Shown here piece after piece: positions 1 through 64,000 of a stretch of DNA of 64,000 bases. How positions within the stretch are numbered: position 1 is the first letter of the stretch; each line of letters begins with the position of its first letter. The position numbers were made by a program, and so were the translations under genes. The DNA comes from Spirogloea muscicola. Taxonomy: Eukaryota; Streptophyta; Zygnematophyceae; Spirogloeales; Spirogloeaceae. The stretch spans positions 29,573-93,572 of the forward strand of contig WELB01000274.1 of NCBI GenBank assembly GCA_009602725.1. Reading direction: 5' to 3'. The notes under the pieces are model-generated. The model was not told the origin of the DNA, did no database searches, and was given only the letters and a program-made list of their open reading frames with translations.

Positions 1-2
1 CT

Positions 3-6
<4 letters not shown>

Positions 7-84
<78 letters not shown>
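7..84. repeat. (CT)n microsatellite
   Basis: About 39 uninterrupted CT dinucleotides. It lies in the presumed intron upstream of the Rab exon. Nothing suggests a coding role. Confidence 0.97.
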
Positions 85-89
<5 letters not shown>

Positions 90-299
90 CCGCGCTCATT
101 GCATCTCTTACACCTTCCTGTGGTTAACACTCTTTTTCTCTCTCATTATCGGATCTTAGCTTACAGCAATCCTGCATCGGCCTGCCTCTGTCCGTCCTGC
201 CTCCATCCTCTTGCTGGCCGCCTGTGTCCATCACACCGCCTTTGTTGACTAGCATCTCCGGCCAGCCTTGCACCCACCTTCATCCTGACATGATATCAG

Positions 300-813
300 G
301 TACCGTGCTATCACATGCGCTTACTACCGCGGTGCCGCCGGCGCTCTGATTGTGTACGACATAACAAGGCCAGCAACGCTGGCGAGCGCGCCACGGTGGC
401 TGGCTGAGCTCCGTGCGGCGGCCGGCGGCACTGTGCGCATCGCACTCGTTGGCAACAAGACGGACCTGGCGCGCACGAGACGTGCGGTGCCCGTCGCCGA
501 TGCCGAGGCCTTTGCCCGTGCGGAGGGCCTTTTCTTCACCGAGACATCGGCTGCGGACGCGTCCAATGTCGACCGCGCCTTTGCTGGCGTTCTTGCAGAG
601 GCGTGTGCCGCGCTTGGTCGCCGCCCTGTTGCTGCCGTTGCCGCTGCTGGCAATGGCGACGGAGATGCCGCATCGGCGGCGCCCAGTCGCGGTGTGGCCA
701 TCCAGCTTCCAGGACGCTCAGCATTGGCCAATGATGGCACACCTGAGGCCGCTGTCGCCGCTCCGTCCCATATTGCTGCACGCCGCACCTCATCTGGCTG
801 TTGTGGCGCTTGA
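300..813 (+). CDS. Rab-family small GTPase (RABA/Rab11-like), last exon
   Basis: Rab GTPases switch between GDP and GTP forms to direct vesicle traffic. This is the 3' exon only. A splice acceptor (ATATCAG) ends at 299, and the frame then opens with YRAIT-AYYRGAAGALIVYDIT, the end of switch II and the following strand as in Rab11/RabA proteins. Next come the guanine-base motif NKTD (inside LVGNKTDL) and the G5 motif ETSA. The variable tail is Ala-rich and ends SSGCCGA before the stop at 811-813, a double-cysteine geranylgeranylation signal of the CCxx kind. The P-loop (G1) and effector loop must lie in exons left of the window. The length after NKTD is normal for the family. Family assignment is firm; the exact subclass is inferred from the YRAIT-AYYRGA run and the CCxx tail. 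Confidence 0.88.
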
Positions 814-2213
814 CCAGTTTAATCGAGATGCCAGAAGCCGACCTATGCTTCGACAGAGGTCGTGGAAGCCCACCCCACAACCTCACCGCTCGCTGGCGAG
901 ATCACGAGCTCACCAAGGACCAGCAGGTGCCAAAGCCACTGCGCCATGGCCCTCAGCTCCAGTGTGGGCCTAATGAGCGGCCCGGAGTTTAGTGGTGTGC
1001 CAATGACAATGCCTTGGCTGCGCAGCTAGGGCTGGCCAAGAGCGGGTATGAGGTATCACATAGGAGTGTTGGTCGCTTGATAGCCTAGGCCTCGTGATAC
1101 CATGTTTTTAATGACTTATTCTTTGGTTGCACCGCATGGACAGAACTAGGAGCTTGTCAGCTCCGGAATAGCTCCCGGGGTGTCATGACCAGGCAAAAGA
1201 CACCCTGTGCCAAGAGAGTGCCTCGAATGTAGCAGATATTGACCAGGATGCAGGCTTGCGTAGACCATATGCTGCATGGGACACAGTTTCTTCCAGATTT
1301 GATAGTTGCTGAATGGAATTTCATACCCAATGGCATGTGGCGCTTGTGTTGATAATCAGACATTTCAGAACGTCTGATACACCGATAACGAACATTTCTG
1401 TAGCTGTACAAATTTTAGATCAATCCGTCTTCTTGTTGCCATAAGGTCTTCAAGATACATATGACTAGCCATGCACATCTGCTTTGAGGTACCTCACTTG
1501 TGCACCGTACATGTTTACAACATGATACAGCATTGACCTGTATAAAGACAATGGTGTACGACTTTCTCACCCTTGGCAATGATGGTACACGTCTCTTCCC
1601 CTTTCACAAGCTGCTTGCCAAAGTGTAGCACCAACGCTCTGATTGCAAGACAGTTCCTTTTACATCAAGAAAAATGTTCCTATGTGTGTGATGAGACATG
1701 CGTGAGTCGTCCTTTCAATCGGGTACCGAAGCCACAAGAATTTCGGATGTACTCCAATACTGCAGCCTGCTTTTTGGGTTCATGTCGACTTCTCATGTTT
1801 GTGAAGTACAATGTCATGGACCTTATCAACCCTCAATGTTCAACCCTCAATGTAAGTGCTATGTAGCGTCGTCTATCATATGCCATGCTCTTGTGTTACT
1901 CGGAGACAGATGCTTTTGTATTCATATAAGTTATTCACGACGCGTGTTTTGGGTAAAACCTTTGGAAATGTTGTCTTATTGCGTCATGCTTTGCTAGCTG
2001 GCTTCACGGACATGATACATGCACTGCGAGTAAATATGCCAGGGCACACGTGAGCCATGCAGATCGCCATCCCCGAGCGCTGAGATTACAAAAAAGCACG
2101 GTACGACCACTCACAAGCATGGCAATCGGTGAGTGACTAGCAGACGATGGAACTGAGTACAACATCGACTACCCGGAGGTAAGCTAATATCAGGAGTCCA
2201 ATAAGTGTCCGCT
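814..2213. other. 3' flank of the Rab gene, no gene seen
   Basis: The first few hundred bases are probably the Rab 3' UTR. After about 1100 the sequence becomes AT-richer than the rest of the window. Short open frames occur on both strands but none shows a recognisable domain, splice structure or repeat-element match. Confidence 0.5.
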
Positions 2214-2714
2214 TGTGACGTTCTGATCCCTATACACTCATTTAGGGGTTAGTACGTCCTTATTGGAGGAGTTCGGACCTAGGGAATTTTGGGACTACCC
2301 CCCTACATAGTGAAACGCCAGCGCACACGGTGCATACTCACGCACATGGTGCAGCGGAACTCTTACCCAGATGGCGGCGACTCTACTGAGGGTCTGGCTT
2401 AGTAGCTGTCCCCAGACGGGGCGCAGCCATGGCACTTACGGAGAGCCGGCGATGTCCGCAGCGATCGAGCTGCGGCGACGGGCTGAGCAGCAGACGGTAG
2501 CAGCAGGGCTGTGGCGGCGGCTGCGGCAGCAGGCAAGCAGGCCTGTGACTCTCTCGGCGTCACTGGTCCGACTGGTCAGTCTGGCCTCGGCCTACTACTG
2601 ATAGCGTTCCACCTGCCACCCCTCCCCAGAGGGTGTGACTAGGGTCGGCCCAGGGCCCACCTTCAGAGGGGCGGGCCCAACAATGGGGATGCCGGGTCCC
2701 ACCGTCGGAGAACA
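2214..2714 (-). mobile_element. LTR family B, partial copy
   Basis: Starts TGTGACGTTCTGATCCC and matches the copy starting at 35182, including the block reading GACTACCCCCCTACATAG and the (CAG)-rich stretch near 2500. Sense orientation is minus, because the CTTCCGCTGC-type box lies on the minus strand. The right end is not sharp. It is a fossil LTR without internal region. Confidence 0.7.
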
Positions 2715-2727
2715 ACATGCGCGGCCA

Positions 2728-2900
2728 TATTGACTGGTGGCTGGGAGAGGCCAGCCCAAAAGGAATGGACAAGGACAGAAGAAGCCTGGGTGCTAAGTGC
2801 GAAGACAGCAGCAAGGGGACTCTCAGTAACCTCTAGTCAGAAGATGCAAGTCTTAATAGCTAGACGGCGGAGAGGGCGGGCCTCACGAGGGTCGGTCGCG
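2728..2900 (-). mobile_element. LINE 3' tail copy (5'-truncated)
   Basis: On the minus strand it reads the LINE C-terminal peptide end (DLHLLTRGY then stop) followed by the 3' UTR motif TTGTCCATTCCTTTTGGGCT. It is very close to the copy at 49740-49925. It is a 5'-truncated copy of the non-LTR element whose long body lies at 45.3-49.1 kb. Confidence 0.75.
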
Positions 2901-3000
2901 GGGACATGTCACGTCCACGTAAAGACCTCGAGGATATCGCAAGACAGGGGTCACGCCAAGCGGCACAACGCTGGCGGGAGAAGTGATACAGAAGTGATAC

Positions 3001-3762
3001 TGTGACATCTCTGTTCCTAATCACACAGTTAGGGTCAGAATGTCCTGTTTGGGTTTCGGACACAGGGTGTTTTGGAGACAACCCCCTTACAGAGTGGAAC
3101 GCCAGCGCACACAGCGCACACATACGCGCACAGAGCGCAGCGGAAGTCTTACCCTGAGGCACCGCCAGAAGGCGGCGACTCACCGAGGGTCAGCGGCTGT
3201 CCCCGCAAGGGGCGCGGCCATGGTACTTACAGAGAGCCGCCGAGGCCTGCAGCGACGAGCTGCGGCGACGGGCTGGGCAGCAGGCGGCAGCAGCAGAGCT
3301 GTGGCGGCGGCTGCGGCAGCAGGCAGCAGCAGGGCTGTGCCTCTCTTGCCGTCACGGGTCCGACTCCCCAGTCTGGCCTCTGCCTACGACTGATAAGCGT
3401 TCCATCTGCCACCCCTCCCCTGAGGGTGTGACGAGGGTCGCCCCGAAGGTCCTCCCCCGGAGGGGCGGGCCTGACAAGGGAATACGACGGACCTGCCGGA
3501 CGCTGCCGCGCGCGAGCGAAGCAGCGCCTGGCGGATGGAGACAACTCCCGGACTATGCCGCGCGCGAGCGAAGCAGCGCCTCTCGGACAGTACGACTGGC
3601 GGACGATACCGCGCGGTCCGAAGCCCGGGGTTTCGGACCGTACTTAGCTATACGGGGTGTAGCAGACTACCCGCACCGTTTGGGACTCCCAAACGGTAGA
3701 TACGACACGATCATGTTAGGTTACCGGCACCGTTGGCACTCTCAAACGGTGAGAACGTTACA
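3001..3762 (-). repeat. Family A LTR (3' LTR in element sense)
   Basis: Begins TGTGACATCTC and ends GAGAACGTTACA on the plus strand. It aligns base for base over most of its length with 10860-11627. It carries the conserved hairpin-plus-CTTCCGCTGCGC module near 3140-3180 (minus strand), a CAG/CTG-rich block, and a GC-rich duplicated block around 3490-3600. Confidence 0.93.
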
Positions 3763-5662
3763 TACCTTCCTACTTACATGTTCACGTCCTCGGGAAGAAG
3801 GGAGCACTACAGAAGATACTGGACGATGGAGAGAAAAGACAATGCCTCCTGTCAGATACTCGTGAACGAGGGAAGGACAATCGGCAAGATTGACCGCAGA
3901 TTCCCATGTACGGTGCTCAGGCGCATAGCCCAGCCACTTGATAAGGCACTCACGGGACTTACAACGCCCACGGAGATGGGCCCGGTGGACAAAGTCTCCT
4001 CCACTTGATCCTTTTCCTCGTTGTCAAGAACGAGGGGAGGTGGGGGCGGTTGGACACGGCCATCCGTATGGTATAGCTTGAGCTGAGACACATGGAGTTG
4101 CCATTATACCGGTGTATCAAGCTCATATGCGACCTTGCAGACCAGGCGCACTACACGAAAGGGTCCAACCCACTTTGGCAGCAACATTTGCGTACCCATT
4201 GCCCGCAAGGCTAGGGGCATAGTGCTCAATAGCACTGGGGCACCCACGTCGAAGGACACATTCTTGCGACGTATATCAGAATACTGCTTGTGCCGGATGT
4301 GAGCAATTGTCAAGAATTGCCCTCCGCTGAGCCTCCAGGAGGTCACCGGTGAGGCTTACGGCGGCCGGAACGCGCTCCGACCTCCCCACCTGCGAAGGTG
4401 ATCGGGGATGCTGACATTCAGGAAGAAGGGTGTGCTTTTATGAGTCATGAAAGGCGTTGTTCACAGCATATTCGCTGGAGCAAGGTACTCGTCCCAGTCA
4501 CCCTGACTGAGGTTTACAAAATGCCTTAGGATGGCTGCCAAATCCCACTTCAACCTCACAGTCTGACCGTCTGATAGTGGGTGGAAAGCTGTGGACATGG
4601 ATTGCTTGTACTGCAGTTTCCATACTCGGTCCACAGACATGCCAGCAAGTTGGCAGGCGTGGGAGAGCGTGCCGTACTACGCTGGCAGGTGGCGCAAGTC
4701 CTCACAAAGACTACTGGACTTACAAGCCCGGCCACCAGAGAAGAAGCTTTTATAACTTTTCTTGGCTTTCCAATCACCAAGTGACCACTGTACTGAGGCT
4801 TATGCGTCTCGTGCATGATACTAGTGCGCAAGGCATTGCAGTTGGGCACCACAATGGCGTCACCTCGCCACCAGAAGCCTTGGTCACATACTACAGTGCG
4901 TGGGCTGTGCCATACCCATCACAAAGACGCACATACAGCTCAGAGAGGTTGGTGGTGCACTGCCGAGCGGCCCCAGGGGCAGGCCGCACGTCTGCGGTCT
5001 GAGCCCTTGTGGCACACAAGACAGGCGCCACAGCAGCCCCTACAATGTTGCGGCCACCGGGTCCGCAGCATTGTCACTTCCAGGGTGGTACCCACTGGAT
5101 TGGAACGGTACCGAACTACTAGCTCACCAATACTGACGCCTGCTCGTTTGCTGTTGTGTGCGAAATACGGTCGACTGGCTATGGCCCGTTACAACCGTAA
5201 TTTCAGCACCCTTGAGATAGCATCGCCACACACGGAGGGCGTGCACAACAGCAAGGAGCTCTTGCTCTCCCCGTGGGTGAGATGCGCCCGGCAGGACTGA
5301 GGAGGCGAATCTCAAACGCTACGGGTTGACCCTCCTGCAAGAGAACGGCAAATGCCGATCAAAGAGGCGTCACACAATATATGACTACAATGGAGCGCCT
5401 TCTCGAGGCAAGGCCCAAAACAGGTGGGAATACTAGAACCCGTTTTGAATTTCCTCAAAAGCCCGCGGGCATTTGGACGTCCACCCCAGGGTACGTCCTT
5501 ACGAGTGAGCTTCGTAAAAGGAGATGTCATACTTCCGTGTCCTTGCAGGAATCCTGCCAGGAACGGGTATACTGTGCGAATCCTCGAAAGGAACGCAACT
5601 GCGGCACATTCCGTGGCACTTAGCCAGTCCTTTACGTCAGTCTCTGCAGACAGATGCAGCAT
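3763..5662 (-). other. Family A pol remnants: RNase H, integrase
   Basis: Minus-strand fragments show, from right to left: end of RT and RNase H (ILCDASL at 5312-5662; GEQELLAVVHALRVWRCYL at 5124-5315); the H2C2 integrase zinc finger with the pair CATCQRS (4556-4852); and the integrase C-terminal GPF/Y region (LPKWVGPFRVVRLVCKVAYE, 4104-4346). Identification is by these family motifs. The region is a degraded fossil. Confidence 0.85.
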
Positions 5663-8024
5663 GATTGACTACTACTTTTGGGGTCGACGCGAACCCTGTC
5701 TTTGCCCACATATGCCCTACTACTGGTGACATACACTCGGCAGACAAGTGATTCTCATGTTGCAAAGGCAGCACGAGCTGCAGGTGCAGTACGTGATCCT
5801 CGGGTGTCATACGAACACCGGTGTGTCATCCAAGTATACCAGCACAGAGTCATACTATGGGGCAAAGACTCCCACTGTCACAGCCTGACACGGGGCTGGA
5901 AGTGTGCGAGCGGCGCACGACAAGCTACCTCGGAACGTTCCCAGGCGTGATACAAAGGTGGTGATGAGCTCTCACAAATCGAGCAAGCAAAGCACGCTTG
6001 CTTCTCCACGACGATCACACAGATCATCAATGCCAAGCAGAGGGCATTGGCTCTTGACAGTGAGCTTGTCTAGAGCTCGATGCTGGATGCACATCCAACT
6101 ACTACCACAGTGCTTCACAAGGAAGCGGATAGGTGCACCATACAGTGACTTAGAGAGCTCACTATGCCCGTACTCTAGCAAGTCCGCCACTTGGGATTGC
6201 AGCTCTCAACACGCGAGAGTACTCAGTCGAGACAGCAGGCAGTACGGCGGCAGAGCGCCGGACGGCATTGAGCCACGTCGAATGAGGGGGCACCCGTCCA
6301 GAGGAGTTCGGAGAATACATCCAACTACGTCGGTGACTGATTGTCAAGAGCCGCACCAGGTGAGGCAATCACACGTACTACAGAGTCAGGGGGAGACTCC
6401 TTACTGATAATCAGAATCAGATACACAGCCGAAGCTGGCTGCGTGTGAAGGACATCTTCAACAACAGCTGTTGGTCGCAGAGTGCTAAGATGCTGTTCCA
6501 AAGCATCCGTCACAAGTCAACCCTTTGACTTTGACAGTGAAAAGGCGGAGACAAGCACTCACCCAGAGTACTCTGAGGCACTAGCCAGCTGCAGGCATCG
6601 AATGCCGGCAGCTTTCCAGCTATGAGTTCACAGGAATACTCAGCACTTAGCTGGACCAATGCTTCAATCTTCGCTATCCAGCAAGAGGGCCAACGTCACG
6701 GGCCACTCGGGCAGGACACCGAGACCCCACATGGTCTCGTAATACCCGCCAAGTGTGGCATGACACGTGGTCATCACAAGGGGTATACCAGCGAAGAATT
6801 GACCAAGCAGTGGCTGCAGAGGGCGTTGGCAAATCTGCCAAGCTTGGCTCCACAAGCTCACTCAACCCATAGCTGTGACATCACATTATCAAACAGCTGC
6901 AGAGAGTCAAGGACTGCCACTGGAAGTAGGTGAAGTGACACCGAAGGGCGACTGACCAGGGCCCAAGGCCTTGAGGTCGATGAGTGAAGCATTCCTGACC
7001 CTGAAGAGCACAGTCAAGGGTCAGTTAGTCCTTTTTGGTTTCGGTCGCTGGGGTTTAGAGACCAACCCCCAGCACAGAGAAGCACCACGTGTACTACGCA
7101 GCGGAATACCTTGCCCTGAGGCACCGCCGACAGGCGGCGACTCACCTCTCAGGTACGGGCCAGCAACTGTCTCCAGTGGGAGCAGCCACAGTCTACTTAC
7201 AACAGGAGAGCCGATGAAGATCCGCAGCGACGGGTTGCGGCGTCGGGCTGCAGCAGCAGGCAGCAGCAGGCCTGCGTGGACGAGCTGCGGCAGCAGGCGG
7301 CAGCAGGGCTGCGCGCCTCTCTCTCGCGTGGGCTTCACTGACTTGGACCGATTACCCTGAGCCTGGCCCTACTTGTAGTGCTGTCATGCGCGAGGGCGTC
7401 GATGCGAGATGAAGTCGATAAACTGATGTAAGGACAAAAGCTGACGTAAGCAAGCCATGTGATACACAAACCAAACAAGAAGTGGTTGCGTTGGCCAGGC
7501 TGCCAAGAAGACAGTCCGTCAGGAGACCAGCGCCACCAGTCGTTCATCTCAGGCAATGTCAACAAGGAAAAATTAGAGGTCCAAATCGGAACCTGTAACT
7601 TATCAAAGAGTGATCGGACAGACTCGGCTAGAGTAAGTAACCCAACTTGTGTGGCTTATAGATCAGACCACGGCTTTCGTAACGAAGTGTGTGGACCCCG
7701 GCTTGGTAACAAAGTGTTCGAACTCGGCTTTAGTGACAAGTGCTCGAACCCGGCTTTGGTAACCAATGTCCGGACCGCGGCTTTTGTAACCCGGCGTAGA
7801 TATGCAAGCATGCAAGATGCAAGAGCACTGACTCTAGCAACTGATGCAGCAATGTACTCGACCACGATGTCAGTACTGGGCAAGACACCGCAGACTTAAT
7901 GACCTCAACTGTCAGGTCTAGACAGACAGACAAACGATGGCAGCTCTGTATGCGAGGCTGCTCACCGCGAGTCTTCAAAGACTTCTCGCAGTCGTATGCG
8001 GGTCCAGGCTAAGCTCCACTGGCT

Positions 8025-8149
8025 GCCGTCTGCCGTATGCTCTACGCGCTACGCTCTCTGAGTGCAGGCGCGGACGCAGGCGCGGGGCCGTCTGCCGTAT
8101 GCTCTACGCACTACGCTCTCTGGGCGCAGGCGCGGACGCAGGCGCGGGT
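8025..8149. repeat. Two-copy tandem repeat, 62-bp unit
   Basis: The segment starting GCCGTCTGCCGTATGC at 8025 recurs at 8087 with a few changes. It is part of Z copy 1. Confidence 0.85.
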
Positions 8150-8502
8150 GGCGCAGGTCTGGGCAAGAGGGTGAAGATTGCCGAGCGGACTGCTCGGCTC
8201 GGGCCGCTCGCTCCGGCTTGAGCCAGGCGCTGTGGCAGCCGCTGGCTCCGGCTGGGCCAGGCGGCATATTCGCTGGCGGCGCCGACTTGGGTCGGCACTG
8301 TAGAAGATGCTAGCGCTGCCTGATAGGCCAGGTGCGCTGTGGCTACACTGGTTGGCTAAGCTGCTTGGCCGGCCCTGCGTGGGCCAACCACAGGGCCCAG
8401 GGGTCAATCCGCCCTTGGGTGACGAGCTCCAGCCGTCCACTCCACAATCGGATGGTTGTTGTCGCGCGTGGGCTCGGGCCCTGGCCGCCGCGTTGTCGTT
8501 GT

Positions 8503-8602
8503 CGCCGCTGCTTCGCGGTTGCTTCGTCGCCGCTGCTTCGCGGTTGCTTCGTCGCCGCTGCTTCGCGGATGCTTCGTCGCCGCTGCTTCGCGGTTGCCTC
8601 GT
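8503..8602. repeat. Four-copy 25-bp tandem repeat
   Basis: The start CGCCGCTGCTTCGCGG recurs at 8503, 8528, 8553 and 8578, an exact 25-bp period. It is inside Z copy 1 and appears private to that copy. Confidence 0.92.
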
Positions 8603-9232
8603 CGTTGTCGTCACATCTGAAACGCGTGACTCAGCCGTGGAACACACGTGTCAAGCCAGGTCAGCTGTCCTTAGTCAAATCGACACAAATAAGTAGTCGA
8701 CGGGATATCACACGACAGTGCTTCAAGTGCCACCCTCCCCAGTGGTCTCTGGGAGGTTCGTCTCAGGGCCCACCTTCGAGAAGGCGGGCACGACAAGGGG
8801 AATCTAGTACGTGGGCAGACCACGCGGCTCCCGTCCGGAAGCGGCGGCCGTCCTGCGGCGCCGCCGAGCGGCGCCCTGCGGCACCGCCGTGCGGCGGCGC
8901 CCTGCGGCGCCGGCTTGCGGCGCCGCCAGTGGGTCACGGGTGTGGCGCGGCGTCACGAGCGCGCCACACGTGTCACATACACGTCATTATGAGGGTGTCG
9001 GCAGATACCAGAATATGCCGAGGAGCTTCTCTGCGGAAGTCCAGGATTCGCCACCTCGCGGCGCGCCTGCACGTCACATCGTCAGCAGGGCGTCACAGCG
9101 CGCGACACCTCGCGCGGGTCGCTCGCGCGTCGCACGCGCGTCGCATGCGTCAGGCACGTGCGCGTCAGCGCTTACACGATAGCGCTTAACTCGGACTTGA
9201 GCGTCCCATAACGGCGGGGACATTACAATGAG

Positions 9233-10849
9233 GATGGCCGAGCCGACAGCGACATTCATCTTGGCACTGAATGCCAAGCACCATACGGCCAGCGCTTGGA
9301 GTGTGCAACTCAGCACAAAGCAGGGTGAGGACGCACCAGCCGCCAACACCGGAGGTACGGCAAGGCGAGTGCCAAAGCAGGATTCACCCATGCCGAGGCA
9401 TCACACAGTACCGATCTCACCACGAAGTCCACGACATCCATGGGCAGATAGCCATACTTTAGGCCAGCTTAGAACGGGTTGTACCACACCAGGGCCCATG
9501 TCTCACACACTAGACAAATGGGTACTGGCCAGCTCTTAAACACAGCAGCACAGCTGATAGCTGATATGCAGGCCATGTTGGGCGGTTAGTGGCACACAGA
9601 CCACTTGTTGCCCAGATACTTTGCCAAGTGAATGGCATGCTGTACATATGGTCAATGAGCTTGAAAGAAGTTCCCGTTATATGAGATCCCCAGGGGTGGA
9701 CTTCTTCACCGGAGCTTGCCACAAGGCAGGGTCCCACACAGAGAGGTGGTCACATGTTCCACGCGGGATGTGAAAGGTGTGCCGTACAAGCAAGCCATAC
9801 CTCTATCTCAAAGTCAGGTGTTGAGGCTGCTCCTGGTTGCTTTCTAGCCGACACGGCAGGTGGAGATGGCTGGGCACGTCCAGTCGCAACTCCAGCAGCA
9901 ACACAAACAGGTAGACATGGCTAGTAGAAACGGCTGGACACACCCCAGTCGTGACTACGGGTGCAGCAGGTGGAGACAGTTGGGCACATCCAACCGAAGC
10001 TCCGGCAGCACCAGGCACTTAGCCGACAGAAGATGCAGGGATTGCTCAGCCCACAACAGGGGCGAGCAGATTGCACACCTCATAGCAACCAACTCCCACA
10101 AACGGGCTTTACGACCAGGTCTCCTTGGACCAGCAGCCTCATACTGCTCCAACAAGCGCACAACGCGCTGCGCCTCCTTGGAGTCGGACGTCCAGGGATG
10201 GCAAGTGGAGCCCCGACAGCTCATCAAACCACTGCCTTGACTTTAGCAGGTTGAACAGCCGGCAGAGGGGGACTAGGTGGCGCGCTTGAGTCAGCCGACT
10301 CCATGCCTTTACGCCAACACACTGAGGGATCGAGTCAGTGGCAGCTATAAGACATATGCTGAGACAATACTACCACAGAGTTGCTGAGCAAGTCCCGTGC
10401 TTTAGGCAGGCATAGCAAAACATGATAGCTCGCCAGATCATACCCCCAAACAGCAAAGCTGTAAAAGCGGACCGAGGGAGGGCACCAAGCGAGAGTACAG
10501 ACCAGCGCCTGGCCGACAGTCAGATTGCCGCCCACCTGCAGCACCGGGTGCTATGCCGTGCTTCATAGGCCAGCTACACACCGGGCACAGGTGGTTACGC
10601 AGGCGAAATACTGACCAGGCAATGAAGGTTGCCGCCGAAAAGAAGAGCCACTCAGCATCTTGAAGACCCGGTGCTTGGATGTCGAAGGCGAAAGGGTGGC
10701 ACACTTGCCGCTTCGCCGATGACGACTCCACGTACACACTGGAAAATTTCACGCTTACAGAGAAAAATTAGTCCAGCATTCAGAAGGATCCTTGCACTGT
10801 CAGCAGTAGAACACAACCTTCTACGTGACTGGCTAGATGCAAGAACTCC
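9233..10849 (-). other. Family A gag and leader remnants
   Basis: On the minus strand around 9955-10227 the peptide SKEAQRVVRLLEQYEAA resembles PAEVQRLVRLVEQIANA in the C-element gag (22685-23308) and AGEVQRIALLMQDHAAA in the D-element gag. This supports a gag identity. The leader next to the primer site (10560-10850) matches the leader at 37180-37480 of another A copy. Degraded fossil. Confidence 0.65.
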
Positions 10850-10858
10850 CTGATACCA
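10850..10858 (-). other. Primer-binding site of element A
   Basis: CTGATACCA on the plus strand is TGGTATCAG on the element strand, complementary to the 3' end of initiator-Met tRNA. It sits one base from the LTR at 10860. Confidence 0.9.
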
Positions 10859-10859
10859 A

Positions 10860-11627
10860 TGTGACATCTCTGTCCCCAATCACACAGTTAGAGTCAGAAC
10901 ACGTCCTGTTTGGATTTCGGACATAGGGTGTTTTGGAGACAACCCCCTTACAGAGTGGAACGCCAGCGCACACAGCGAACACGTACGCGCGCAGAGCGCA
11001 GCGGAAGTCTTACCCTGAGGCACCGTCGGAAGGCGGCGACTCACCGAGGGTCAGCAGCTGTCCCGGCAAGGGGCGCGGCCATGGTACTTACAGAGAGCCG
11101 CCGAGGCCTGCAGCGACGAGCTGCGGCGACGGGCTGGGCAGCAGGCGGCAGCAGCAGAGCTGTGGCGGCGGCTGCGGCAGCAGGCAGCAGCAGGGCTGTG
11201 CCTCTCTTGCCGTCACGGGTCCGACTCCCCAGTCTGGCCTCTGCCTACGACTGATAAGCGTTCCATCTGCAGCCCCTCCCCTGAGGGTGTGACGAGGGTC
11301 GCCCCCAAGGTCCTCCCCCGGAGGGGCGGGCCTGACAAGGGAATACGACGGATCTGCCGGACGCTGCCGCGCGCGAGCGAAGCAGCGCCTGGCGGATGGA
11401 GACAACTCCCGGACGATGCCGCGCGCGAGCGAAGCAGCGCCTCTCGGACAGTACGACTGGCGGACGATGCCGCGCGGTCCGAAGCCCGGGGTTTCGCACC
11501 GTACTTAGCTACACGGGCGGGGTGTAGCAGACGACCCGCACCATTTGGGAATCCCAAACGGTAGATACGATACGATCATGTAAGGTTACCGGCACCGTTG
11601 GCACTCTCAAACGGTGGGAACGTTACA
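10860..11627 (-). repeat. Family A LTR (5' LTR in element sense)
   Basis: Starts TGTGACATCTC and ends GGGAACGTTACA. It is the partner of 3001-3762. The GATAC duplication follows at 11628-11632. Confidence 0.93.
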
Positions 11628-11632
11628 GATAC

Positions 11633-12260
11633 CACATGTACGCGTTGATGGGACGGTAAACCCTAATAGCCAGTACGGATGGAACGCTACAGCCACCTGG
11701 CGGGCCACTGCCGTCAAACCGCAAGCCGTCATGTAAGGATAACAGCACCGTGTGGCTCAATCGAACGGCTGGATTGTTACAGTCCCCTGTCAACCACCCG
11801 TCAATAACTCGTCGATGGCCACTGACAGTTTACCACTGATGGGCTGGAATGAGCGGTCTGATGTCCACGTCCACGTCCATGTCCACGAGCACTACCGGTG
11901 CCACTTATGTAGTCCTTACAGCGGTCGGCCTTCTTTGCTTTCGCCAGCACCGTGCTGTGCCCCTCACGACTTTGGATTGTGCCGTTCTCAGCTTGAGGAA
12001 GTAAATAGACTTCCTAAAGGTATCTCAGCGAGGTATCTAGCATCCAGGTATCTGTCGAGTCTTCCCTGCAGCATTGATTGTAGTCAGCCTGGTGTTGTCA
12101 GCCTGGTGAGGTGCCTAGTCTCCAGGCATCTGTCAAGCCTTTCCTGCAGCTTCCAACACTCCCAGCTTAGAAGCAAGTCATACACCTGTACACCGTGCGG
12201 CATCTTGTGTAAGCCAAGTGTAGGGACGTCCTTTGCGCCAAGCGCGATATTGCACGCCTA
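11633..12260 (-). mobile_element. Old LTR remnants (D-like end, then family G)
   Basis: The piece ending GGCTGGATTGTTACA at 11781 resembles the end of the D-family LTR at 32562. From about 11800 to 12200 the sequence matches the minus-strand form of family G, including two copies of the CCAGGCATCTGTC block. It diverges more than the other G copies, so it is older. Confidence 0.55.
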
Positions 12261-12660
12261 AGGACGAAGTACAACCAATGGCGGATGTGGAACAACTAGC
12301 AAGATAGAGGCTTTGATTGGGACCCAGCGCTCCGTCAACAGTCGCTCAGTCCCAGAGACAATCCTATCGAGGGGTCAAGTACAAAGGCTCGCACATGTAC
12401 ACGTGTACATCACCTGCTGCTAAGTAGACCCACTGAATAATCACGGGTCAGCATTTAGTAGTTGCTTATTCCCGGATGCTGGACAGCATCTTCCAAGCCC
12501 TACCGATTTCGCCTGTTGTAAGATTCTCACCATTTGTGAGCGCTAGCCGGCGCTGTTACGGCTTACATTTCTGGACCTTTACCGACCTGGCTTTGCCAGG
12601 TGCCGCACGGGGGCCCAAGTGGCTCGGTGGGTCCACCCTGGGCCTGGAAAATAACAGCTC
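12261..12660. other. Unassigned 400 bp
   Basis: No coding pattern, repeat match or structural signal was seen apart from short antisense resemblance to LINE 3' UTR at its right edge. Confidence 0.5.
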
Positions 12661-13131
12661 TTTCAATTAATGGCAGTGGCTGGAAAGAAGAAAGTGCTCG
12701 CCCATAGAGAAGAGGCCAGCCCACAATGAAGTAAGAAGTGGCTCTTCTTCCAAAGGGGGCAAGGGCTGTGAAAGAAGTGGCTTCTCCAAAGGGGGCAAGG
12801 ATTGTGAAAAGCCAGCCCGAACAGGCTTCGACAAGGTTCGAAGGGCCCGAAGGCATTGGCTTAGAACTGGGTAGGATGAAGCACTCAATAATCACGAGTG
12901 AGGAGCCGCAAATCCAAAGACTAGCAGCCGGAAAGCAGTCCCCCTGACGAAGCCAGAGGCTGCAACGAGAGCACGGCCAGCATGCAGGTGCAAGCCGTGG
13001 GCAGTGGCTGGGAAAGGTCAGCCCCAAAATGCCGTGGCTCTTTCAGAGGGGGCAAGCAGAAAGTGCTATCCCATGGACGGTAGTGTAGGGGCTGGGAAGG
13101 CCAGCCCAGAAGTATTGGCCAAGGCCCAAAG
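12661..13131 (-). mobile_element. LINE 3' tail copy, minus strand
   Basis: Read on the minus strand it gives LHAGRALVAASG followed by LINE 3' UTR with two tandem copies of the CAGCCCTTGCCCCC block, here AAGGGGGCAAGG on the plus strand. Another UTR unit with GGCTGGGAAGGCCAGCCC occurs at about 13090. The family C LTR C4 is inserted at its right end. Confidence 0.75.
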
Positions 13132-14004
13132 TGTAACGTCCCGGCCGTTACGGGACGCTTCACTCCGAGATAAGCGCTACCGTGTAACCACTGACGCGCA
13201 CGTGCCTGACGCGTGCGACGCGCGAGCGACCCGCGCAAGGTGTCGCGCGGTGTGACGCGCCTGCTGACGATGTGACGTGCAGGCGCGGCCGCCTCCAGCA
13301 GAGGTGGCCAATCCTGGACTTCCGGAGAGAAGCTCCTCGGCATATTCTGGTATCTGCCGACACACCCGTAATGACGTGTATGTGACACGTGTGGCGCGCC
13401 CGTGACGCCGCGCCACACCCGTGACGCACTGGCGGCGCCGCAAGCCGCCGCCGCAGGGCGCCACCGCTCGGCGGCGCCGCCGCTCGGCGGCGCCGCAGGC
13501 TGGCCGCCATTGGCCGCCACTGGCCGCCACTTCCAGAAGGAAGCCGCGTGGCCTGGCCACGTACTAGATTCCCCTTGTCGGGCTCGCCTCCCCAAGGTGG
13601 GCCCTGAGACGAACCTCCCAGAGACCCCTGGGAGGGTGGCACATGAACTCCAAGTCAGTCCACGCGAGAGAGAGGCGCGCAGCCCTGCTGCCGCCTGCTG
13701 CCGCAGCTCGTCCACGCAGGCCTGCTGCTGCCTGCTGCTGCAGCCCGACGCCGCAACCCGTTGCTGCGGATCTTCCCGGCTCTCCTGTAAGTAGACTTTG
13801 GCTGCTCCCACTGGGGACAGTCGCCGGCCCGTACCTGAGAGGTGAGTCGCGCCGCCTTTCGGCGGCGCCTCAGGGCAAGGTATTCCGCTGCGTAGTACAC
13901 GTGGTGCCTCTCTGTGCTGGGGGTTTGTCTCAATACCCCAGCGACCGAATTCAATAAGGACTTACTGACCCCTGACTGTGCTCTTAAGGGTCAGGAACGT
14001 CACA
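13132..14004 (+). mobile_element. Solo LTR, family C (C4), TSD CAAAG
   Basis: Starts TGTAACGTCCCGGCC and ends GTCAGGAACGTCACA. The duplication CAAAG lies at 13127-13131 and 14005-14009. Sense is plus: the conserved hairpin GCGCCGCC-TTT-GGCGGCGC and the TTCCGCTGCG box lie at 13840-13895. The second hairpin (GGGGTTTG...) lies near 13920. It is inserted in the antisense LINE tail. Confidence 0.92.
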
Positions 14005-14414
14005 CAAAGTATGGTCTCCTCGTCCAGGTCCGCCCCTCGGGGGGAGCCATCACCTCGTACAGCTCCGCCCCTCGCGTTGGGCTTACCCTCGTGCAGGCCC
14101 GCCCCTGGGGTGGGCCTTGGAGACTTCTCGTATTTGTAATCCCTTGTAACGAATGCTGTGGATCGCCAAGCCCCGGCTGCCGGCAGAGCGAGGTGTAGCG
14201 GGGAAGGCATTGAGTCGGGGCTGCAACGGTAAATGAGCAACGCTTACTGCAGGGGCAAGGTTCCAGGGGTCTGAGGGTAGGTAAGGGGCAAGGTTCTAGG
14301 GGTCTGAGGGTGGGTGAAGAACTCACCCCCCTTTCCATCTCGGATTCCCTCTTTATAGTCCGACGGACTGCGAACCCGCCATACGGGCCAGGGTGGGATA
14401 ATTGGCACCCACTT

Positions 14415-15985
14415 TGTAGTGACTCGACCCCTGTAGACAGGCAATAAGGCGGTCAAGTCCTGATTGGGTTCGGATACAGGGATACAGGAGCAGATTCCCA
14501 CACCGTGAAGCACCTCGCGCCTCAGTGCGCAGCGGAAGTCTTGCCCTGTGGCTCCGCCGTCAGGCGGCGTCTCCACCTCTCGGGCACCCGCCCGCAGCTA
14601 GCCTCCCAAAGGCCGGCCACAGACGCCTCGCAGCTAGTCGCCCGCGTCCTGCCGGCGACGGGCTGCGGCAGCAGGCGCAGCAGCAGGGCTGCGCCTCTGT
14701 CAGGGCTTCACAGATCCGAACTGGTGTCCGTGTCTCTGCCCCCAGACTCTTAGTGCTCCCGGTGCCGCCCCCCCTCCAGGGGCGCATGGGGATTGCCCCA
14801 AGGCCCACCCCGAGGGGCGGGCCGAAGGAGGCCTACCCCGAGGGGCAGACCTATCGAGGGGTAGGCCCGCCCCGCAGGGCGGGCTGAACGAGGTCCACCC
14901 CGAGGGGCGACCTCTCGGAAGGCCCCACGCCAAGTGTAAAGACCCTGACCCTTAAGAGCACAGTCAGGGGGGTCAGTAAGTCCTTATTGGTTTCGGTCAT
15001 TGGGGTTTAGAGACAAACCCCCAGCACAGCGAAGCACCACGTGTACCGCGCAGCGGAAGTCTGAGGCGCTGCCGACAGGCAGCAGCTCACCTCTCAGGTA
15101 CGGGCCAGCGACTGCAGTCACAGTCTTACTCACAGAGAGCCGATGAAGAACCGCGACGACGGGATGCAGCGACGGGCTGCAGCAGCAGGCAGCAGCAGGG
15201 CTGCTTCGGCGGGCTGCTGCGGCAGCAGGCGGCAGCAGAGCTGCGCCTCTCTCTTGCGGGCTTCAGTGATGTTGACCGGGTGACCCGAGTCTGCTCTCAG
15301 CCCTACTTGTACTGCTTCACGTGCCACCCTCCCCAGGGGTCTCTAGGAGGCTCGTCTCAGGCCTACCTTCGAGAAGGCGGGCCCGACAGGGGAATTTAGT
15401 GAGGGCGAGCCACGCGGCTCCATTCCGGAGGCGGCGGCCGTCCTGCGGCGCCGCCAAGCGGCGCCCTGCGGCGCCGGCTTGCGGCGCCGCCAGTGGGTCA
15501 CGGGTGTGGCGCGGCGTCACGGGCGCGCCACACGTGTCGCATACACGTCATTGCGGGCCCGGCGGCAGATTCAGGAATATGCCGAGAAGCTCCGCTTTGG
15601 AAGTCCAGGATTCGCCACCTCTGCTGGAGGCGGCGCGCCTGCACGTCACATCGTCAGCAGGCGCGTCACACCGCGCGACACCTCGCTCCGGTCGCTCGCG
15701 CGTCGCACGCGCGTCGCGCGCGTCAGGCACATGCGCATCATTGGTCACACGATAGCGCTTAACTCGGAGTTAAGCGTCCCGTGACGGCGGGGACAATACA
15801 CCAAGGGTGGGGCCGACCTGTCGGACCGGCCCACGCTGGGTTCCGACCTGGCGAGGCGCGCCAAGGTGGACACCGCGCCACCGAGGCCCTCGTGCGCGAC
15901 CACCTGGCCAGGCCAGGTCGGCCACGTGCCGATCAGGTAAGCGTAACCATCTGGGTTAACGCTCACAGTAAGTGGGAACGTTACA
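14415..15985 (-). mobile_element. LTR family H, nested in G, holding C3
   Basis: Starts TGTAGTGACTCGACCCC and ends TAAGTGGGAACGTTACA. The flanks CACTT (14410-14414) and CAGTT (15986-15990) look like an aged 5-bp duplication, and G sequence continues across them. The conserved hairpin CGCCGCC-TGA-CGGCGGAG with the ACTTCCGCTGCGC box lies at 14530-14590 on the minus strand. Without C3 it is about 700 bp. Confidence 0.82.
14935..15800 (-). mobile_element. Solo LTR, family C (C3), TSD CCAAG
   Basis: Starts TGTAAAGACCCTGACCC and ends GGCGGGGACAATACA. The duplication CCAAG lies at 14930-14934 and 15801-15805. It is the innermost of a three-deep nest (G, then H, then C3). Its hairpin stem differs from other C copies by a paired change (see findings). 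Confidence 0.92.
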
Positions 15986-16457
15986 CAGTTTCTCATTGAC
16001 GACCCGTCCGCGCCACCGACGGCTATCAACGGGCGGCTACCACCGGCAATCTGCCCATGCATAGGCCACCACCGCCATACCGACGGTCCCCGTCATTGCC
16101 CCGTCAATAGCAAGTGACGGTCTACTACCCTCGGGCTATCGTCAGCCCTCTGTTGCACAACATCAATGACCGCTAACGACGCCGTCAAGGTAGTCTACAG
16201 CGTTGCCTCCCGTCGCCGTTCCAGCGCCAGCACCATGCTGTCTCGCGCGTCACGACTCTGGGTTGCGGCGCTCTCAGCTCAAGATTGAATCCACGCTTTC
16301 CACTCATCAGCCTGGTGAAATGTCCGTCTCCAGGCATCTGTCAAGCCTTTCCTAAGCCTGTCCTGCGGCATCCAGTCACTTTGTTGTCAGACGGATTAGG
16401 TGTCTAGTCTCCAGGCATCTGTCAACACATAACTGCTGCATTGACATTCCAGCAGAG

Positions 16458-16600
16458 GGGCCTACACGCTTGTAGGCCCCTCCGAACCTTCGTCAATGCT
16501 TTTTGGCTGGCTTTTTGCTGCCCTTGCCCCCATTAGGAGTGCCACTTTTCTCTCCAGCAGCGTAAATACAATCACACTCCGGCTGCTGATATGAAAGAAT
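16458..16600 (+). mobile_element. LINE 3' UTR fragment
   Basis: Contains AGGGGCCTACACGCTTGTAG, itself a small inverted repeat, then CCTCCGAACCTTCGTCAA, TTTGGCTGGCTTTTTGCTGCCC and CATTAGGAGTGCCACTTTT. These match the UTR order at 40480-40540. No coding part is present. Confidence 0.7.
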
Positions 16601-16699
16601 CGGCTGTGAAATGCCAGCCAGATGCATACAGGTGTTCATGACGGAGCCAAAGGCTAGGCAGACAGGGCGCCCTCAATACCCCCGTGTCAGCGGTAGGAA

Positions 16700-17094
16700 G
16701 TCAGATGAGCTGAGGGGAGGAAGAGCACTCCGGAGTAGGGGAGGGGTGGCACGGGCGAAGCATCAATAGTCTCTGGCCGAGACTGGACGGTGAAAATTCG
16801 GACGCTGGAGCTGAGAGAGAGAGGCGCAGCCCTGCTGCTGCCTGCTGCCGCAGCCGTCGCCGCAGATCGCTACCGGCTCGCTGCGAGGCGTCCGTGGCTG
16901 GCCCTTGGTGGGCTAGTTGCCGACTGGTGCCCAAGAGGTGGAGACGCTGCCAACAGCGGCGCTACAGGGCCGGACTTCTGCTGCGCCAACGCGCGAGTGC
17001 TTCGCTGTGTAGATGGTTGGCTCCTAAACCTTCCACACTCGAAATCAAGAAGGAGAACTCCACCCTAATTGTGTGGTAGGGGCGGATTGTTACA
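16700..17094 (+). mobile_element. LTR family H, partial plus copy
   Basis: The block from the CTG-rich stretch (16830) through GAGACGCTGCC and the ACTTCTGCTGCGCC box to the end GGGGCGGATTGTTACA matches family H on the opposite strand. The left part is not recognisable. Confidence 0.65.
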
Positions 17095-18338
17095 CCTACA
17101 GCTCGTCCAGCTTTCTGGTGCAGGCACAATGAGCTGCAGCTGCTACTACCAATAGGCTGACACAAGACGCCGCAAGAATGCATTTCTTGCTGCCAGCCTA
17201 CGATGCAGCCGGAGGCACATCTCCCTGCGTGCATATCTAAGATAGCAGTATGTTCATTTACAGTGTGGTTAATGGGACAATTGCAAGCATGGACTCAATC
17301 TGCTGCTGTAGGACATAATAGCAGCGGGGTTGGTCGAAGTAGTGCTGTAACTTTCTTAGCTCCGAAGTACCCACTCAGTGGCCAGATGTTCAGCTTAAAA
17401 GTAGACGTTTTTACGGATCTCCGAAACAATCAAGGCCCGTAATGATCCGCCACATTACACACCACTAGTGCAGGATGCGACGGTGATGACGTCGTGGGCG
17501 CGTTCGTAGTGTGGGGATGACATTTTTCATCTGCAGAAGGGAGTGATAGCAGCCCTCTTGCATCAAGCCCGTCAGGACATCCCAGGAAGAAGTCGTATAC
17601 AAAAGCCATTGGAAAGATGCAACATGTGCGTGACGAGGCGGATGGCACTCACTCTGGCCGACTACAATCGACTAGGTGAGTGGGAGTCCAAAGGTGAGTC
17701 GAAGGAGTGTCCAAAAAGCCTACACGGCTGAATCAAATCAATGAGATTTGTGCGTAGCAGTCCCTTCAGTAGCGCAAAGGTGAAGGTGAGCCTCAATCTC
17801 CGGCACGAGCTCAACGTCTGGCGACGCGCGTCTCAATAGCCACGACCCCAGCCCGTGGCTCATTCGTCCGGCGCTCGGGCAATGGACGAGTACTTGGTAG
17901 GGAAGAGTGTTGACAAGAGAATGCAGCTAAGCGACGATCTGCAATGCTCCTCAATTGCCCTTGGCATGAGGAAAAGTCTTTCTCCACGTCGGCTGCGGGT
18001 CAGCAGGGCAAGAGAAGCGCGTGGAAAGGGAGGCTACCTAGTGCCAGCAACCCAGGAAGGCTGCCTACGCCGTCTCTATCAAAACAGACCAGCAGCCAAG
18101 GCCATGCGTGTCGGAAGGGATGGCCGCAAGGAGGACGAAGGCGAGCAAATTACATGACGACTGCTGCACGGAGAGAGAGATGCTGCATGAGGGTATATCA
18201 TACTCCTTGTACAGCTCGCTCACCATGTTTGTTGGTGCGATGGCCTGCAGGTAGCACGCCCTTCCACGATGCAGCAGTTGCAAATCGGCAGCGCCAGCTC
18301 CAAGTCACTATGGAGAGGAATGGAGAGAAGAGGGCAAT
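17095..18338. other. Unassigned 1.2 kb between LTRs
   Basis: No primer site, known retroelement motif or host exon was found. Open frames on both strands are short and show no domain. It may be an old internal region of an LTR element, but nothing in it proves that. Confidence 0.45.
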
Positions 18339-18611
18339 ACAGCGTTCGGCCCCTAACAGGCATAAGAGCCCAAAATACGTCCTTGTTAGGCTGAGTGCTT
18401 GGCAAATTTGGGGACAACCACCCGCCACGAGGAAGCACTCCAGCACAGCGGAAAGTTGCCCTGTGGCGCTGCCGCCAGGCAGCAGCTCTACCTACTGGGC
18501 ACTCGCTGCAGACTTGCCTCCAGCGGGACGCCGTCACGGTCTCCACAGCGAGCCGGCAACGAGCCGCGCGGCAGCGGTCTGCAGCAGCAGGCAGCAGCAG
18601 GGCTGCGCCTC
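18339..18611 (-). mobile_element. LTR family F, partial copy
   Basis: Matches the start of the F LTRs at 29516 and 32990: the GAGTGCTTGG block, CCGCCACGAGGAAGCACTC and the F hairpin GCTGCCGCCAGGCAGC. A C-family LTR follows at once. Confidence 0.7.
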
Positions 18612-19223
18612 TGAAGCATCCCTGACCCTTAAGACACAGTCGAGGGTCAGTTATGTCCTGATTGAGTTCGGTCATTGGGGTTTTGAGACAAACCCCCAGC
18701 ACAGCGAAGCACCACATGTATCACACAGCGGAAGTCTTGCCCTGAGATGCTGCCGCCAGTCAGCTGCTCACCTCTCAAGTGCGGGCTAGCGACTGCAGTC
18801 ACAGAGAGCCGATGAAGATCCGCCACGACGGGATGCGGCGACGGGCTGCGGCAGCAGGCAGCAGCAAGTCTGCCTCGGCGGGCTGCGGCAGCAGGCGACA
18901 GCAGGGCTGCGCCTCTCTCTCTCGCGGGCTTCACTGAGATTGACCGAGTTACCCGAGTCTGCTCTCAGCCCTACTTGTAGTGCTTCACGTGCCACCCTCC
19001 CCAGGGGTCTCTGGGAGGTTCGTCTCAGGGCCCACCTCGGGAAGGCGGGCCCGACAAGGGGAATCTAGTACGTGGCCAGGCCACGCGGCTTCCTTCTGGA
19101 AGTGGCGGCTTGTGGCGGCAATGGCGGCCAGCCTGCGGCGCCGCCGAGCGGCGCCCTGCGGCGGCGGCTTGCGGCGCCGCCAGTGCGTCACGGGTGTGGC
19201 GCGGCGTCACGGGCGCGCCACAC
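18612..19223 (-). repeat. Family C LTR, left copy of the C element
   Basis: Starts TGAAGCATCCCTGACCC and follows the C consensus through the CCAGGGGTCTCTGGGAGG block to the GCGCCACACG block, then meets pol sequence. Confidence 0.8.
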
Positions 19224-20153
19224 GTTGAAGCAATTCGGCAGTCGTAGGAGAGCGTGCCTTACTGCGCTGGCAGGTGGCACAAGTCTTCACAAAAGACTTC
19301 ACTTGGACTTTTGAGTTCGGCCACCAGAAGAGAAGCTGGACAGCTTTCTTTGTCTTTCCCATACCCAAATGACCACCATACGGAGGCTCATGCAGTTCTT
19401 GCAAGATACTGCTGCGCAAGGCATTGCAGTCAGGGACTACAATGGCGTCACCTCGCCATAGAAAGCCTTGGTCATTTACCAGTGTGCGTGTATTGGTTTC
19501 ACCTGCAAACCATGGGTCTGTGCCATGCCCATCACAAATGCGCACATACAGCTCAGAGAGGTTGGCGGTGAACTGTCGAGCAGCTCCACGAGTAGGTCGC
19601 ACGTCTGCGGTCTGAACCCTTGAAGCGTGCAAGACAGCCGCCACAGCAGCCCCTGCCAATGTTGCGGTTCACCGTATCCGCAACATTCATATTTACAGAG
19701 CGGTACAATCACTGGAAACGGAATGTGGCCATGCAATTAGCAATTAGCTCACTGTGCTTGACGCCTGCTCGATTGCAGTTGTGTGCGACAGTAGGTCAAC
19801 GGGCAATGACCCGATACAACCGTACATGCGACACCCACGAGACTGCAGCGCCACACAAGTATGGCTTGCACAATAGCAAGGAGCTCTTGCTCTTTCATAG
19901 CGAAGTTGCGCTCTGCAGGACAAGGCAGGCTGCCTTCAAATGCTACAGGGTGACCCTCCTGCAAGAGAACGGCACGAGTGCCGATCAAAATAGGCGTCAC
20001 TACTAAAATGGCTAGCCTTCTCGAGGCAAGGCCAAAACGGGGGGGGGGGGGTGCACCAGGACCCGTTTTCATATCCTCAAATGCGCTCTGGCATTTGGAC
20101 GTCCACACCCAGCTGACGTCCTTACGAGTGAACTTCGTAAGAGGAGATGCCAT
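19224..20153 (-). other. C-element pol remnants: RNase H and integrase zinc finger
   Basis: On the minus strand 19749-20153 reads MASPLTKFTRKDVSWVW, the RT-RNase H joint, and later KEQELLAIVQAILVWRCSL. Then 19207-19659 reads the integrase N-terminal zinc finger: PPYGGHLGMGKT ... FVKTCATCQRSKARSP, with the conserved His and CxxC. The order supports Ty3/gypsy. Degraded fossil. Confidence 0.85.
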
Positions 20154-20861
20154 ACTTCCGTATTCTTACAGAAACTTACGGAAGGGGTTTTGCGAACTCC
20201 AAGAAGGAACGCAATGGTACATTCCGTGGCACATCGACAATTACAGTCCTTTACTACTTGGTGCGGTTGACGCGAACCCCGTCTTTGCCCTATAAAGGTT
20301 CCGGCTGGTTATACACATATTTGGCATACGGTTTGCACTCAGCGATTGCAGTACATGCTGCAGGTGCGGTGCGTAAACCTCAGGCGTTTTACAGAATACC
20401 AGTCTGCCTTTCACTTGAACCAGCACAGAGTCACACTTTAGGGGGCCAAAGACTGTCATCATCACAACCTGACACGTGGCAAGTGCTTTTGGTGAAACCA
20501 AAACGGAGCATGTTGCAGCAGAAGTAGCCGAGCGGCCTGCAACAAGCCAAACGGGACTTCCTCAGGTGTGAGATGAAAATGGTCATCACCACTTTGCAAA
20601 GCGGGGGGGAGCTATACACATGAGCTCCCGCAAGACGATGTTACAGATCATCAATGCTGAGCAAATGGCATGCTATCTTGACAGTGAGCTCGTTCAGAGC
20701 TTGTACTCGATGCACATCCAAAGATTCAGCCTACTTTACAATCAAGAGGATGGGTGCACCGCACGATAATTGTCGAGTCATACCATGTGAGAATACAACA
20801 CTCAGAGCAGAGTCAGGGGGAGACTCTGTGCGCATCATCACAATGAGATACTCAGCAAAGC

Positions 20862-21569
20862 TGTAACGAAGTTACATGGCTGGAATGTCAATGCAGCAGT
20901 AATGTATTGACAGATGCCTGGAGACTAGACACCTCATCCGGCTGATAAGTAGATTGACTGTCAGTGCCGCAGGAAAGGCTTGACAGATGCCTGGAGACGG
21001 ACACTTCACCAGGCTGGGAAGCGTGAATTCAACCTAGAGAAGAGAGCGGCGCAGCCCGAAGTCGTGACGCGCGAGACAGCATGATGCTGGCGCTGGAACG
21101 GCGACGGGAGGCGGCAGCACTGTAGACTGCCTTGACGGCGTTGTTAGCCGTATGTTGACGGGAACGTAGACGGCTCACGATAGCCTGGGGGTAGTGACCG
21201 TCAGCTGCTAGTGACGGGGGGGACCGTCAGTATGTCAGTGGTTGCTGATGGATGGGTAGATTGTCGGTGGCAGCCCGTTGATAGCCGTCGACAGATCGTG
21301 GACGGGTCGTGAAGGCTAGACTGGGTGCCAGTCAGTTATCCCACCCGGGCCCTTGTGGCCGGGCTCGCAGTCTGTTGGGCTATATAGGGGGCACCCGAGA
21401 TGGGAGAGGGGGTGAGTTCTTCACCCAACCTCAGACCCCTGGACCCCTGGACCCTTGCTCCTGCAGTATCCGTTGCTCAATTTTACCGTTGCAGCCCCAT
21501 TCCAATGCCTCCCCGCTTTTCCTTGCGCCGCCGGCAGCCCGGGCTTGGCGATCCACAGCATTCTTTACA
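20862..21569 (+). mobile_element. Solo LTR, family G, TSD AAAGC
   Basis: A 708-bp unit from TGTAACGAAGTTACATGG to GATCCACAGCATTCTTTACA. The duplication AAAGC lies at 20857-20861 and 21570-21574, and C-element internal sequence continues on both sides. It is the cleanest G copy in the window and serves as the reference for the others. Confidence 0.95.
21381..21386 (+). promoter_or_regulatory. TATA box of the G LTR
   Basis: TATATA in the context GGGCTATATAGGGG, about 190 bp before the LTR end. The same box occurs in the other G copies at 27703-27709 (minus) and 35118-35123 (plus). The conserved context suggests the LTR core promoter. Confidence 0.6.
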
Positions 21570-22684
21570 AAAGCTGCATGCTTGTGAGAGTACGTCTTCA
21601 AGTACAGCCTTCCGGCTCAGCTTGCCAGGGTGCTGGTCAAAGCAATCCCATACAGGTCAACCCTTTGTCAACCAAAGGCAGAGACGAGCTTTCTCCCAGA
21701 GTACACAAACTCCACTAGTCCGCTGAAGGCATCATATGCCGGCGGCTTACACTCAAGTGCACCGTGCACTCAGGTACATTGCTGGACCAATGGCGCAATC
21801 TTCACCATTCCGCATATGGGCTTCCGTACTCGGGCAGGACATAGGGCCGTACATGGTCTTGTCCATACACGATATTACGTAGGCATCGCAAGGTGAGTAC
21901 CGAAGCAGGGGTCACCTGTGCCGTGGCATTACACAGTACTGATTTCAGGATCAAGTCCACAACTTCCACGGGCAGAAGCCACAACTGGGCCAGCTTGGTT
22001 TGGGCGTTACTACATCAGAGCCCAGCTCGTATGAGACTGATGGAATCCGGCAAGCCCGTGCTGATCAACGACACAGCCGACATTTGCCAATGAGCTTGGC
22101 ATTTTGTCCATTTGCCAGTGTAAGTTGCAAGATACCAGTGGGCTTTACAACCAAAGCCCTAGTGTTCAGAACATTTCTTACTGACACAGGAGGTAGAAGC
22201 CTCCGAGTTGACAAGGCTATAAGCTGGACGACCAGCCTCCAGTCCTTGGACTACAAATGTTGGCGCTATGGCACCGGGTGCCGAGGCATTTACACAACAG
22301 TAAAAATAGAGCTACGAGTTACTACGAGCAGTTTAATAGCTGTGGGAGAACGCCATCATCTCCATACTACACGTGGGAGTGGCCCGCCTTCCGGAGATAC
22401 GACAAAGCCAACTCTTCTGGAGGTAGAGGGTTTACTCCCCAACTGCACGGTGCAATGAAGAGGACTGTCCTCAGTACCATGTAAACGGGTCGTATTCGCA
22501 TGCACGTGTGGAGCATCTTTGCAACTGATTAGAAGTCACCTATACAACAAGGTGCTCTTCATTCACCAACGCTTGCATAAGCCTATGCAAAGAGCGTACT
22601 ACTGGCACAACAGACTGCGGACACACACACGTCCTACAAGTGTGAGGTGACGATACATACCACGTCACATTAAGGTCAGCGGGC

Positions 22685-23308
22685 TTAAATCTCTGCGTAC
22701 TTTTCATGTGTGGTGAGTGAGTGGTGGAAGAAGTCCCCAGTGTTGTACACTCTGGGGTGGGAGGACGACTTCACAGTGTTCCACCATGCGGCCGCGTCAT
22801 CGGTAAGATATGTAGCTGCAATTCCCACGTGGGATTCGAACGGTGTCGCGCATATCATGAACCAGTTGTTCAGTTCGCGGAACCAGGCGGTAGGACTACC
22901 TTGCCCATAGTACTTGGAGGGCTGGCACGGCCGGGCTCGGCCCAGTTGCCTGTAATAGCGTAAATTTGCCTTGACGCGACGAACTCGCGGCTCTTCAGCA
23001 TACACACGGGCGAGTATTGTTCGCATCTCTTCGCGTGGCGCTTCCCACTCCGGACTTGCCAGCGGATTATCACTCGGAATGGCATTCGCTATTTGCTCCA
23101 CAAGACGCACAAGGCGTTGCACCTCGGCCGGAGTCAGGCCGTCCAGGTCGGGTGCGTGGAGCTCCGCCGACTCATTCTCCGTCTTCTCGACCCTCAGCCG
23201 GAGGTACGACCGGTGGAGGAGGATTAGGTTGCGCACTTGTGTCAGCCGACTCCATGCCTTTACACCAGCACACTGAGGGATCAAGTCAGTGGAGGGCATA
23301 AGACACAA
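22685..23308 (-). other. C-element gag remnant
   Basis: A 207-codon open minus-strand stretch containing DLDGLTPAEVQRLVRLVEQI and, further on, YYGQGSPTAWFRELNNWF and TYLTDDAAAWWNTV, which fit the Ty3/gypsy gag capsid pattern (W-F near the start, AAxWW later). The capsid motif is partial. Fossil. Confidence 0.8.
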
Positions 23309-24183
23309 CGGCTAAGGCGATACTACCACAATCTTACTGAGCAAGCTGGTGTCCCAGGCAAGCAAAGCAATCATGATAGTGCGCAAGTCATACCCCCCAA
23401 AACACAAAGCCGCACGAGCGAGCTGAGGGAGGGGCCTTGACTGGTGTACGGACCAGCTTCTGGCACATAGCCAGATTTCGCCGCCCAGCGGCGGTCGGCT
23501 TCACCTCCTTGTCACGCAGACAGGCAATCCGCCGACCGCAGTTGGTTACGCAGGCGAAGCACTGACGAAATACTGACCAGGCAATTGTGATTGCCGCTGG
23601 GCCGGAGAACCACTTGATGATAGCCGACCCCAGATGCGTGGATGCAGCCGGCGAGTGTCCACAGCACCAATCAGCCCGCCGATGCGGATCCACGGGTACA
23701 CTCTGGCAAGGGATCTAAGTCACAAAAGACTAGTCAGTGCCAGAACATCAGAAGGAACCTTGCATGTGTCAGCCGCATTATCACCGAATACGAGACTAGC
23801 AAGATGCAAGGACTCAACTGATATGTCGTGCCACCTGGTATCGGTTGCTAGTTGGCGTCGATAGGACAGAGTGGTGTGAAATGTAGGTGACAAGATAGAG
23901 TCGACATGACTGGCAACGCCAAACATTGCGAAAAGAAAATAGAAAATGATAAATTTGCATATTGCTAAGCTGGAAACGAAATATATAGTGTAATGTTGAA
24001 ATGAGAAGGTCACTGGGGCTTGTGATGGATGTTTTCCAGTTCATAGTAAAGGGGCAGCGGAGACACCAAGCAATCAACAGTAATGCAAGGACTGAATTTC
24101 GTAAGTGATGTCCGGTAACAGCCACAGTAACAGTGTCCGTGGCAGTATCGGTCTTTTTGATATCGGAACGGTCTATAAAGAAA

Positions 24184-24307
24184 CGCCCAAGTATAGGGAA
24201 TTCGGACAGAACCGATCACGCCCAAGTATAGGGACTTCGGACAGAACCGATCGCGCCCAAGTATAGGGACTTCGGACAGAACCGATCGCGCCCAAGTATA
24301 GGGTTTT
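24184..24307. repeat. 35-bp minisatellite, four units
   Basis: CGCCCAAGTATAGGGACTTC starts at 24184, 24219, 24254 and 24289, an exact 35-bp period. The last unit is partial. It is inside Z copy 2. Confidence 0.95.
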
Positions 24308-24514
24308 TTGTCAGTACAGAATGCTCACGAAGATGCAATCAATACCCTGGATAATGATAAAGCAAGATCACGTATGTCTAGCCAAGCACCGGTTACGTAC
24401 CGGTTGACGGAGTTCGCCGGTAGAAGGTTCCTCAAGTAGACGACCTAACGCGCCAGCCCGTGCCTTCCTGGCACATCCGGAACGCTCGCTCGATGTCCGC
24501 TGGTTGTTCAGCGG

Positions 24515-24640
24515 TGGCGGCGGCGGAGACAGCGACGACGACGGCAGCGGCGGCGACGGCAGCGACAATGGCAGCGACGACAACAGCAGCGACGGCGGCG
24601 ACGGCGGCGACGGCAGCGGCAAGTCGGCTCGAAGGAAGAA
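24515..24640. repeat. GAC/GCG trinucleotide-rich block
   Basis: Imperfect (GCGGCGACGGCA)-like repeats. The opposite-strand counterpart lies at 43075-43150 in Z copy 5, so it belongs to the Z family. Confidence 0.8.
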
Positions 24641-25278
24641 ACTGGACCGAGTTCACTACTCGGTCCCAGCCCTCCGCTCATTTATCTTCGGTCGGAAAGA
24701 ATGGTTCTGTTTTCTTTGGAGCAGGCCCTTTGGCCCATTTGGCTCCCTTTCCCCCTCGATCTCAAGGCCAGTGTAGCCTGAGACCACTATTTCCGACCTG
24801 CCCCTCCACCCTTAATCCCCAAGGCCAGTGTAGCCTGGGATTGCTATTCCCTCACTTTTTCACCTTTACCCGCCGCTAGCCTGACCGGTACCCGCCTTCA
24901 CTCGTCAAGGTGGGAGCACACCCATCGAAGCAGCCGTAGGGCTTTTCGGCTTCTCTTGGGCTTTTGAGCGGTTTCGGGCGGTAGGCTGGGGCTGCCTCTG
25001 GGATACCAAATCTACGGTCCAGCGGCAGATACGCACGGGTGTTTGAGTGGTTGAGATTGTAGGATGGGGTTGGCCTGTTGATACGATATTCGACAATTCC
25101 AAAGACAAATCCACGCTTACTCGACCGGAGTTGAGCTGAGGTGCTGTGTTTGCGAATTCTGGTTTGCAGTAATAGATAGGTGACGTGCCTCAGAGGTCTG
25201 ACATGTACAGCCACCTCACATGTCTTGTCGGATCGACATCAATGAGTCATCGACGGGATATCGCGTGACAGATACCAA

Positions 25279-26097
25279 TGAAACGTTCCTGACCCTTAAG
25301 AGCACAGTCAGGGGTCAGTAAGTCCTTATTGATTTCGGTCGCTGGGGTTTAGAGACAAAACCCCAGCACAGAGAAGCACCACGTGTACTACGCAGCGGAA
25401 TACCTTGCCCTGAGGCGCCGCCGACAGGCGGCGACTCACCTCTCAGGTACGGGCCAGCAATGTCCCAGTGGGAGCAGCCACAGTCTACTTACAACAGGAG
25501 AGCCGATGAAGATCCGCAGCGACGAGTTGCGGCGTCGGGCTGCAGCAGCAGGCAGCAGCAGGCCTGCGTGGACGAGCTGCGGCAGCAGGCGGCAGCAGGG
25601 CTGCGCGCGCCTCTCTCGCGTGGGCTTCACTGACTTGGACCGATTACCCTGAGCCTCGTCTTAGCCCTACTTGTAGTGCTTCATGTGCCACCCTCCCCAG
25701 GGGTCTCTGGGAGGTTCGTCTCAGGGCCTACCTTCGAGAAGGCGGGCCCGACAAGGGGAATCTAGTACGTGGCCAGGCCACGCGGCTTCCTTCTGGAAGT
25801 GGCGGCCAGTGGCGGCCAGTGGCGGCCAACGGTGGCCAGCCTGCGGCGCCGGCTTGCGGCGCCGCCTGTGCGTCACGGGTGTGGCGCGGCGTCACGGGCG
25901 CGCCACACGTGTCACATACACGTCATCATGAGTGTGTCGGCAGATACCAGAATATGCCGAGGAGCTTCTCTCTGGAAGTCAGGAATCCGCCGCCTCGGCT
26001 GGAGGCTGCGCGCCTGTGCGTCACATGGCTGACAGGCGCGTCACACCGCGCGTCATATCGCGCTGTTAAAACGTTACGTAACGGTGGGAACCTTACA
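25279..26097 (-). repeat. Family C LTR, 5' LTR of the C element
   Basis: Starts TGAAACGTTCCTGACCC and ends GGTGGGAACCTTACA, with the primer-binding site (GATACCAA, 25271-25278) directly to its left on the minus strand. The hairpin GTCGCCGCC-TGTC-GGCGGCGCC is intact. Confidence 0.88.
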
Positions 26098-26291
26098 CAG
26101 ACCCTCTGTGAGGTCGCTGCCTTCTGGCGGCGCCTCAGGGTAAGACTTCCGCTGTGCTATAAGATGCACTTGAGTACACCGTGTGCGTTGGCGCTCCACT
26201 ATTTAGGGGGGTAGTTCCTAAACCCCCTAGGTTCGAACTCAATAAGGACGTACTAACCCTTAATTGCGTGTGTAGGGATCAGGACGTCACA
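26098..26291 (+). mobile_element. LTR family B, 3' part, plus strand
   Basis: Matches 36028-36221: the hairpin block GCCGCC/TTCT/GGCGGCGCC, the second hairpin TAGGGGGG...CCCCCTA and the end GATCAGGACGTCACA. Confidence 0.75.
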
Positions 26292-28808
26292 AATGCCATC
26301 ATGATTCCCCATTCAAGACACACTCCTTCGTCTCTGGGGTGGTACTCCCTTCATCTTCTCCAGAAGTTCCAATCCACACGCAAAGCCGTCCACTGGTTGT
26401 CGAGTGAGCACGTCGCTTCTTGGGCCAGCCACATGTGCTTCTAACCCCGGCAGTTTGTCAAAGGTTGACCTGATCCTTCAACACGAACGTCAAGGGAGGT
26501 CGGATTCCAGCAGCCATGGTGCAGCAGCAGCAGCAGCAGCAGCCAAAATAGCACCAGCAGCTACTACAGCAGCAGCAGCATAAGCACCAGGACCAGCGAC
26601 AGCAGGAATACATCCAGGCGAGACAGCATCACCTTCATCCTCTGACTCTTCAGGATCGTTCCCATGTCGAGGGGCTCCCCTTTGCCATCCGTTGCCATGC
26701 TCGCCGACGCGTGCCAAACGTCGAGTCGATGGCGCGGTCGGCACCACAGGGCTCCATGGAATTGACCCTCGCCTCGTGTGATATGAAGCAGGTACGCTCC
26801 CCCAAAATGAGCTGAGCCAGTCCTGCACTTTCCCCCAGCCCAATACAGAGGCTACTCTGGCACTGGTGCCACTCTTCGCACTGTCCAGGATTGGAGCCAA
26901 AGCTCCTCTGGCAATGTCAACAGCACAAAGACTATCGGCCACAAAACGGCTAACACACACATGCAAGCGACACACAGTCTTGCACAGGCTGTTCTTTTGA
27001 TATGGCAGGAATCACCATTCAGAGCATCAAGGACAAGAAACACAAACTCGGCCTCGAGCACATAGTCAACCTTCACCTCCCAACCGCCACTGACTTGGAC
27101 TTCATGCTGACAAGCAGACAGTCCTACCATCAGCGGGTGATGCGCGCGTGAAGGGTTGACCCGGCAACAGCTGCCGTTGGGTGCCAGTGGCGGCGACGGC
27201 ACCTCTCGATTCCACCTTGCCGCCATGGTTGACAGTTATGGCCCTTCCGGACTTCTGCCGACCCCACGTTGTCGCCATTGCTGGCGGCAACGGTCCCTCC
27301 AGACCCCTCCGGAAACAAGGGGTTGGTAGCCGCTTGTGTCCGCGGACTTACCCACGATGCAGGCAGAAAAGCTTGTCGACCAGGCATCGTCGTGAGTGGT
27401 GTACCCGGCCGCTCGCGTGCAGGAGTTGTTGCACACGCGCCACATATCCCGCTTCCGCAGCGCCTCCTTGCCTGCCATCGCGTACACGCCGCGTGAGCGC
27501 TGGCGAGGGCTCGTCTCCTCTGATACCATCGTAAAGAATGCTGTGGATCGCCAAGCCCGGGCTGCCGGCAGCGCAAAGAAAAGCGGGGAGGCATTGGGAA
27601 GGGGCTGCAACGGTAAAAATGAGCAACGGTTGCTGCAGAGGCAAGGGTCCAGGGTCCGAGGTTGGGCGAAGAACTCACCCTCTCTCCCATCTCGGGTGCC
27701 CTCTATATAGCCCGACGGACTGCGAGCCCGGCCATACGGGCCCGGGTGTGATTATTGGCACCCAGTCTCTCGTTGACGACCAGTCCACGACCTGTCGACG
27801 GCTATCGGCGGGTTACCATCGACAATCTACCCATCCATCAGCCACCACCGCCATACCGACAGTCCCCCGTCACTAGCAGCTGACGGTCACTACCCTCAGT
27901 GTAATGAACTAGCCGTTTGGGTAAGCCACATGGCTCTGTTGGAATTACATGACCGGCCATTTGGAACAAGTGGCCCGCCAGTTGGCGGGCTGGCTTGCTG
28001 GGCAGGTGCCCCGCCCAGAGGCGGGCCCCGCCCGTGCTACAATACCCTCTCGCCAGGATCCACCCGTTCAAGGGAGGACCTTTGGCCTGCCGCAAGGCGG
28101 GCCTTGGGTGACCCGCTCACATCCCTGGAGGTGGGGGTGGCACGGGGAAGCACGAGGAGCCTTGGGGGCAGAGGCTCGACAGAGAGTTCGGACCGGTGAA
28201 GCCCAGGAGCAGCCTTGCCGCTGCTCGCCGCCGCAGCCGCCGCCGCAGCCTGCTGCGGGGCTCGCTGCGGGGAGTTCGTGGCTGCGCCCGTAAAGGGCCA
28301 GTTGCTGGCTCGCGCCCAGGAGGTGGAGTCGCCGCCGGACGGCGGCGCCACAGGGCCTGTCTTCTGCTGCACTATGAACTAGTGCTTTGCCGTGTAGTGG
28401 GTTGGTCACTAAACCCCCTACAGCCGAACTTAAGAAGGACGACTCACCCTAACTGCGTGTGTAGGGGCGAGTTCACTACACTCAGGCTATCGTGAGCCGT
28501 CTATCGTTCCCGTCAACACTAACGGCTAACAACGCCGTCAAGGCAGTCCACAGCGCTGCCGCCTCTCGTCGCCGTTCCAGCGCCAGCACCATGTTGTCTC
28601 GCGCGTCACGACTCCGGGTTGCGTCGCTCTCAGCTCTATGTTGAATCACGCTGCCCAGCCTGGTGAAATTTCCGTCTCCAGGCATCTTTCGAGCCTTTCC
28701 TGCGGCACTGACAGTCAATCAATAGTCAGCCGGATGAGGTGTCTAGTCTCCAGGCATCTGTCAATTCATTACTGCTGCATTGACATTCCAGCCATGAAAA
28801 ACCGCTAC
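26292..28808 (-). mobile_element. LTR retrotransposon family G with 5' LTR, primer site and gag remnant
   Basis: The G LTR (27529-28808, split by a D solo LTR) is followed to the left by CTCTGATACCA (27518-27528), the reverse complement of TGGTATCAGAG, so the element runs right to left. Internal minus-strand open stretches at 26490-27290 are Ala-rich and not clearly assignable, but their position just after the primer site suggests gag. Only the 5' end of the element is seen. Broken. Confidence 0.75.
27900..28480 (+). mobile_element. Solo LTR, family D, TSD CTCAG
   Basis: A 581-bp unit from TGTAATGAACTAGCCG to GGGGCGAGTTCACTACA. The duplication CTCAG lies at 27895-27899 and 28481-28485. The G LTR reads through as CTACCCTCAGGCTATCGTGA, matching the undisturbed G copy at 21168-21194 on the other strand. 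It carries the hairpin CGCCGCC-GGAC-GGCGGCG at 28325-28350. Confidence 0.95.
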
Positions 28809-28839
28809 AGGTACCGTTTGGCACTCCCAAACGGGGGGG

Positions 28840-29299
28840 GACGTCACAAAACGCGCATCTGCGCAGCGGAAGACTTGGCCCTGTGGCGCCGCGGTCTGGC
28901 AGCGTCTCCATCTCCTGGGCACCAGCCAGCACCAAGGGCCAAGCACGGACGCCTCGCAGCGAGCAGGCAGCGTCCTGCTGGAGACGGGCTGCGGCAGCAG
29001 GCAGCAGCGGGGCTGCGCCTCTTCACCGTCCACACTCCCGTCCGCTTCTGCTCCAGACTCCTGGTGCGCTCCCGTGCCACCTCCCTCCAGGGGTTGTGGG
29101 GATTGCCATGGCTTACCCCGAGGGCCGGGTCGCACGAGGGTCACCCGAGGGGCGGACCTGTACGAGGTGCTAGGGTGGGGCCCCCGAGCTAGCGATGGGG
29201 CCCCCGAGCGGGACCACCTGGACAGGCCAGGTCGGTCACGTGCCAATCAGGTAAACGTAATCACACGGGTAAACGCTCACAGACGGTTGGAATATTACA
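28840..29299 (-). mobile_element. LTR family H-like, left LTR of element E
   Basis: Carries the GCGCAGCGGAAGACTTGGCC box, the H-type CAG-rich block and the end block CAGGTAAACGTAATC...GGAATATTACA, as at 15905-15985. Directly to its right begins the 3' end of a minus-strand pol region, so it is probably the 3' LTR of element E. Confidence 0.7.
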
Positions 29300-29515
29300 T
29301 ATGTCCCCACTTATATGTTCACGTCCTCGGACAAGAAACAACCTGAGTGAATTACATCCGGAGGTTGCGACCTCTACGTAGCGGAGGGAAGATACCACCC
29401 TGCAAAGGAGAGCGGCCGGGCATTTGGCAAGATTGGCGGCAGGCTCCGTCGTTGTGCTCAGGCCCACAGCCGAGCCACTTCACAAGATACTCAAGGGTCT
29501 TGAGCGCACGGACAT

Positions 29516-30251
29516 TATAGCGTATGGTCCCTCACAGGCAGGTTAGAGCCGAATGCGTTCTTATCATTATTGAGTGCTTGGGACATTGGGTACCCGCCAC
29601 GAGGAAGCACTCTGGTACAGCGGAAGACTTGCCCTGTGGCGCTGCCGCCAGGCAGCAGCTCCACCTCCTGGGCACGCGCTTCAGACTTGCCCCTAGTGGA
29701 ACGCCGCCAAGATCCTCACAGCAGAGCCGGCAACGAGCCGCGCGGTGGCAGCGGTCTACAGCAGCAGGCAGCTGCAGGGCTGCGCCTCCCAGAGCTTCAC
29801 TGAGTCCCCGGCCTCCGGTCCGATTTCTCTCTGCCTTGTGCAACTGTCAAAGCTTCTCCGTGCCACCCTCCCTTCAGAGTGTATGGGGGTCGCCCCAAGG
29901 TTCGCCCGCGAGGAGCGTGCCTGACAAGAGAACCGTGAGCTGTCTCCAGCAGGCGCCATGGCGCCGAGCATGGCCGCGGCAGAGCATGCCGCCAAGCATG
30001 GCCGAGGCCGGGCATGGCCGAGCATGGTCGAGGCCGGGCATGCGGCCGGGGGCGTCCAGGCCCACACATGCCGCCGAGCATGTCTCGGCCGAGCATGTCG
30101 GGAGCATGTGAGGCCACCCGGACGAGCCTGGACGGAACGACAAGAGCACGAGTGCCAGGGCGCTTCGCACCGTCTGGCACGGGGCTAACGGCCAAAAGAA
30201 CACCATGTTTCAACAATCTTGTTTGGCGCTCACAAAACCGGGACTGTTACA
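29516..30251 (-). mobile_element. Solo LTR, family F, near-matching TSD
   Basis: A 736-bp unit starting TATAGCGTATGGTCCCT and ending CGGGACTGTTACA, flanked by GACAT and GACAC. It carries the F hairpin GCTGCC-TGGC-GGCAGC with a CTTCCGCTGT box at 29625-29670 (minus) and an internal minisatellite. Confidence 0.8.
29955..30112. repeat. GAGCATGGCCG-type minisatellite in the F LTR
   Basis: Eight or so imperfect units of GAGCATGGCCGAGGCCGGGC and shorter variants. On the minus strand they give the ORF words RPRPC and GHARP. Confidence 0.8.
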
Positions 30252-31076
30252 GACACTGTCTCGGTGTAACGTCTTCTCCACCTCGTACTCAAGCACATCC
30301 CCAAGCAAGAGAGGAGGTGGTGGCAGTCGAACGAGGCCAGTCGAATGGAAGACACGTGGAAATCATTGAGATTCTCCCCTTGTACCGGTACACCGAGCTC
30401 ATAGGACACCTTGCCAACAAGGCGTACCAAGGGGAAAATTTCAACTTACTGATATAGCAACTTGTTCGTACCCACTGCCCGCGAGGAGAGGTGCTTTTTT
30501 GTAATCAATAGTACTGTAGCACCCACGCTGGAGGACATCGTTCCGACATCGTTCAGCATAACCCTTCTGCCTCCTCTGGGCAATCTCCAAGAATGTCGGG
30601 CCCGTCGTTGGGCCTCCCAGAGGGTACCAGTAAAGGCGACAGCGGTCGAAACTCGTTCCGGCCTACACCCACCTGCAAAGGTGCTCGGGGATGCTGACCG
30701 TAGTTGAGGAAATGGGTCTCTGTGGTGGACTCATGACAGGCATCATTCACAGCATAACTGGCCGGAGCCAGTAATTATCCCAATCGGTCTGACTCCTTGG
30801 GTTGACAAAATGCCGTAGCATGTCCTCTAGAATCCGATTCATGCTCTCACTTTGGCCATCACAGTGGGGATGGAAGGCAGTGAAAATGGCGTCTTAGTGC
30901 CGAAGATTGCATACTTGTTTGCAGAAGTGACTAATGAACCTAGGATCGCTGTCCGAGACAATCTTTTTGGGTGCGCCATGCAATTTTCACACCTTATCCG
31001 CAAAGATACCAGCAAAGTCCTTCGCCAAAGCACGCGTGGTCGTTAGAGCAAAGTGCGCCATTCTGAACAACCGACC

Positions 31077-32562
31077 TGTAAGGAACCTCGCCCCTACACA
31101 CACATTTAGGGTGAGTTGTCCTTCTTATGTTTGGCTGTAGGGGTTTAGGAGCAAACCCACTACACGATGAAGCACTAGCACATAGGCGCAGCGGAAGTCA
31201 GGCCCTGTGGCGCCGCCGTCCGGCGGCGACTCCACCTCCTGGGTGCAAGCAGCAGCTCTTCTCCCACGGGGCGCAGCCACGGACCCACGGCAGCAGCCCC
31301 ACAGCAGGCTGCGGCGGCGGCTGCGGCGGCAGGCAGCAGCAAGGCTGCCCTTGGGCTTCACTGGTCCGAAGTACTGTCGGGTCTCAGCCGAAGGCTCGTA
31401 GTGCTTCCCCCGTGCCACCCCACCTCCTTGGGTGTGAGCGGGTTGCCCCATGGCCTGCTGAAACGTTCCTGACCCTTAAGAGCACAGTTAGGGGGTCAGT
31501 AAGTCCTTATTGATTTCGGTCGCTGGGGTTTAGAGGCAAATTCCCAGCACAGAGAAGCAACACGTGACTACGCAGCGGAATACCTTGCCCTGAGGCGCCG
31601 CCGACAGGCGGCGACTCACCTCTCAGGTACGGGCCAGCAACTGTCTCCAGTAGGAGCAGCCACAGTCTACTTACAGGAGAGCCGATGAAGATCCGCAGCG
31701 ACGGGTTGCGGCGTCGGGCTGCAGCAGCAGGCAGTAGCAGGCCTGCGTGGACGAGCTGCGGCAGCAGGCGGCAGCAGTACTGCGCGCCTCTCTCTCGCGT
31801 GGGCTTCACTGACTTGGACCGATTACCCTGAGCCTGGTCTCAGTGGTGCTTCAGGTGCCAACCTCCCCAGGGGTCTCTGGGAGGTCCATCTCAGGGCCCA
31901 CCTTCGAGAAAGCGGGCCCGACAAGGGGAATCTAGTACGTGGCCAGGCCACGCGGCTTCCTTCTGGAAGTGGCGGCCAGTGGCGGCCAACCTGCGGCGCC
32001 GCCGAGCGGCGCCCGGCGGCGCCGCCTGGCGGCGGCGCCCTNGGCGGCGGCGCCCTGCGGCGCCAGCTTGCGGCGCCGCCAGTGCGTCACGGGTGTGGCA
32101 CGGCGTCACGGGCGCGCCACACGTGTCACATACACGTCATTACGGGTGTGTCGGCAGATACCAAAATATGCCGAGGAGCTTCTCTCCGAAAGTCAGGATT
32201 CGCCACCTCTGCTGGAGGCGGCCGCGCCTGCACGTCACATCGTCAGCAGGCGCGTCACACCGTGCGACACCTTGCGCGGGTCGCTCGCGCGTCGCACGCG
32301 CGTCGCACGCGTCAGGCACGTGCGCGTCAGCGGTTACACGGTAGCGCTTAACTCGGAGTTAAGCGTCCCGTAACGGCGGGGACGTTACACCTGCCCTGCG
32401 GCGGGCCAAAGGTCCACCCTTGGCAGCTTATCTGGCGAGGGTTCTTCCAGGACGGGCGGGGCCCGCCCGCCACATGGACGAGCCACGTGTCCATCAAGCG
32501 GCTAGTGGCCATGTGATGCTAACAGCACCGTGTGGCATAACCAAACGGCGGGTCGTTACACG
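31077..32562 (-). mobile_element. LTR family D, minus copy, holding C2
   Basis: Starts TGTAAGGAACCTCGCCCC and ends AACGGCGGGTCGTTACA. Flanks CGACC and CGATC resemble an aged duplication. The block CCCAGGAGGTGGAGTCGCCG with its hairpin lies at 31205-31250 on the minus strand. Confidence 0.8.
31459..32389 (-). mobile_element. Solo LTR, family C (C2), TSD CCTGC
   Basis: A 931-bp unit starting TGAAACGTTCCTGACCC and ending GGCGGGGACGTTACA, with CCTGC at 31454-31458 and 32390-32394. It contains the single N at 32042 in a GGCGGCGCC-rich block. Confidence 0.93.
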
Positions 32563-32989
32563 ATCCACAAAGACGACTATGGCATCAAATCCAATCCGCT
32601 TTTTGGCAAGTGTGTGATTGAACGAATACGAACATCAGCCCATTTTCGCTCAGGAGATCCCCACAATCGAAAGATCCGGCTGGCCTGCCTGAGATTGCCT
32701 CGCTCGCTGGCATGTGGCACAGCTTTTTACAAAAACTTGTACCTGGGCTGAGTAGCCCGGCCACCAGAAAGGCCCTCAACAGCCTCGTTGGTCTTGTTGA
32801 CTCCCAGACGACCACCGTATGGCGTATCATGCAGCTCCTGCGTGATGGTGCTCCTCACGGCATCGTAGTCCGGGACTACAACGGCGTCGCCGTGCCACCA
32901 AAAGCCGCTGTCATTGGAGATTGTGCTTACGTTGGTTGCCACCCGAAATCAAGAGGCTGTGCCATAGTCATCACGAATGCGCACGAACT

Positions 32990-33205
32990 GTAGCGTTTGG
33001 TCCCTAAGGCAGGTCAGAGTCGAATGCGTCCTTATTGTGAATGAGTGCTTGAGGATTTAGGAACAACCAACCGCCGCGAGGAAGCACTCCGACACAGCGG
33101 AAGACTTGCCCTGTTGTGCTGCCGCTAAGCAGCAGCTCCACCCTTAGGCACCCGCTGCAGACTTACCTCCCGCGGGACGCCGCATTCGGCCGCCGAGCTT
33201 GAAGC
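32990..33205 (-). mobile_element. LTR family F, partial copy
   Basis: Starts TGTAGCGTTTGGTCCCTAAG and matches the first 215 bp of the F LTRs, with the GAGGAAGCACTCCG block. It sits between the integrase and RNase H parts of element E. Confidence 0.75.
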
Positions 33206-33571
33206 CTCGTCAGGTGCTGCTAAGAGTAAAAGTACGTCGACGGGCACTGATCCGTGACTACTGTGAAGTTCACACCTTCTAGGTAGCAACGCCAAACACG
33301 TAAGGCGTGCACCACAGCCAGCAACTCTTGCTTATCCGTAGTGTATCCCGCTCTGCGGGGATCAGCAGGCGACTCTATCGAGTGGCCCTCTTGCAAGAGC
33401 ACGGCACCAATGCCGGTCAAAGATGCGTCACAAATGAGCTCACACGGCACGTATCTCGAGTAAAGGCTAGAACAGGTGGAGATGTAAGTGCCTGTCGGAT
33501 ATCCTCGAATGCCCTCTAGCATTTGGACGACCACTTCAAGGTAATTACTAACAGTGAGCTGCGTAAGAGGA

Positions 33572-34383
33572 TGTGACGTTCCCTCCGTTTGAGAGTGCGA
33601 ACGGTGCCGGTCACCTTACATGATCGCATCGTTTCTACTGTTCGGAAGTCCCAAACGGCAATGGTAGCTTTGCTCCACTGTATGTATCAAAGTACGGTTC
33701 GAGGCTCCGGATTTCGTACCGCACGTGCTTCGCCCAGAAGGCGCCGCTTCGCGCATCCTTGGAGCCGCCCGAGGCGTCGCGTCCCGCCGCCCAAGGGCCG
33801 CTTCACGCCTCCTTGGTGCCGCCCGAGGCGCCCCGTCGCGCCTCTTGGTGCCGCCTAATGGGCGCCGCTTCGTGTCTGCACCGCCCAAAGGGCGTCGCTT
33901 CGTGTCCCCATTGGTCAGGCCCGCCCCTCCGGGGGAAGAACTTGGGGGCGACCCTCGTCACACCTGCAGGGGAGGGGGGCAGATGGAACGCTTAGCATTA
34001 GTAGGCCGAGACCAGACTCCTTAGTCGGACCCGTGACGCCAAGAGAGGCACAGCCCTGCTGCTGCCTGCTGCCGCAGCCGCCGCCACAGCTCTTCAGCTG
34101 CCGCCTACTGCCCAGCCCGTCGCTGCAGCTCGTCGCTGCGGGCCTCGCCGGTTTCCTGTAAGTAACATGGCCGCGCCCCTTGCGGGGACAGCTGCTGACC
34201 GTTGGTGAGTCGCCGCCTTCCGGCGGTGCCTCAGGGTAAGAACTTCCGTTGCGCTATGTGCACGTATGTGCGCTGTGTGCGCTGGCGCTCATCTGTAAGA
34301 GGATTGTCTCCAAATCACCCTAAGTCCGAAACCCAAACAGGGCGTTCTAACCCTGACTGTGAGTTAAGGGATAGGACGTTACA
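33572..34383 (+). mobile_element. Solo LTR, family A, TSD GAGGA
   Basis: An 812-bp unit starting TGTGACGTTCCCTCCG and ending GGGATAGGACGTTACA. The duplication GAGGA lies at 33567-33571 and 34384-34388, and element E reads through as GCGTAAGAGGAAGTGCC, as in the undisturbed copy near 5520. It contains a GC-rich minisatellite at 33735-33900. Confidence 0.93.
33735..33900. repeat. GCGCCGCTTCGCGCCTCCTTG-type minisatellite
   Basis: Four to five imperfect units of about 33-36 bp built from GCCGCTTCGCGCCTCCTTGG and CGCCCGAGGC. A similar array lies at 36535-36690 in another A-type LTR, so the array is a family A feature that the A copies at 3001 and 10860 lack. Confidence 0.75.
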
Positions 34384-34602
34384 GAGGAAGTGCCAACGTG
34401 CCATACCCTTGTAGGAAATTCCGGAAAAATTTCGCAAATCCCAGGAAGGATCGCGACTGAGGCAGGCTTCGTGGCACAGGCCAATCCCATACGACCGAAG
34501 TCGTCTTGGGGTCGACGCATTTCCCGTCTTTGCCCACGTGGCAAAGGAAATCGATTCTTGATTGTGAGCTTGCCCAAAGCTCGATAAACGATGGACATCC
34601 GA

Positions 34603-35181
34603 AGTATAACGATATAACGTGGCTGAAATGTCAATGCAGACAGATGCCTGGAGACTAGACACCTCATCTGGCTGACAATATTTTGACTGTCTGTGCCGCA
34701 GGAAAGGATTGACAGATGCCTGGAGACGGACATTTCACCAGGCTGACGACTGGGAAGCGTTATTTCAACCTTGAGCTGAGAGCGGCGCAACCCGGAGTTG
34801 TGACGCGCGAGACAGCATGGCGCTGGAACGGCGACAGAGGCGGCAGCGCTGTAGACTACCTTGACGGCGTCATTAGCGGTCGTTGATCTTCAACGATAGA
34901 CGGCTCACGATAGCCCAAGGGGAGTAGACCGTCAGTTTTTATTGACCGGGCATAGACGTAGGACCGTCGGTATGGCGGTGATCGCTGATGGATGGGTAGA
35001 TTGTCGGTTATAGACCGTTGATAGCCGTCGACAGGTCAGGGACGGGTCGTCAGCGAAATATGTGGTGCCAATTGTCCCACCCGGGCCCCATATGGCCGGC
35101 CTCTCAGTCCGTCGGGCTATATAGTGGGGATACGAGATTGGAAAGGGGGTGACTTCTTCACCTACCTCGGACCCCTGGTGT
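34603..35181 (+). mobile_element. LTR family G, plus copy, interrupted by B
   Basis: Matches 20862-21450: the CCTGGAGACTAGACACC blocks, GTTGATAGCCGTCGACAG and the TATA context GGGCTATATAGTGG. It stops at CCCCTGG where a B LTR begins. Confidence 0.8.
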
Positions 35182-36430
35182 GACGTCCTGATCCCTATAC
35201 ACGCAGGTAGCGTTTATTACGTCCTTATTGGTGTTCGGACCTAGGGGGTTTTAGGGACTACCCCCCTACATAGTGAAACGCCAGCACACACGGCGCATAC
35301 TCGCGCATACCGCCCAGCGGAAGTCTTACCGTGAGGCACCGCCAGAGGGCGGTGACTTTACCAAGGGTCTGGCTTAGCAGCTGTCCCCAGACGCAGCGCA
35401 AACATGGCACTTACGGAGAGCCGGCGTGGTCCGCAACGACGAGCTGCGGCGACGGGCTGAGCAGCAGCTGACGACAGCAGAGCTGTAACGTCCCCCCACC
35501 CCCCCTTTGAAGGCGCCAAACGGTTTCGGTAAGTGCGCTTCACGCGTGCTCCACGCGCGTCACGCGCCAGTCACGCGCGGCACGCGCCAGTCCCCTGGAC
35601 TTGTATCCCACTCGTCAGGCTCGCGCCACGCGCAACCCGCAGTCCGCGCGGTACGCCCCGCTGTATCCTCATTGTGCGGGTCCGCTCTTCCAGGGGCCGG
35701 ACCTTGGGGGCTACCCGCGCCAGTCATATCCCCATTGTACTGGTCCGCTCCTTCAGGAGCCGGACCTCGGGGCTACCCTCGTCACACCTCCGGGGAGGGT
35801 GGCAGGTGGAACGCTATAAGTAGTAGGCCGAGGCCAAGACTCTGGAGTCGAGCCAGTGACGCCCAGAGAGAGGCATAGCCCTGCTTGCCTGCTGCCGCAG
35901 CCGCCGCCCCAGCCCTGCTGCTGCTGTCTGCTGCCCAGCCCGTTGCTGCAGCCCGTTGCTGCGGACATCGCCGGCTCTCCGTAAGTGCCACGGTTGCGCC
36001 CCATCTGGGGCCAGCTACTTACTATTCCAGACCCTCTGCAGAGTCGCCGCCTTCTGGCGGCGCCTCAGGATAAGAATTCCGCTGTGCTATGTGATGCACT
36101 TGAGTGCACCGTGTGCATTGGCGCTCCACTATGTAGGGGGGTAGTTCCTAAACCCCCTAGGTTCGAACTCAACAAGGACGTACTAACCCCTAACTGCGTG
36201 TATAGGGATCAGGACGTCACAAGAGCTGTGGCAGCGGCTGCGGCAGCAGGCAAGCAGGGCTGTGCTTCTCTCGGCGTCACTGGTCCGACTGATCATTCTG
36301 GCCTTGGCTACTAAGGATAGCGTTCCACTTGCCACCCCTCCCCGAGTGTGTGACGAGGGTCGCCCAGGGCCCACCCTCGGAGAGGCGGGGCCAACAATTG
36401 GGATGCCGGGACCCACCCTCGGAGAGCGCG
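35182..36430 (-). mobile_element. LTR family B, minus copy, holding a second B LTR
   Basis: Starts TGTGACGTCCTGATCCC and continues after the nested LTR with AGAGCTGTGGCAGCGGC, in line with the copy at 2214-2714. The right end is not sharp. Confidence 0.78.
35484..36221 (+). mobile_element. Solo LTR, family B, nested in B, TSD AGAGC
   Basis: A 738-bp unit starting TGTAACGTCCCCCCACC and ending GATCAGGACGTCACA, with AGAGC at 35479-35483 and 36222-36226. It lies in opposite orientation to its host LTR of the same family. Confidence 0.94.
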
Positions 36431-36479
36431 CCGGACAACGGGAATCGCTACACAGGTCAGCGGGTTTACCTGCACCGGT

Positions 36480-37642
36480 GGGGACGCCGCAACGATGACG
36501 AGACGATTATGGAAGCTCAATGGCACCGTTGGACCGCCCAGAAGGCGCCGATTCGCGCCGCCTTGGCGCCGCCACGAGGCGCCGCTTCGTGCCTCCTTGG
36601 CGCCGTCCGAGGCGCCGCGTCGCACCGCTCAAGGCGCCGCGTCGCGCCTCCTTGGAGCCGCTCAAGACGCCGCTCTTCGTGTCCATTCTCCGACCACTCC
36701 CTAAAGCCTGGTCCGGCCCGCCCCTCCGGGAGAGGGCCTTGGGGGCGACCCTCGTCACACCCCCGAGGAAGGAGGGGTGGCAGGTGGAACGCTATAAGTA
36801 GTAGGCCCTTGGCCAGACTCCTCAATCCGACCAATGCCGAGAGAGACACAGCCCAGCTGCTGCCTAGCCAGCCCCGCTGCTGCCTGCTGCCACAGCCGCC
36901 GCCATAGCTCTGCTGCCGCAGCCTGCTGCGCAGCTCGACGCTGCGGGCCCCGCCGGCTCTCTGTGAGAATATGGTTGCGCCCAATGTGGGACAGCTACTG
37001 ACCACAGGTCGAGTCGCCGCCCTTTGGGCGGTACCTCAGGTAAAGACTTCCGCTGCGCCATGTGCGCGTATGTGCGTTGGCGTTCTTCTGTATAAGGGTT
37101 GTCTCATGAAACCCCTATGTTCCAACCCAATTCAGGACCCTAAGTGAGTGTATTGGGACATTACATTGGTATGAGAGGAGTTCTTTGCAACTAGCCAGTC
37201 TCGTAGATGTTGTGTTTATGGCTGATAGTGCAAGGATCCTTCTGAAGTCTGGACTAAAATTTCTCTGTAAGCGTGGGGTTTCAAGTCTGTAAGTGGAGCC
37301 GTCATCGGCGAAGCGGCAAGCGTGCCACTCTTTCGCCTTCGACTACCACGCACCGGGTCTTTAGGATGCCGAGTGGCTCTTCTCTCCGGCGGCGATCTTA
37401 TTTGCCTGGTCAGTATGTCGCCTGCGTAACCACCTGTGCCGGTGTGTAGCCGGCCTATGCAGCACGGAATTGCAACCGGCCACAGTAAGCAGCAATCTGA
37501 CTGTCGGCCAGGCGCTGGTCTGCACTCTCGCCTGGTGCCCTCCCTCAGTCTGCTTTTACAGCTTTGCTATTCAGGGGTATGATCTGGTGGGCTACCATGT
37601 TTTGCTTTGCTTGCCTGGTGCACTGGCCTTGCTCAGCAACAC
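36480..37642 (+). mobile_element. Family A element, plus strand: 5' LTR, primer site and leader
   Basis: An A-type LTR ends GGGACATTACA at 37165. The primer site TTGGTATGAGAGG follows at 37166-37178. The leader to 37642 matches the minus-strand leader at 10560-10850, including GCAAGGATCCTTCTGAA. Element D begins at 37643. Fossil, 5' part only. Confidence 0.8.
36535..36690. repeat. GC-rich minisatellite in the A-type LTR
   Basis: Imperfect units with GCGCCGCGTCGCGCCTCCTTG, like the array at 33735-33900. Confidence 0.7.
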
Positions 37643-38664
37643 TGTAGTGAAACAGCCGTTTGGTTAAGCCACATGGCTCTGTTGGCATTACATGACCAAT
37701 TAATTGGGCCAGGTGCCCTGCCAGCTGCCAGGCTGGCTGGTCGGTGGCCCGCCCGGGTGCGGGTCCCGCCCGTCCGGAAATACCCCTGAAGGATCCGCCC
37801 GGCCAAGGGAGGATCTTTGGGCCTGCCGCAAGGCGGGCCTTGGGGCGAACCTGCTCACACCCCTGGAGGGGGGGTGGCACGGGGAAGCACCAAGGAGCCT
37901 CAGGGGCTGAGGCTCATCAATCAGTTCGAGCCGAGGAAGCCTTGGAGCAGCCTTGCCGCTGCTCGCCGTCGCAGCCGACGCCGCACTGCGCTGCGGGGCC
38001 TGCTGCGCCGGCCTGCGCCCAGGAGCTGGAGTCGCCGTCAAGGCGGCGCCACAGGGCCTGTCTTCCGCTGCGCTATGCGCTAGTGCTTCCTTGTGTAGTG
38101 GGTTGGCCCCTAAACCCCCTATGCTCGAATACAATAAGGAATCTCTCCCTCTAACTGCGTGTTCAGGGCGAGATTCGTTACAATTGGTATCAGAGGCGGT
38201 CTTGCATCTATCGTGCTTGTGACTTCTCGTGCTCGCTGATGATGCAAGGATCTCCTTGATATACTGGCCTGATTTTTTTCTGTCAAAGTTGAAGTGCTTG
38301 CCAGACGTTGGTCCCTGGGACGGCTCCGCAGAAGCGCCGGGTGCTGCGTCATCCTTGCGCTGTGAGCCGGCGACCAACGCCAGATTGCAGACTGATCCTT
38401 GAGGCCACTTGCTGCGTTCGCTACTCTTGAGGTGAAGCTTGAGCTTGCAGTCTTGTGTGGTGAGATCAGTCGTGTGACCAGCATTGCTTGTGAGCATCAG
38501 TCTTGGTCACATCGCGGCTGTCTGCCTGCCTGCGGTGGAGTTGCGCGCTGCCTTGCTTGCTCGCTCGCTGCTGCGGCAGTCTCACGCACCTTGTATTGCA
38601 GTGTGGCGTGTGGGCTCTGCTGACTGTCGGAGCTGTATTGATCCGTCAGTGTCCCTCAGCCAAG

Positions 38665-39231
38665 ATGACTTCGCCCACGCATTCTAGCGCAAGATCCGCC
38701 CGGCCACGGACGGCAGCGCGGACGGCAGCGCGGTCCGCTGCGGATGCAGCGGCTGCGGAGGCGCGGACCGCTGCCAATGCAGCGGCTGCCGCGGCGCGGT
38801 CCGCTGCGAAGGCAGCGGCTGCGGAGGCGCGGACCGCTGCAAATGCAGCGGCTGCCGCAGCGCGGACCGCTGCGGACGCAGCGGCTGCCGCGGAGCGGAC
38901 CGCTGCGGAAGCAGCGGCTGCCGCGGAGCAGACGGTCGTGGATACGGCGCCTGCTCCAGGACGGTCGGCTGTGGACACGACGGCCGTGGCGGGGCCAGAT
39001 ACTGTGGATCCAGTGGCCGCTGCGGGGCAAGCCCTGGGAGGGTATGCCGAGCTGGGAGCCGAAGGCTTGTCGGCTGGGGAGGTGCAACGGATCGCCCTCC
39101 TCATGCAGGACCATGCAGCAGCAGCGCCCACAACGGACCCAGCCCAACACCGTCTCCATGCAAGGCTTTGCTCGGAGCTGCGCACCCTCCTCGTCCGGCA
39201 GCGCGCCACAGAGAGGCGCATGCGGTCCTGA
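38665..39231 (+). other. Family D gag-like open frame with Ala-rich repeats
   Basis: A 188-codon frame starts MTSPTHSSARS. Its first half is a run of Ala-rich 12-residue repeats (pattern AAAAEARTAANA). The second half, GLSAGEVQRIALLMQDHAAA, resembles the start of the C and A gag remnants. The frame is uninterrupted as given. It is a retroelement fossil. Confidence 0.7.
38700..38940. repeat. 36-bp tandem repeat (Ala-rich coding)
   Basis: Units of about 36 bp around GCAGCGGCTGCCGCGGCGCG recur six to seven times. The reading frame is kept through the array. Confidence 0.85.
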
Positions 39232-39390
39232 AAGGCAGCTCCAGCTCCATTCTTCGCGCCAATCCCGTCTGCCTGCCCAGTGCCTGTGCCACAGTCTCGT
39301 GTCTGCACCAATCTTCAGACTGGCTGGGTCAAGGCCACTGAAGAAATCTTCGCAGGCCGCTCAAGTGCACTTTCGGTGCCTGTGAGATTT

Positions 39391-40199
39391 GCATACTAAA
39401 CAGTTTATCGAACCCATTCCTATTTTGGAGCTGCACTCTGCCGCCTTTCACTTGATGCTCTTTCTGGATTTTGTAACCTGGAGCCCGACGTACCACAAGC
39501 AACTGCATCTCATTCCATCAATCATTCTATTCATGAATAGGTTGACGCGTGAAGGATGTGTGAGCTGGCCGTGGGCCCGCCCGTGGGCGCCCTGGGCGAG
39601 GCAAGCACGTGTGTGCTGTCGGCATCTCGGGTGACCTTTACAGACTTCACCCCTGTACGTCCACACAGATTTTTTTGTGACACGAGCCAATGGCAAGTGC
39701 CTCAGGTGGCAGGAATTTGCCACCTGAATTTGCCGTCACCGACTGTAAGAAAAAAGAAATAGCTCTCTAAATGCGCAATCGAGCAGAAGGCAATAGCTTT
39801 CAATCTAGCTGGTACGGTGAAGCGCAAATCTGTCTAGCTATCCATGTAGCAGAATTGCGGCTCGCCACCTGACACGGATCTGCATGGGACTGTCGCGTGG
39901 CTAAGGCTCATGGGCTTTCGCGAACCCGCAGCAGCTGAAGTCTGCGAAGGTCAACCTGAGATGCCGATGCTGCCCATGGGCTTGCCCCGCTTAGGGCGCC
40001 CACGTGGCAAACCCACGGAACGCCAGCGACTCGGATCGGAGCCCGCGGAGTTCGGACATCTATAGTAGACCCGTCGGTCAACATGCGGCCGAACAAATAA
40101 CACGCCTCCCCAAATCAAAGCACCAATTAGCACCTGCTAACTTTGTTCACTCTTGTGACCTCCTCAACGTAGGGGGCAGTGGCTGTGGGACTCGCAGCC
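39391..40199. other. Unassigned 0.8 kb
   Basis: It does not match any repeat family in the window and shows no convincing exon. It may be old host intergenic sequence upstream of the PstS-like gene. Confidence 0.45.
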
Positions 40200-40580
40200 A
40201 TTGCCGTAGATTGGAGAGCTGTTTCTTTGGGAGAGTCTTTCTTCTTTACTCTTCCTTTGCAGCGGTCCATGGCACACGCTCTGCATCTGCGTGCTGGCCG
40301 TGCTCTTGCTGCGGCCTCTGGCTTTCGTCAGGGTGATAGCTTCCCGGCAGCTAGTCTGTCGGATCTGAGGCTCCTCACTCGTAAATACTGAGTGATCCAT
40401 CCTCCTCCTGTTTTTCCCATCGCATCCTCAGGCCCCTTTGTAGCTGCTCAACGCTCTTAGGCCCCTTCGAACCTTTGTCAATTCTTTTGGGCTGGCTTTT
40501 CGCAGCCCTTGCCCCCATTGGGAGTACCACTTCTTCTTTCTTTGGGAAGAGCGACGTCCATTCTGGTCCCGCTGCCCGGA
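40200..40580 (+). mobile_element. LINE 3' tail copy
   Basis: Encodes MAHALHLRAGRALAAASGFR ... SDLRLLTRKY then stop (to 40391), nearly identical to the end of the long LINE. The 3' UTR follows: CCTTTGTCAATTCTTTTGGG, then CTGGCTTTTCGCAGCCC, and CCCCCATTGGGAGTACCACT. It sits 160-540 bp upstream of the start codon of the PstS-like gene. Confidence 0.85.
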
Positions 40581-40737
40581 GCCCACACCCGGCCGGACCC
40601 GGCGGGGCATCGCGGCTGGGGCCCCTGGCGGGGAGTCGAGTGAGACCGGCCTGGAGATGCCCCCGAGCCACTCTGGCGCCCGCTAGCCGCCGAAGGTCTC
40701 ATACCGCCTCGCAGCTGCGCCTCTTTGTCTGCCCGCC

Positions 40738-41639
40738 ATGGCCGCCCTCCTCGCCGCCGCGCTGGTCCTCGCCCTCGCCGCCTCCGCCGCCGCCAACAAC
40801 CCCTGCACGCCCAACACCACCTTCGTCTTCGGCGGCGCCACGTCCGTCAAGACGCTGGAGAGACAAGTCGTGGCCACCTACACCAAGGCCATCAGCTGCT
40901 ACGCTTCCGTCGGGTGCGTCGTCACCCAGCCATGCCACCCCAACTGCGGAGAACCCACGTTTGTGGCGCAGAGTCCTGCTCCGCTTTCCGTGCATTGGCT
41001 CGAGATGCTGGCACTGCCCCACTGATGCTTGCCACGGCCACGGCCCACATTCCTGCGCCGCAATGGAGCCGGAAAGTGATCAGCCTATTAGCCACTTCAT
41101 AACACTGCGCTCCGCACTTGGCCTTGCCGCTCTGGCGCCGGTTACGACGGCTTCAAGGCCCGCACGTACCTGGTTGCTGCCTCTGTTGCTGCCATGACAA
41201 CAGCCCAGGAGAGCGGCCTCGGCTACGTCAAGTACACCGTGCTCCAGGGCCTGCAGTCCTACTCCCTGCTGCTCAACGGCACCACGGACCTGACTCTGTC
41301 TTGCCAGAGCCTTGCCGACCTGTACTCCGGCTACTCCTCCAGCATCGGAGGCGGTGCCATCACCATCCCGGTTGCTCGCTCCGATTCCTTGGGCACAAGC
41401 TTCGTCTTCTCGTCCTAACTCAACCAATGCGCTGAGGGGAAGTGCCGCGCTTGACCCGACTCCAAGCTTGGCGGGGTCGTGGCCTGGGGCTCACCCAACC
41501 TGGTGCTTTAGTTGGGCTCTGATGGCGCTGCTGCGTACGTGTTCTCCCACCCTGGTGCCATTGGCTACCTGGGCACTTGTGAGGCCGAAACCTACGTCAC
41601 TGGCAACATCCGCATCGCGGCCACCAACAACAAGGCTGG
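40738..41639 (+). pseudogene. PstS-like phosphate-binding (PBP type 2) protein gene, decayed
   Basis: PstS-type proteins bind phosphate outside the membrane. The first segment (40738-41022) starts MAALLAAALVLALAASAAANN, a good signal peptide, then FVFGGATSVKTLERQVVATYTKA. A second segment (41128-41418) reads TLSCQSLADLYSGYSSSI ... ITIPVARSDSLGTSFVFSS, which fits the PstS core (LADIYxGxIxxW, then VxRSDxSGTxFxF). A third (to 41639) gives YVFSHPGAIGYLGTCEAETY, fitting the PstS signature TPGAIGYVEYAYA. A TAA stands where Tyr is expected after FSS, the third part is frame-shifted, and a Z element begins at 41640 where the gene breaks off. I infer a pseudogene; missed introns could explain part of this. 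The family call rests on three ordered motifs, with no similarity search run. Confidence 0.55.
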
Positions 41640-42890
41640 TGTCGTGCTATATCCTGTCGACTGCCTATTTGTGTCGATCTGACTAGGACAGCTGACTGGG
41701 CTTCACTCGTGGCCTCCTAGGCTGACTCATCCACTTTTGTGTATGAACCACACTAAGGATGGAGAACCATTTTTCTCCCTACGTGGCTCCTACGCTGGGT
41801 TATACACTTTTGATTCACGCTAACAATGGAGGACCACCCATCTTTGACTCTCTCTCTCGGCGACACCAACGACATCGACCGCTCCTCAATGCGGACGACA
41901 ACAACAACATCGGCCACTCATCAAAAGCGGACCATAACAAAAACGGAGCGACTACAAGGGCCCAGGCCCACACGCGACGCCGACCGTCAGAAGACCGTTC
42001 GAGGCGCAACGAGGGAAGCCCATCTGAAGGTACCTCGACCGCCCACAAGACCGTGAAGGTGGGCGCGGTGGCGGGGCGATCGTGGAACGGACGGCTGAAG
42101 ATGACCATCCCACGGTCGAGCGAGCCCCTGCGACGGATGACGGCCCACGATAGCCGACCATCCAGCTTAGCCAACCAGCGTAGCCAACGGCCGCACCTAG
42201 CCTATCAGGTAGCGCTAGGGTTTCGCCGCGCCCGGCCCAAGTCGGGGCTAGCAGCCCTTGCAAAGCAGTCCGCTTTGCAAGTCTGACCCTCTTGCCGCGA
42301 GCCACGCCTGCGCCAACGCGCGCCATAGAAGCGTAGAGCCTAAGGCAGGAGCCGCAGCAGCTAGTCAACCTTCGCACGGACCCGCGGCGCGACTGCGAGA
42401 GGTCGTGGTGATTCTGTGGTGAGCAGCCTCGAGAATTGCGTTACTTACACAAGCTTTACTAGTTTGGGCACTAGTTCTCAGATCGCACCAGCTAAGGCGG
42501 TGCATTGAGGCCTAGTAGCACCATTATCGATTGACCTTAACTGACCTTGCACAAGTGATCATCTTGTGGACAAGGGACTGCACATTACTTGTGTTTGCGC
42601 TTCTTCTATTGCTCGCATTGGATACTGGATAGAGTCAACTCAGTAGACGGTCCATTCTACTTTAATTAAAGCTACAAGTTCTAATATGGACTATTCTGTA
42701 CTTTCTTCTTATGTTGTGGAACTGTTGACGACTCTCAATGTTGGCCTCTCCTTGGATTTTTTCCTTTCAGCCTGGCCAACGGGATCGACATCTCCTTTCG
42801 GTTTGTTCATTTGTGGAGTCTGGCACGTCAGCATTTCCCTTCTTCGAGACCTATCGACGCCATCTCGCACAGACGCCATCTCGCATGACA
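41640..42890 (-). mobile_element. Z element copy 4, complete ends
   Basis: Starts TGTCGTGCTATATCC and ends CATCTCGCATGACA, the reverse complement of the Z1 ends. Internal blocks such as CTATCAGGTAGCGC match Z1 at 8310-8330 in reverse. The 1251 bp unit lacks a matching 4-bp duplication (CTGG against AGGG), so a flank was probably lost. Confidence 0.75.
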
Positions 42891-43829
42891 AGGGGCAGAG
42901 CAGCAATAGCGGTCTCAGGGCTACACTGGCCTTGGGATTGAAGGTGGAGGGTGGAGCCAATTAGGCCAAAGCGGCTGCTCTAAAACAATGCCATTCTTTC
43001 TGACCGGCATAAGCGAGCGGAGGGCTAGGACCGAGCAGTTCTACTCGGTCCTGTCTCCTTCCCTGAGCCGTTCTCCCGCCGCCGCCGCCGCCGCTGTCGT
43101 CGTCGCTCCTGCCGTCGTTGCTGCCGCTGTCGCTGCCGCTGCCGCCGTCCCAGATGATACATCAGCGGGCATCGAGCGCGCGTTGGCCGTGCCAAGAAGG
43201 TACGGGTAGGCGTGGACGACCGGATCTGCCCTTGAGGAGGTTTTTACCGGAAAACTCCGTCCACCGGTACATAAACCGGCGCATTGGCAAGACACGCTCT
43301 GAACATTGTCTCAGAGATCATTTGTCTGTATTGTTGACTGTATCATCTACGGGGGATGCATTGTATGCATCTTTGCATGTACAAAGACCCGCTAGTCGGG
43401 CAAACAGCGATAGAGCACTAAGTCCATAATCGGGCGTACATTGACACCGGCGCTTGATACCTTGAGTTACCGGGTTACTGGCACTCAATACACATGGTCA
43501 CTTGTCACTGAGACCATTGGTGACCGTGCCCAAGACCCTAGGGGTCATTTATCAATACCAAATCTAGTTCATTGCACTGCCGTTGATTGCTTGGTGTCGT
43601 CCACTCACTCGTTAACTTAATCAGCAACCCATCCATCACAAGCTCCATATTTTCAGATTACTCTATCGTGCCTTCTCTACTTATCCAAATACCATCATTT
43701 CTCGTTTTTCCGTTTCTCTTTCATAATGCGGACATTGCCAACCACGTGCACTCTGACGTGTCACCTGAATTCTTTACACAAATCTGCCCTATCGACATTC
43801 CCTAGCAATCGACACTCTATGGCATGACA
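42891..43829 (-). mobile_element. Z element copy 5, partial
   Basis: Matches Z2 on the other strand: CTACACTGGCCTTGGGATTG, the GCC/GTC-rich block at 43075-43150, the CATTTCTCGTTTTTCCG region and the end ACTCTATGGCATGACA. It abuts Z4 and lacks the other end. Confidence 0.7.
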
Positions 43830-44280
43830 CCTCTTATATATGGGTGACCAGGGCGCCGCAACAGATGCGCCGTCTTAGGTCACAGCTGGCTCTGGTGGCG
43901 GCAGATGGTCAACACTGCGCCACCAGGCTACACTGGCGGACCAATGGGCATCTTCGGTGACAGGTGGTCAGCACAGACCACTGCCAAGCCCCGTGTCCGG
44001 ACCAATCTACACAAACGGTGCTGCCTGGCCCTATGTGGCCCCGGCGGTGCGGCCGCCATGGTCTACTTGGGTTAGGTTAGCACTATGGCTTTCCATCGTC
44101 CAAGTCTATCTGTTAACCATAGAGGTTAACCCCAGATTGAAAACAGAGGCGTCCTAATCAGCGTCCCATATGGCGCCTCCGTGGCAGGTGACCACGACCG
44201 GCAAAGTTGTGCAGCCGGTTATTCTATCACCGCGCGACACGTACCCCTCGACGCGACCGATCGACCAAGTGTAAAGTGGC
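43830..44280. other. Unassigned 450 bp
   Basis: Contains CTCTTATATATGGG near its left edge and a GGTTAACC-flanked stretch, but no coding or repeat match. Confidence 0.4.
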
Positions 44281-44335
44281 CCTCAGTAACCTCTAGTCAG
44301 TAGATGCAGTCCACACGCGAGCCAGCCGCGTGGCT
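44281..44335 (-). mobile_element. LINE 3' tail, very short minus copy
   Basis: The reverse complement of CTCAGTAACCTCTAGTCAG encodes the LINE end LLTRGY-stop. A plus-strand tail follows immediately. Confidence 0.55.
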
Positions 44336-45240
44336 CTTGAGTCTCGACTGAGTGCTCCTTTCCCGGGTACCTCTGGACTTTGTTAAGTCTTGTTTTTGAG
44401 CTGGCCTCTCCTCTTCAGAAGAAAGTCCTCTTCAGGCCCCTGCGTAGCTCTGCTTAACGCTTTAGGCCCCTCCGTCATTTGGCCCCTTCGATCCTTTGTC
44501 AAAGTCCTTTCGGGCTGGTTTTCCCAGCCCTTGCCTCCATGGGGAGAGCCACTACTTCCCAGCCACCGCCCTCTCTCGGAACCGTCTTTCTTCTTCACAG
44601 CTGCGAGATACTCGGACTTGCTGCTGCTCACTTCGTAGTTGGCCCTTCGAGCCTTGTCAGGTCTATTCGGGCTGGGAAAGGCCAGCGCTTGCCCTCATTG
44701 GGAGAGCCATTGGGAGAGCCACTTCTTCTCACAGCCCCTATCCTCAGGCAGGCCATCGAGCGGCGGCCGGGTCTGCCATGGGGGCTGCCCGGCTTCAACG
44801 CGGCCGGCTCGCTGGCCCAGGTCTTTCGGATGCGGCTCTCCGTGTCCCTCCGACGCTCTCTCGCTCATGCCGTCCACTCGCGGGCCGGCCGCGCTATCGC
44901 GGCTGCTTCTGGGTCGCGTCTGAATGCATCTTTTCCTGCTTCGAGCTACTCCGACCTAATGTTGCTCACCCGTGGGTATCGAGCTTCCTGTGATTTCGTC
45001 GTATTTTCTTGTCTAGCTGCTTAGCTGTGTGTTATTTTTGGCTTTCGACATTGTCCATTCTTTTTGGGCTGGCTTTGCTGGCCCCCTTTTTCTATGGGCG
45101 AGCACTTTCTATCCTCAACGGGCGAGCCTTCTCTTTCCTTCTTTCTTCTCCTTCTGGGAGATGAGCCACTTTCTTTCTAGTGCCGCTGCCCGGAGGGCCA
45201 CCCGGCCCCTTCCAGTAGAAGGAATTTCGTGTATTTGAAA
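44336..45240 (+). mobile_element. Array of three LINE 3' tails, plus strand
   Basis: Three ends follow each other. The first is UTR with TTTCGGGCTGGTTTTCCCAG (44515). The second ends SYSDLLLLTS-stop (44600-44630) with its own UTR. The third encodes GFNAAGSLAQVFRMRLSVSL ... SDLMLLTRGY (44780-44970) with the UTR motif TTGTCCATTCTTTTTGGGCT at 45053. Each copy is 5'-truncated at a different point. Confidence 0.8.
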
Positions 45241-45485
45241 CAAATGACGGCCAAATGGCCAAGTACGAAGGCAAACAACATCTAAAGACCTTCCAGTAGA
45301 GGTCTATGTGGGGGGAGGGAGGGGGGGGGGGAGGGGGGAAGAAGAAGTGGCACTCCCAATGGGGGCAAGGGCTGCGACATGCCAGCCCAAAAAGAATTGT
45401 TAAAGGTTTGGAGGGGCCTACAAGCGATTAGCAGCTACAAAGGAGCCAGAAGATGCTATATCAGAACAGGGGGAGGATGGATCAC

Positions 45486-46163
45486 TCAGTAGGTACGAGT
45501 GAGTGACCTCAGATCCGACAGACTAGTCGCCGGGAAACTATCCCCCTGACGAAAGCCAGAGGCCGCAGCGAGAGCACGCCCAGCACGTAGATGCAGAGCG
45601 TGGGCCATGGACCGCTGGAGGGATACTGACAACCTCATACGATATACCTGGGCCCCCGAGCCAGCTGCGTTGAAGTCAGCCGGCTCGCCGCGCCTACGGG
45701 ACACAGCGCGCCGCGCAAGCCTGGCCAGCAGGTCGAGCCACTGGGATCCAAGAGCCCCGTGCACGTCCACAGCCAGGGGGACGAATTCATCTGTAGCCGG
45801 GTGGTCGGCGTGCTTGGCCGCCTTGCTGCGAGCGGCCTTCGCCGCAGCATGGCCAGCCCGCGAAGCAGAGAGCCCCGGGTTGGAGCGGTCGACCACATCA
45901 GTGGTGACCACGTCGGCGATGATGCGCGCACCGCCGCCCGGCGTTGACGCCACCAGGTCGACACGGCGCGTGTGGAGGCCGTCGGCCCTCTCGAGGATTG
46001 GCATAACAGAAGGATTCTCCATGGCCACCGTGTAGCCAGCCTCCTGAAAGATGCCAAACATTGCGTCGCGCAGGTGATCGTGTGCAGCTGTGCGTTCGCC
46101 TCCTGTGGCGCAGCGGAGGATGTGCGCCGCCAGCTCCGGCGGGTCCGACGACCGCTCCCACAT
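45486..46163 (-). CDS. LINE C-terminal endonuclease domain
   Basis: The protein nicks target DNA to prime reverse transcription. The 225-codon frame shows a Cys-His finger remainder (AAHILRCATGGERTAAHDHL) and then a restriction-like nuclease core: RVDLV, followed by IIADVVTTDV, followed by a Lys-rich helix (AAKAARSKAAKHADH). These fit a PD-(D/E)xK fold. The C-terminus RMRLSVSLQRSMAHALHLRA ... SDLRSLTRTY is the part found in all the short tail copies. It lies one frame away from the RT stretch at about 46163, with an in-frame stop at the joint just before CECG, so this copy is not whole. Family role is known from R2-type LINEs; the clade here is inferred. Confidence 0.72.
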   Translation of the reverse strand: MWERSSDPPELAAHILRCATGGERTAAHDHLRDAMFGIFQEAGYTVAMENPSVMPILERADGLHTRRVDLVASTPGGGARIIADVVTTDVVDRSNPGLSASRAGHAAAKAARSKAAKHADHPATDEFVPLAVDVHGALGSQWLDLLARLARRAVSRRRGEPADFNAAGSGAQVYRMRLSVSLQRSMAHALHLRAGRALAAASGFRQGDSFPATSLSDLRSLTRTY

Positions 46164-46168
46164 TCACA

Positions 46169-47563
46169 CTACAGCACGCCCAGCAGGCAGGGCGGGGGGA
46201 GGCCCAGCAGCCGATGGGTGGCCGTACGGAACAGCTCATCCGGCATCCGGAGGGCGTCGTACAGGGGGAGCGCGGAGAGCCAGGCTGCCGTGCCGGGGTA
46301 GGCGGCCGACAGCAGCCGAGCATGTTCTCGTATGTCGGTTGCAGGGAGGAGCTGCAGCGTGGCCGCGTAGGACGCCCTGTCGACTGCCGTCATGTAGCGC
46401 GCCTGCGCTTGCGAGTCGGCGGTGTGGGCAAGGTGGGCAAACGGGACCACGCTCTCTGAAAGGGCAGGGTGCTCCGCAAGTAACCTGTCTTGGGCTGAGC
46501 GGAGTGCCGCCTGAAAGGGCAACGAGCCGGTCGCCACCTCCATCACAACCTGCCGCAACAGGGGCCGCCCATCATGGAGGAAGCACTGCGCCACCGACGT
46601 GGCGACCTGGGCCCAGCTGCCGAGGAACGCTGGCCTGCAGACGCTTGTGAGCGAGCGGCAGCCGAGGCCGCCCTGGCCAGGGGGCAGAGTGGCCTGGAGC
46701 GTCGCAGCTGGCGAGTCGAGGAAGCCAGGGTGGCGGATGAGGGCCGCCACGCCCTCCATGACACCCGCGTCGAACGTGGTGTAGGCGTCCAGCACCTCGG
46801 GGCAGGGGGGGGTCGTCCGCGCCAGGTAGTGGGAACGCTGCACAATGCATCTGGTGAGCATGGCAAGCGCCAGCTGCATGTCCTGCAGCTCGGGAAGGCG
46901 GGCCACCGGCTGGAGGTGCTCCTGGAGCCGGACGCGCAGTTGCGCGTCGACGAACGACGGCGTGCCGAATGGGACCCCTAGGATGGTTAGGCCGCTTGGG
47001 GGAGTCTGGCACCCAGGCGGCAGGGGCAAGGGGGAAGGGAGGCCACGCGGAGACCACGCAATGCACTTCTCGAGCCGGATGGACATGCCGAGGGCGGCCA
47101 GCTGCTGCTGGAAGGTGGCGGTGGCGGCTGACACATCCCCTGGGCTACCGACGAGTGTGGTGTCGTCGGCGTAGGAAGGCAGGAGGACGCCGGGGTGCGC
47201 CGCCGCAGTGGCCTTGAGAGCGCGGCTGTGAGCCAGCGCAAAGAAGAACCCTGCCAGAGGATCCCCCTGCCGTGTGCCCGTCCTCGACTGCAGCGTCTCC
47301 ACCTCGCCACTCCCTATCCGCCACAGAAGGTCGCTGGGCTGGCCGTAGCCAAGGCGGAAGAAGGGAATGAGGGAAGGGAAGGCCGCTCGCAGCTCCTCGG
47401 CGATGGCGGTGCGCTCTACGCTGTCGAAAGCGTTTTGCACATCAACAGCCAGGACCATCCAGTCAGGGTGGAGATCCAGGGCCGCGCGGACGCCGTNGGG
47501 GTGTGGGGGAGGGGGGTGGTAATGGACAAGCACAAGAGGCCTGCCGATGTAAGGGCAGGACAA
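46169..47563 (-). CDS. LINE reverse transcriptase
   Basis: A 464-codon minus-strand frame. RT motif A reads VLAVDVQNAFDSVERTAI, motif B RTGTRQGDPLAGFFFALAHS, and the catalytic box LPSYADDTTLVG. Thumb and finger regions follow with GLTILGVPFGTP. The frame ends LLGLPPPCLLGVL-stop just before CECG, the start of the Cys-His finger. The right edge is cut where the Z3 insertion begins, and one N at 47497 falls inside it. RT identity is firm from the three ordered motifs. Confidence 0.9.
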   Translation of the reverse strand: MSCPYIGRPLVLVHYHPPPPHPXGVRAALDLHPDWMVLAVDVQNAFDSVERTAIAEELRAAFPSLIPFFRLGYGQPSDLLWRIGSGEVETLQSRTGTRQGDPLAGFFFALAHSRALKATAAAHPGVLLPSYADDTTLVGSPGDVSAATATFQQQLAALGMSIRLEKCIAWSPRGLPSPLPLPPGCQTPPSGLTILGVPFGTPSFVDAQLRVRLQEHLQPVARLPELQDMQLALAMLTRCIVQRSHYLARTTPPCPEVLDAYTTFDAGVMEGVAALIRHPGFLDSPAATLQATLPPGQGGLGCRSLTSVCRPAFLGSWAQVATSVAQCFLHDGRPLLRQVVMEVATGSLPFQAALRSAQDRLLAEHPALSESVVPFAHLAHTADSQAQARYMTAVDRASYAATLQLLPATDIREHARLLSAAYPGTAAWLSALPLYDALRMPDELFRTATHRLLGLPPPCLLGVL

Positions 47564-47574
47564 GAAGCGAGGCC

Positions 47575-48985
47575 TGTCGTGCCACAGGGCGTCGATTGCC
47601 AGATAGCGTCGAGAAGTCAGATTAGTACGGAAGCAGGCAAGAAATCAGTCTGGCGTGGTGGTCACTCAATGAATTGAGGTGGAAATAGGTCCGCGAGGAA
47701 TTTAAGAGCTACTTGGATATCGAATGAAAACAACACAACAGAAAATAACAGAATAGGAGTGACCAACAGATGACATGGTTGGCAATAAAGAATTTGGAAT
47801 GGAAATGATCAATTTACTCTAGTAAAATGAGATCGGAGGGACAAGTCACAAGCACAGCGTGTTAACGAGAGACAAGAACGAGTCAAGTACCCTCAAAGAG
47901 AGTTTCCTTCGTGAACAGAATGAGAACAGAGTACCCTCAGAGAGGGTTTCAAAGGAACAGTAGCAGAGAGATAATCGGAACAGTAACAACGCACCAATGT
48001 AGTGACAGTGACAGCGAACGTTTTGGGCACTAACCCAGGTGACCGACCCGAACCAGGAAATGTCCAAAGGACAAACTCCCACAAAACACAGTAACAATGA
48101 CGAGATTGAACTGGGACAAGCTCACAATGCAATGGAGCTCAATGAGAGTCGCTTGCGTAAGGTCGTCAAGGGTCTCGAAAGGCCCAAAGTTATGCTTGGA
48201 CTTTGGGTAGGTTCGCACAAGGTCGCGATTTTCGCGGCTTACCACGGCCCCCGGTCTGACGCGACCGGATGCGGGGCTCATCGGAGTGAGGCTCTTTGCA
48301 GGTCTGTGCTTTTGCCTGTGCCCACGCCTTCGTGGCGTGGCCCTGGGCGCGCGCGCTACGCTTACTGTGCGTGGCAGCAGCAGCGGCGGCGGCAAAGGTT
48401 GGCAGCAGCCAAAGGAAGAGACTAGGCCGAGCGAGTTGCTCGGCCCCCGGCCCTCCACACCCTTTATGCTTGGTCAGATAAAGGATGACATTGTTTGTTG
48501 GGGTGGGCCATTTGGCCCATTTGGGTTCCCAGCCTCAAGGCTAGTGTAGCCTGAGACTCGCTTCTACCACTACCTACCATTACCCTACCACTGCCCTACT
48601 GGTCCCTCACGGCTTATCGAGGCATATCACACCTTCGACGTGCTTTCGTGAGCTTTCTTGGCTTAAATGAATCAGCAGGGCTTTTTGTGGCGAAGGTGGC
48701 AAGAGGGCAATGCGCTGCACGCCGAGGCACTGATTGACCATGGCGGCGAGGAAGCCTAAGCACCGTTGATGGCGAGGCACTGGCGCTGGATCCGGATGAT
48801 GCTCCGACGCCGACCAAATCGAAACGTATCTTTTCTGACTGAAGCGGGTTGGAGATGCCGCGCTCGCGACCCACCTTCACACCAAATTGAGAAATGACTC
48901 CCCCTCGAATGTCCACGTGAGCAGCCACCTCCGCATCCTTGTCAACACCGACGCCAATGAGCCACCGACGAGATATCGCACGACA
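47575..48985 (+). mobile_element. Z element copy 3, 4-bp TSD GGCC
   Basis: A 1411-bp insert in the antisense LINE. It begins TGTCGTGCCACAGGG and ends GAGATATCGCACGACA. GGCC lies at 47571-47574 and 48986-48989. The joined LINE sequence matches the uninterrupted copy at 53050-53100 on the other strand. Contains GGCCATTTGGCCCATTTGGG as in Z2. No coding domain. Confidence 0.88.
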
Positions 48986-49099
48986 GGCCCGTCCAAGAAA
49001 GGAAGACTCCTCGAGACTCTCCGAGGGGGGGGCGGGCCCGAGATGCCCGCCGTCCTGGCGGCGCCCCAGGCACGCCTCCCATTTGCAAATGTGTTTCCG

Positions 49100-49560
49100 G
49101 TTGAGTTGGGCTTGCCAGCTGCATATCTGTCTTTCTTGCGACGACGTGTTTCGGCCTGTTTGCAGCGTGCTCAGGCTAATGCCTTGCACCAGAAAGCTGG
49201 CCGAGCTCTAGTTGGTGGCAGAAGGGCTTCGTATCTGACATCTAGTATTCAGGCATCGATTAGCGACCTTTATGTTTTGACCCGTGGTTACTGAGCGGGT
49301 CACTTTGCTGTAGATTATGTAGGTCTTCAGATGTGCTTGCCTTTGTACTTGGCCATTTGGACTTCGTTTGTTGCAAATACACGAAATTCCTTCCATTTTC
49401 GGTAGTCCCCTGCGCCAACTGTGTGACTTCCGCCCTTTTTCCGCCCATTTCCCAGCCTTTTCCAGCCCCTACTTTCTTCGAAACTATGTGTTCTTTGTGC
49501 GAGCCACTTTCCTGCGGGGTTTTTCACTGGGGCTAAGGTAAGGACCCGTCAATTCGGCCG
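49100..49560 (+). mobile_element. LINE 3' tail copy
   Basis: Encodes LSFLRRRVSACLQRAQANAL ... SDLYVLTRGY-stop (to 49294), a more diverged version of the C-terminus. The UTR contains ACTTGGCCATTTGGACTTCG, the reverse complement of which is at 45245-45275. It lies tail-first against the antisense LINE body ending at 49095. Confidence 0.72.
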
Positions 49561-49564
49561 CGCT

Positions 49565-49640
49565 TTTCCCAGAATAAGAAGAAAGTGCTCGCCCATTGAG
49601 GATAGGGGCTGGACAAGCCAGCCCAGAAAACAACGCACAA
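49565..49640 (-). mobile_element. LINE 3' UTR fragment, minus strand
   Basis: AAGTGCTCGCCCATTGAGGA and GGACAAGCCAGCCCAGAAAA are the reverse complement of the UTR block at 53275-53310. Confidence 0.65.
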
Positions 49641-49689
49641 AGTACGAGCAGGGGGCCAGTATCCACCTAGCATTTTTGCCGTTTCCTCC

Positions 49690-50010
49690 AGCGGTCTCTT
49701 GCGTTTGCCGTCCACCTACATGCAGGCCGCGCCCTAGCGGCTGCCTCCGGGGGTTTCGTCAGGGCGACGTCTTCCCGCCCTCTAGCTATTCTGACCTGCA
49801 CTTGCTGACTAGAGGTTACTGAGAGCCTCCTTGTCGTCTTAGCACTTGGTCCCCTGCTTTCTGCGCCATTCGGCTCCTCTTGACATTGTCCATTCCTTTT
49901 GGGCTGGCTTCTCCCAGCCACCCGTCAATTCGCCCGCGCGTTTCTCACCTAGCGGCGGCCGGCGCCCCCAGGAATCGTCCCTTTTGGGCGAGCCCTTCTT
50001 CTTTTGGTGC
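49690..50010 (+). mobile_element. LINE 3' tail copy
   Basis: Encodes a LINE end (YSDLHLLTRGY-stop, 49790-49820) with the UTR motif TTGTCCATTCCTTTTGGGCT at 49886 and GGGCGAGCCCTTCTTC at 49987. Confidence 0.75.
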
Positions 50011-50019
50011 GGGCTGAAC

Positions 50020-50195
50020 CAGAGGCCCCTGCGGCCCGGGCCCTGCGCTCTCCCCGGGCGCGCAGGCCCCTCGCCGGGCGCAGCAGGGCCCTGCGAGCGG
50101 CTGGCTCCCCGCCCGAGCACGGCAGTCTCACCGCACGCCTGGCCGGCCCCGGATTCGCCGGACTCCTGCCCGGCTGCACCAATCCGCGCGGCCTC
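50020..50195. repeat. Inverted repeat arm 1 (partner 52390-52580)
   Basis: The run CTCCCCGGGCGCGCAGGCCC at about 50050 and CTCGCCGGGCGCAGCAGGGC recur in reverse complement at 52395-52570 with high identity. The arms flank the left aspartic protease copy. Confidence 0.85.
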
Positions 50196-50299
50196 CGCGG
50201 TATATCCTGATGCTGCCTCCCGCGCAGCCGGCGGCTTGCGGCAGCTGCGCGCTCGGCGAGTATTGCGGACGGAGGGCCCACTTCCTCTATTTCTACAGC

Positions 50300-52015
50300 C
50301 ATCGGCCCCCGTCTGAGAGCCACTTCTCGGGACGGCCCGCCGCGAGGGACGCCACGCTAAGCCCATGTGGCTGTAACGTACTGCCGCCATCGCGGTACCT
50401 CGCAGCTGGGGAGGGTGCCCCCCAAACCAACACCTCCCCCGCAACGTCACCTCCCCTTTGCCTTACCTGCACTGTGGAAGACGTCCTCCGCCGTCTAAGC
50501 CCAGCTGCTCGCGCCGCGGCCAGGCCAGGCCGCCGCGAGGCCGCCGCAGCAGGAGAGGCCCCATGGCTTCTGCGCGGCCGCCGCTGGCAGCGTCTGTGCC
50601 TCTGCTGCTGGTCGCCCTCGTTGCGCTCTCGCTCCACGGACGGGGCTCTGGCAGGTGGGCTGCCCGGAGCTCCCCGTCCGCAGCACTGGCTCTCGCTGTC
50701 GGGCTACCTTCGAAAACGACCCTCTGGCTGCTTCCCGAGCGGTGCTTTGTCCACGACTAACGTGGCCATCATCTGGGTGTAGCAAGAGTCCGTCCCAAGC
50801 GCTCGTCCTTCATGGGCTGGCAGAGCTCAAGACACCAGCATTGGTGTGCTGGACACTCGCTGTTACAGCTGCTGCAACTTGGCGCATGTGAAAAGGTCCC
50901 TCCTCAAGCTGGCTCAGTCTGCTTCCCATTCCAGGTCCTGCACGCGCCATTCTGCATGCAGAGGAAAGGCCGTCCACATTGAAGTAAGGAGTTCTTCTCG
51001 GCTTTTCCTCTCCTTGCTTCTGCATAGCACGCTGCCTGCCTTGGTCTCACTAAGCATCAGACTAGCCCAACGTTGGAGCCTGCTCTAGCAGTTGACTGCT
51101 AGAGCTGGGCTGACTTTGTCCTACCCTCACGGCCTTGTTGACTCTGATATGAGCAGCGTTCGCCAATTGCTGTGACATGTACTTGGCAGGTTGAGCCTCA
51201 CTCACATTGACTCACCTCACTCGCCTCTCCGGAGAGAGTGGCCCAGCAAGGAGTACGCATACAGGTTTCGGTACTACAGCGACAAGGTAAGAAGATATGC
51301 AAGTGGCAGATAGTACTTGTCCAAATGCATCACTTGACACCTACTTTGGCTCTGCTTGTAGCCCCTTGCAACGACTACCAGGCCCTGCATTGCTGAACAG
51401 ACATCTTCTTCTCATAACACTTCATATAGTCCAATCACCAACTGCCCGCTCTCAGAGAACGTGTAAGTTGGCTGCTTGTGGAGTTGTTTACTACTCTTTA
51501 TACAATCTGTTGCAATTCATCACGACTCTAAGCATCTTTTGCTTAGAGATTACTGCACCTTCTGCAGGCAAGATCGGAGAGCTTGTATCACCTGATGACT
51601 AGCAAACAGCCAAGACGACATCCAGGAATTAGGACCCCTTCTTTGACGCGACCAAAGCTTGTGTCGGGGGCGCACAACACCACGACCACGAGATCATTCC
51701 AGGAGGCAGCGCTCCAAGTTGTCGAGGAAGCTTTCAACACGACAGTCCATTCAGGATACGGCGTTGGAATTGGAGAATACTTTGCAGACGTCGGCTTGGG
51801 CGACCCAGCCCAACCACAGACTCTTTGTGTAGATACCGGCAGCGATCTAGTGTGGACTCAGGTTGCACCAGCACGTTGACTTTGGCACCAGGCTTTTGTT
51901 TGAATTGCTCTCCCGCCTGCATGGACTCGATGAAGGCCAACAGCACTTTTGGTTAAGCAATTGCAGAGCTAAAGTTTGATGTGATAGAACCTCCCTAAAG
52001 CACCTCATTGCAGCG
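50300..52015 (+). repeat. Segmental duplication, left copy (partner 53365-54690)
   Basis: Starts near GAGAGCCACTTCTCGGGACG and shares exons and introns with the right copy up to the intron after the DTGSDLVWTQ exon (CACCTCATTGCAG). About 400 bp present here (roughly 50450-50860, with the signal-peptide exon) are absent from the right copy. Confidence 0.9.
50563..51861 (+). pseudogene. Secreted plant-type aspartic protease, left copy, 5' exons only
   Basis: Pepsin-type (A1) proteases use two Asp residues in DTG/DSG motifs to cut proteins, usually in vacuole or wall. Exon 1 (50563-50654) encodes the signal peptide MASARPPLAASVPLLLVALV. A short exon lies at about 50935-50983. The next (51190-51286) reads LSLTHIDSPHSPLRREWPSK, the typical propeptide start of plant nodulin-41/CND41-like proteases. 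The last (51568-51861) ends VDTGSDLVWTQ before a donor GTTGCA and holds the first catalytic Asp. Similarity to the right copy stops at 52015 in the following intron, and LINE tails follow, so the second catalytic motif and C-terminus are missing. The splice phase between exons 1 and 2 does not close with the donor I chose. Confidence 0.75.
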
Positions 52016-52059
52016 ATGCCCGCTGAATGCGCCGCCGCCTCAGACGGCGGCTCGCGCGG

Positions 52060-52380
52060 GATCCGGATATCTTTTTTTGGGCTGGCTTTTCTTTTCCAGC
52101 TTTCTGATTTGCTGTTGCTCCCACTCGTGAATTCTGAGCTTCCATCTGCATCATTTCGTGACTTGGTGTGCAGCATCCTACTGTGGACCGTTCCCAGCAC
52201 TCTTCTTTCCGGGCACTGTTTTGTGGCCTTTGAGGCCTGTGGACGTTGTCCATTCCTTTCTGGGCTGGCTTTTGCTACCCCCTCTTTTTCTATGGGCGAG
52301 CCATCTCCTTTCCAGCCCCTATCCTCAATGGGCGAGCCCCCTTCTCATTCTTCTTGTAGGCATCTTCTTGATCCAGCAGG
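52060..52380 (+). mobile_element. LINE 3' tail copies
   Basis: Two UTR units: TTTTTTTGGGCTGGCTTTTC at 52070 with a decayed C-terminus, and TTGTCCATTCCTTTCTGGGC at 52247 followed by TCAATGGGCGAGCC. They begin where the protease duplication ends. Confidence 0.68.
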
Positions 52381-52389
52381 GGCCGCTCG

Positions 52390-52580
52390 GAGTGGGCAGC
52401 CGGGGGAGGTTCCCGGGGGGTTCCGGCCGCATCAGGGGCCGGCCAGTCAGCGAGTGAGACGACCGTGCTCGGGCGGGGAGCCAGCCGCTCGCAGGGCCCT
52501 GCTGCGCCCGGCGAGGGGCCTGCGCGCCCGGGGAGAGCGGAGGGCCCGGGCCGCAGGGGCTCTGGTGCAGATCGCGCCAA
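52390..52580. repeat. Inverted repeat arm 2 (partner 50020-50195)
   Basis: Reverse complement of the first arm. Both follow a LINE UTR unit in plus or minus sense, so the arms may belong to a longer LINE-linked repeat. Confidence 0.85.
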
Positions 52581-52699
52581 AGAGTGAAGATCCCTGCGCC
52601 GCCCCGAGCGTGACCCGCACGGCGCCAGCGCCGCGCTTTGGGCGGCGCTGGCGCCGTCCAAATCCCCCTTTTGGGCCCTATCCTCAATGGGCGAGCCCT

Positions 52700-52985
52700 T
52701 CTCTTTGAGGGCGCCGCCGCCGCTAGGTGCACTCCGGGTCCTTAGCTCCAGTAGGACCCCCGCTAAGAAGTGGCTCGCCCAAAATGAAAGAAGTGGCACT
52801 CCTAATGGGGGCAAGGGCTGCGAAAAGCCAGCCCAAAAAGAATGCACAAAGGTTCAGAATGGGAAAGTGGTCTCCCAAACGAAGGTAGGGGCTAGCAAAA
52901 GCGCGGGAAACGGGCGGAAAAGGGGCGGAAACACGGCGGGAAAAGGCGTAAAAGTCACACAGCTGCGCAGGGGACTACCGCAAAT
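52700..52985 (-). mobile_element. LINE 3' tail, minus strand
   Basis: AAAGAAGTGGCACTCCTAAT, GGGGGCAAGGGCTGCGAAAA and GCCAGCCCAAAAAGAATGCA are the LINE UTR in reverse. Confidence 0.7.
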
Positions 52986-53335
52986 GGGAGGCGTGCCTGA
53001 AGCGCCGCCAGGGCGGCGGGCATCTCGGTCCCGCCCTCCTCCCCCTTGGAGGATCTTGAGGAGTCTTCCCTTTTTGGACGCGCCTCACTTCTTGTCCTGC
53101 ACTTGCATCGGCAGGCCTCTCGTGTTTGGCCCGTCCAGGCCCTCTCCTGCGGCTGCTTAGCAGGGGTTACTGAGTGATTTGTAGCTGCTTTCTTTCTTTG
53201 TCTGCTTTGGTTTCTTAGCGCTTCCTCTGGCTTCCTCTGGCCCCCTTCTCGTTCTTTGTTCATTCTTTTTTGGGCTGGCTTGTCCAGCCCCTATCCTCAA
53301 TGGGCGAGCCCTTTCTTCTCTNCCCCTTGCCCTCT
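52986..53335 (+). mobile_element. LINE fragment: upstream piece joined to 3' UTR
   Basis: The part 52986-53110 matches the LINE segment just upstream of RT (antisense at 47530-47574 and 48986-49095) without the Z3 insertion. The LINE end with stop (AGGGGTTACTGA at about 53162) and the UTR motif TTCTTTTTTGGGCTGGCTTG follow. Most of RT is absent, so this copy is internally shortened. Confidence 0.72.
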
Positions 53336-53364
53336 ACTGGGAGCGTCGCCTTCCTCTGTTTCTA

Positions 53365-54690
53365 CAGCCCTCGCCCCCACTTCTGAGAGCCACTTCTCGG
53401 GACGGCCCGCAGTGAGGGACGCCACGCTAGCCCATGTGGCTATAACGGACAGCCGCCGTCGCCGTAGCCCGCAGCTGTGGCGGGTGCCACTCCAAACCGA
53501 CACCTCCCCCGTGACTCTCTGCTGCAGCTGCTGCGACCTGGCCCATGTGATAGGTCCCTCCTCAAGCTGGCTCAGTCTGCTTCCCATTCCAGGTCTGCAC
53601 GTGCCATTCTGGATGCAGGGGAAAGGCCGTCCACACTAAAGTAAGGAGTTCTTCTCCGCTTTTCCTCTGCTTGCTTCTGCATAGCACGCTGCCTGCCTTG
53701 GTCTCACTAAGCATCAGACTAGCCCCAACATTGGAGCCTGCTCTAGCAATTGACTGCCAGAGCTGGGCTGATTTTGTCCTACCCTCATGGCCTTGTTGAC
53801 TCTGATATGAGCAGCGTTCAGCGATTGCTGTGACATGTACATGGCAGGTTGAGCCTCACTCACATTGACGCACCTCATTCGCCTTTCCGGAGAGAGTGGC
53901 CCAGCAAGGAGTACGCATACAGGTTTCGGTACTACAGCGACAAGGTAAGAAGATATGCAAGTGGCAAATGGTATGCGTCCAAATACGTCACTTGGCACGT
54001 ACTTTGGCTCACCTGTCTGCTTGTAGCCCCTTGCAACAATTTTCAGGCCCTGCATTGCTGAACAGACATCTTCTTCTCACAACACCTCATATAGTCCAAT
54101 CACCAGCTGCCCGCTCTCAGAGAACGTGTAAGTTGGTTGCTTGTGGAGTTGTTTAGTAGTGTTAACACAATCTGTTGCAAACATCACGACTCTATGCAAC
54201 ATCTGCTTATAGATCACTGCACCTTCTGCAGGCAAGATCGGAGAGCTTGTATCACCTGATCGCTAGCAAAGAGTCAAGACGACATCCGGGAAACAGGACC
54301 CCTCCTTTAACGCGACCAAAGCTTGTGTCAGGGGCGCACAACACCACGTCCACGAGATCGTTCCAGGAGGTAGCGCTCCAAGTCGTTGAGGAAGCTTTCA
54401 ACACGACAGTCCATTCAGGATACGGCGTTGGAATTGGAGAATACTTTGCAGACTTCAGCTTGGGCGACCCAGCCCAACCCCAGATTCTTTTTGTAGATAC
54501 CGGCAGCGATCTAGTGTGGACTCAGGTTGCACTAGCACGTAAACCCTGGCAGCAGGCTTTTGTTAGAAATGCTCTCCCGCGTGCATTGGACTCGCTGGAG
54601 GCCAACAGCACTTTTGGACAAGCAATTTGCAGAGCTAATCGATGTGATAGAACCTCCACAAAGCACCTCATTGCAGCTGGTGGTGTGCAA
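53365..54690 (+). repeat. Segmental duplication, right copy
   Basis: Partner of 50300-52015. It begins with the GAGAGCCACTTCTCGGGACG block at about 53380. The exon-1 region is missing. The shared introns are as similar as the exons, so the duplication was made in DNA and is recent compared with the LTR nests. Confidence 0.88.
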
Positions 54691-56601
54691 GGACTTACCT
54701 CCTCTGACATCTCTTCCTGCTGCAGTGCTTGCCCTGCTTCGATTGCTATGATCAAGCGGGACCCATATTCGATCCCGCTCTGTCGTCAACCTTCTCTGTC
54801 ATTGGTTGCAACGATTCAACTTGCCTATCCCTTGGATATGACTACCAGTACGAGTTTTGTTACTACTTCGGAGGATCTGACTGCGAATACACCTACAGGT
54901 ACAGCTTTGTGAAGTTGGAGGCAGTGTAACTTGTAGATTGTTTAATTGCATCATCTGCATGGCCAGCGTGGCCAACATTCAACTCTTTCGACCCTCTAAA
55001 TGTTGCGCTGTTGATGTATCCTAGTCTGAGATACATCAGTCCATGGCAGGAGGATATTAGCATACGTGCTGAGCCATGCATCTCGAGTGCATGCAGTTAT
55101 GGAGACATGTCATACACCTCGGGTCAATTGGCAAATGAGACGGTCTGGCTAACAACCACCACTGGCGATAGTGTACGCCTCTTGGGGACAACCTTTGGTT
55201 GCGGTCACGTCAATGTTGGTAGCTTCGACTTTGCAGGGGGCCTCATTGGCCTTGGACGGGGGCCATTATCCTTCGCTAAACAGGCAAGTCTCTGCAAGTC
55301 AAGGAAGCATTGCCAGCTGCAGCAACTCTGTGACTGGAATAGGCCCTTCGATGCCATGCATGTGCAAGCCAGTGAGCTTGCACGTCGGTTGCAACAAGTG
55401 CTCCTTGGTTCTTTCACAGCAACCTTGCCCGCTTTTGTATGTTAGTGAACACTGCGATGCTTGATGATACAGTGAACAGGACTTGTTTGATAAGCTGTTC
55501 ATTTCTCACTGCTGCACCACTGCTAATTCGATGTTTACAATCTACTCCGATCTGCAGCTGGAGCCTTATGACCATGTATTTACCCTGTGCCTTCAAAGCT
55601 GGTATGCCGATTACCTTCCTCCGAGCGAGTTGGAGTTTGGGTCCGCTGGAGTGCCGAGCACGGGCGTCACATACACTCCAATCCTCGACAACCCCGTCCT
55701 GGATGAACTCTTTGGGTACTCTACCTTCTATTACGTGCAGGTTAATGAGATACTGTTTGGAACAACCTCAGTCAGCATCCCTGCGGCTGCTTTTACCTTC
55801 GACTACTTTGGTGGAGGGGGGACAATCTTTGACTCTGGGACAAGCTTGATACTGTGAGTGATGCTGCTGCTTGCCTTCTTGCTGCCATGCTTAAAGCAAT
55901 CACAAAAAGGGAGAAGTGTCAATTCATGAGCATGTAGCGCGTGTCTCGCTTTGGCTGGCTTTTCTGACTCGTACTTTTCTGACTCATAACTGTGACTCAG
56001 GCTGCTGAGTGATGTATACCGACCCATTATCGATTATCTGAATGCCAGCGTACCTCTGCCCAGGTAAGCGTAGAGTACTGCATTCTCGTAATGTGCCATC
56101 AATCATGTGCTCTTGACATTGCAATTATGCCAACTTGTGATCTGATTGACAACGCCTGACGCTACCGTGCCACGTGCATTGGACAGCTGCTGCGAGTAAA
56201 AGCACAACTGCAGTGAGCAGTCCAGCTGTCATCATTTGCCTAAGATTGATCGTGTTGCATCAGAGAGAGAGACACATTTGGTGCACTGCGTTACGAGCTT
56301 TGCTGGAACATCGCCGGAAGAGTGGCCAGTCAAAAGGACATCGACCAGCTGGGCGTCTTTCCCTCCCATGACCATCCGCATGTCAGGGCCGGCCGACTTC
56401 ACGCTCCCCCCTGTGAACTACATCGCCCTGGTGACTGATACTGTAGTCTGTGCAGTTTTCGTGGAATCGAGCTACTATAACATCATCGGCAACTATGCAC
56501 AGCAGAACTTCCTGATGGTGCACGATCTGAACCACACCATGGTAATGGCTCAGGTCCCATACCACAAGCTGCTCAGTATCAAGGCTGCTTGTGCATGCTG
56601 A
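53848..56601 (+). CDS. Plant-type aspartic protease (A1), right copy
   Basis: Seven exons join in phase: 53848-53944, 54232-54525, 54726-54898, 55097-55283, 55558-55853, 56001-56063 and 56214-56601 (stop TGA). Order: propeptide LSLTHIDAPHSPFRREWP; first catalytic site VDTGSDLVWTQ joined to CLPCFDCYDQAGPIFDP; flap YSYGDMSYTSGQLANETV; FGCGHVNVG and GLIGLGRGPLSFA; second catalytic site GGTIFDSGTSL; FPPMTIRMSGPADFTLPP; C-terminal IIGNYAQQNFLMVHDLNH. These are the landmarks of plant nodulin-41/CND41-like proteases. Both catalytic Asp residues and paired cysteines are present. The intron after 55283 has a GC donor (CAG/GCAAGT). No signal-peptide exon is found: it was lost with about 400 bp from the duplication. 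A short exon near 53593-53640 matches the left copy but is one base shorter. The protein may be made without a signal, or from the left copy's promoter. Confidence 0.85.
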
Positions 56602-56836
56602 CAAGAAGCCAGTCCCCTCCACCACCCGCATGAAACCGTCAGCACAATGCCCTCTCCTACTGTTATCACCAATGTACTAGGGTTCAGGTTTCAGGACTTA
56701 GGGTTTAGGGGTTTATTTTTACTGTGACTCACTAGCATATAGAAGTGACAGACGATTAGAGAATGATTTGTTTCCGCAGAGCAAGGCCCAAGCAAGGCCT
56801 TGCCTTTGCGCAGTCAGTAGGCCCTGATCATGCTGC

Positions 56837-57269
56837 ATGCCGCTGTGTGAGCTGCAGCTCGGCTGGATGTCGCTAAACTGCACGACCAAGGGCCCAGTGA
56901 CGGCGCCGTTCCCAGCTCACCCCCTTCTTCCGCCGCCTCCGCCCCCTCCTCCCCCCCCTCCTCCTCCTCCTCCCCCCCCTCCTCCCCCCCCCCCCNNNNN
57001 NNNNNNNNNNNNNNNNNNNNNNNNNNNNNNNNNNNNNNNNNNNNNNNNNNNNNNNNNNNNNNNNNNNNNNNNNNNNNNNNNNNNNNNNNNNNNNNNNNNN
57101 NNNNNNNNNNNNNNNNNCCCTCTCCTCATCCCCCTCCTCCACCCCCTCCGCCTCGCCCTCCAGCACCTCTGCCACTGGCGCCACCCTCTCCGCCTTCACC
57201 TCCACCTCGCCTCCCTCTTCCTCCGCCTTCTCCTCCTCCCCCCCTCCCTCCGCCTCCACCTCCGAAACG
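56837..57269 (+). other. Proline-rich exon, interrupted by an N gap
   Basis: After CTTKGPVTAPFPAHPLLP comes a long poly-Pro run into the N gap. Beyond the gap, one frame reads PSPHPPPP and PPSPPSPPPRLPLPPPSP and ends PPPPPPKR before the donor GTGAGTG (57270). The same layout, a Pro run just before a GT donor, closes the LRR exon at 63600. I infer the hinge of a related secreted protein. The rest of the gene is not recognised, and low-complexity sequence could mislead. Confidence 0.45.
56996..57117. other. Assembly gap (122 Ns)
   Basis: A run of N inside a C-rich tract, probably a sequencing failure in poly-C/T sequence. Its true length may differ. Confidence 0.95.
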
Positions 57270-58629
57270 TGAGTGCTCCTCACCACAGCCTTGTCTTTTA
57301 TCACGGCCTCCCCTCTCGCTGCTGGTGTGCTCGGCGTGCATGCATGAAGGCCCTTTGAGACTGCCCACGCCACAACCGATGAACTGTAGTAACTCCGTCC
57401 AGCATAAGCTCCCAGCTACTTTTCTGAGCTCCATGATCAGCAGGGCTTACAGAGGAGCTGGCGCTCTGACTCACATGCATCTCGCTGATGGCTGTGCACG
57501 CCTGACCTTTCTTGACACCTCCTCTCCCCTGCCCTTTGTGACTCATTTGCAGGGATCGTCGGCCATCACCCAGCAGGAGTTGGGAAGCACGCTCGCGGAG
57601 GTGGACACCACGCAGCTGGGGTCGGCCATCACGCAACTCCCACTGGGATGCACCCTCCTGGTGTTGGTCACCACAACTAAGGCTGCGGAAAGACTGCAGA
57701 TGCAGTGCAAGTTTCACACCGTGCGCAGAGGTGGCCGGCCACATGCGAGCTTGGCCGGGAGGGCCTCTGGCAGACGCACCCACTTCAAGAGTACATAGGC
57801 CTTGTAGTCTGCTTTGCATGCCACTTAGCGCTCGCCAAACATAAGGCGGCTTAGCACATCTGGCAAGAACGTAAGGCCATGCATGTCCCCATCGAGCAAT
57901 GCGCTAACATTATCAGGCCTCCAATGTGGTATAAAGTGCATCTCGGTTGTCATTGTTTTGTAACTTTAAGCTTGCAGCCTTGTTGAGCCCCGGAAGAGGG
58001 TGGGCCCCATATCTGTCTGACCTTGATGATGCGGGAGCAGCTTTTTGACAATGGTCAGGATGTAATAATATCTTATGGATGCTCTCGCCGCTTGTACCAA
58101 GCTGAGCTTTCATCATCAAGTGGTGCGTTCAGCAACGATTTCGGCATTGCACCCTTGCATTTGCTGATTTGGATCCTTCCAGGGTTGCTTACCTGGACAC
58201 AAGTAGGAACACAGACATGTAGACTCTGGCAGTACCTTGATGTTGACGCCCATGGTGGCCAGCTTCGTTGAAGACTAACTCGAAACTGCAGATCGCTGCA
58301 TACTGCAAATGCAGTGGGAAACCCAAAACTACATGAAGATTATGAAGACTGAGTCCAGCCCTGCATCTAGTTGGCTCTGCTTACGTTGTCATCATACCTT
58401 GTCAGTACAAACATGCAATCCTCGTTATCATAAGATCTATGAAGAGAGCTCTCAAGACAAGTCTGCAGAGGCGCCCTTGTAACTACCAAGCTTGGCCTAT
58501 ACTGAAGCAGGTAGTCTGTGCAATGGCAACCATTGATTTGGCCGCCATTGTTGCTGTCAACCCTTGCCCTCCTTCATAGGCTGACTTCCCAACAAGCGAA
58601 TCTAATGGATAGCGCATACTATAAACCTA
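57270..58629. other. Unassigned 1.35 kb, possible exon at 57561
   Basis: An acceptor CATTTGCAG ends near 57560 and an open frame follows to about 57700 (SSAITQQELGSTLAEVDTTQ). It resembles no family known to me. If it is an exon of the proline-rich gene, it would be its C-terminal side. From 57800 to 58629 I see nothing. Confidence 0.35.
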
Positions 58630-58960
58630 GGCAAGCAACACAGCGGCGTTGTAGCCGAGCGGCTCCCCTTGCTGTCCCTGCCTGAGATCTATGGCCCGCC
58701 GTGCAAGCCGCTGCAGGAGAGGGTGTGACGATGCTCTCGTAGCACACGCCGCACGAGGTACGGACACGGAGAGCAAGCCCAATGGGTTGTGCAGAATCAG
58801 CTCACACTTGGGCGGTACGCGCGCAGCACGAGCCAGTGCCTCCTGGCACGCGCTGTACGAAAGTACCACTGCAGGAGGCTGGCCCACACCTTGCGCTTTC
58901 TCTCGCTTCCTGGGCTGGCTTCTCAACCCCATTGGGAAGCCAGTTTCTTTCAGGAGAAAG
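58630..58960 (-). mobile_element. LINE fragment, endonuclease region
   Basis: On the minus strand the peptide LLQRLARRAIDLRQGQQGEP then YNAA parallels LLARLARRAVSRRRGEPADFNAA in the long LINE. A UTR-like block CTGGGCTGGCTTCTCAACCC with CATTGGGAAGCC lies at 58911-58945 on the plus strand, so two fragments may meet here. Confidence 0.55.
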
Positions 58961-59124
58961 AGGGAGGCGCGCGGTGCGCATGAAAGCAAAAGGGAGGCCA
59001 TGTCGAGCCTGACAAAAGTCCCGGTGACGGGGAAAGAAGCCACCAATTACCCTTTGGATTTGCGCATCGCAGTGTATGGCAGCCGGCACCACATGGCAGG
59101 GCAGGGAATATCGAGCACCCAGTG

Positions 59125-59240
59125 GCCACTTTGAGTCTGTGTGCTTCGGCGCTTCTCTGGTCCCTCCGAAGTCATTCTACCTGGGCTGGCCAATCACAGC
59201 CATCGCCGAGTACCGGGAGAGCCTCTTATCGCGCAGGACG
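59125..59240. repeat. Inverted repeat arm (partner 60030-60150)
   Basis: CTGGGCTGGCCAATCACAGC and CATCGCCG at 59178-59206 recur in reverse complement at 60056-60087 (CGATGGCTGTGATCGGCCAG). The similarity extends about 100 bp. The arms bracket the first exon of the LRR gene. Confidence 0.8.
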
Positions 59241-59723
59241 TACACGCTGGAGGGCGCGGGGTCGAGTCCGTCTGGCAGCAGACAGTGGAGGGAACCTCCC
59301 GACCACTGACGCCCGTGGGGGGGGCGAGGCGTCAGCTTGACGATGACGTCCAGCGGGGCTGGGGCCCACCGGCCGGGTGCCGCTCCGCGGCCCCGCGGCG
59401 GGCAGGCGGGGAGGAGGGAGGTCGGGTGCAAAAAGGGAGGTGCTTGGTAAGCGACTGATGCGGAGGGCGGGGAGGGAGTTTCTTGCCCTGACGCTGACGC
59501 TGGGGCCGCGGGCCCCGCACGGCGCCGGCTGCCGGCCCGCGCTCTCGGCCGGGGACCGGGGAAGTGGCTCCGGTGGAATGTTCGTACGGGGGGGGGAGTC
59601 AGCCCGCCACCCCCCTCCCCGGCGCCAGGGGGTGCTGTAAGCGGGCCCCTCGCCCGAGCGCCGCCCACCTCCCTCCTCCCCCGGTTCCGTGGTTTAATGA
59701 GGAGACGGGGGGGCGACGTGGAA

Positions 59724-59789
59724 GCCGGCGACGGGGTTCGAACCCGTGTCCTCTCAAATCTACGGCCGGGACCCACCACTTTCGCCCCC
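59724..59789 (-). tRNA. tRNA-like sequence, probably a decayed tRNA
   Basis: On the minus strand a perfect T-arm, ACGGG-TTCGAAC-CCCGT, is followed by the 3' acceptor strand CGCCGGC. The upstream GGGGGCG pairs with it at five of seven positions. The total is about 66 nt and the D-arm is poor, so I do not assign an anticodon. It ends 12 bp before the start codon of the LRR gene. Confidence 0.35.
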
Positions 59790-59801
59790 GCAGCTGCCCC
59801 C

Positions 59802-62800
59802 ATGGCCGCCGCGGCGCTGCTCCTGGCCGCCCTGGCGCTCCCGGCGCTGCTGGGTGAGCGCCGCCGCGAGGCCCCGCCCGCCTGGCGAGAGCTCCCGCCG
59901 CTTGCGAGCCTCGGTAGCTAACGTCGCTGCCGATGTGTGACGGGCGGCTGTGGAAGCCAGCCAGGTGCGGCGCGGAGGGGGCCGGCGGGCGCCTCGGCGG
60001 CCAGGTCAGTGGCGCGCTCGCGGCCTTGGCCGCGACGACGGGCTCGACCAGTAGACGGCGATGGCTGTGATCGGCCAGCCCAGTGGAGAAATAACGAGGA
60101 TCGAAGTGCCCAGAAGAGCGCTGAAGCTCCGTCTGTATGCACCTGGCTGGCTTATACAGCCGCTCGTTTAACATCAGCAGCCGCGTACACTCGTGTTGCC
60201 TCCATGCAGGCTGCCGCAGACGCAGGCGATCGGCGGGCGCAGATGATGGCCGCCAGCCCCGACTGTGAGCGCGCCCCTCACCCACCTCTCTGACGAGCAG
60301 CCAGAAGCGTTGGCCACTTGCTCATCTGCCCATCTGGACCTTGTCCATTCCCTTTGGGCTGGCCTTTCGCAGCCATCGAAGAGTTCCTTCTGCCTTCGTT
60401 CCATACGACTGCCTGGCAGATGGCGTGTATACTGCCGCACTGACAATGGCCAGTCTTCTGGGGCGAGCAGACGCGCCGCTGCATGCGCTGGCCGCGCAGA
60501 ATTCCGGCCAGCTGTCCAGCTGGGCTGGCACCGATCCCTGCGTTGGCTGCACCGCCACGCCCGGCAGCTGCGCCTGGCGCGGCATCACCTGCGACCTCGC
60601 CGCCCGCCGCGTAATCTCGCTGTGAGATGCCCTTCCGCCTAGTATCCGGCATCGTTTAGCGACCTCTACGTGCTGACTCGTTATACTGAGCGGGTCTGCT
60701 TAGCAGCAGGTGGTGTATATCTGCCAATGTACTTGCCTTATGTACTTGGCCAGTCAGGCCCTCCATCACTCAACACACACTCCATTCTTCCTCCTCTGGC
60801 CCCCCTCTCGGACACCCTGCCTTTACTCCAGCACTGTCTATCTGCCTGCTGCTCTTACTTGTCTTCCCATCTCCTTCACGACCCGTGTCCCTTTAGCCCA
60901 GCACTGTTCACCTGCCTGCTGCTCTGACTGGTCTCCCCTCCTCCTTCACGACCCATGTCCCCCCACCCCAGTCTTTTGCCAGATAGGGGCCTTCTTGCCA
61001 CTCTAAAGCGGCTGCAGAAACCAGGTGCAGGACAGGCTATTGCATGTGTCATTAGGCCAGCCCCATAGCTGATGAAGGCTCAGCCGCATGTGCAATCGCA
61101 GCATCATTACTGATGCCGGCCTTCAAGGCACGCTGCCCAGCACCCTTGGCCAGCTGACCTTCCTCAAGACGCTGTGAGACCTCAGCCCAGATGTTCCATT
61201 GCTGCGTTGGTCGCGTCGCACCAGAGTGACATTGGTGTAAAGTCAGGGCTAACAAGGTCCACTCTGACTGTTGGCGTGTCGCCAATCTGCACCTTACCTA
61301 CTTCCTTTGCTTGCTTGCATGGAAGCCACTTATACAACAACAAGCTTGGCGGCGCAATCCCATACTCTATTGGCGACATTGCAAGCCTCGACCTCCTGTG
61401 TGTGCCCTCAACCTCCTGTGTTGCTTATCCGGCCAGCATTTCTGGCCACTTTTGTGAGTATGCTCAATGTCCACTTTGCTGCCCTGATCATTGATCGCGC
61501 TACTGCAACTGCAAGCAGGAATATGGACAACAACACCTTCACGGGCGTTATTCCCTCATCAATCGCCAAACTCACCAACCTGACACTGCTGTGAGCAAGG
61601 CCCTCTGCTCTTAGAAGAAGATGGTGCCCCTTAGCGTGTTATCTAGAGGCCACCACTCCTCAGCTCTGCAAGGCCAGCGGCAGCGCTGCAAATTCTGGAG
61701 GACACGATCACCAACCCTCTTTGGCGGTGAAGCAAATGTGTGCTCAGGGCCTATCTTTTCAGTCACAGTTAGATGAGGTCTACTAAAATAGCTATCTCCA
61801 GTCAAGTTGCTCATTAGGGATGTAAATGTAAGACAACACCGAAGAGTTTTGCTTGCCGAGGGGCCACTGAGCGTGATGTGTGCTGGGACCTAGGAAGTGA
61901 CGACTAAGCTTTTCATTTTGTTCTGCGCTGGGTGCTGCCCTGTGTTTTCCAGCCATCTGGCTTACAATAAGCTGAGCGGTTCCATCCCGTCAGGGCTTAC
62001 CGCAATGCACAAGCTTGTCATCTTGTAAGTGTTGCATAAGAGTCCGACTCCTGCACTTGAGTCCTGCTTGCAGCACGTCAGACCTCTGACTGATCAAGTG
62101 AAGGCATAATTTGAATGCGTGGTCATCTGCTGCAAGTGCCCTGCTCTGGCAGCATGCTTGTGATATTCTCCTCTGAGGGCTTTTTATCAGCCTTGGTCTG
62201 TCTAGAGCTCTCATACAGGTTCTTGATCCTTTCAATCTTCAGTCACATTCTATGACCATACTTGATGCCCTCTGAATGACTGCAGCATTGCAAACAACAA
62301 CAATTTCACGGGCTCGGTACCAAGTACCCTCAATAGGCTGGTGGCGCTGCAGAAGTTGTGCGTTCCAAACTTGCTAGCCTTCATGATGCATGTACGTAGT
62401 AGATTGACTGCTCAGTCCGCATGTCAAATGTACGCCTCTTTGCCTGTGCTTGCAGCTGACTCGTAGTGTCCGCCTACAGCGTGATTGCGAACAACAGGAT
62501 AACGGTCCTCTCGTCGTCCATTGGCAAGCTGGCAAATCTAACGGTCTTGTAAGGCTACATGCCCGGCCGCAACCTGGTTGACTTTGCAGTCGCTGAAGCT
62601 CTCCCAACACATTGCACGTTGCGCTTCAGCAGCCGTTGATGATAAAGATCCATGCATGGATCCATGCCTGACTGATTGGCAAACTTTTTTAAAGACATGC
62701 ATCCTGTCCCCCGCCTTCAGGGACGTCTCTGGGAACCAGCTAAGTGGGCCATTCCCACCGTACATCCTCACGCTGGCAAACCTCCAGCTATTGTAAGCAG

Positions 62801-63980
62801 CATTGGCTCCGACCTTAAGGTGCAAACACGTCCTAGTGCTATGCCCCAGGCTCCTCTATGAGTCCCATCTCTCCTGACATGCTATGTAATGATCTTACAG
62901 CATCTACACGTATCTGCAATAAGTAACTAAAATTCCTGTTGTGGTAAATCTGCTTTGTGATTGCGCACTGTATGACGTGGTTCAAGTTTACCTCGACAGG
63001 TTGATGTCTTCGAACAGCTTCAACGGCACTATACCATCAAACCTTGGCAGCAGCCTCAAGAGTCTGAAGTTGCTGTAGGTGGCTCAAGCACTGCTTATAT
63101 CAAGTTAACGCTCACTAGAAGTGTTTATATAAGGGGAGAGTGATTGTTGACCTTAACCTCAGATCCTCATTTTTGAGATTAAGGATGCCCAGAGTCACAC
63201 CGCAAAGCATTGACATACATGCAGGACTCTGACTCCTTCACCCTGTTGTACTGACCCATGAGCTCTCCGTGATGCTGGGATTATTCCGTCCACGTTCTTT
63301 CAGTAGCTCACCGCTGCTGTTGAGAGTCCTTCTGCAGAAACCTTGACCACAACGTCTTCACTGGACCCTTCCCCACGAGCTTGGTGAATTTGTTCAATGC
63401 AACCGGCCTTCGGAAAATGGACGTCTCGTTCAACTACCTCAATGGCACGCAGCCCAAGTCGACGGGAGGTGGTGTCTATTTCAATTTCTCCCTGAATTGT
63501 TTCACGAACGCCAGCAACCAGCGCAGCACTGCTGCATGTACCTACTTCTACACGCACAGCATACCACTGCCGCCGTCGCCGCCCCCCCCTCCACCACCAC
63601 GTAAGAGTTGTGGCTCTCGTACTGTTCCCCAAGCAATTAGTTGCAGAAGAAAATCATGACTGTCGAAAGCAGCTTGATGGTTTCACTGTGTCTCATATTC
63701 CATGGCGTTCGCTTTTTCCAAATCGAGCTGCAATGTTGCTGAGCCTCGAGTATGACAAGCTCACTGTTGACTACGCTCGACACAGCTCCTTGCGACCCAT
63801 TTCCTACGAAACCCTATGATTGCTACGACTGGGCATCCGAGCAGCCATACAGGAATTTTCCAGAGTGTGCAACACTGTACTGCAAGTAAGTGATCCCGTC
63901 CATGCAGATCGAGGAGGCTGCCTGTAAAAATCTTGATCAAGGCATACAGCATTTGCAGGGACCTCTGTCCGAAGGCATGA
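59802..63980 (+). CDS. Secreted leucine-rich repeat protein with proline hinge, 13 exons
   Basis: Exons: 59802-59853, 60471-60621, 61102-61173, 61326-61397, 61519-61590, 61953-62024, 62286-62357, 62480-62548, 62721-62792, 63000-63074, 63338-63600, 63786-63885 and 63959-63980. They sum to 1164 bp, 387 residues, in one frame with a TGA stop. Exon 1 is a signal peptide (MAAAALLLAALALPALL). Exon 2 is the LRR N-terminal cap (SSWAGTDPCVGC ... CAWRGITCD). Exons 3-10 each encode one plant-type repeat, for example NMDNNTFTGVIPSSIAKLTN, all split after the second base of a codon. Exon 11 ends the repeats and adds the hinge PLPPSPPPPPPP. The tail PCDPFPTKPYDCYDW ... ECATLYCKDLCPKA is Cys-rich. There is no transmembrane segment or kinase, so it is likely a cell-wall or extracellular LRR protein that binds a ligand or partner. 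Exon borders are mine, chosen for GT-AG sites and phase. Confidence 0.88.
60030..60150. repeat. Inverted repeat arm (partner 59125-59240)
   Basis: Lies in intron 1 of the LRR gene. The GGCTGGCC core resembles the LINE UTR hairpin but the rest does not, so it may be a separate short repeat. Confidence 0.7.
60330..60400 (+). mobile_element. LINE 3' UTR fragment in LRR intron 1
   Basis: CTTGTCCATTCCCTTTGGGC then TGGCCTTTCGCAGCC matches the LINE UTR. Confidence 0.7.
60640..60770 (+). mobile_element. LINE 3' tail in LRR intron 2
   Basis: AGTATCCGGCATCGTTTAGC, GACCTCTACGTGCTGACTCG and ACTGAGCGGG, then TGTACTTGGCC, match the LINE end and UTR at 49245-49370. Confidence 0.7.
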
Positions 63981-64000
63981 ACATGTCAAGCCAAGCACCT

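Follow-up and report, generated by a model that had tools for sequence, protein, structure and literature searches.

Why should LTRs of several families carry the same hairpins around the same short box? The question is raised by a DNA stretch of 64,000 nt of contig WELB01000274.1 (the window), whose left 38 kb is filled by nested LTR elements, and it was followed in this study through a genome of 153 Mb in 471 contigs. A RuBisCO small-subunit exon has a better match to chains of land plants than to those of Chlamydomonas, which places the host among the streptophytes. We found that a module of a hairpin (P1), a box, CTTCCGCTGC, and a second hairpin (P2) is common to several related Ty3/gypsy-type LTR families. 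Judged from sequence comparison, the module is probably a structured 3' end of the LTR that would help Ty3/gypsy-type elements to capture and place the primer of reverse transcription.

The pol fragments in the window are Ty3/gypsy-like by their domain order, with RNase H preceding integrase in sense and both on the minus strand. The features that define the host elements are the following:

18612-19225, minus strand: family C LTR beside the integrase fragment
19207..19668, minus strand: open frame with an integrase zinc-binding domain (PF17921), adjoining the family C LTR
19752..20165, minus strand: open frame with an RNase H domain of reverse transcriptase (PF17917), preceding the integrase frame in sense
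31459..32391, minus strand: solo family C LTR of 933 bp with the module in its last ~170 nt; TG...CA ends and a 5-bp target duplication, GCAGG, on both sides (read by eye)

The integrase and RNase H frames share their strand with the C LTR at 18612-19225, which confirms the sense orientation that had been assigned to the LTRs in the preliminary description. The ends and target duplication of the solo LTR, one case read by eye, are as expected of an LTR retrotransposon. At its U3 end, from 32391 downwards on the minus strand, the C LTR opens with a palindrome, TGTAACG...CGTTACG. Elsewhere in the window, a 491-aa stop-to-stop frame with a reverse transcriptase domain (PF00078; 46169-47644, minus strand) perhaps belongs to a LINE-like element. 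A 1.2-kb direct duplication, ~91% identical, lies at 50855-52014 and 53514-54677; the latter copy overlaps an open frame matching TAXi_N (aspartic protease-like) at 54166-54912.

Read in sense, the last ~170 nt of the LTR hold P1, the box, P2, a stretch with CCGAA and AGGAC, P3 and the LTR end; in some module copies the primer binding site comes after the LTR end. P3 is a third hairpin, added in this study, which ends a few bases before the LTR end (~10 nt in the focal copy). The focal copy (13843-13942, plus strand) lies in a family C LTR. The box is called the D-arm box below, after its complementarity to nt 10-21 of the host tRNA-Met, which we assign to the D arm by general tRNA anatomy. 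The copies in the window are:

13843..13872, plus strand: hairpin P1 of the focal copy (TGAG, inner CGCCGCC, loop TTTC, GGCGGCG, CTCA)
13882..13893, plus strand: focal box, ATTCCGCTGCGT, complementary to tRNA-Met nt 10-21 (one end mismatch, one G.U)
13916..13942, plus strand: hairpin P2 of the focal copy (GCTGGGG ... CCCCAGC)
13965..13994, plus strand: hairpin P3 of the focal copy (CTGACCC ... GGGTCAG)
3135..3146, minus strand: D-arm box CTTCCGCTGCGC, family A LTR
7096..7107, minus strand: D-arm box of copy C1, whose P1 stem has one G.U
10848..10858, minus strand: primer binding site of the family A LTR of the next line, one mismatch to TGGTATCAGAG (position computed from distance)
10996..11007, minus strand: D-arm box CTTCCGCTGCGC, family A LTR, primer site after the LTR
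14527..14538, minus strand: D-arm box, family H LTR
15050..15090, minus strand: copy C3, partial box and P1 with GCTGCC/GGCAGC
18723..18734, minus strand: D-arm box CTTCCGCTGTGT, C LTR beside the integrase fragment
25390..25401, minus strand: D-arm box, family C LTR
26146..26157, plus strand: D-arm box, family B LTR
31186..31197, minus strand: D-arm box, family F LTR
33092..33103, minus strand: D-arm box, family D LTR
38062..38073, plus strand: D-arm box, family F LTR
38185..38196, plus strand: primer binding site TGGTATCAGAGG after the family F LTR of the previous line

Several elements of the preliminary description were borne out. The box recurs in the window, with 16 occurrences at up to 3 mismatches vs 0.07 expected in shuffles, and the order of first stem, box and second stem holds in sense orientation. 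The named stem variants are also correct: GCCGCC/GGCGGT in C1 (7130-7150), GCTGCC/GGCAGC in C3 (15070-15090), and the focal copy as described. The first stem exists but is longer than claimed, with seven inner pairs and an outer stem that reads TGAG/CTCA in family C and GTGG/CCAC in F, H and D. The second hairpin is present with the GGGGG/CCCCC type described, except that family D pairs as AGTGCTT/AAGCACT. The GCTGCC/GGCAGC stem had been assigned to family F and belongs here to copies named D (33113, 29636). The CCGAA and AGGAC stretches between the hairpins are conserved as well. One recent shared insertion copied between families, named earlier as an outcome that would speak against the claim, is unlikely because the P2 and P3 stems differ strongly between families.

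Three short motifs near the module were observed in addition. The foot of P1 in family C reads AGGTGAGT (window 13840-13847, plus strand) and resembles a 5' splice site. Upstream, the 5' splice site-like CTGTAAGT (window 13785-13792, plus strand) recurs, and in 12 of 33 C copies GTAAGT precedes the box by 80-99 bases. A YCGAANYC-like conserved stretch between P2 and AGGAC resembles a tRNA T loop.

Genome-wide, the box pattern was found at 316 places exactly and at 171 places with up to 2 mismatches of the C form (reversed controls 0), and the CCACAGGG form with up to 2 mismatches at 1,326 places (reversed control 0). From the window and 228 loci among the matches listed, 304 modules were cut, while 11 more lay too near an end. 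Unique and N-free were 276 of these (181 unique modules in an earlier pass), and after removal of 22 outside the named clusters and 11 without the AGGAC anchor, 243 were kept (C 88, A/B 74, F 56, D 17, H 8). The blast clusters used here merge the families A and B of the preliminary description, and the C3 copy, having lost part of its box, stands outside the aligned set. Copies were selected by the box and not by the stems, and contigs of low number are over-represented in the set, drawn as it is from the matches listed. Each subfamily medoid is a real copy: 20 were taken from 87 clusters at distance 0.12, excluding 67 single-copy clusters, and 14 from 58 clusters at 0.15. The listed module copies cluster in a few zones per contig (contigs C2, C38, C46 and others; e.g. 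C46:65-115 kb) as nested LTR blocks, and these crowded zones are possibly centromeric or heterochromatic.

The stems of P1, P2 and P3 vary but tend to keep their pairing. In an arm-swap test with the 20 medoids, only 0, 4 and 7 of 10,000 permutations paired as well as the own arms (P1, P2 and P3, respectively; the 5' half of P2 overlaps the box in some families), and four control pairings gave 757, 835, 7,605 and 136 of 10,000. Tree-simulated evolution attained the observed gap 0, 2 and 1 times per 100. The result was weaker for P2 (180/10,000) and P3 (969/10,000) at the coarser cut of 0.2, and when each family was represented by a single copy, permutations equalled or exceeded the own arms in a median share of 0.033, 0.096 and 0.042 (P1, P2 and P3). 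For the 17 pairs of P1 and P2 in the 20 medoids, 87.7% of the cells were paired vs 82.3% in shuffles, and the covariation score was 0.253 vs 0.156 (0/500; slid structures at most 0.159); doubly changed pairs and pair types were not above shuffles (187/500 and 142/500). All 136 lettered cells of inner P1 were paired in these medoids, with 10 G.U and no A.C. P2 columns 123-158 hold T-A in 11 medoids and C-G in 6, with 3 cells unpaired, and columns 124-157 hold A-T in 5 and T-A in 4, with 5 cells unpaired. Tests within single families against the same kind of null (15 family-by-hairpin combinations) gave p<0.05 for pairing in 6/15 and for the covariation score in 2/15. A generic covariation scan (APC-corrected G-test over column pairs with a tree null), R-scape-like and close to the check proposed in the preliminary description, found no pair with E <0.05 (best E 0.38), and its top scores mostly separate families.

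What the box might do is suggested by the host tRNA-Met. A tRNA pattern search of the genome gave 6 places, 3 of them exact, and ARAGORN called tRNA-Met in 3 of the 4 examined; these three genes are identical over 72 bases. ARAGORN places the gene at 21-93, one base longer than the 21-92 used here, to which CCA was added. We take the gene to be of the initiator type, judged by the plant initiator tRNA. The box CTTCCGCTGCGC is the exact reverse complement of nt 10-21 of this tRNA, and TGGTATCAGAGG is the exact complement of its 3' end with the added CCA. Across the boxes of the 20 medoids, 220 of 240 positions form Watson-Crick pairs with nt 10-21, 12 form G.U and 8 are mismatched, 6 of these 8 being one terminal base of family C. 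The longest exact complement to the tRNA averaged 10.86 bases in 14 medoids vs a maximum of 8.50 with 200 shuffled tRNAs. The box served as the search anchor, so that its conservation in the collected copies is partly built in, and only the counts that start from the primer site escape this.

An exact 11-base search found a primer site after 33 of the 243 modules, and 33/33 fit the tRNA-Met end over 12 bases. With up to 2 mismatches, a primer site stands within 210 nt after 35/203 modules vs 1/203 in an upstream control stretch; modules that lack one are presumably solo or 3' LTRs, or decayed. The genome holds 399 exact TGGTATCAGAGG sites vs 8 for the reversed control. The 8-base core TTCCGCTG stands upstream of the exact primer site at 166 places at 92-122 bases and at 57 places at 123-153 bases (reversed control 0), so that 223/399 primer sites carry it 92-153 bases upstream; at the remaining 176 the box may have decayed, or the site may come from another family. 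For the T arm, the longest complement in 17 stretches after primer sites was 6-8 bases, and AAGGTTC or AAGGTTTC, complementary to part of the T arm, stands ~50 bases past the primer site in 6/17; a T-arm contact in these elements would be weak at best. In 14/17 stretches, of C and F type, a fourth hairpin, CTTGCAT/ATGCAAG, was observed 4-60 bases past the primer site (e.g. window 38200-38250, plus strand, and L002, L009 and L027).

These findings lead to a mechanism with two contacts on one tRNA-Met of the initiator type: its 3' end would pair with the 12-base primer binding site after the LTR, and its D arm (nt 10-21) with the conserved box, some 100-150 bases upstream of that site. The hairpins, P1 and P2 on either side of the box and P3 beside the LTR end, would most likely shape or present both contacts. 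An isolated fold that holds the box open was considered and is not supported, as the mean unpaired value of the box in isolated-module folds is 0.30 vs 0.36 for all windows. Access to the box would therefore require a chaperone, and in Ty3 nucleocapsid is described as helping annealing (PMC5371799, excerpted text).

Packaging, dimerisation or reverse transcription had been offered as possible functions of the RNA structure, and the D-arm match of the box points to the last of these, through capture of the primer tRNA. That the hairpins are leader structures for packaging or dimerisation, with the D-arm match incidental, seems unlikely to us, though three co-evolving hairpins do precede the primer site and roles of this kind are discussed for the structured 5' leaders of retroviruses, Ty1 and Ty3 (PMC4974528, PMC11381356; excerpts). 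P1 of one A/B subfamily, CACCGCCCTAGGGCGGTG, is a perfect palindrome that could dimerise, but the P1 loops in other families are not palindromic (by eye). A 12-base match to the very tRNA that fits the primer site is hard to call incidental, and 223 of the 399 primer sites have the core of the box upstream. Packaging or dimerisation and a tRNA contact can coexist.

The direction of the stem changes bears on whether the pairing is selected in RNA. Tip branches show 28 changes of inner P1 from Watson-Crick to G.U, 29 to A.C and 29 to mismatch. On deep branches (at least 5 descendants) we found only 7 changes from Watson-Crick to G.U and 6 back (one-sided Fisher 0.0007 against the tips; 0.011 for G.U against A.C alone), with the depth split chosen after the first event table and with back-and-forth steps on nested branches among the 13 events, so that fewer are independent. 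Shallow internal branches (2-4 descendants) carry 6 changes to G.U, 5 to A.C and 1 to mismatch, and P1 within families, on branches with at least 4 descendants, shows 4 G.U, 1 A.C and 2 mismatches. Within families, P2 and P3 have no bias for G.U over A.C. The sense fold beats the antisense fold for P1 and P2 (11/14 medoids each) and for P3 in only 5/14; for P2 and P3 the idea that strand bias generally proves a sense RNA was discarded. With 28, 29 and 29 changes on the tips and only G.U steps on the deep branches, the decay of dead copies is even, and the deepest lineages pass through G.U on the sense strand, which is the pattern predicted by selection on a sense RNA.

The T-A pair of C3, cited in the preliminary description as the compensatory change, is also present in L018, L051 and the window copy at 18744. 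It occurs in 4/233 parsed C, A/B, F and H copies and consists of CpG transitions on both sides. The reconstruction for family C leads from C-G through the mismatch C.A (4 copies) to T-A (3 copies); for family D, where T-A is the norm, it leads from C-G through T.G to T-A, on deep branches. CpG change by itself was retained as the explanation of the cited example but rejected for P1 as a whole on account of the deep-branch changes. Paired change is real but uneven. The proposed past selection on RNA structure is supported, mainly by the arm swap with its tree null, the pairing of the medoids and the deep-branch G.U steps; the example on which it was first built is weak.

The same data speak to a role at the level of DNA, in which P1 is a transcription-factor dyad site like the Sirevirus CGG-CCG repeats and the box another promoter element. 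In Sirevirus LTRs, motifs built on CGG-CCG cores have been described as cis-activator-like dyads (PMC2829016, excerpt), P2 and P3 lack strand bias within families, and on shallow P1 branches A.C is almost as frequent as G.U. We nevertheless consider this role improbable: a DNA dyad should treat G.U and A.C alike, whereas the deep inner-P1 changes are all G.U on the sense strand. The box, CCGAA and AGGAC stretches are conserved too, P3 lies among the final bases of the LTR, and the box is complementary to the primer tRNA.

A control of polyadenylation or promoter activity, with P2, the CAATAAGGAC-like box and P3 as a poly(A) module of the R region, is in our judgement quite improbable as well. 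An AATAAG-like box stands between P2 and P3 in many copies, and conservation in long R regions has been linked to stem-loops (PMC3601003, excerpt). This control would leave the D-arm box unexplained, and in the scan upstream of the box (0-700 bases) no position with a TATA-like or AATAAA motif was common to 25% of the copies in any family of useful size, the exception being one AATAA in 4 H copies. A mutational artefact, in which CpG decay and template-switch correction of imperfect palindromes yield paired changes without selection, is very improbable, for while the cited T-A change, the neutral-looking tip branches and the negative generic scan would suit it, the deep branches of inner P1 lack the A.C and mismatch steps that the tips make as often as G.U, and family-level pair changes exceed one CpG (e.g., P2 columns 123-158 and 124-157, with some cells unpaired). 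Known ribozymes and other Rfam families were rejected, with no match to Rfam models at gathering scores over the window and only 4 below-gathering hits in 13400-15700.

At the level of sequence, the anatomy, the exact complementarity, the genome-wide co-occurrence and the co-evolution of the arms are established. For primer capture to follow, the box would have to be transcribed where needed and to pair with the tRNA in the cell, annealing would need the hairpins and initiation would depend on the box, whose place of action may be the 5' end (R or U5) or, Ty3-like, the 3' end (U3). On balance, we lean towards a primer-docking RNA domain in a streptophyte Ty3/gypsy clade, in which covarying hairpins would hold a D-arm-complementary LTR segment, so that a single tRNA would be gripped by this segment as well as by the primer site; under selection for this contact the box would have stayed nearly fixed and the stems would have turned over, those of P1 via G.U steps. 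If true, a D-arm contact in more than 1,000 copies of a plant-lineage element would make double gripping of the primer tRNA wider than yeast elements and retroviruses, to which the excerpts of the cited literature assign bipartite or extended primer sites. It would also explain a strongly conserved LTR motif, and the dead copies and master lineages, compared, would form a natural record of selection on retroelement RNA.

The comparisons with known systems rest on excerpts of the cited sources. In titles and abstract openings of the open-licence literature, no D-arm box or bipartite primer site in plant LTRs was found, nor such a module in work on LTR RNA structure, algae or packaging. Structured leaders and bipartite primer sites are known in kind; within those limits, neither the position of the D-arm segment nor its frame of hairpins nor its spread across several families of a streptophyte clade is previously described. 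Helenus and Cassandra-type LTRs likewise resemble small RNAs, tRNA or 5S (PMC10886601), but there the likeness lies in sense Pol III promoter boxes, whereas here ~12 antisense bases match and ARAGORN called no tRNA gene within the window. The HIV-1 primer activation signal and its tRNA-Lys3 contacts share the structured leader with a second primer-tRNA contact (PMC3185550), although HIV-1 uses another tRNA and its T loop or anticodon region, not the D arm. Divided primer sites to which initiator tRNA-Met anneals are described for both yeast elements, Ty3 and Ty1 (PMC5371799); Ty1 shares with the elements studied here a divided site for the same tRNA-Met. Ty3 of Saccharomyces shares the Ty3/gypsy type, initiator tRNA-Met, a 5' primer site with a distant segment and the D-arm contact, which in Ty3 involves U3 (PMC5371799); the annealing in our elements is predicted. 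The second segment of Ty3 is in the 3' U3, ~4800 nt away, whereas here the D-arm box lies roughly 100-150 nt before the primer site, in the LTR, and the T-arm segment is weak or absent; a box that proved to belong to U3 would act from the 3' end, like the segment of Ty3. Both parts of a bipartite site, the primer site for the tRNA-Met 3' end and the segment complementary to a second arm, were matched by sequence. This suggests that the module is a structured second primer-tRNA contact, like the bipartite primer site of Ty1 and Ty3 but differently placed.
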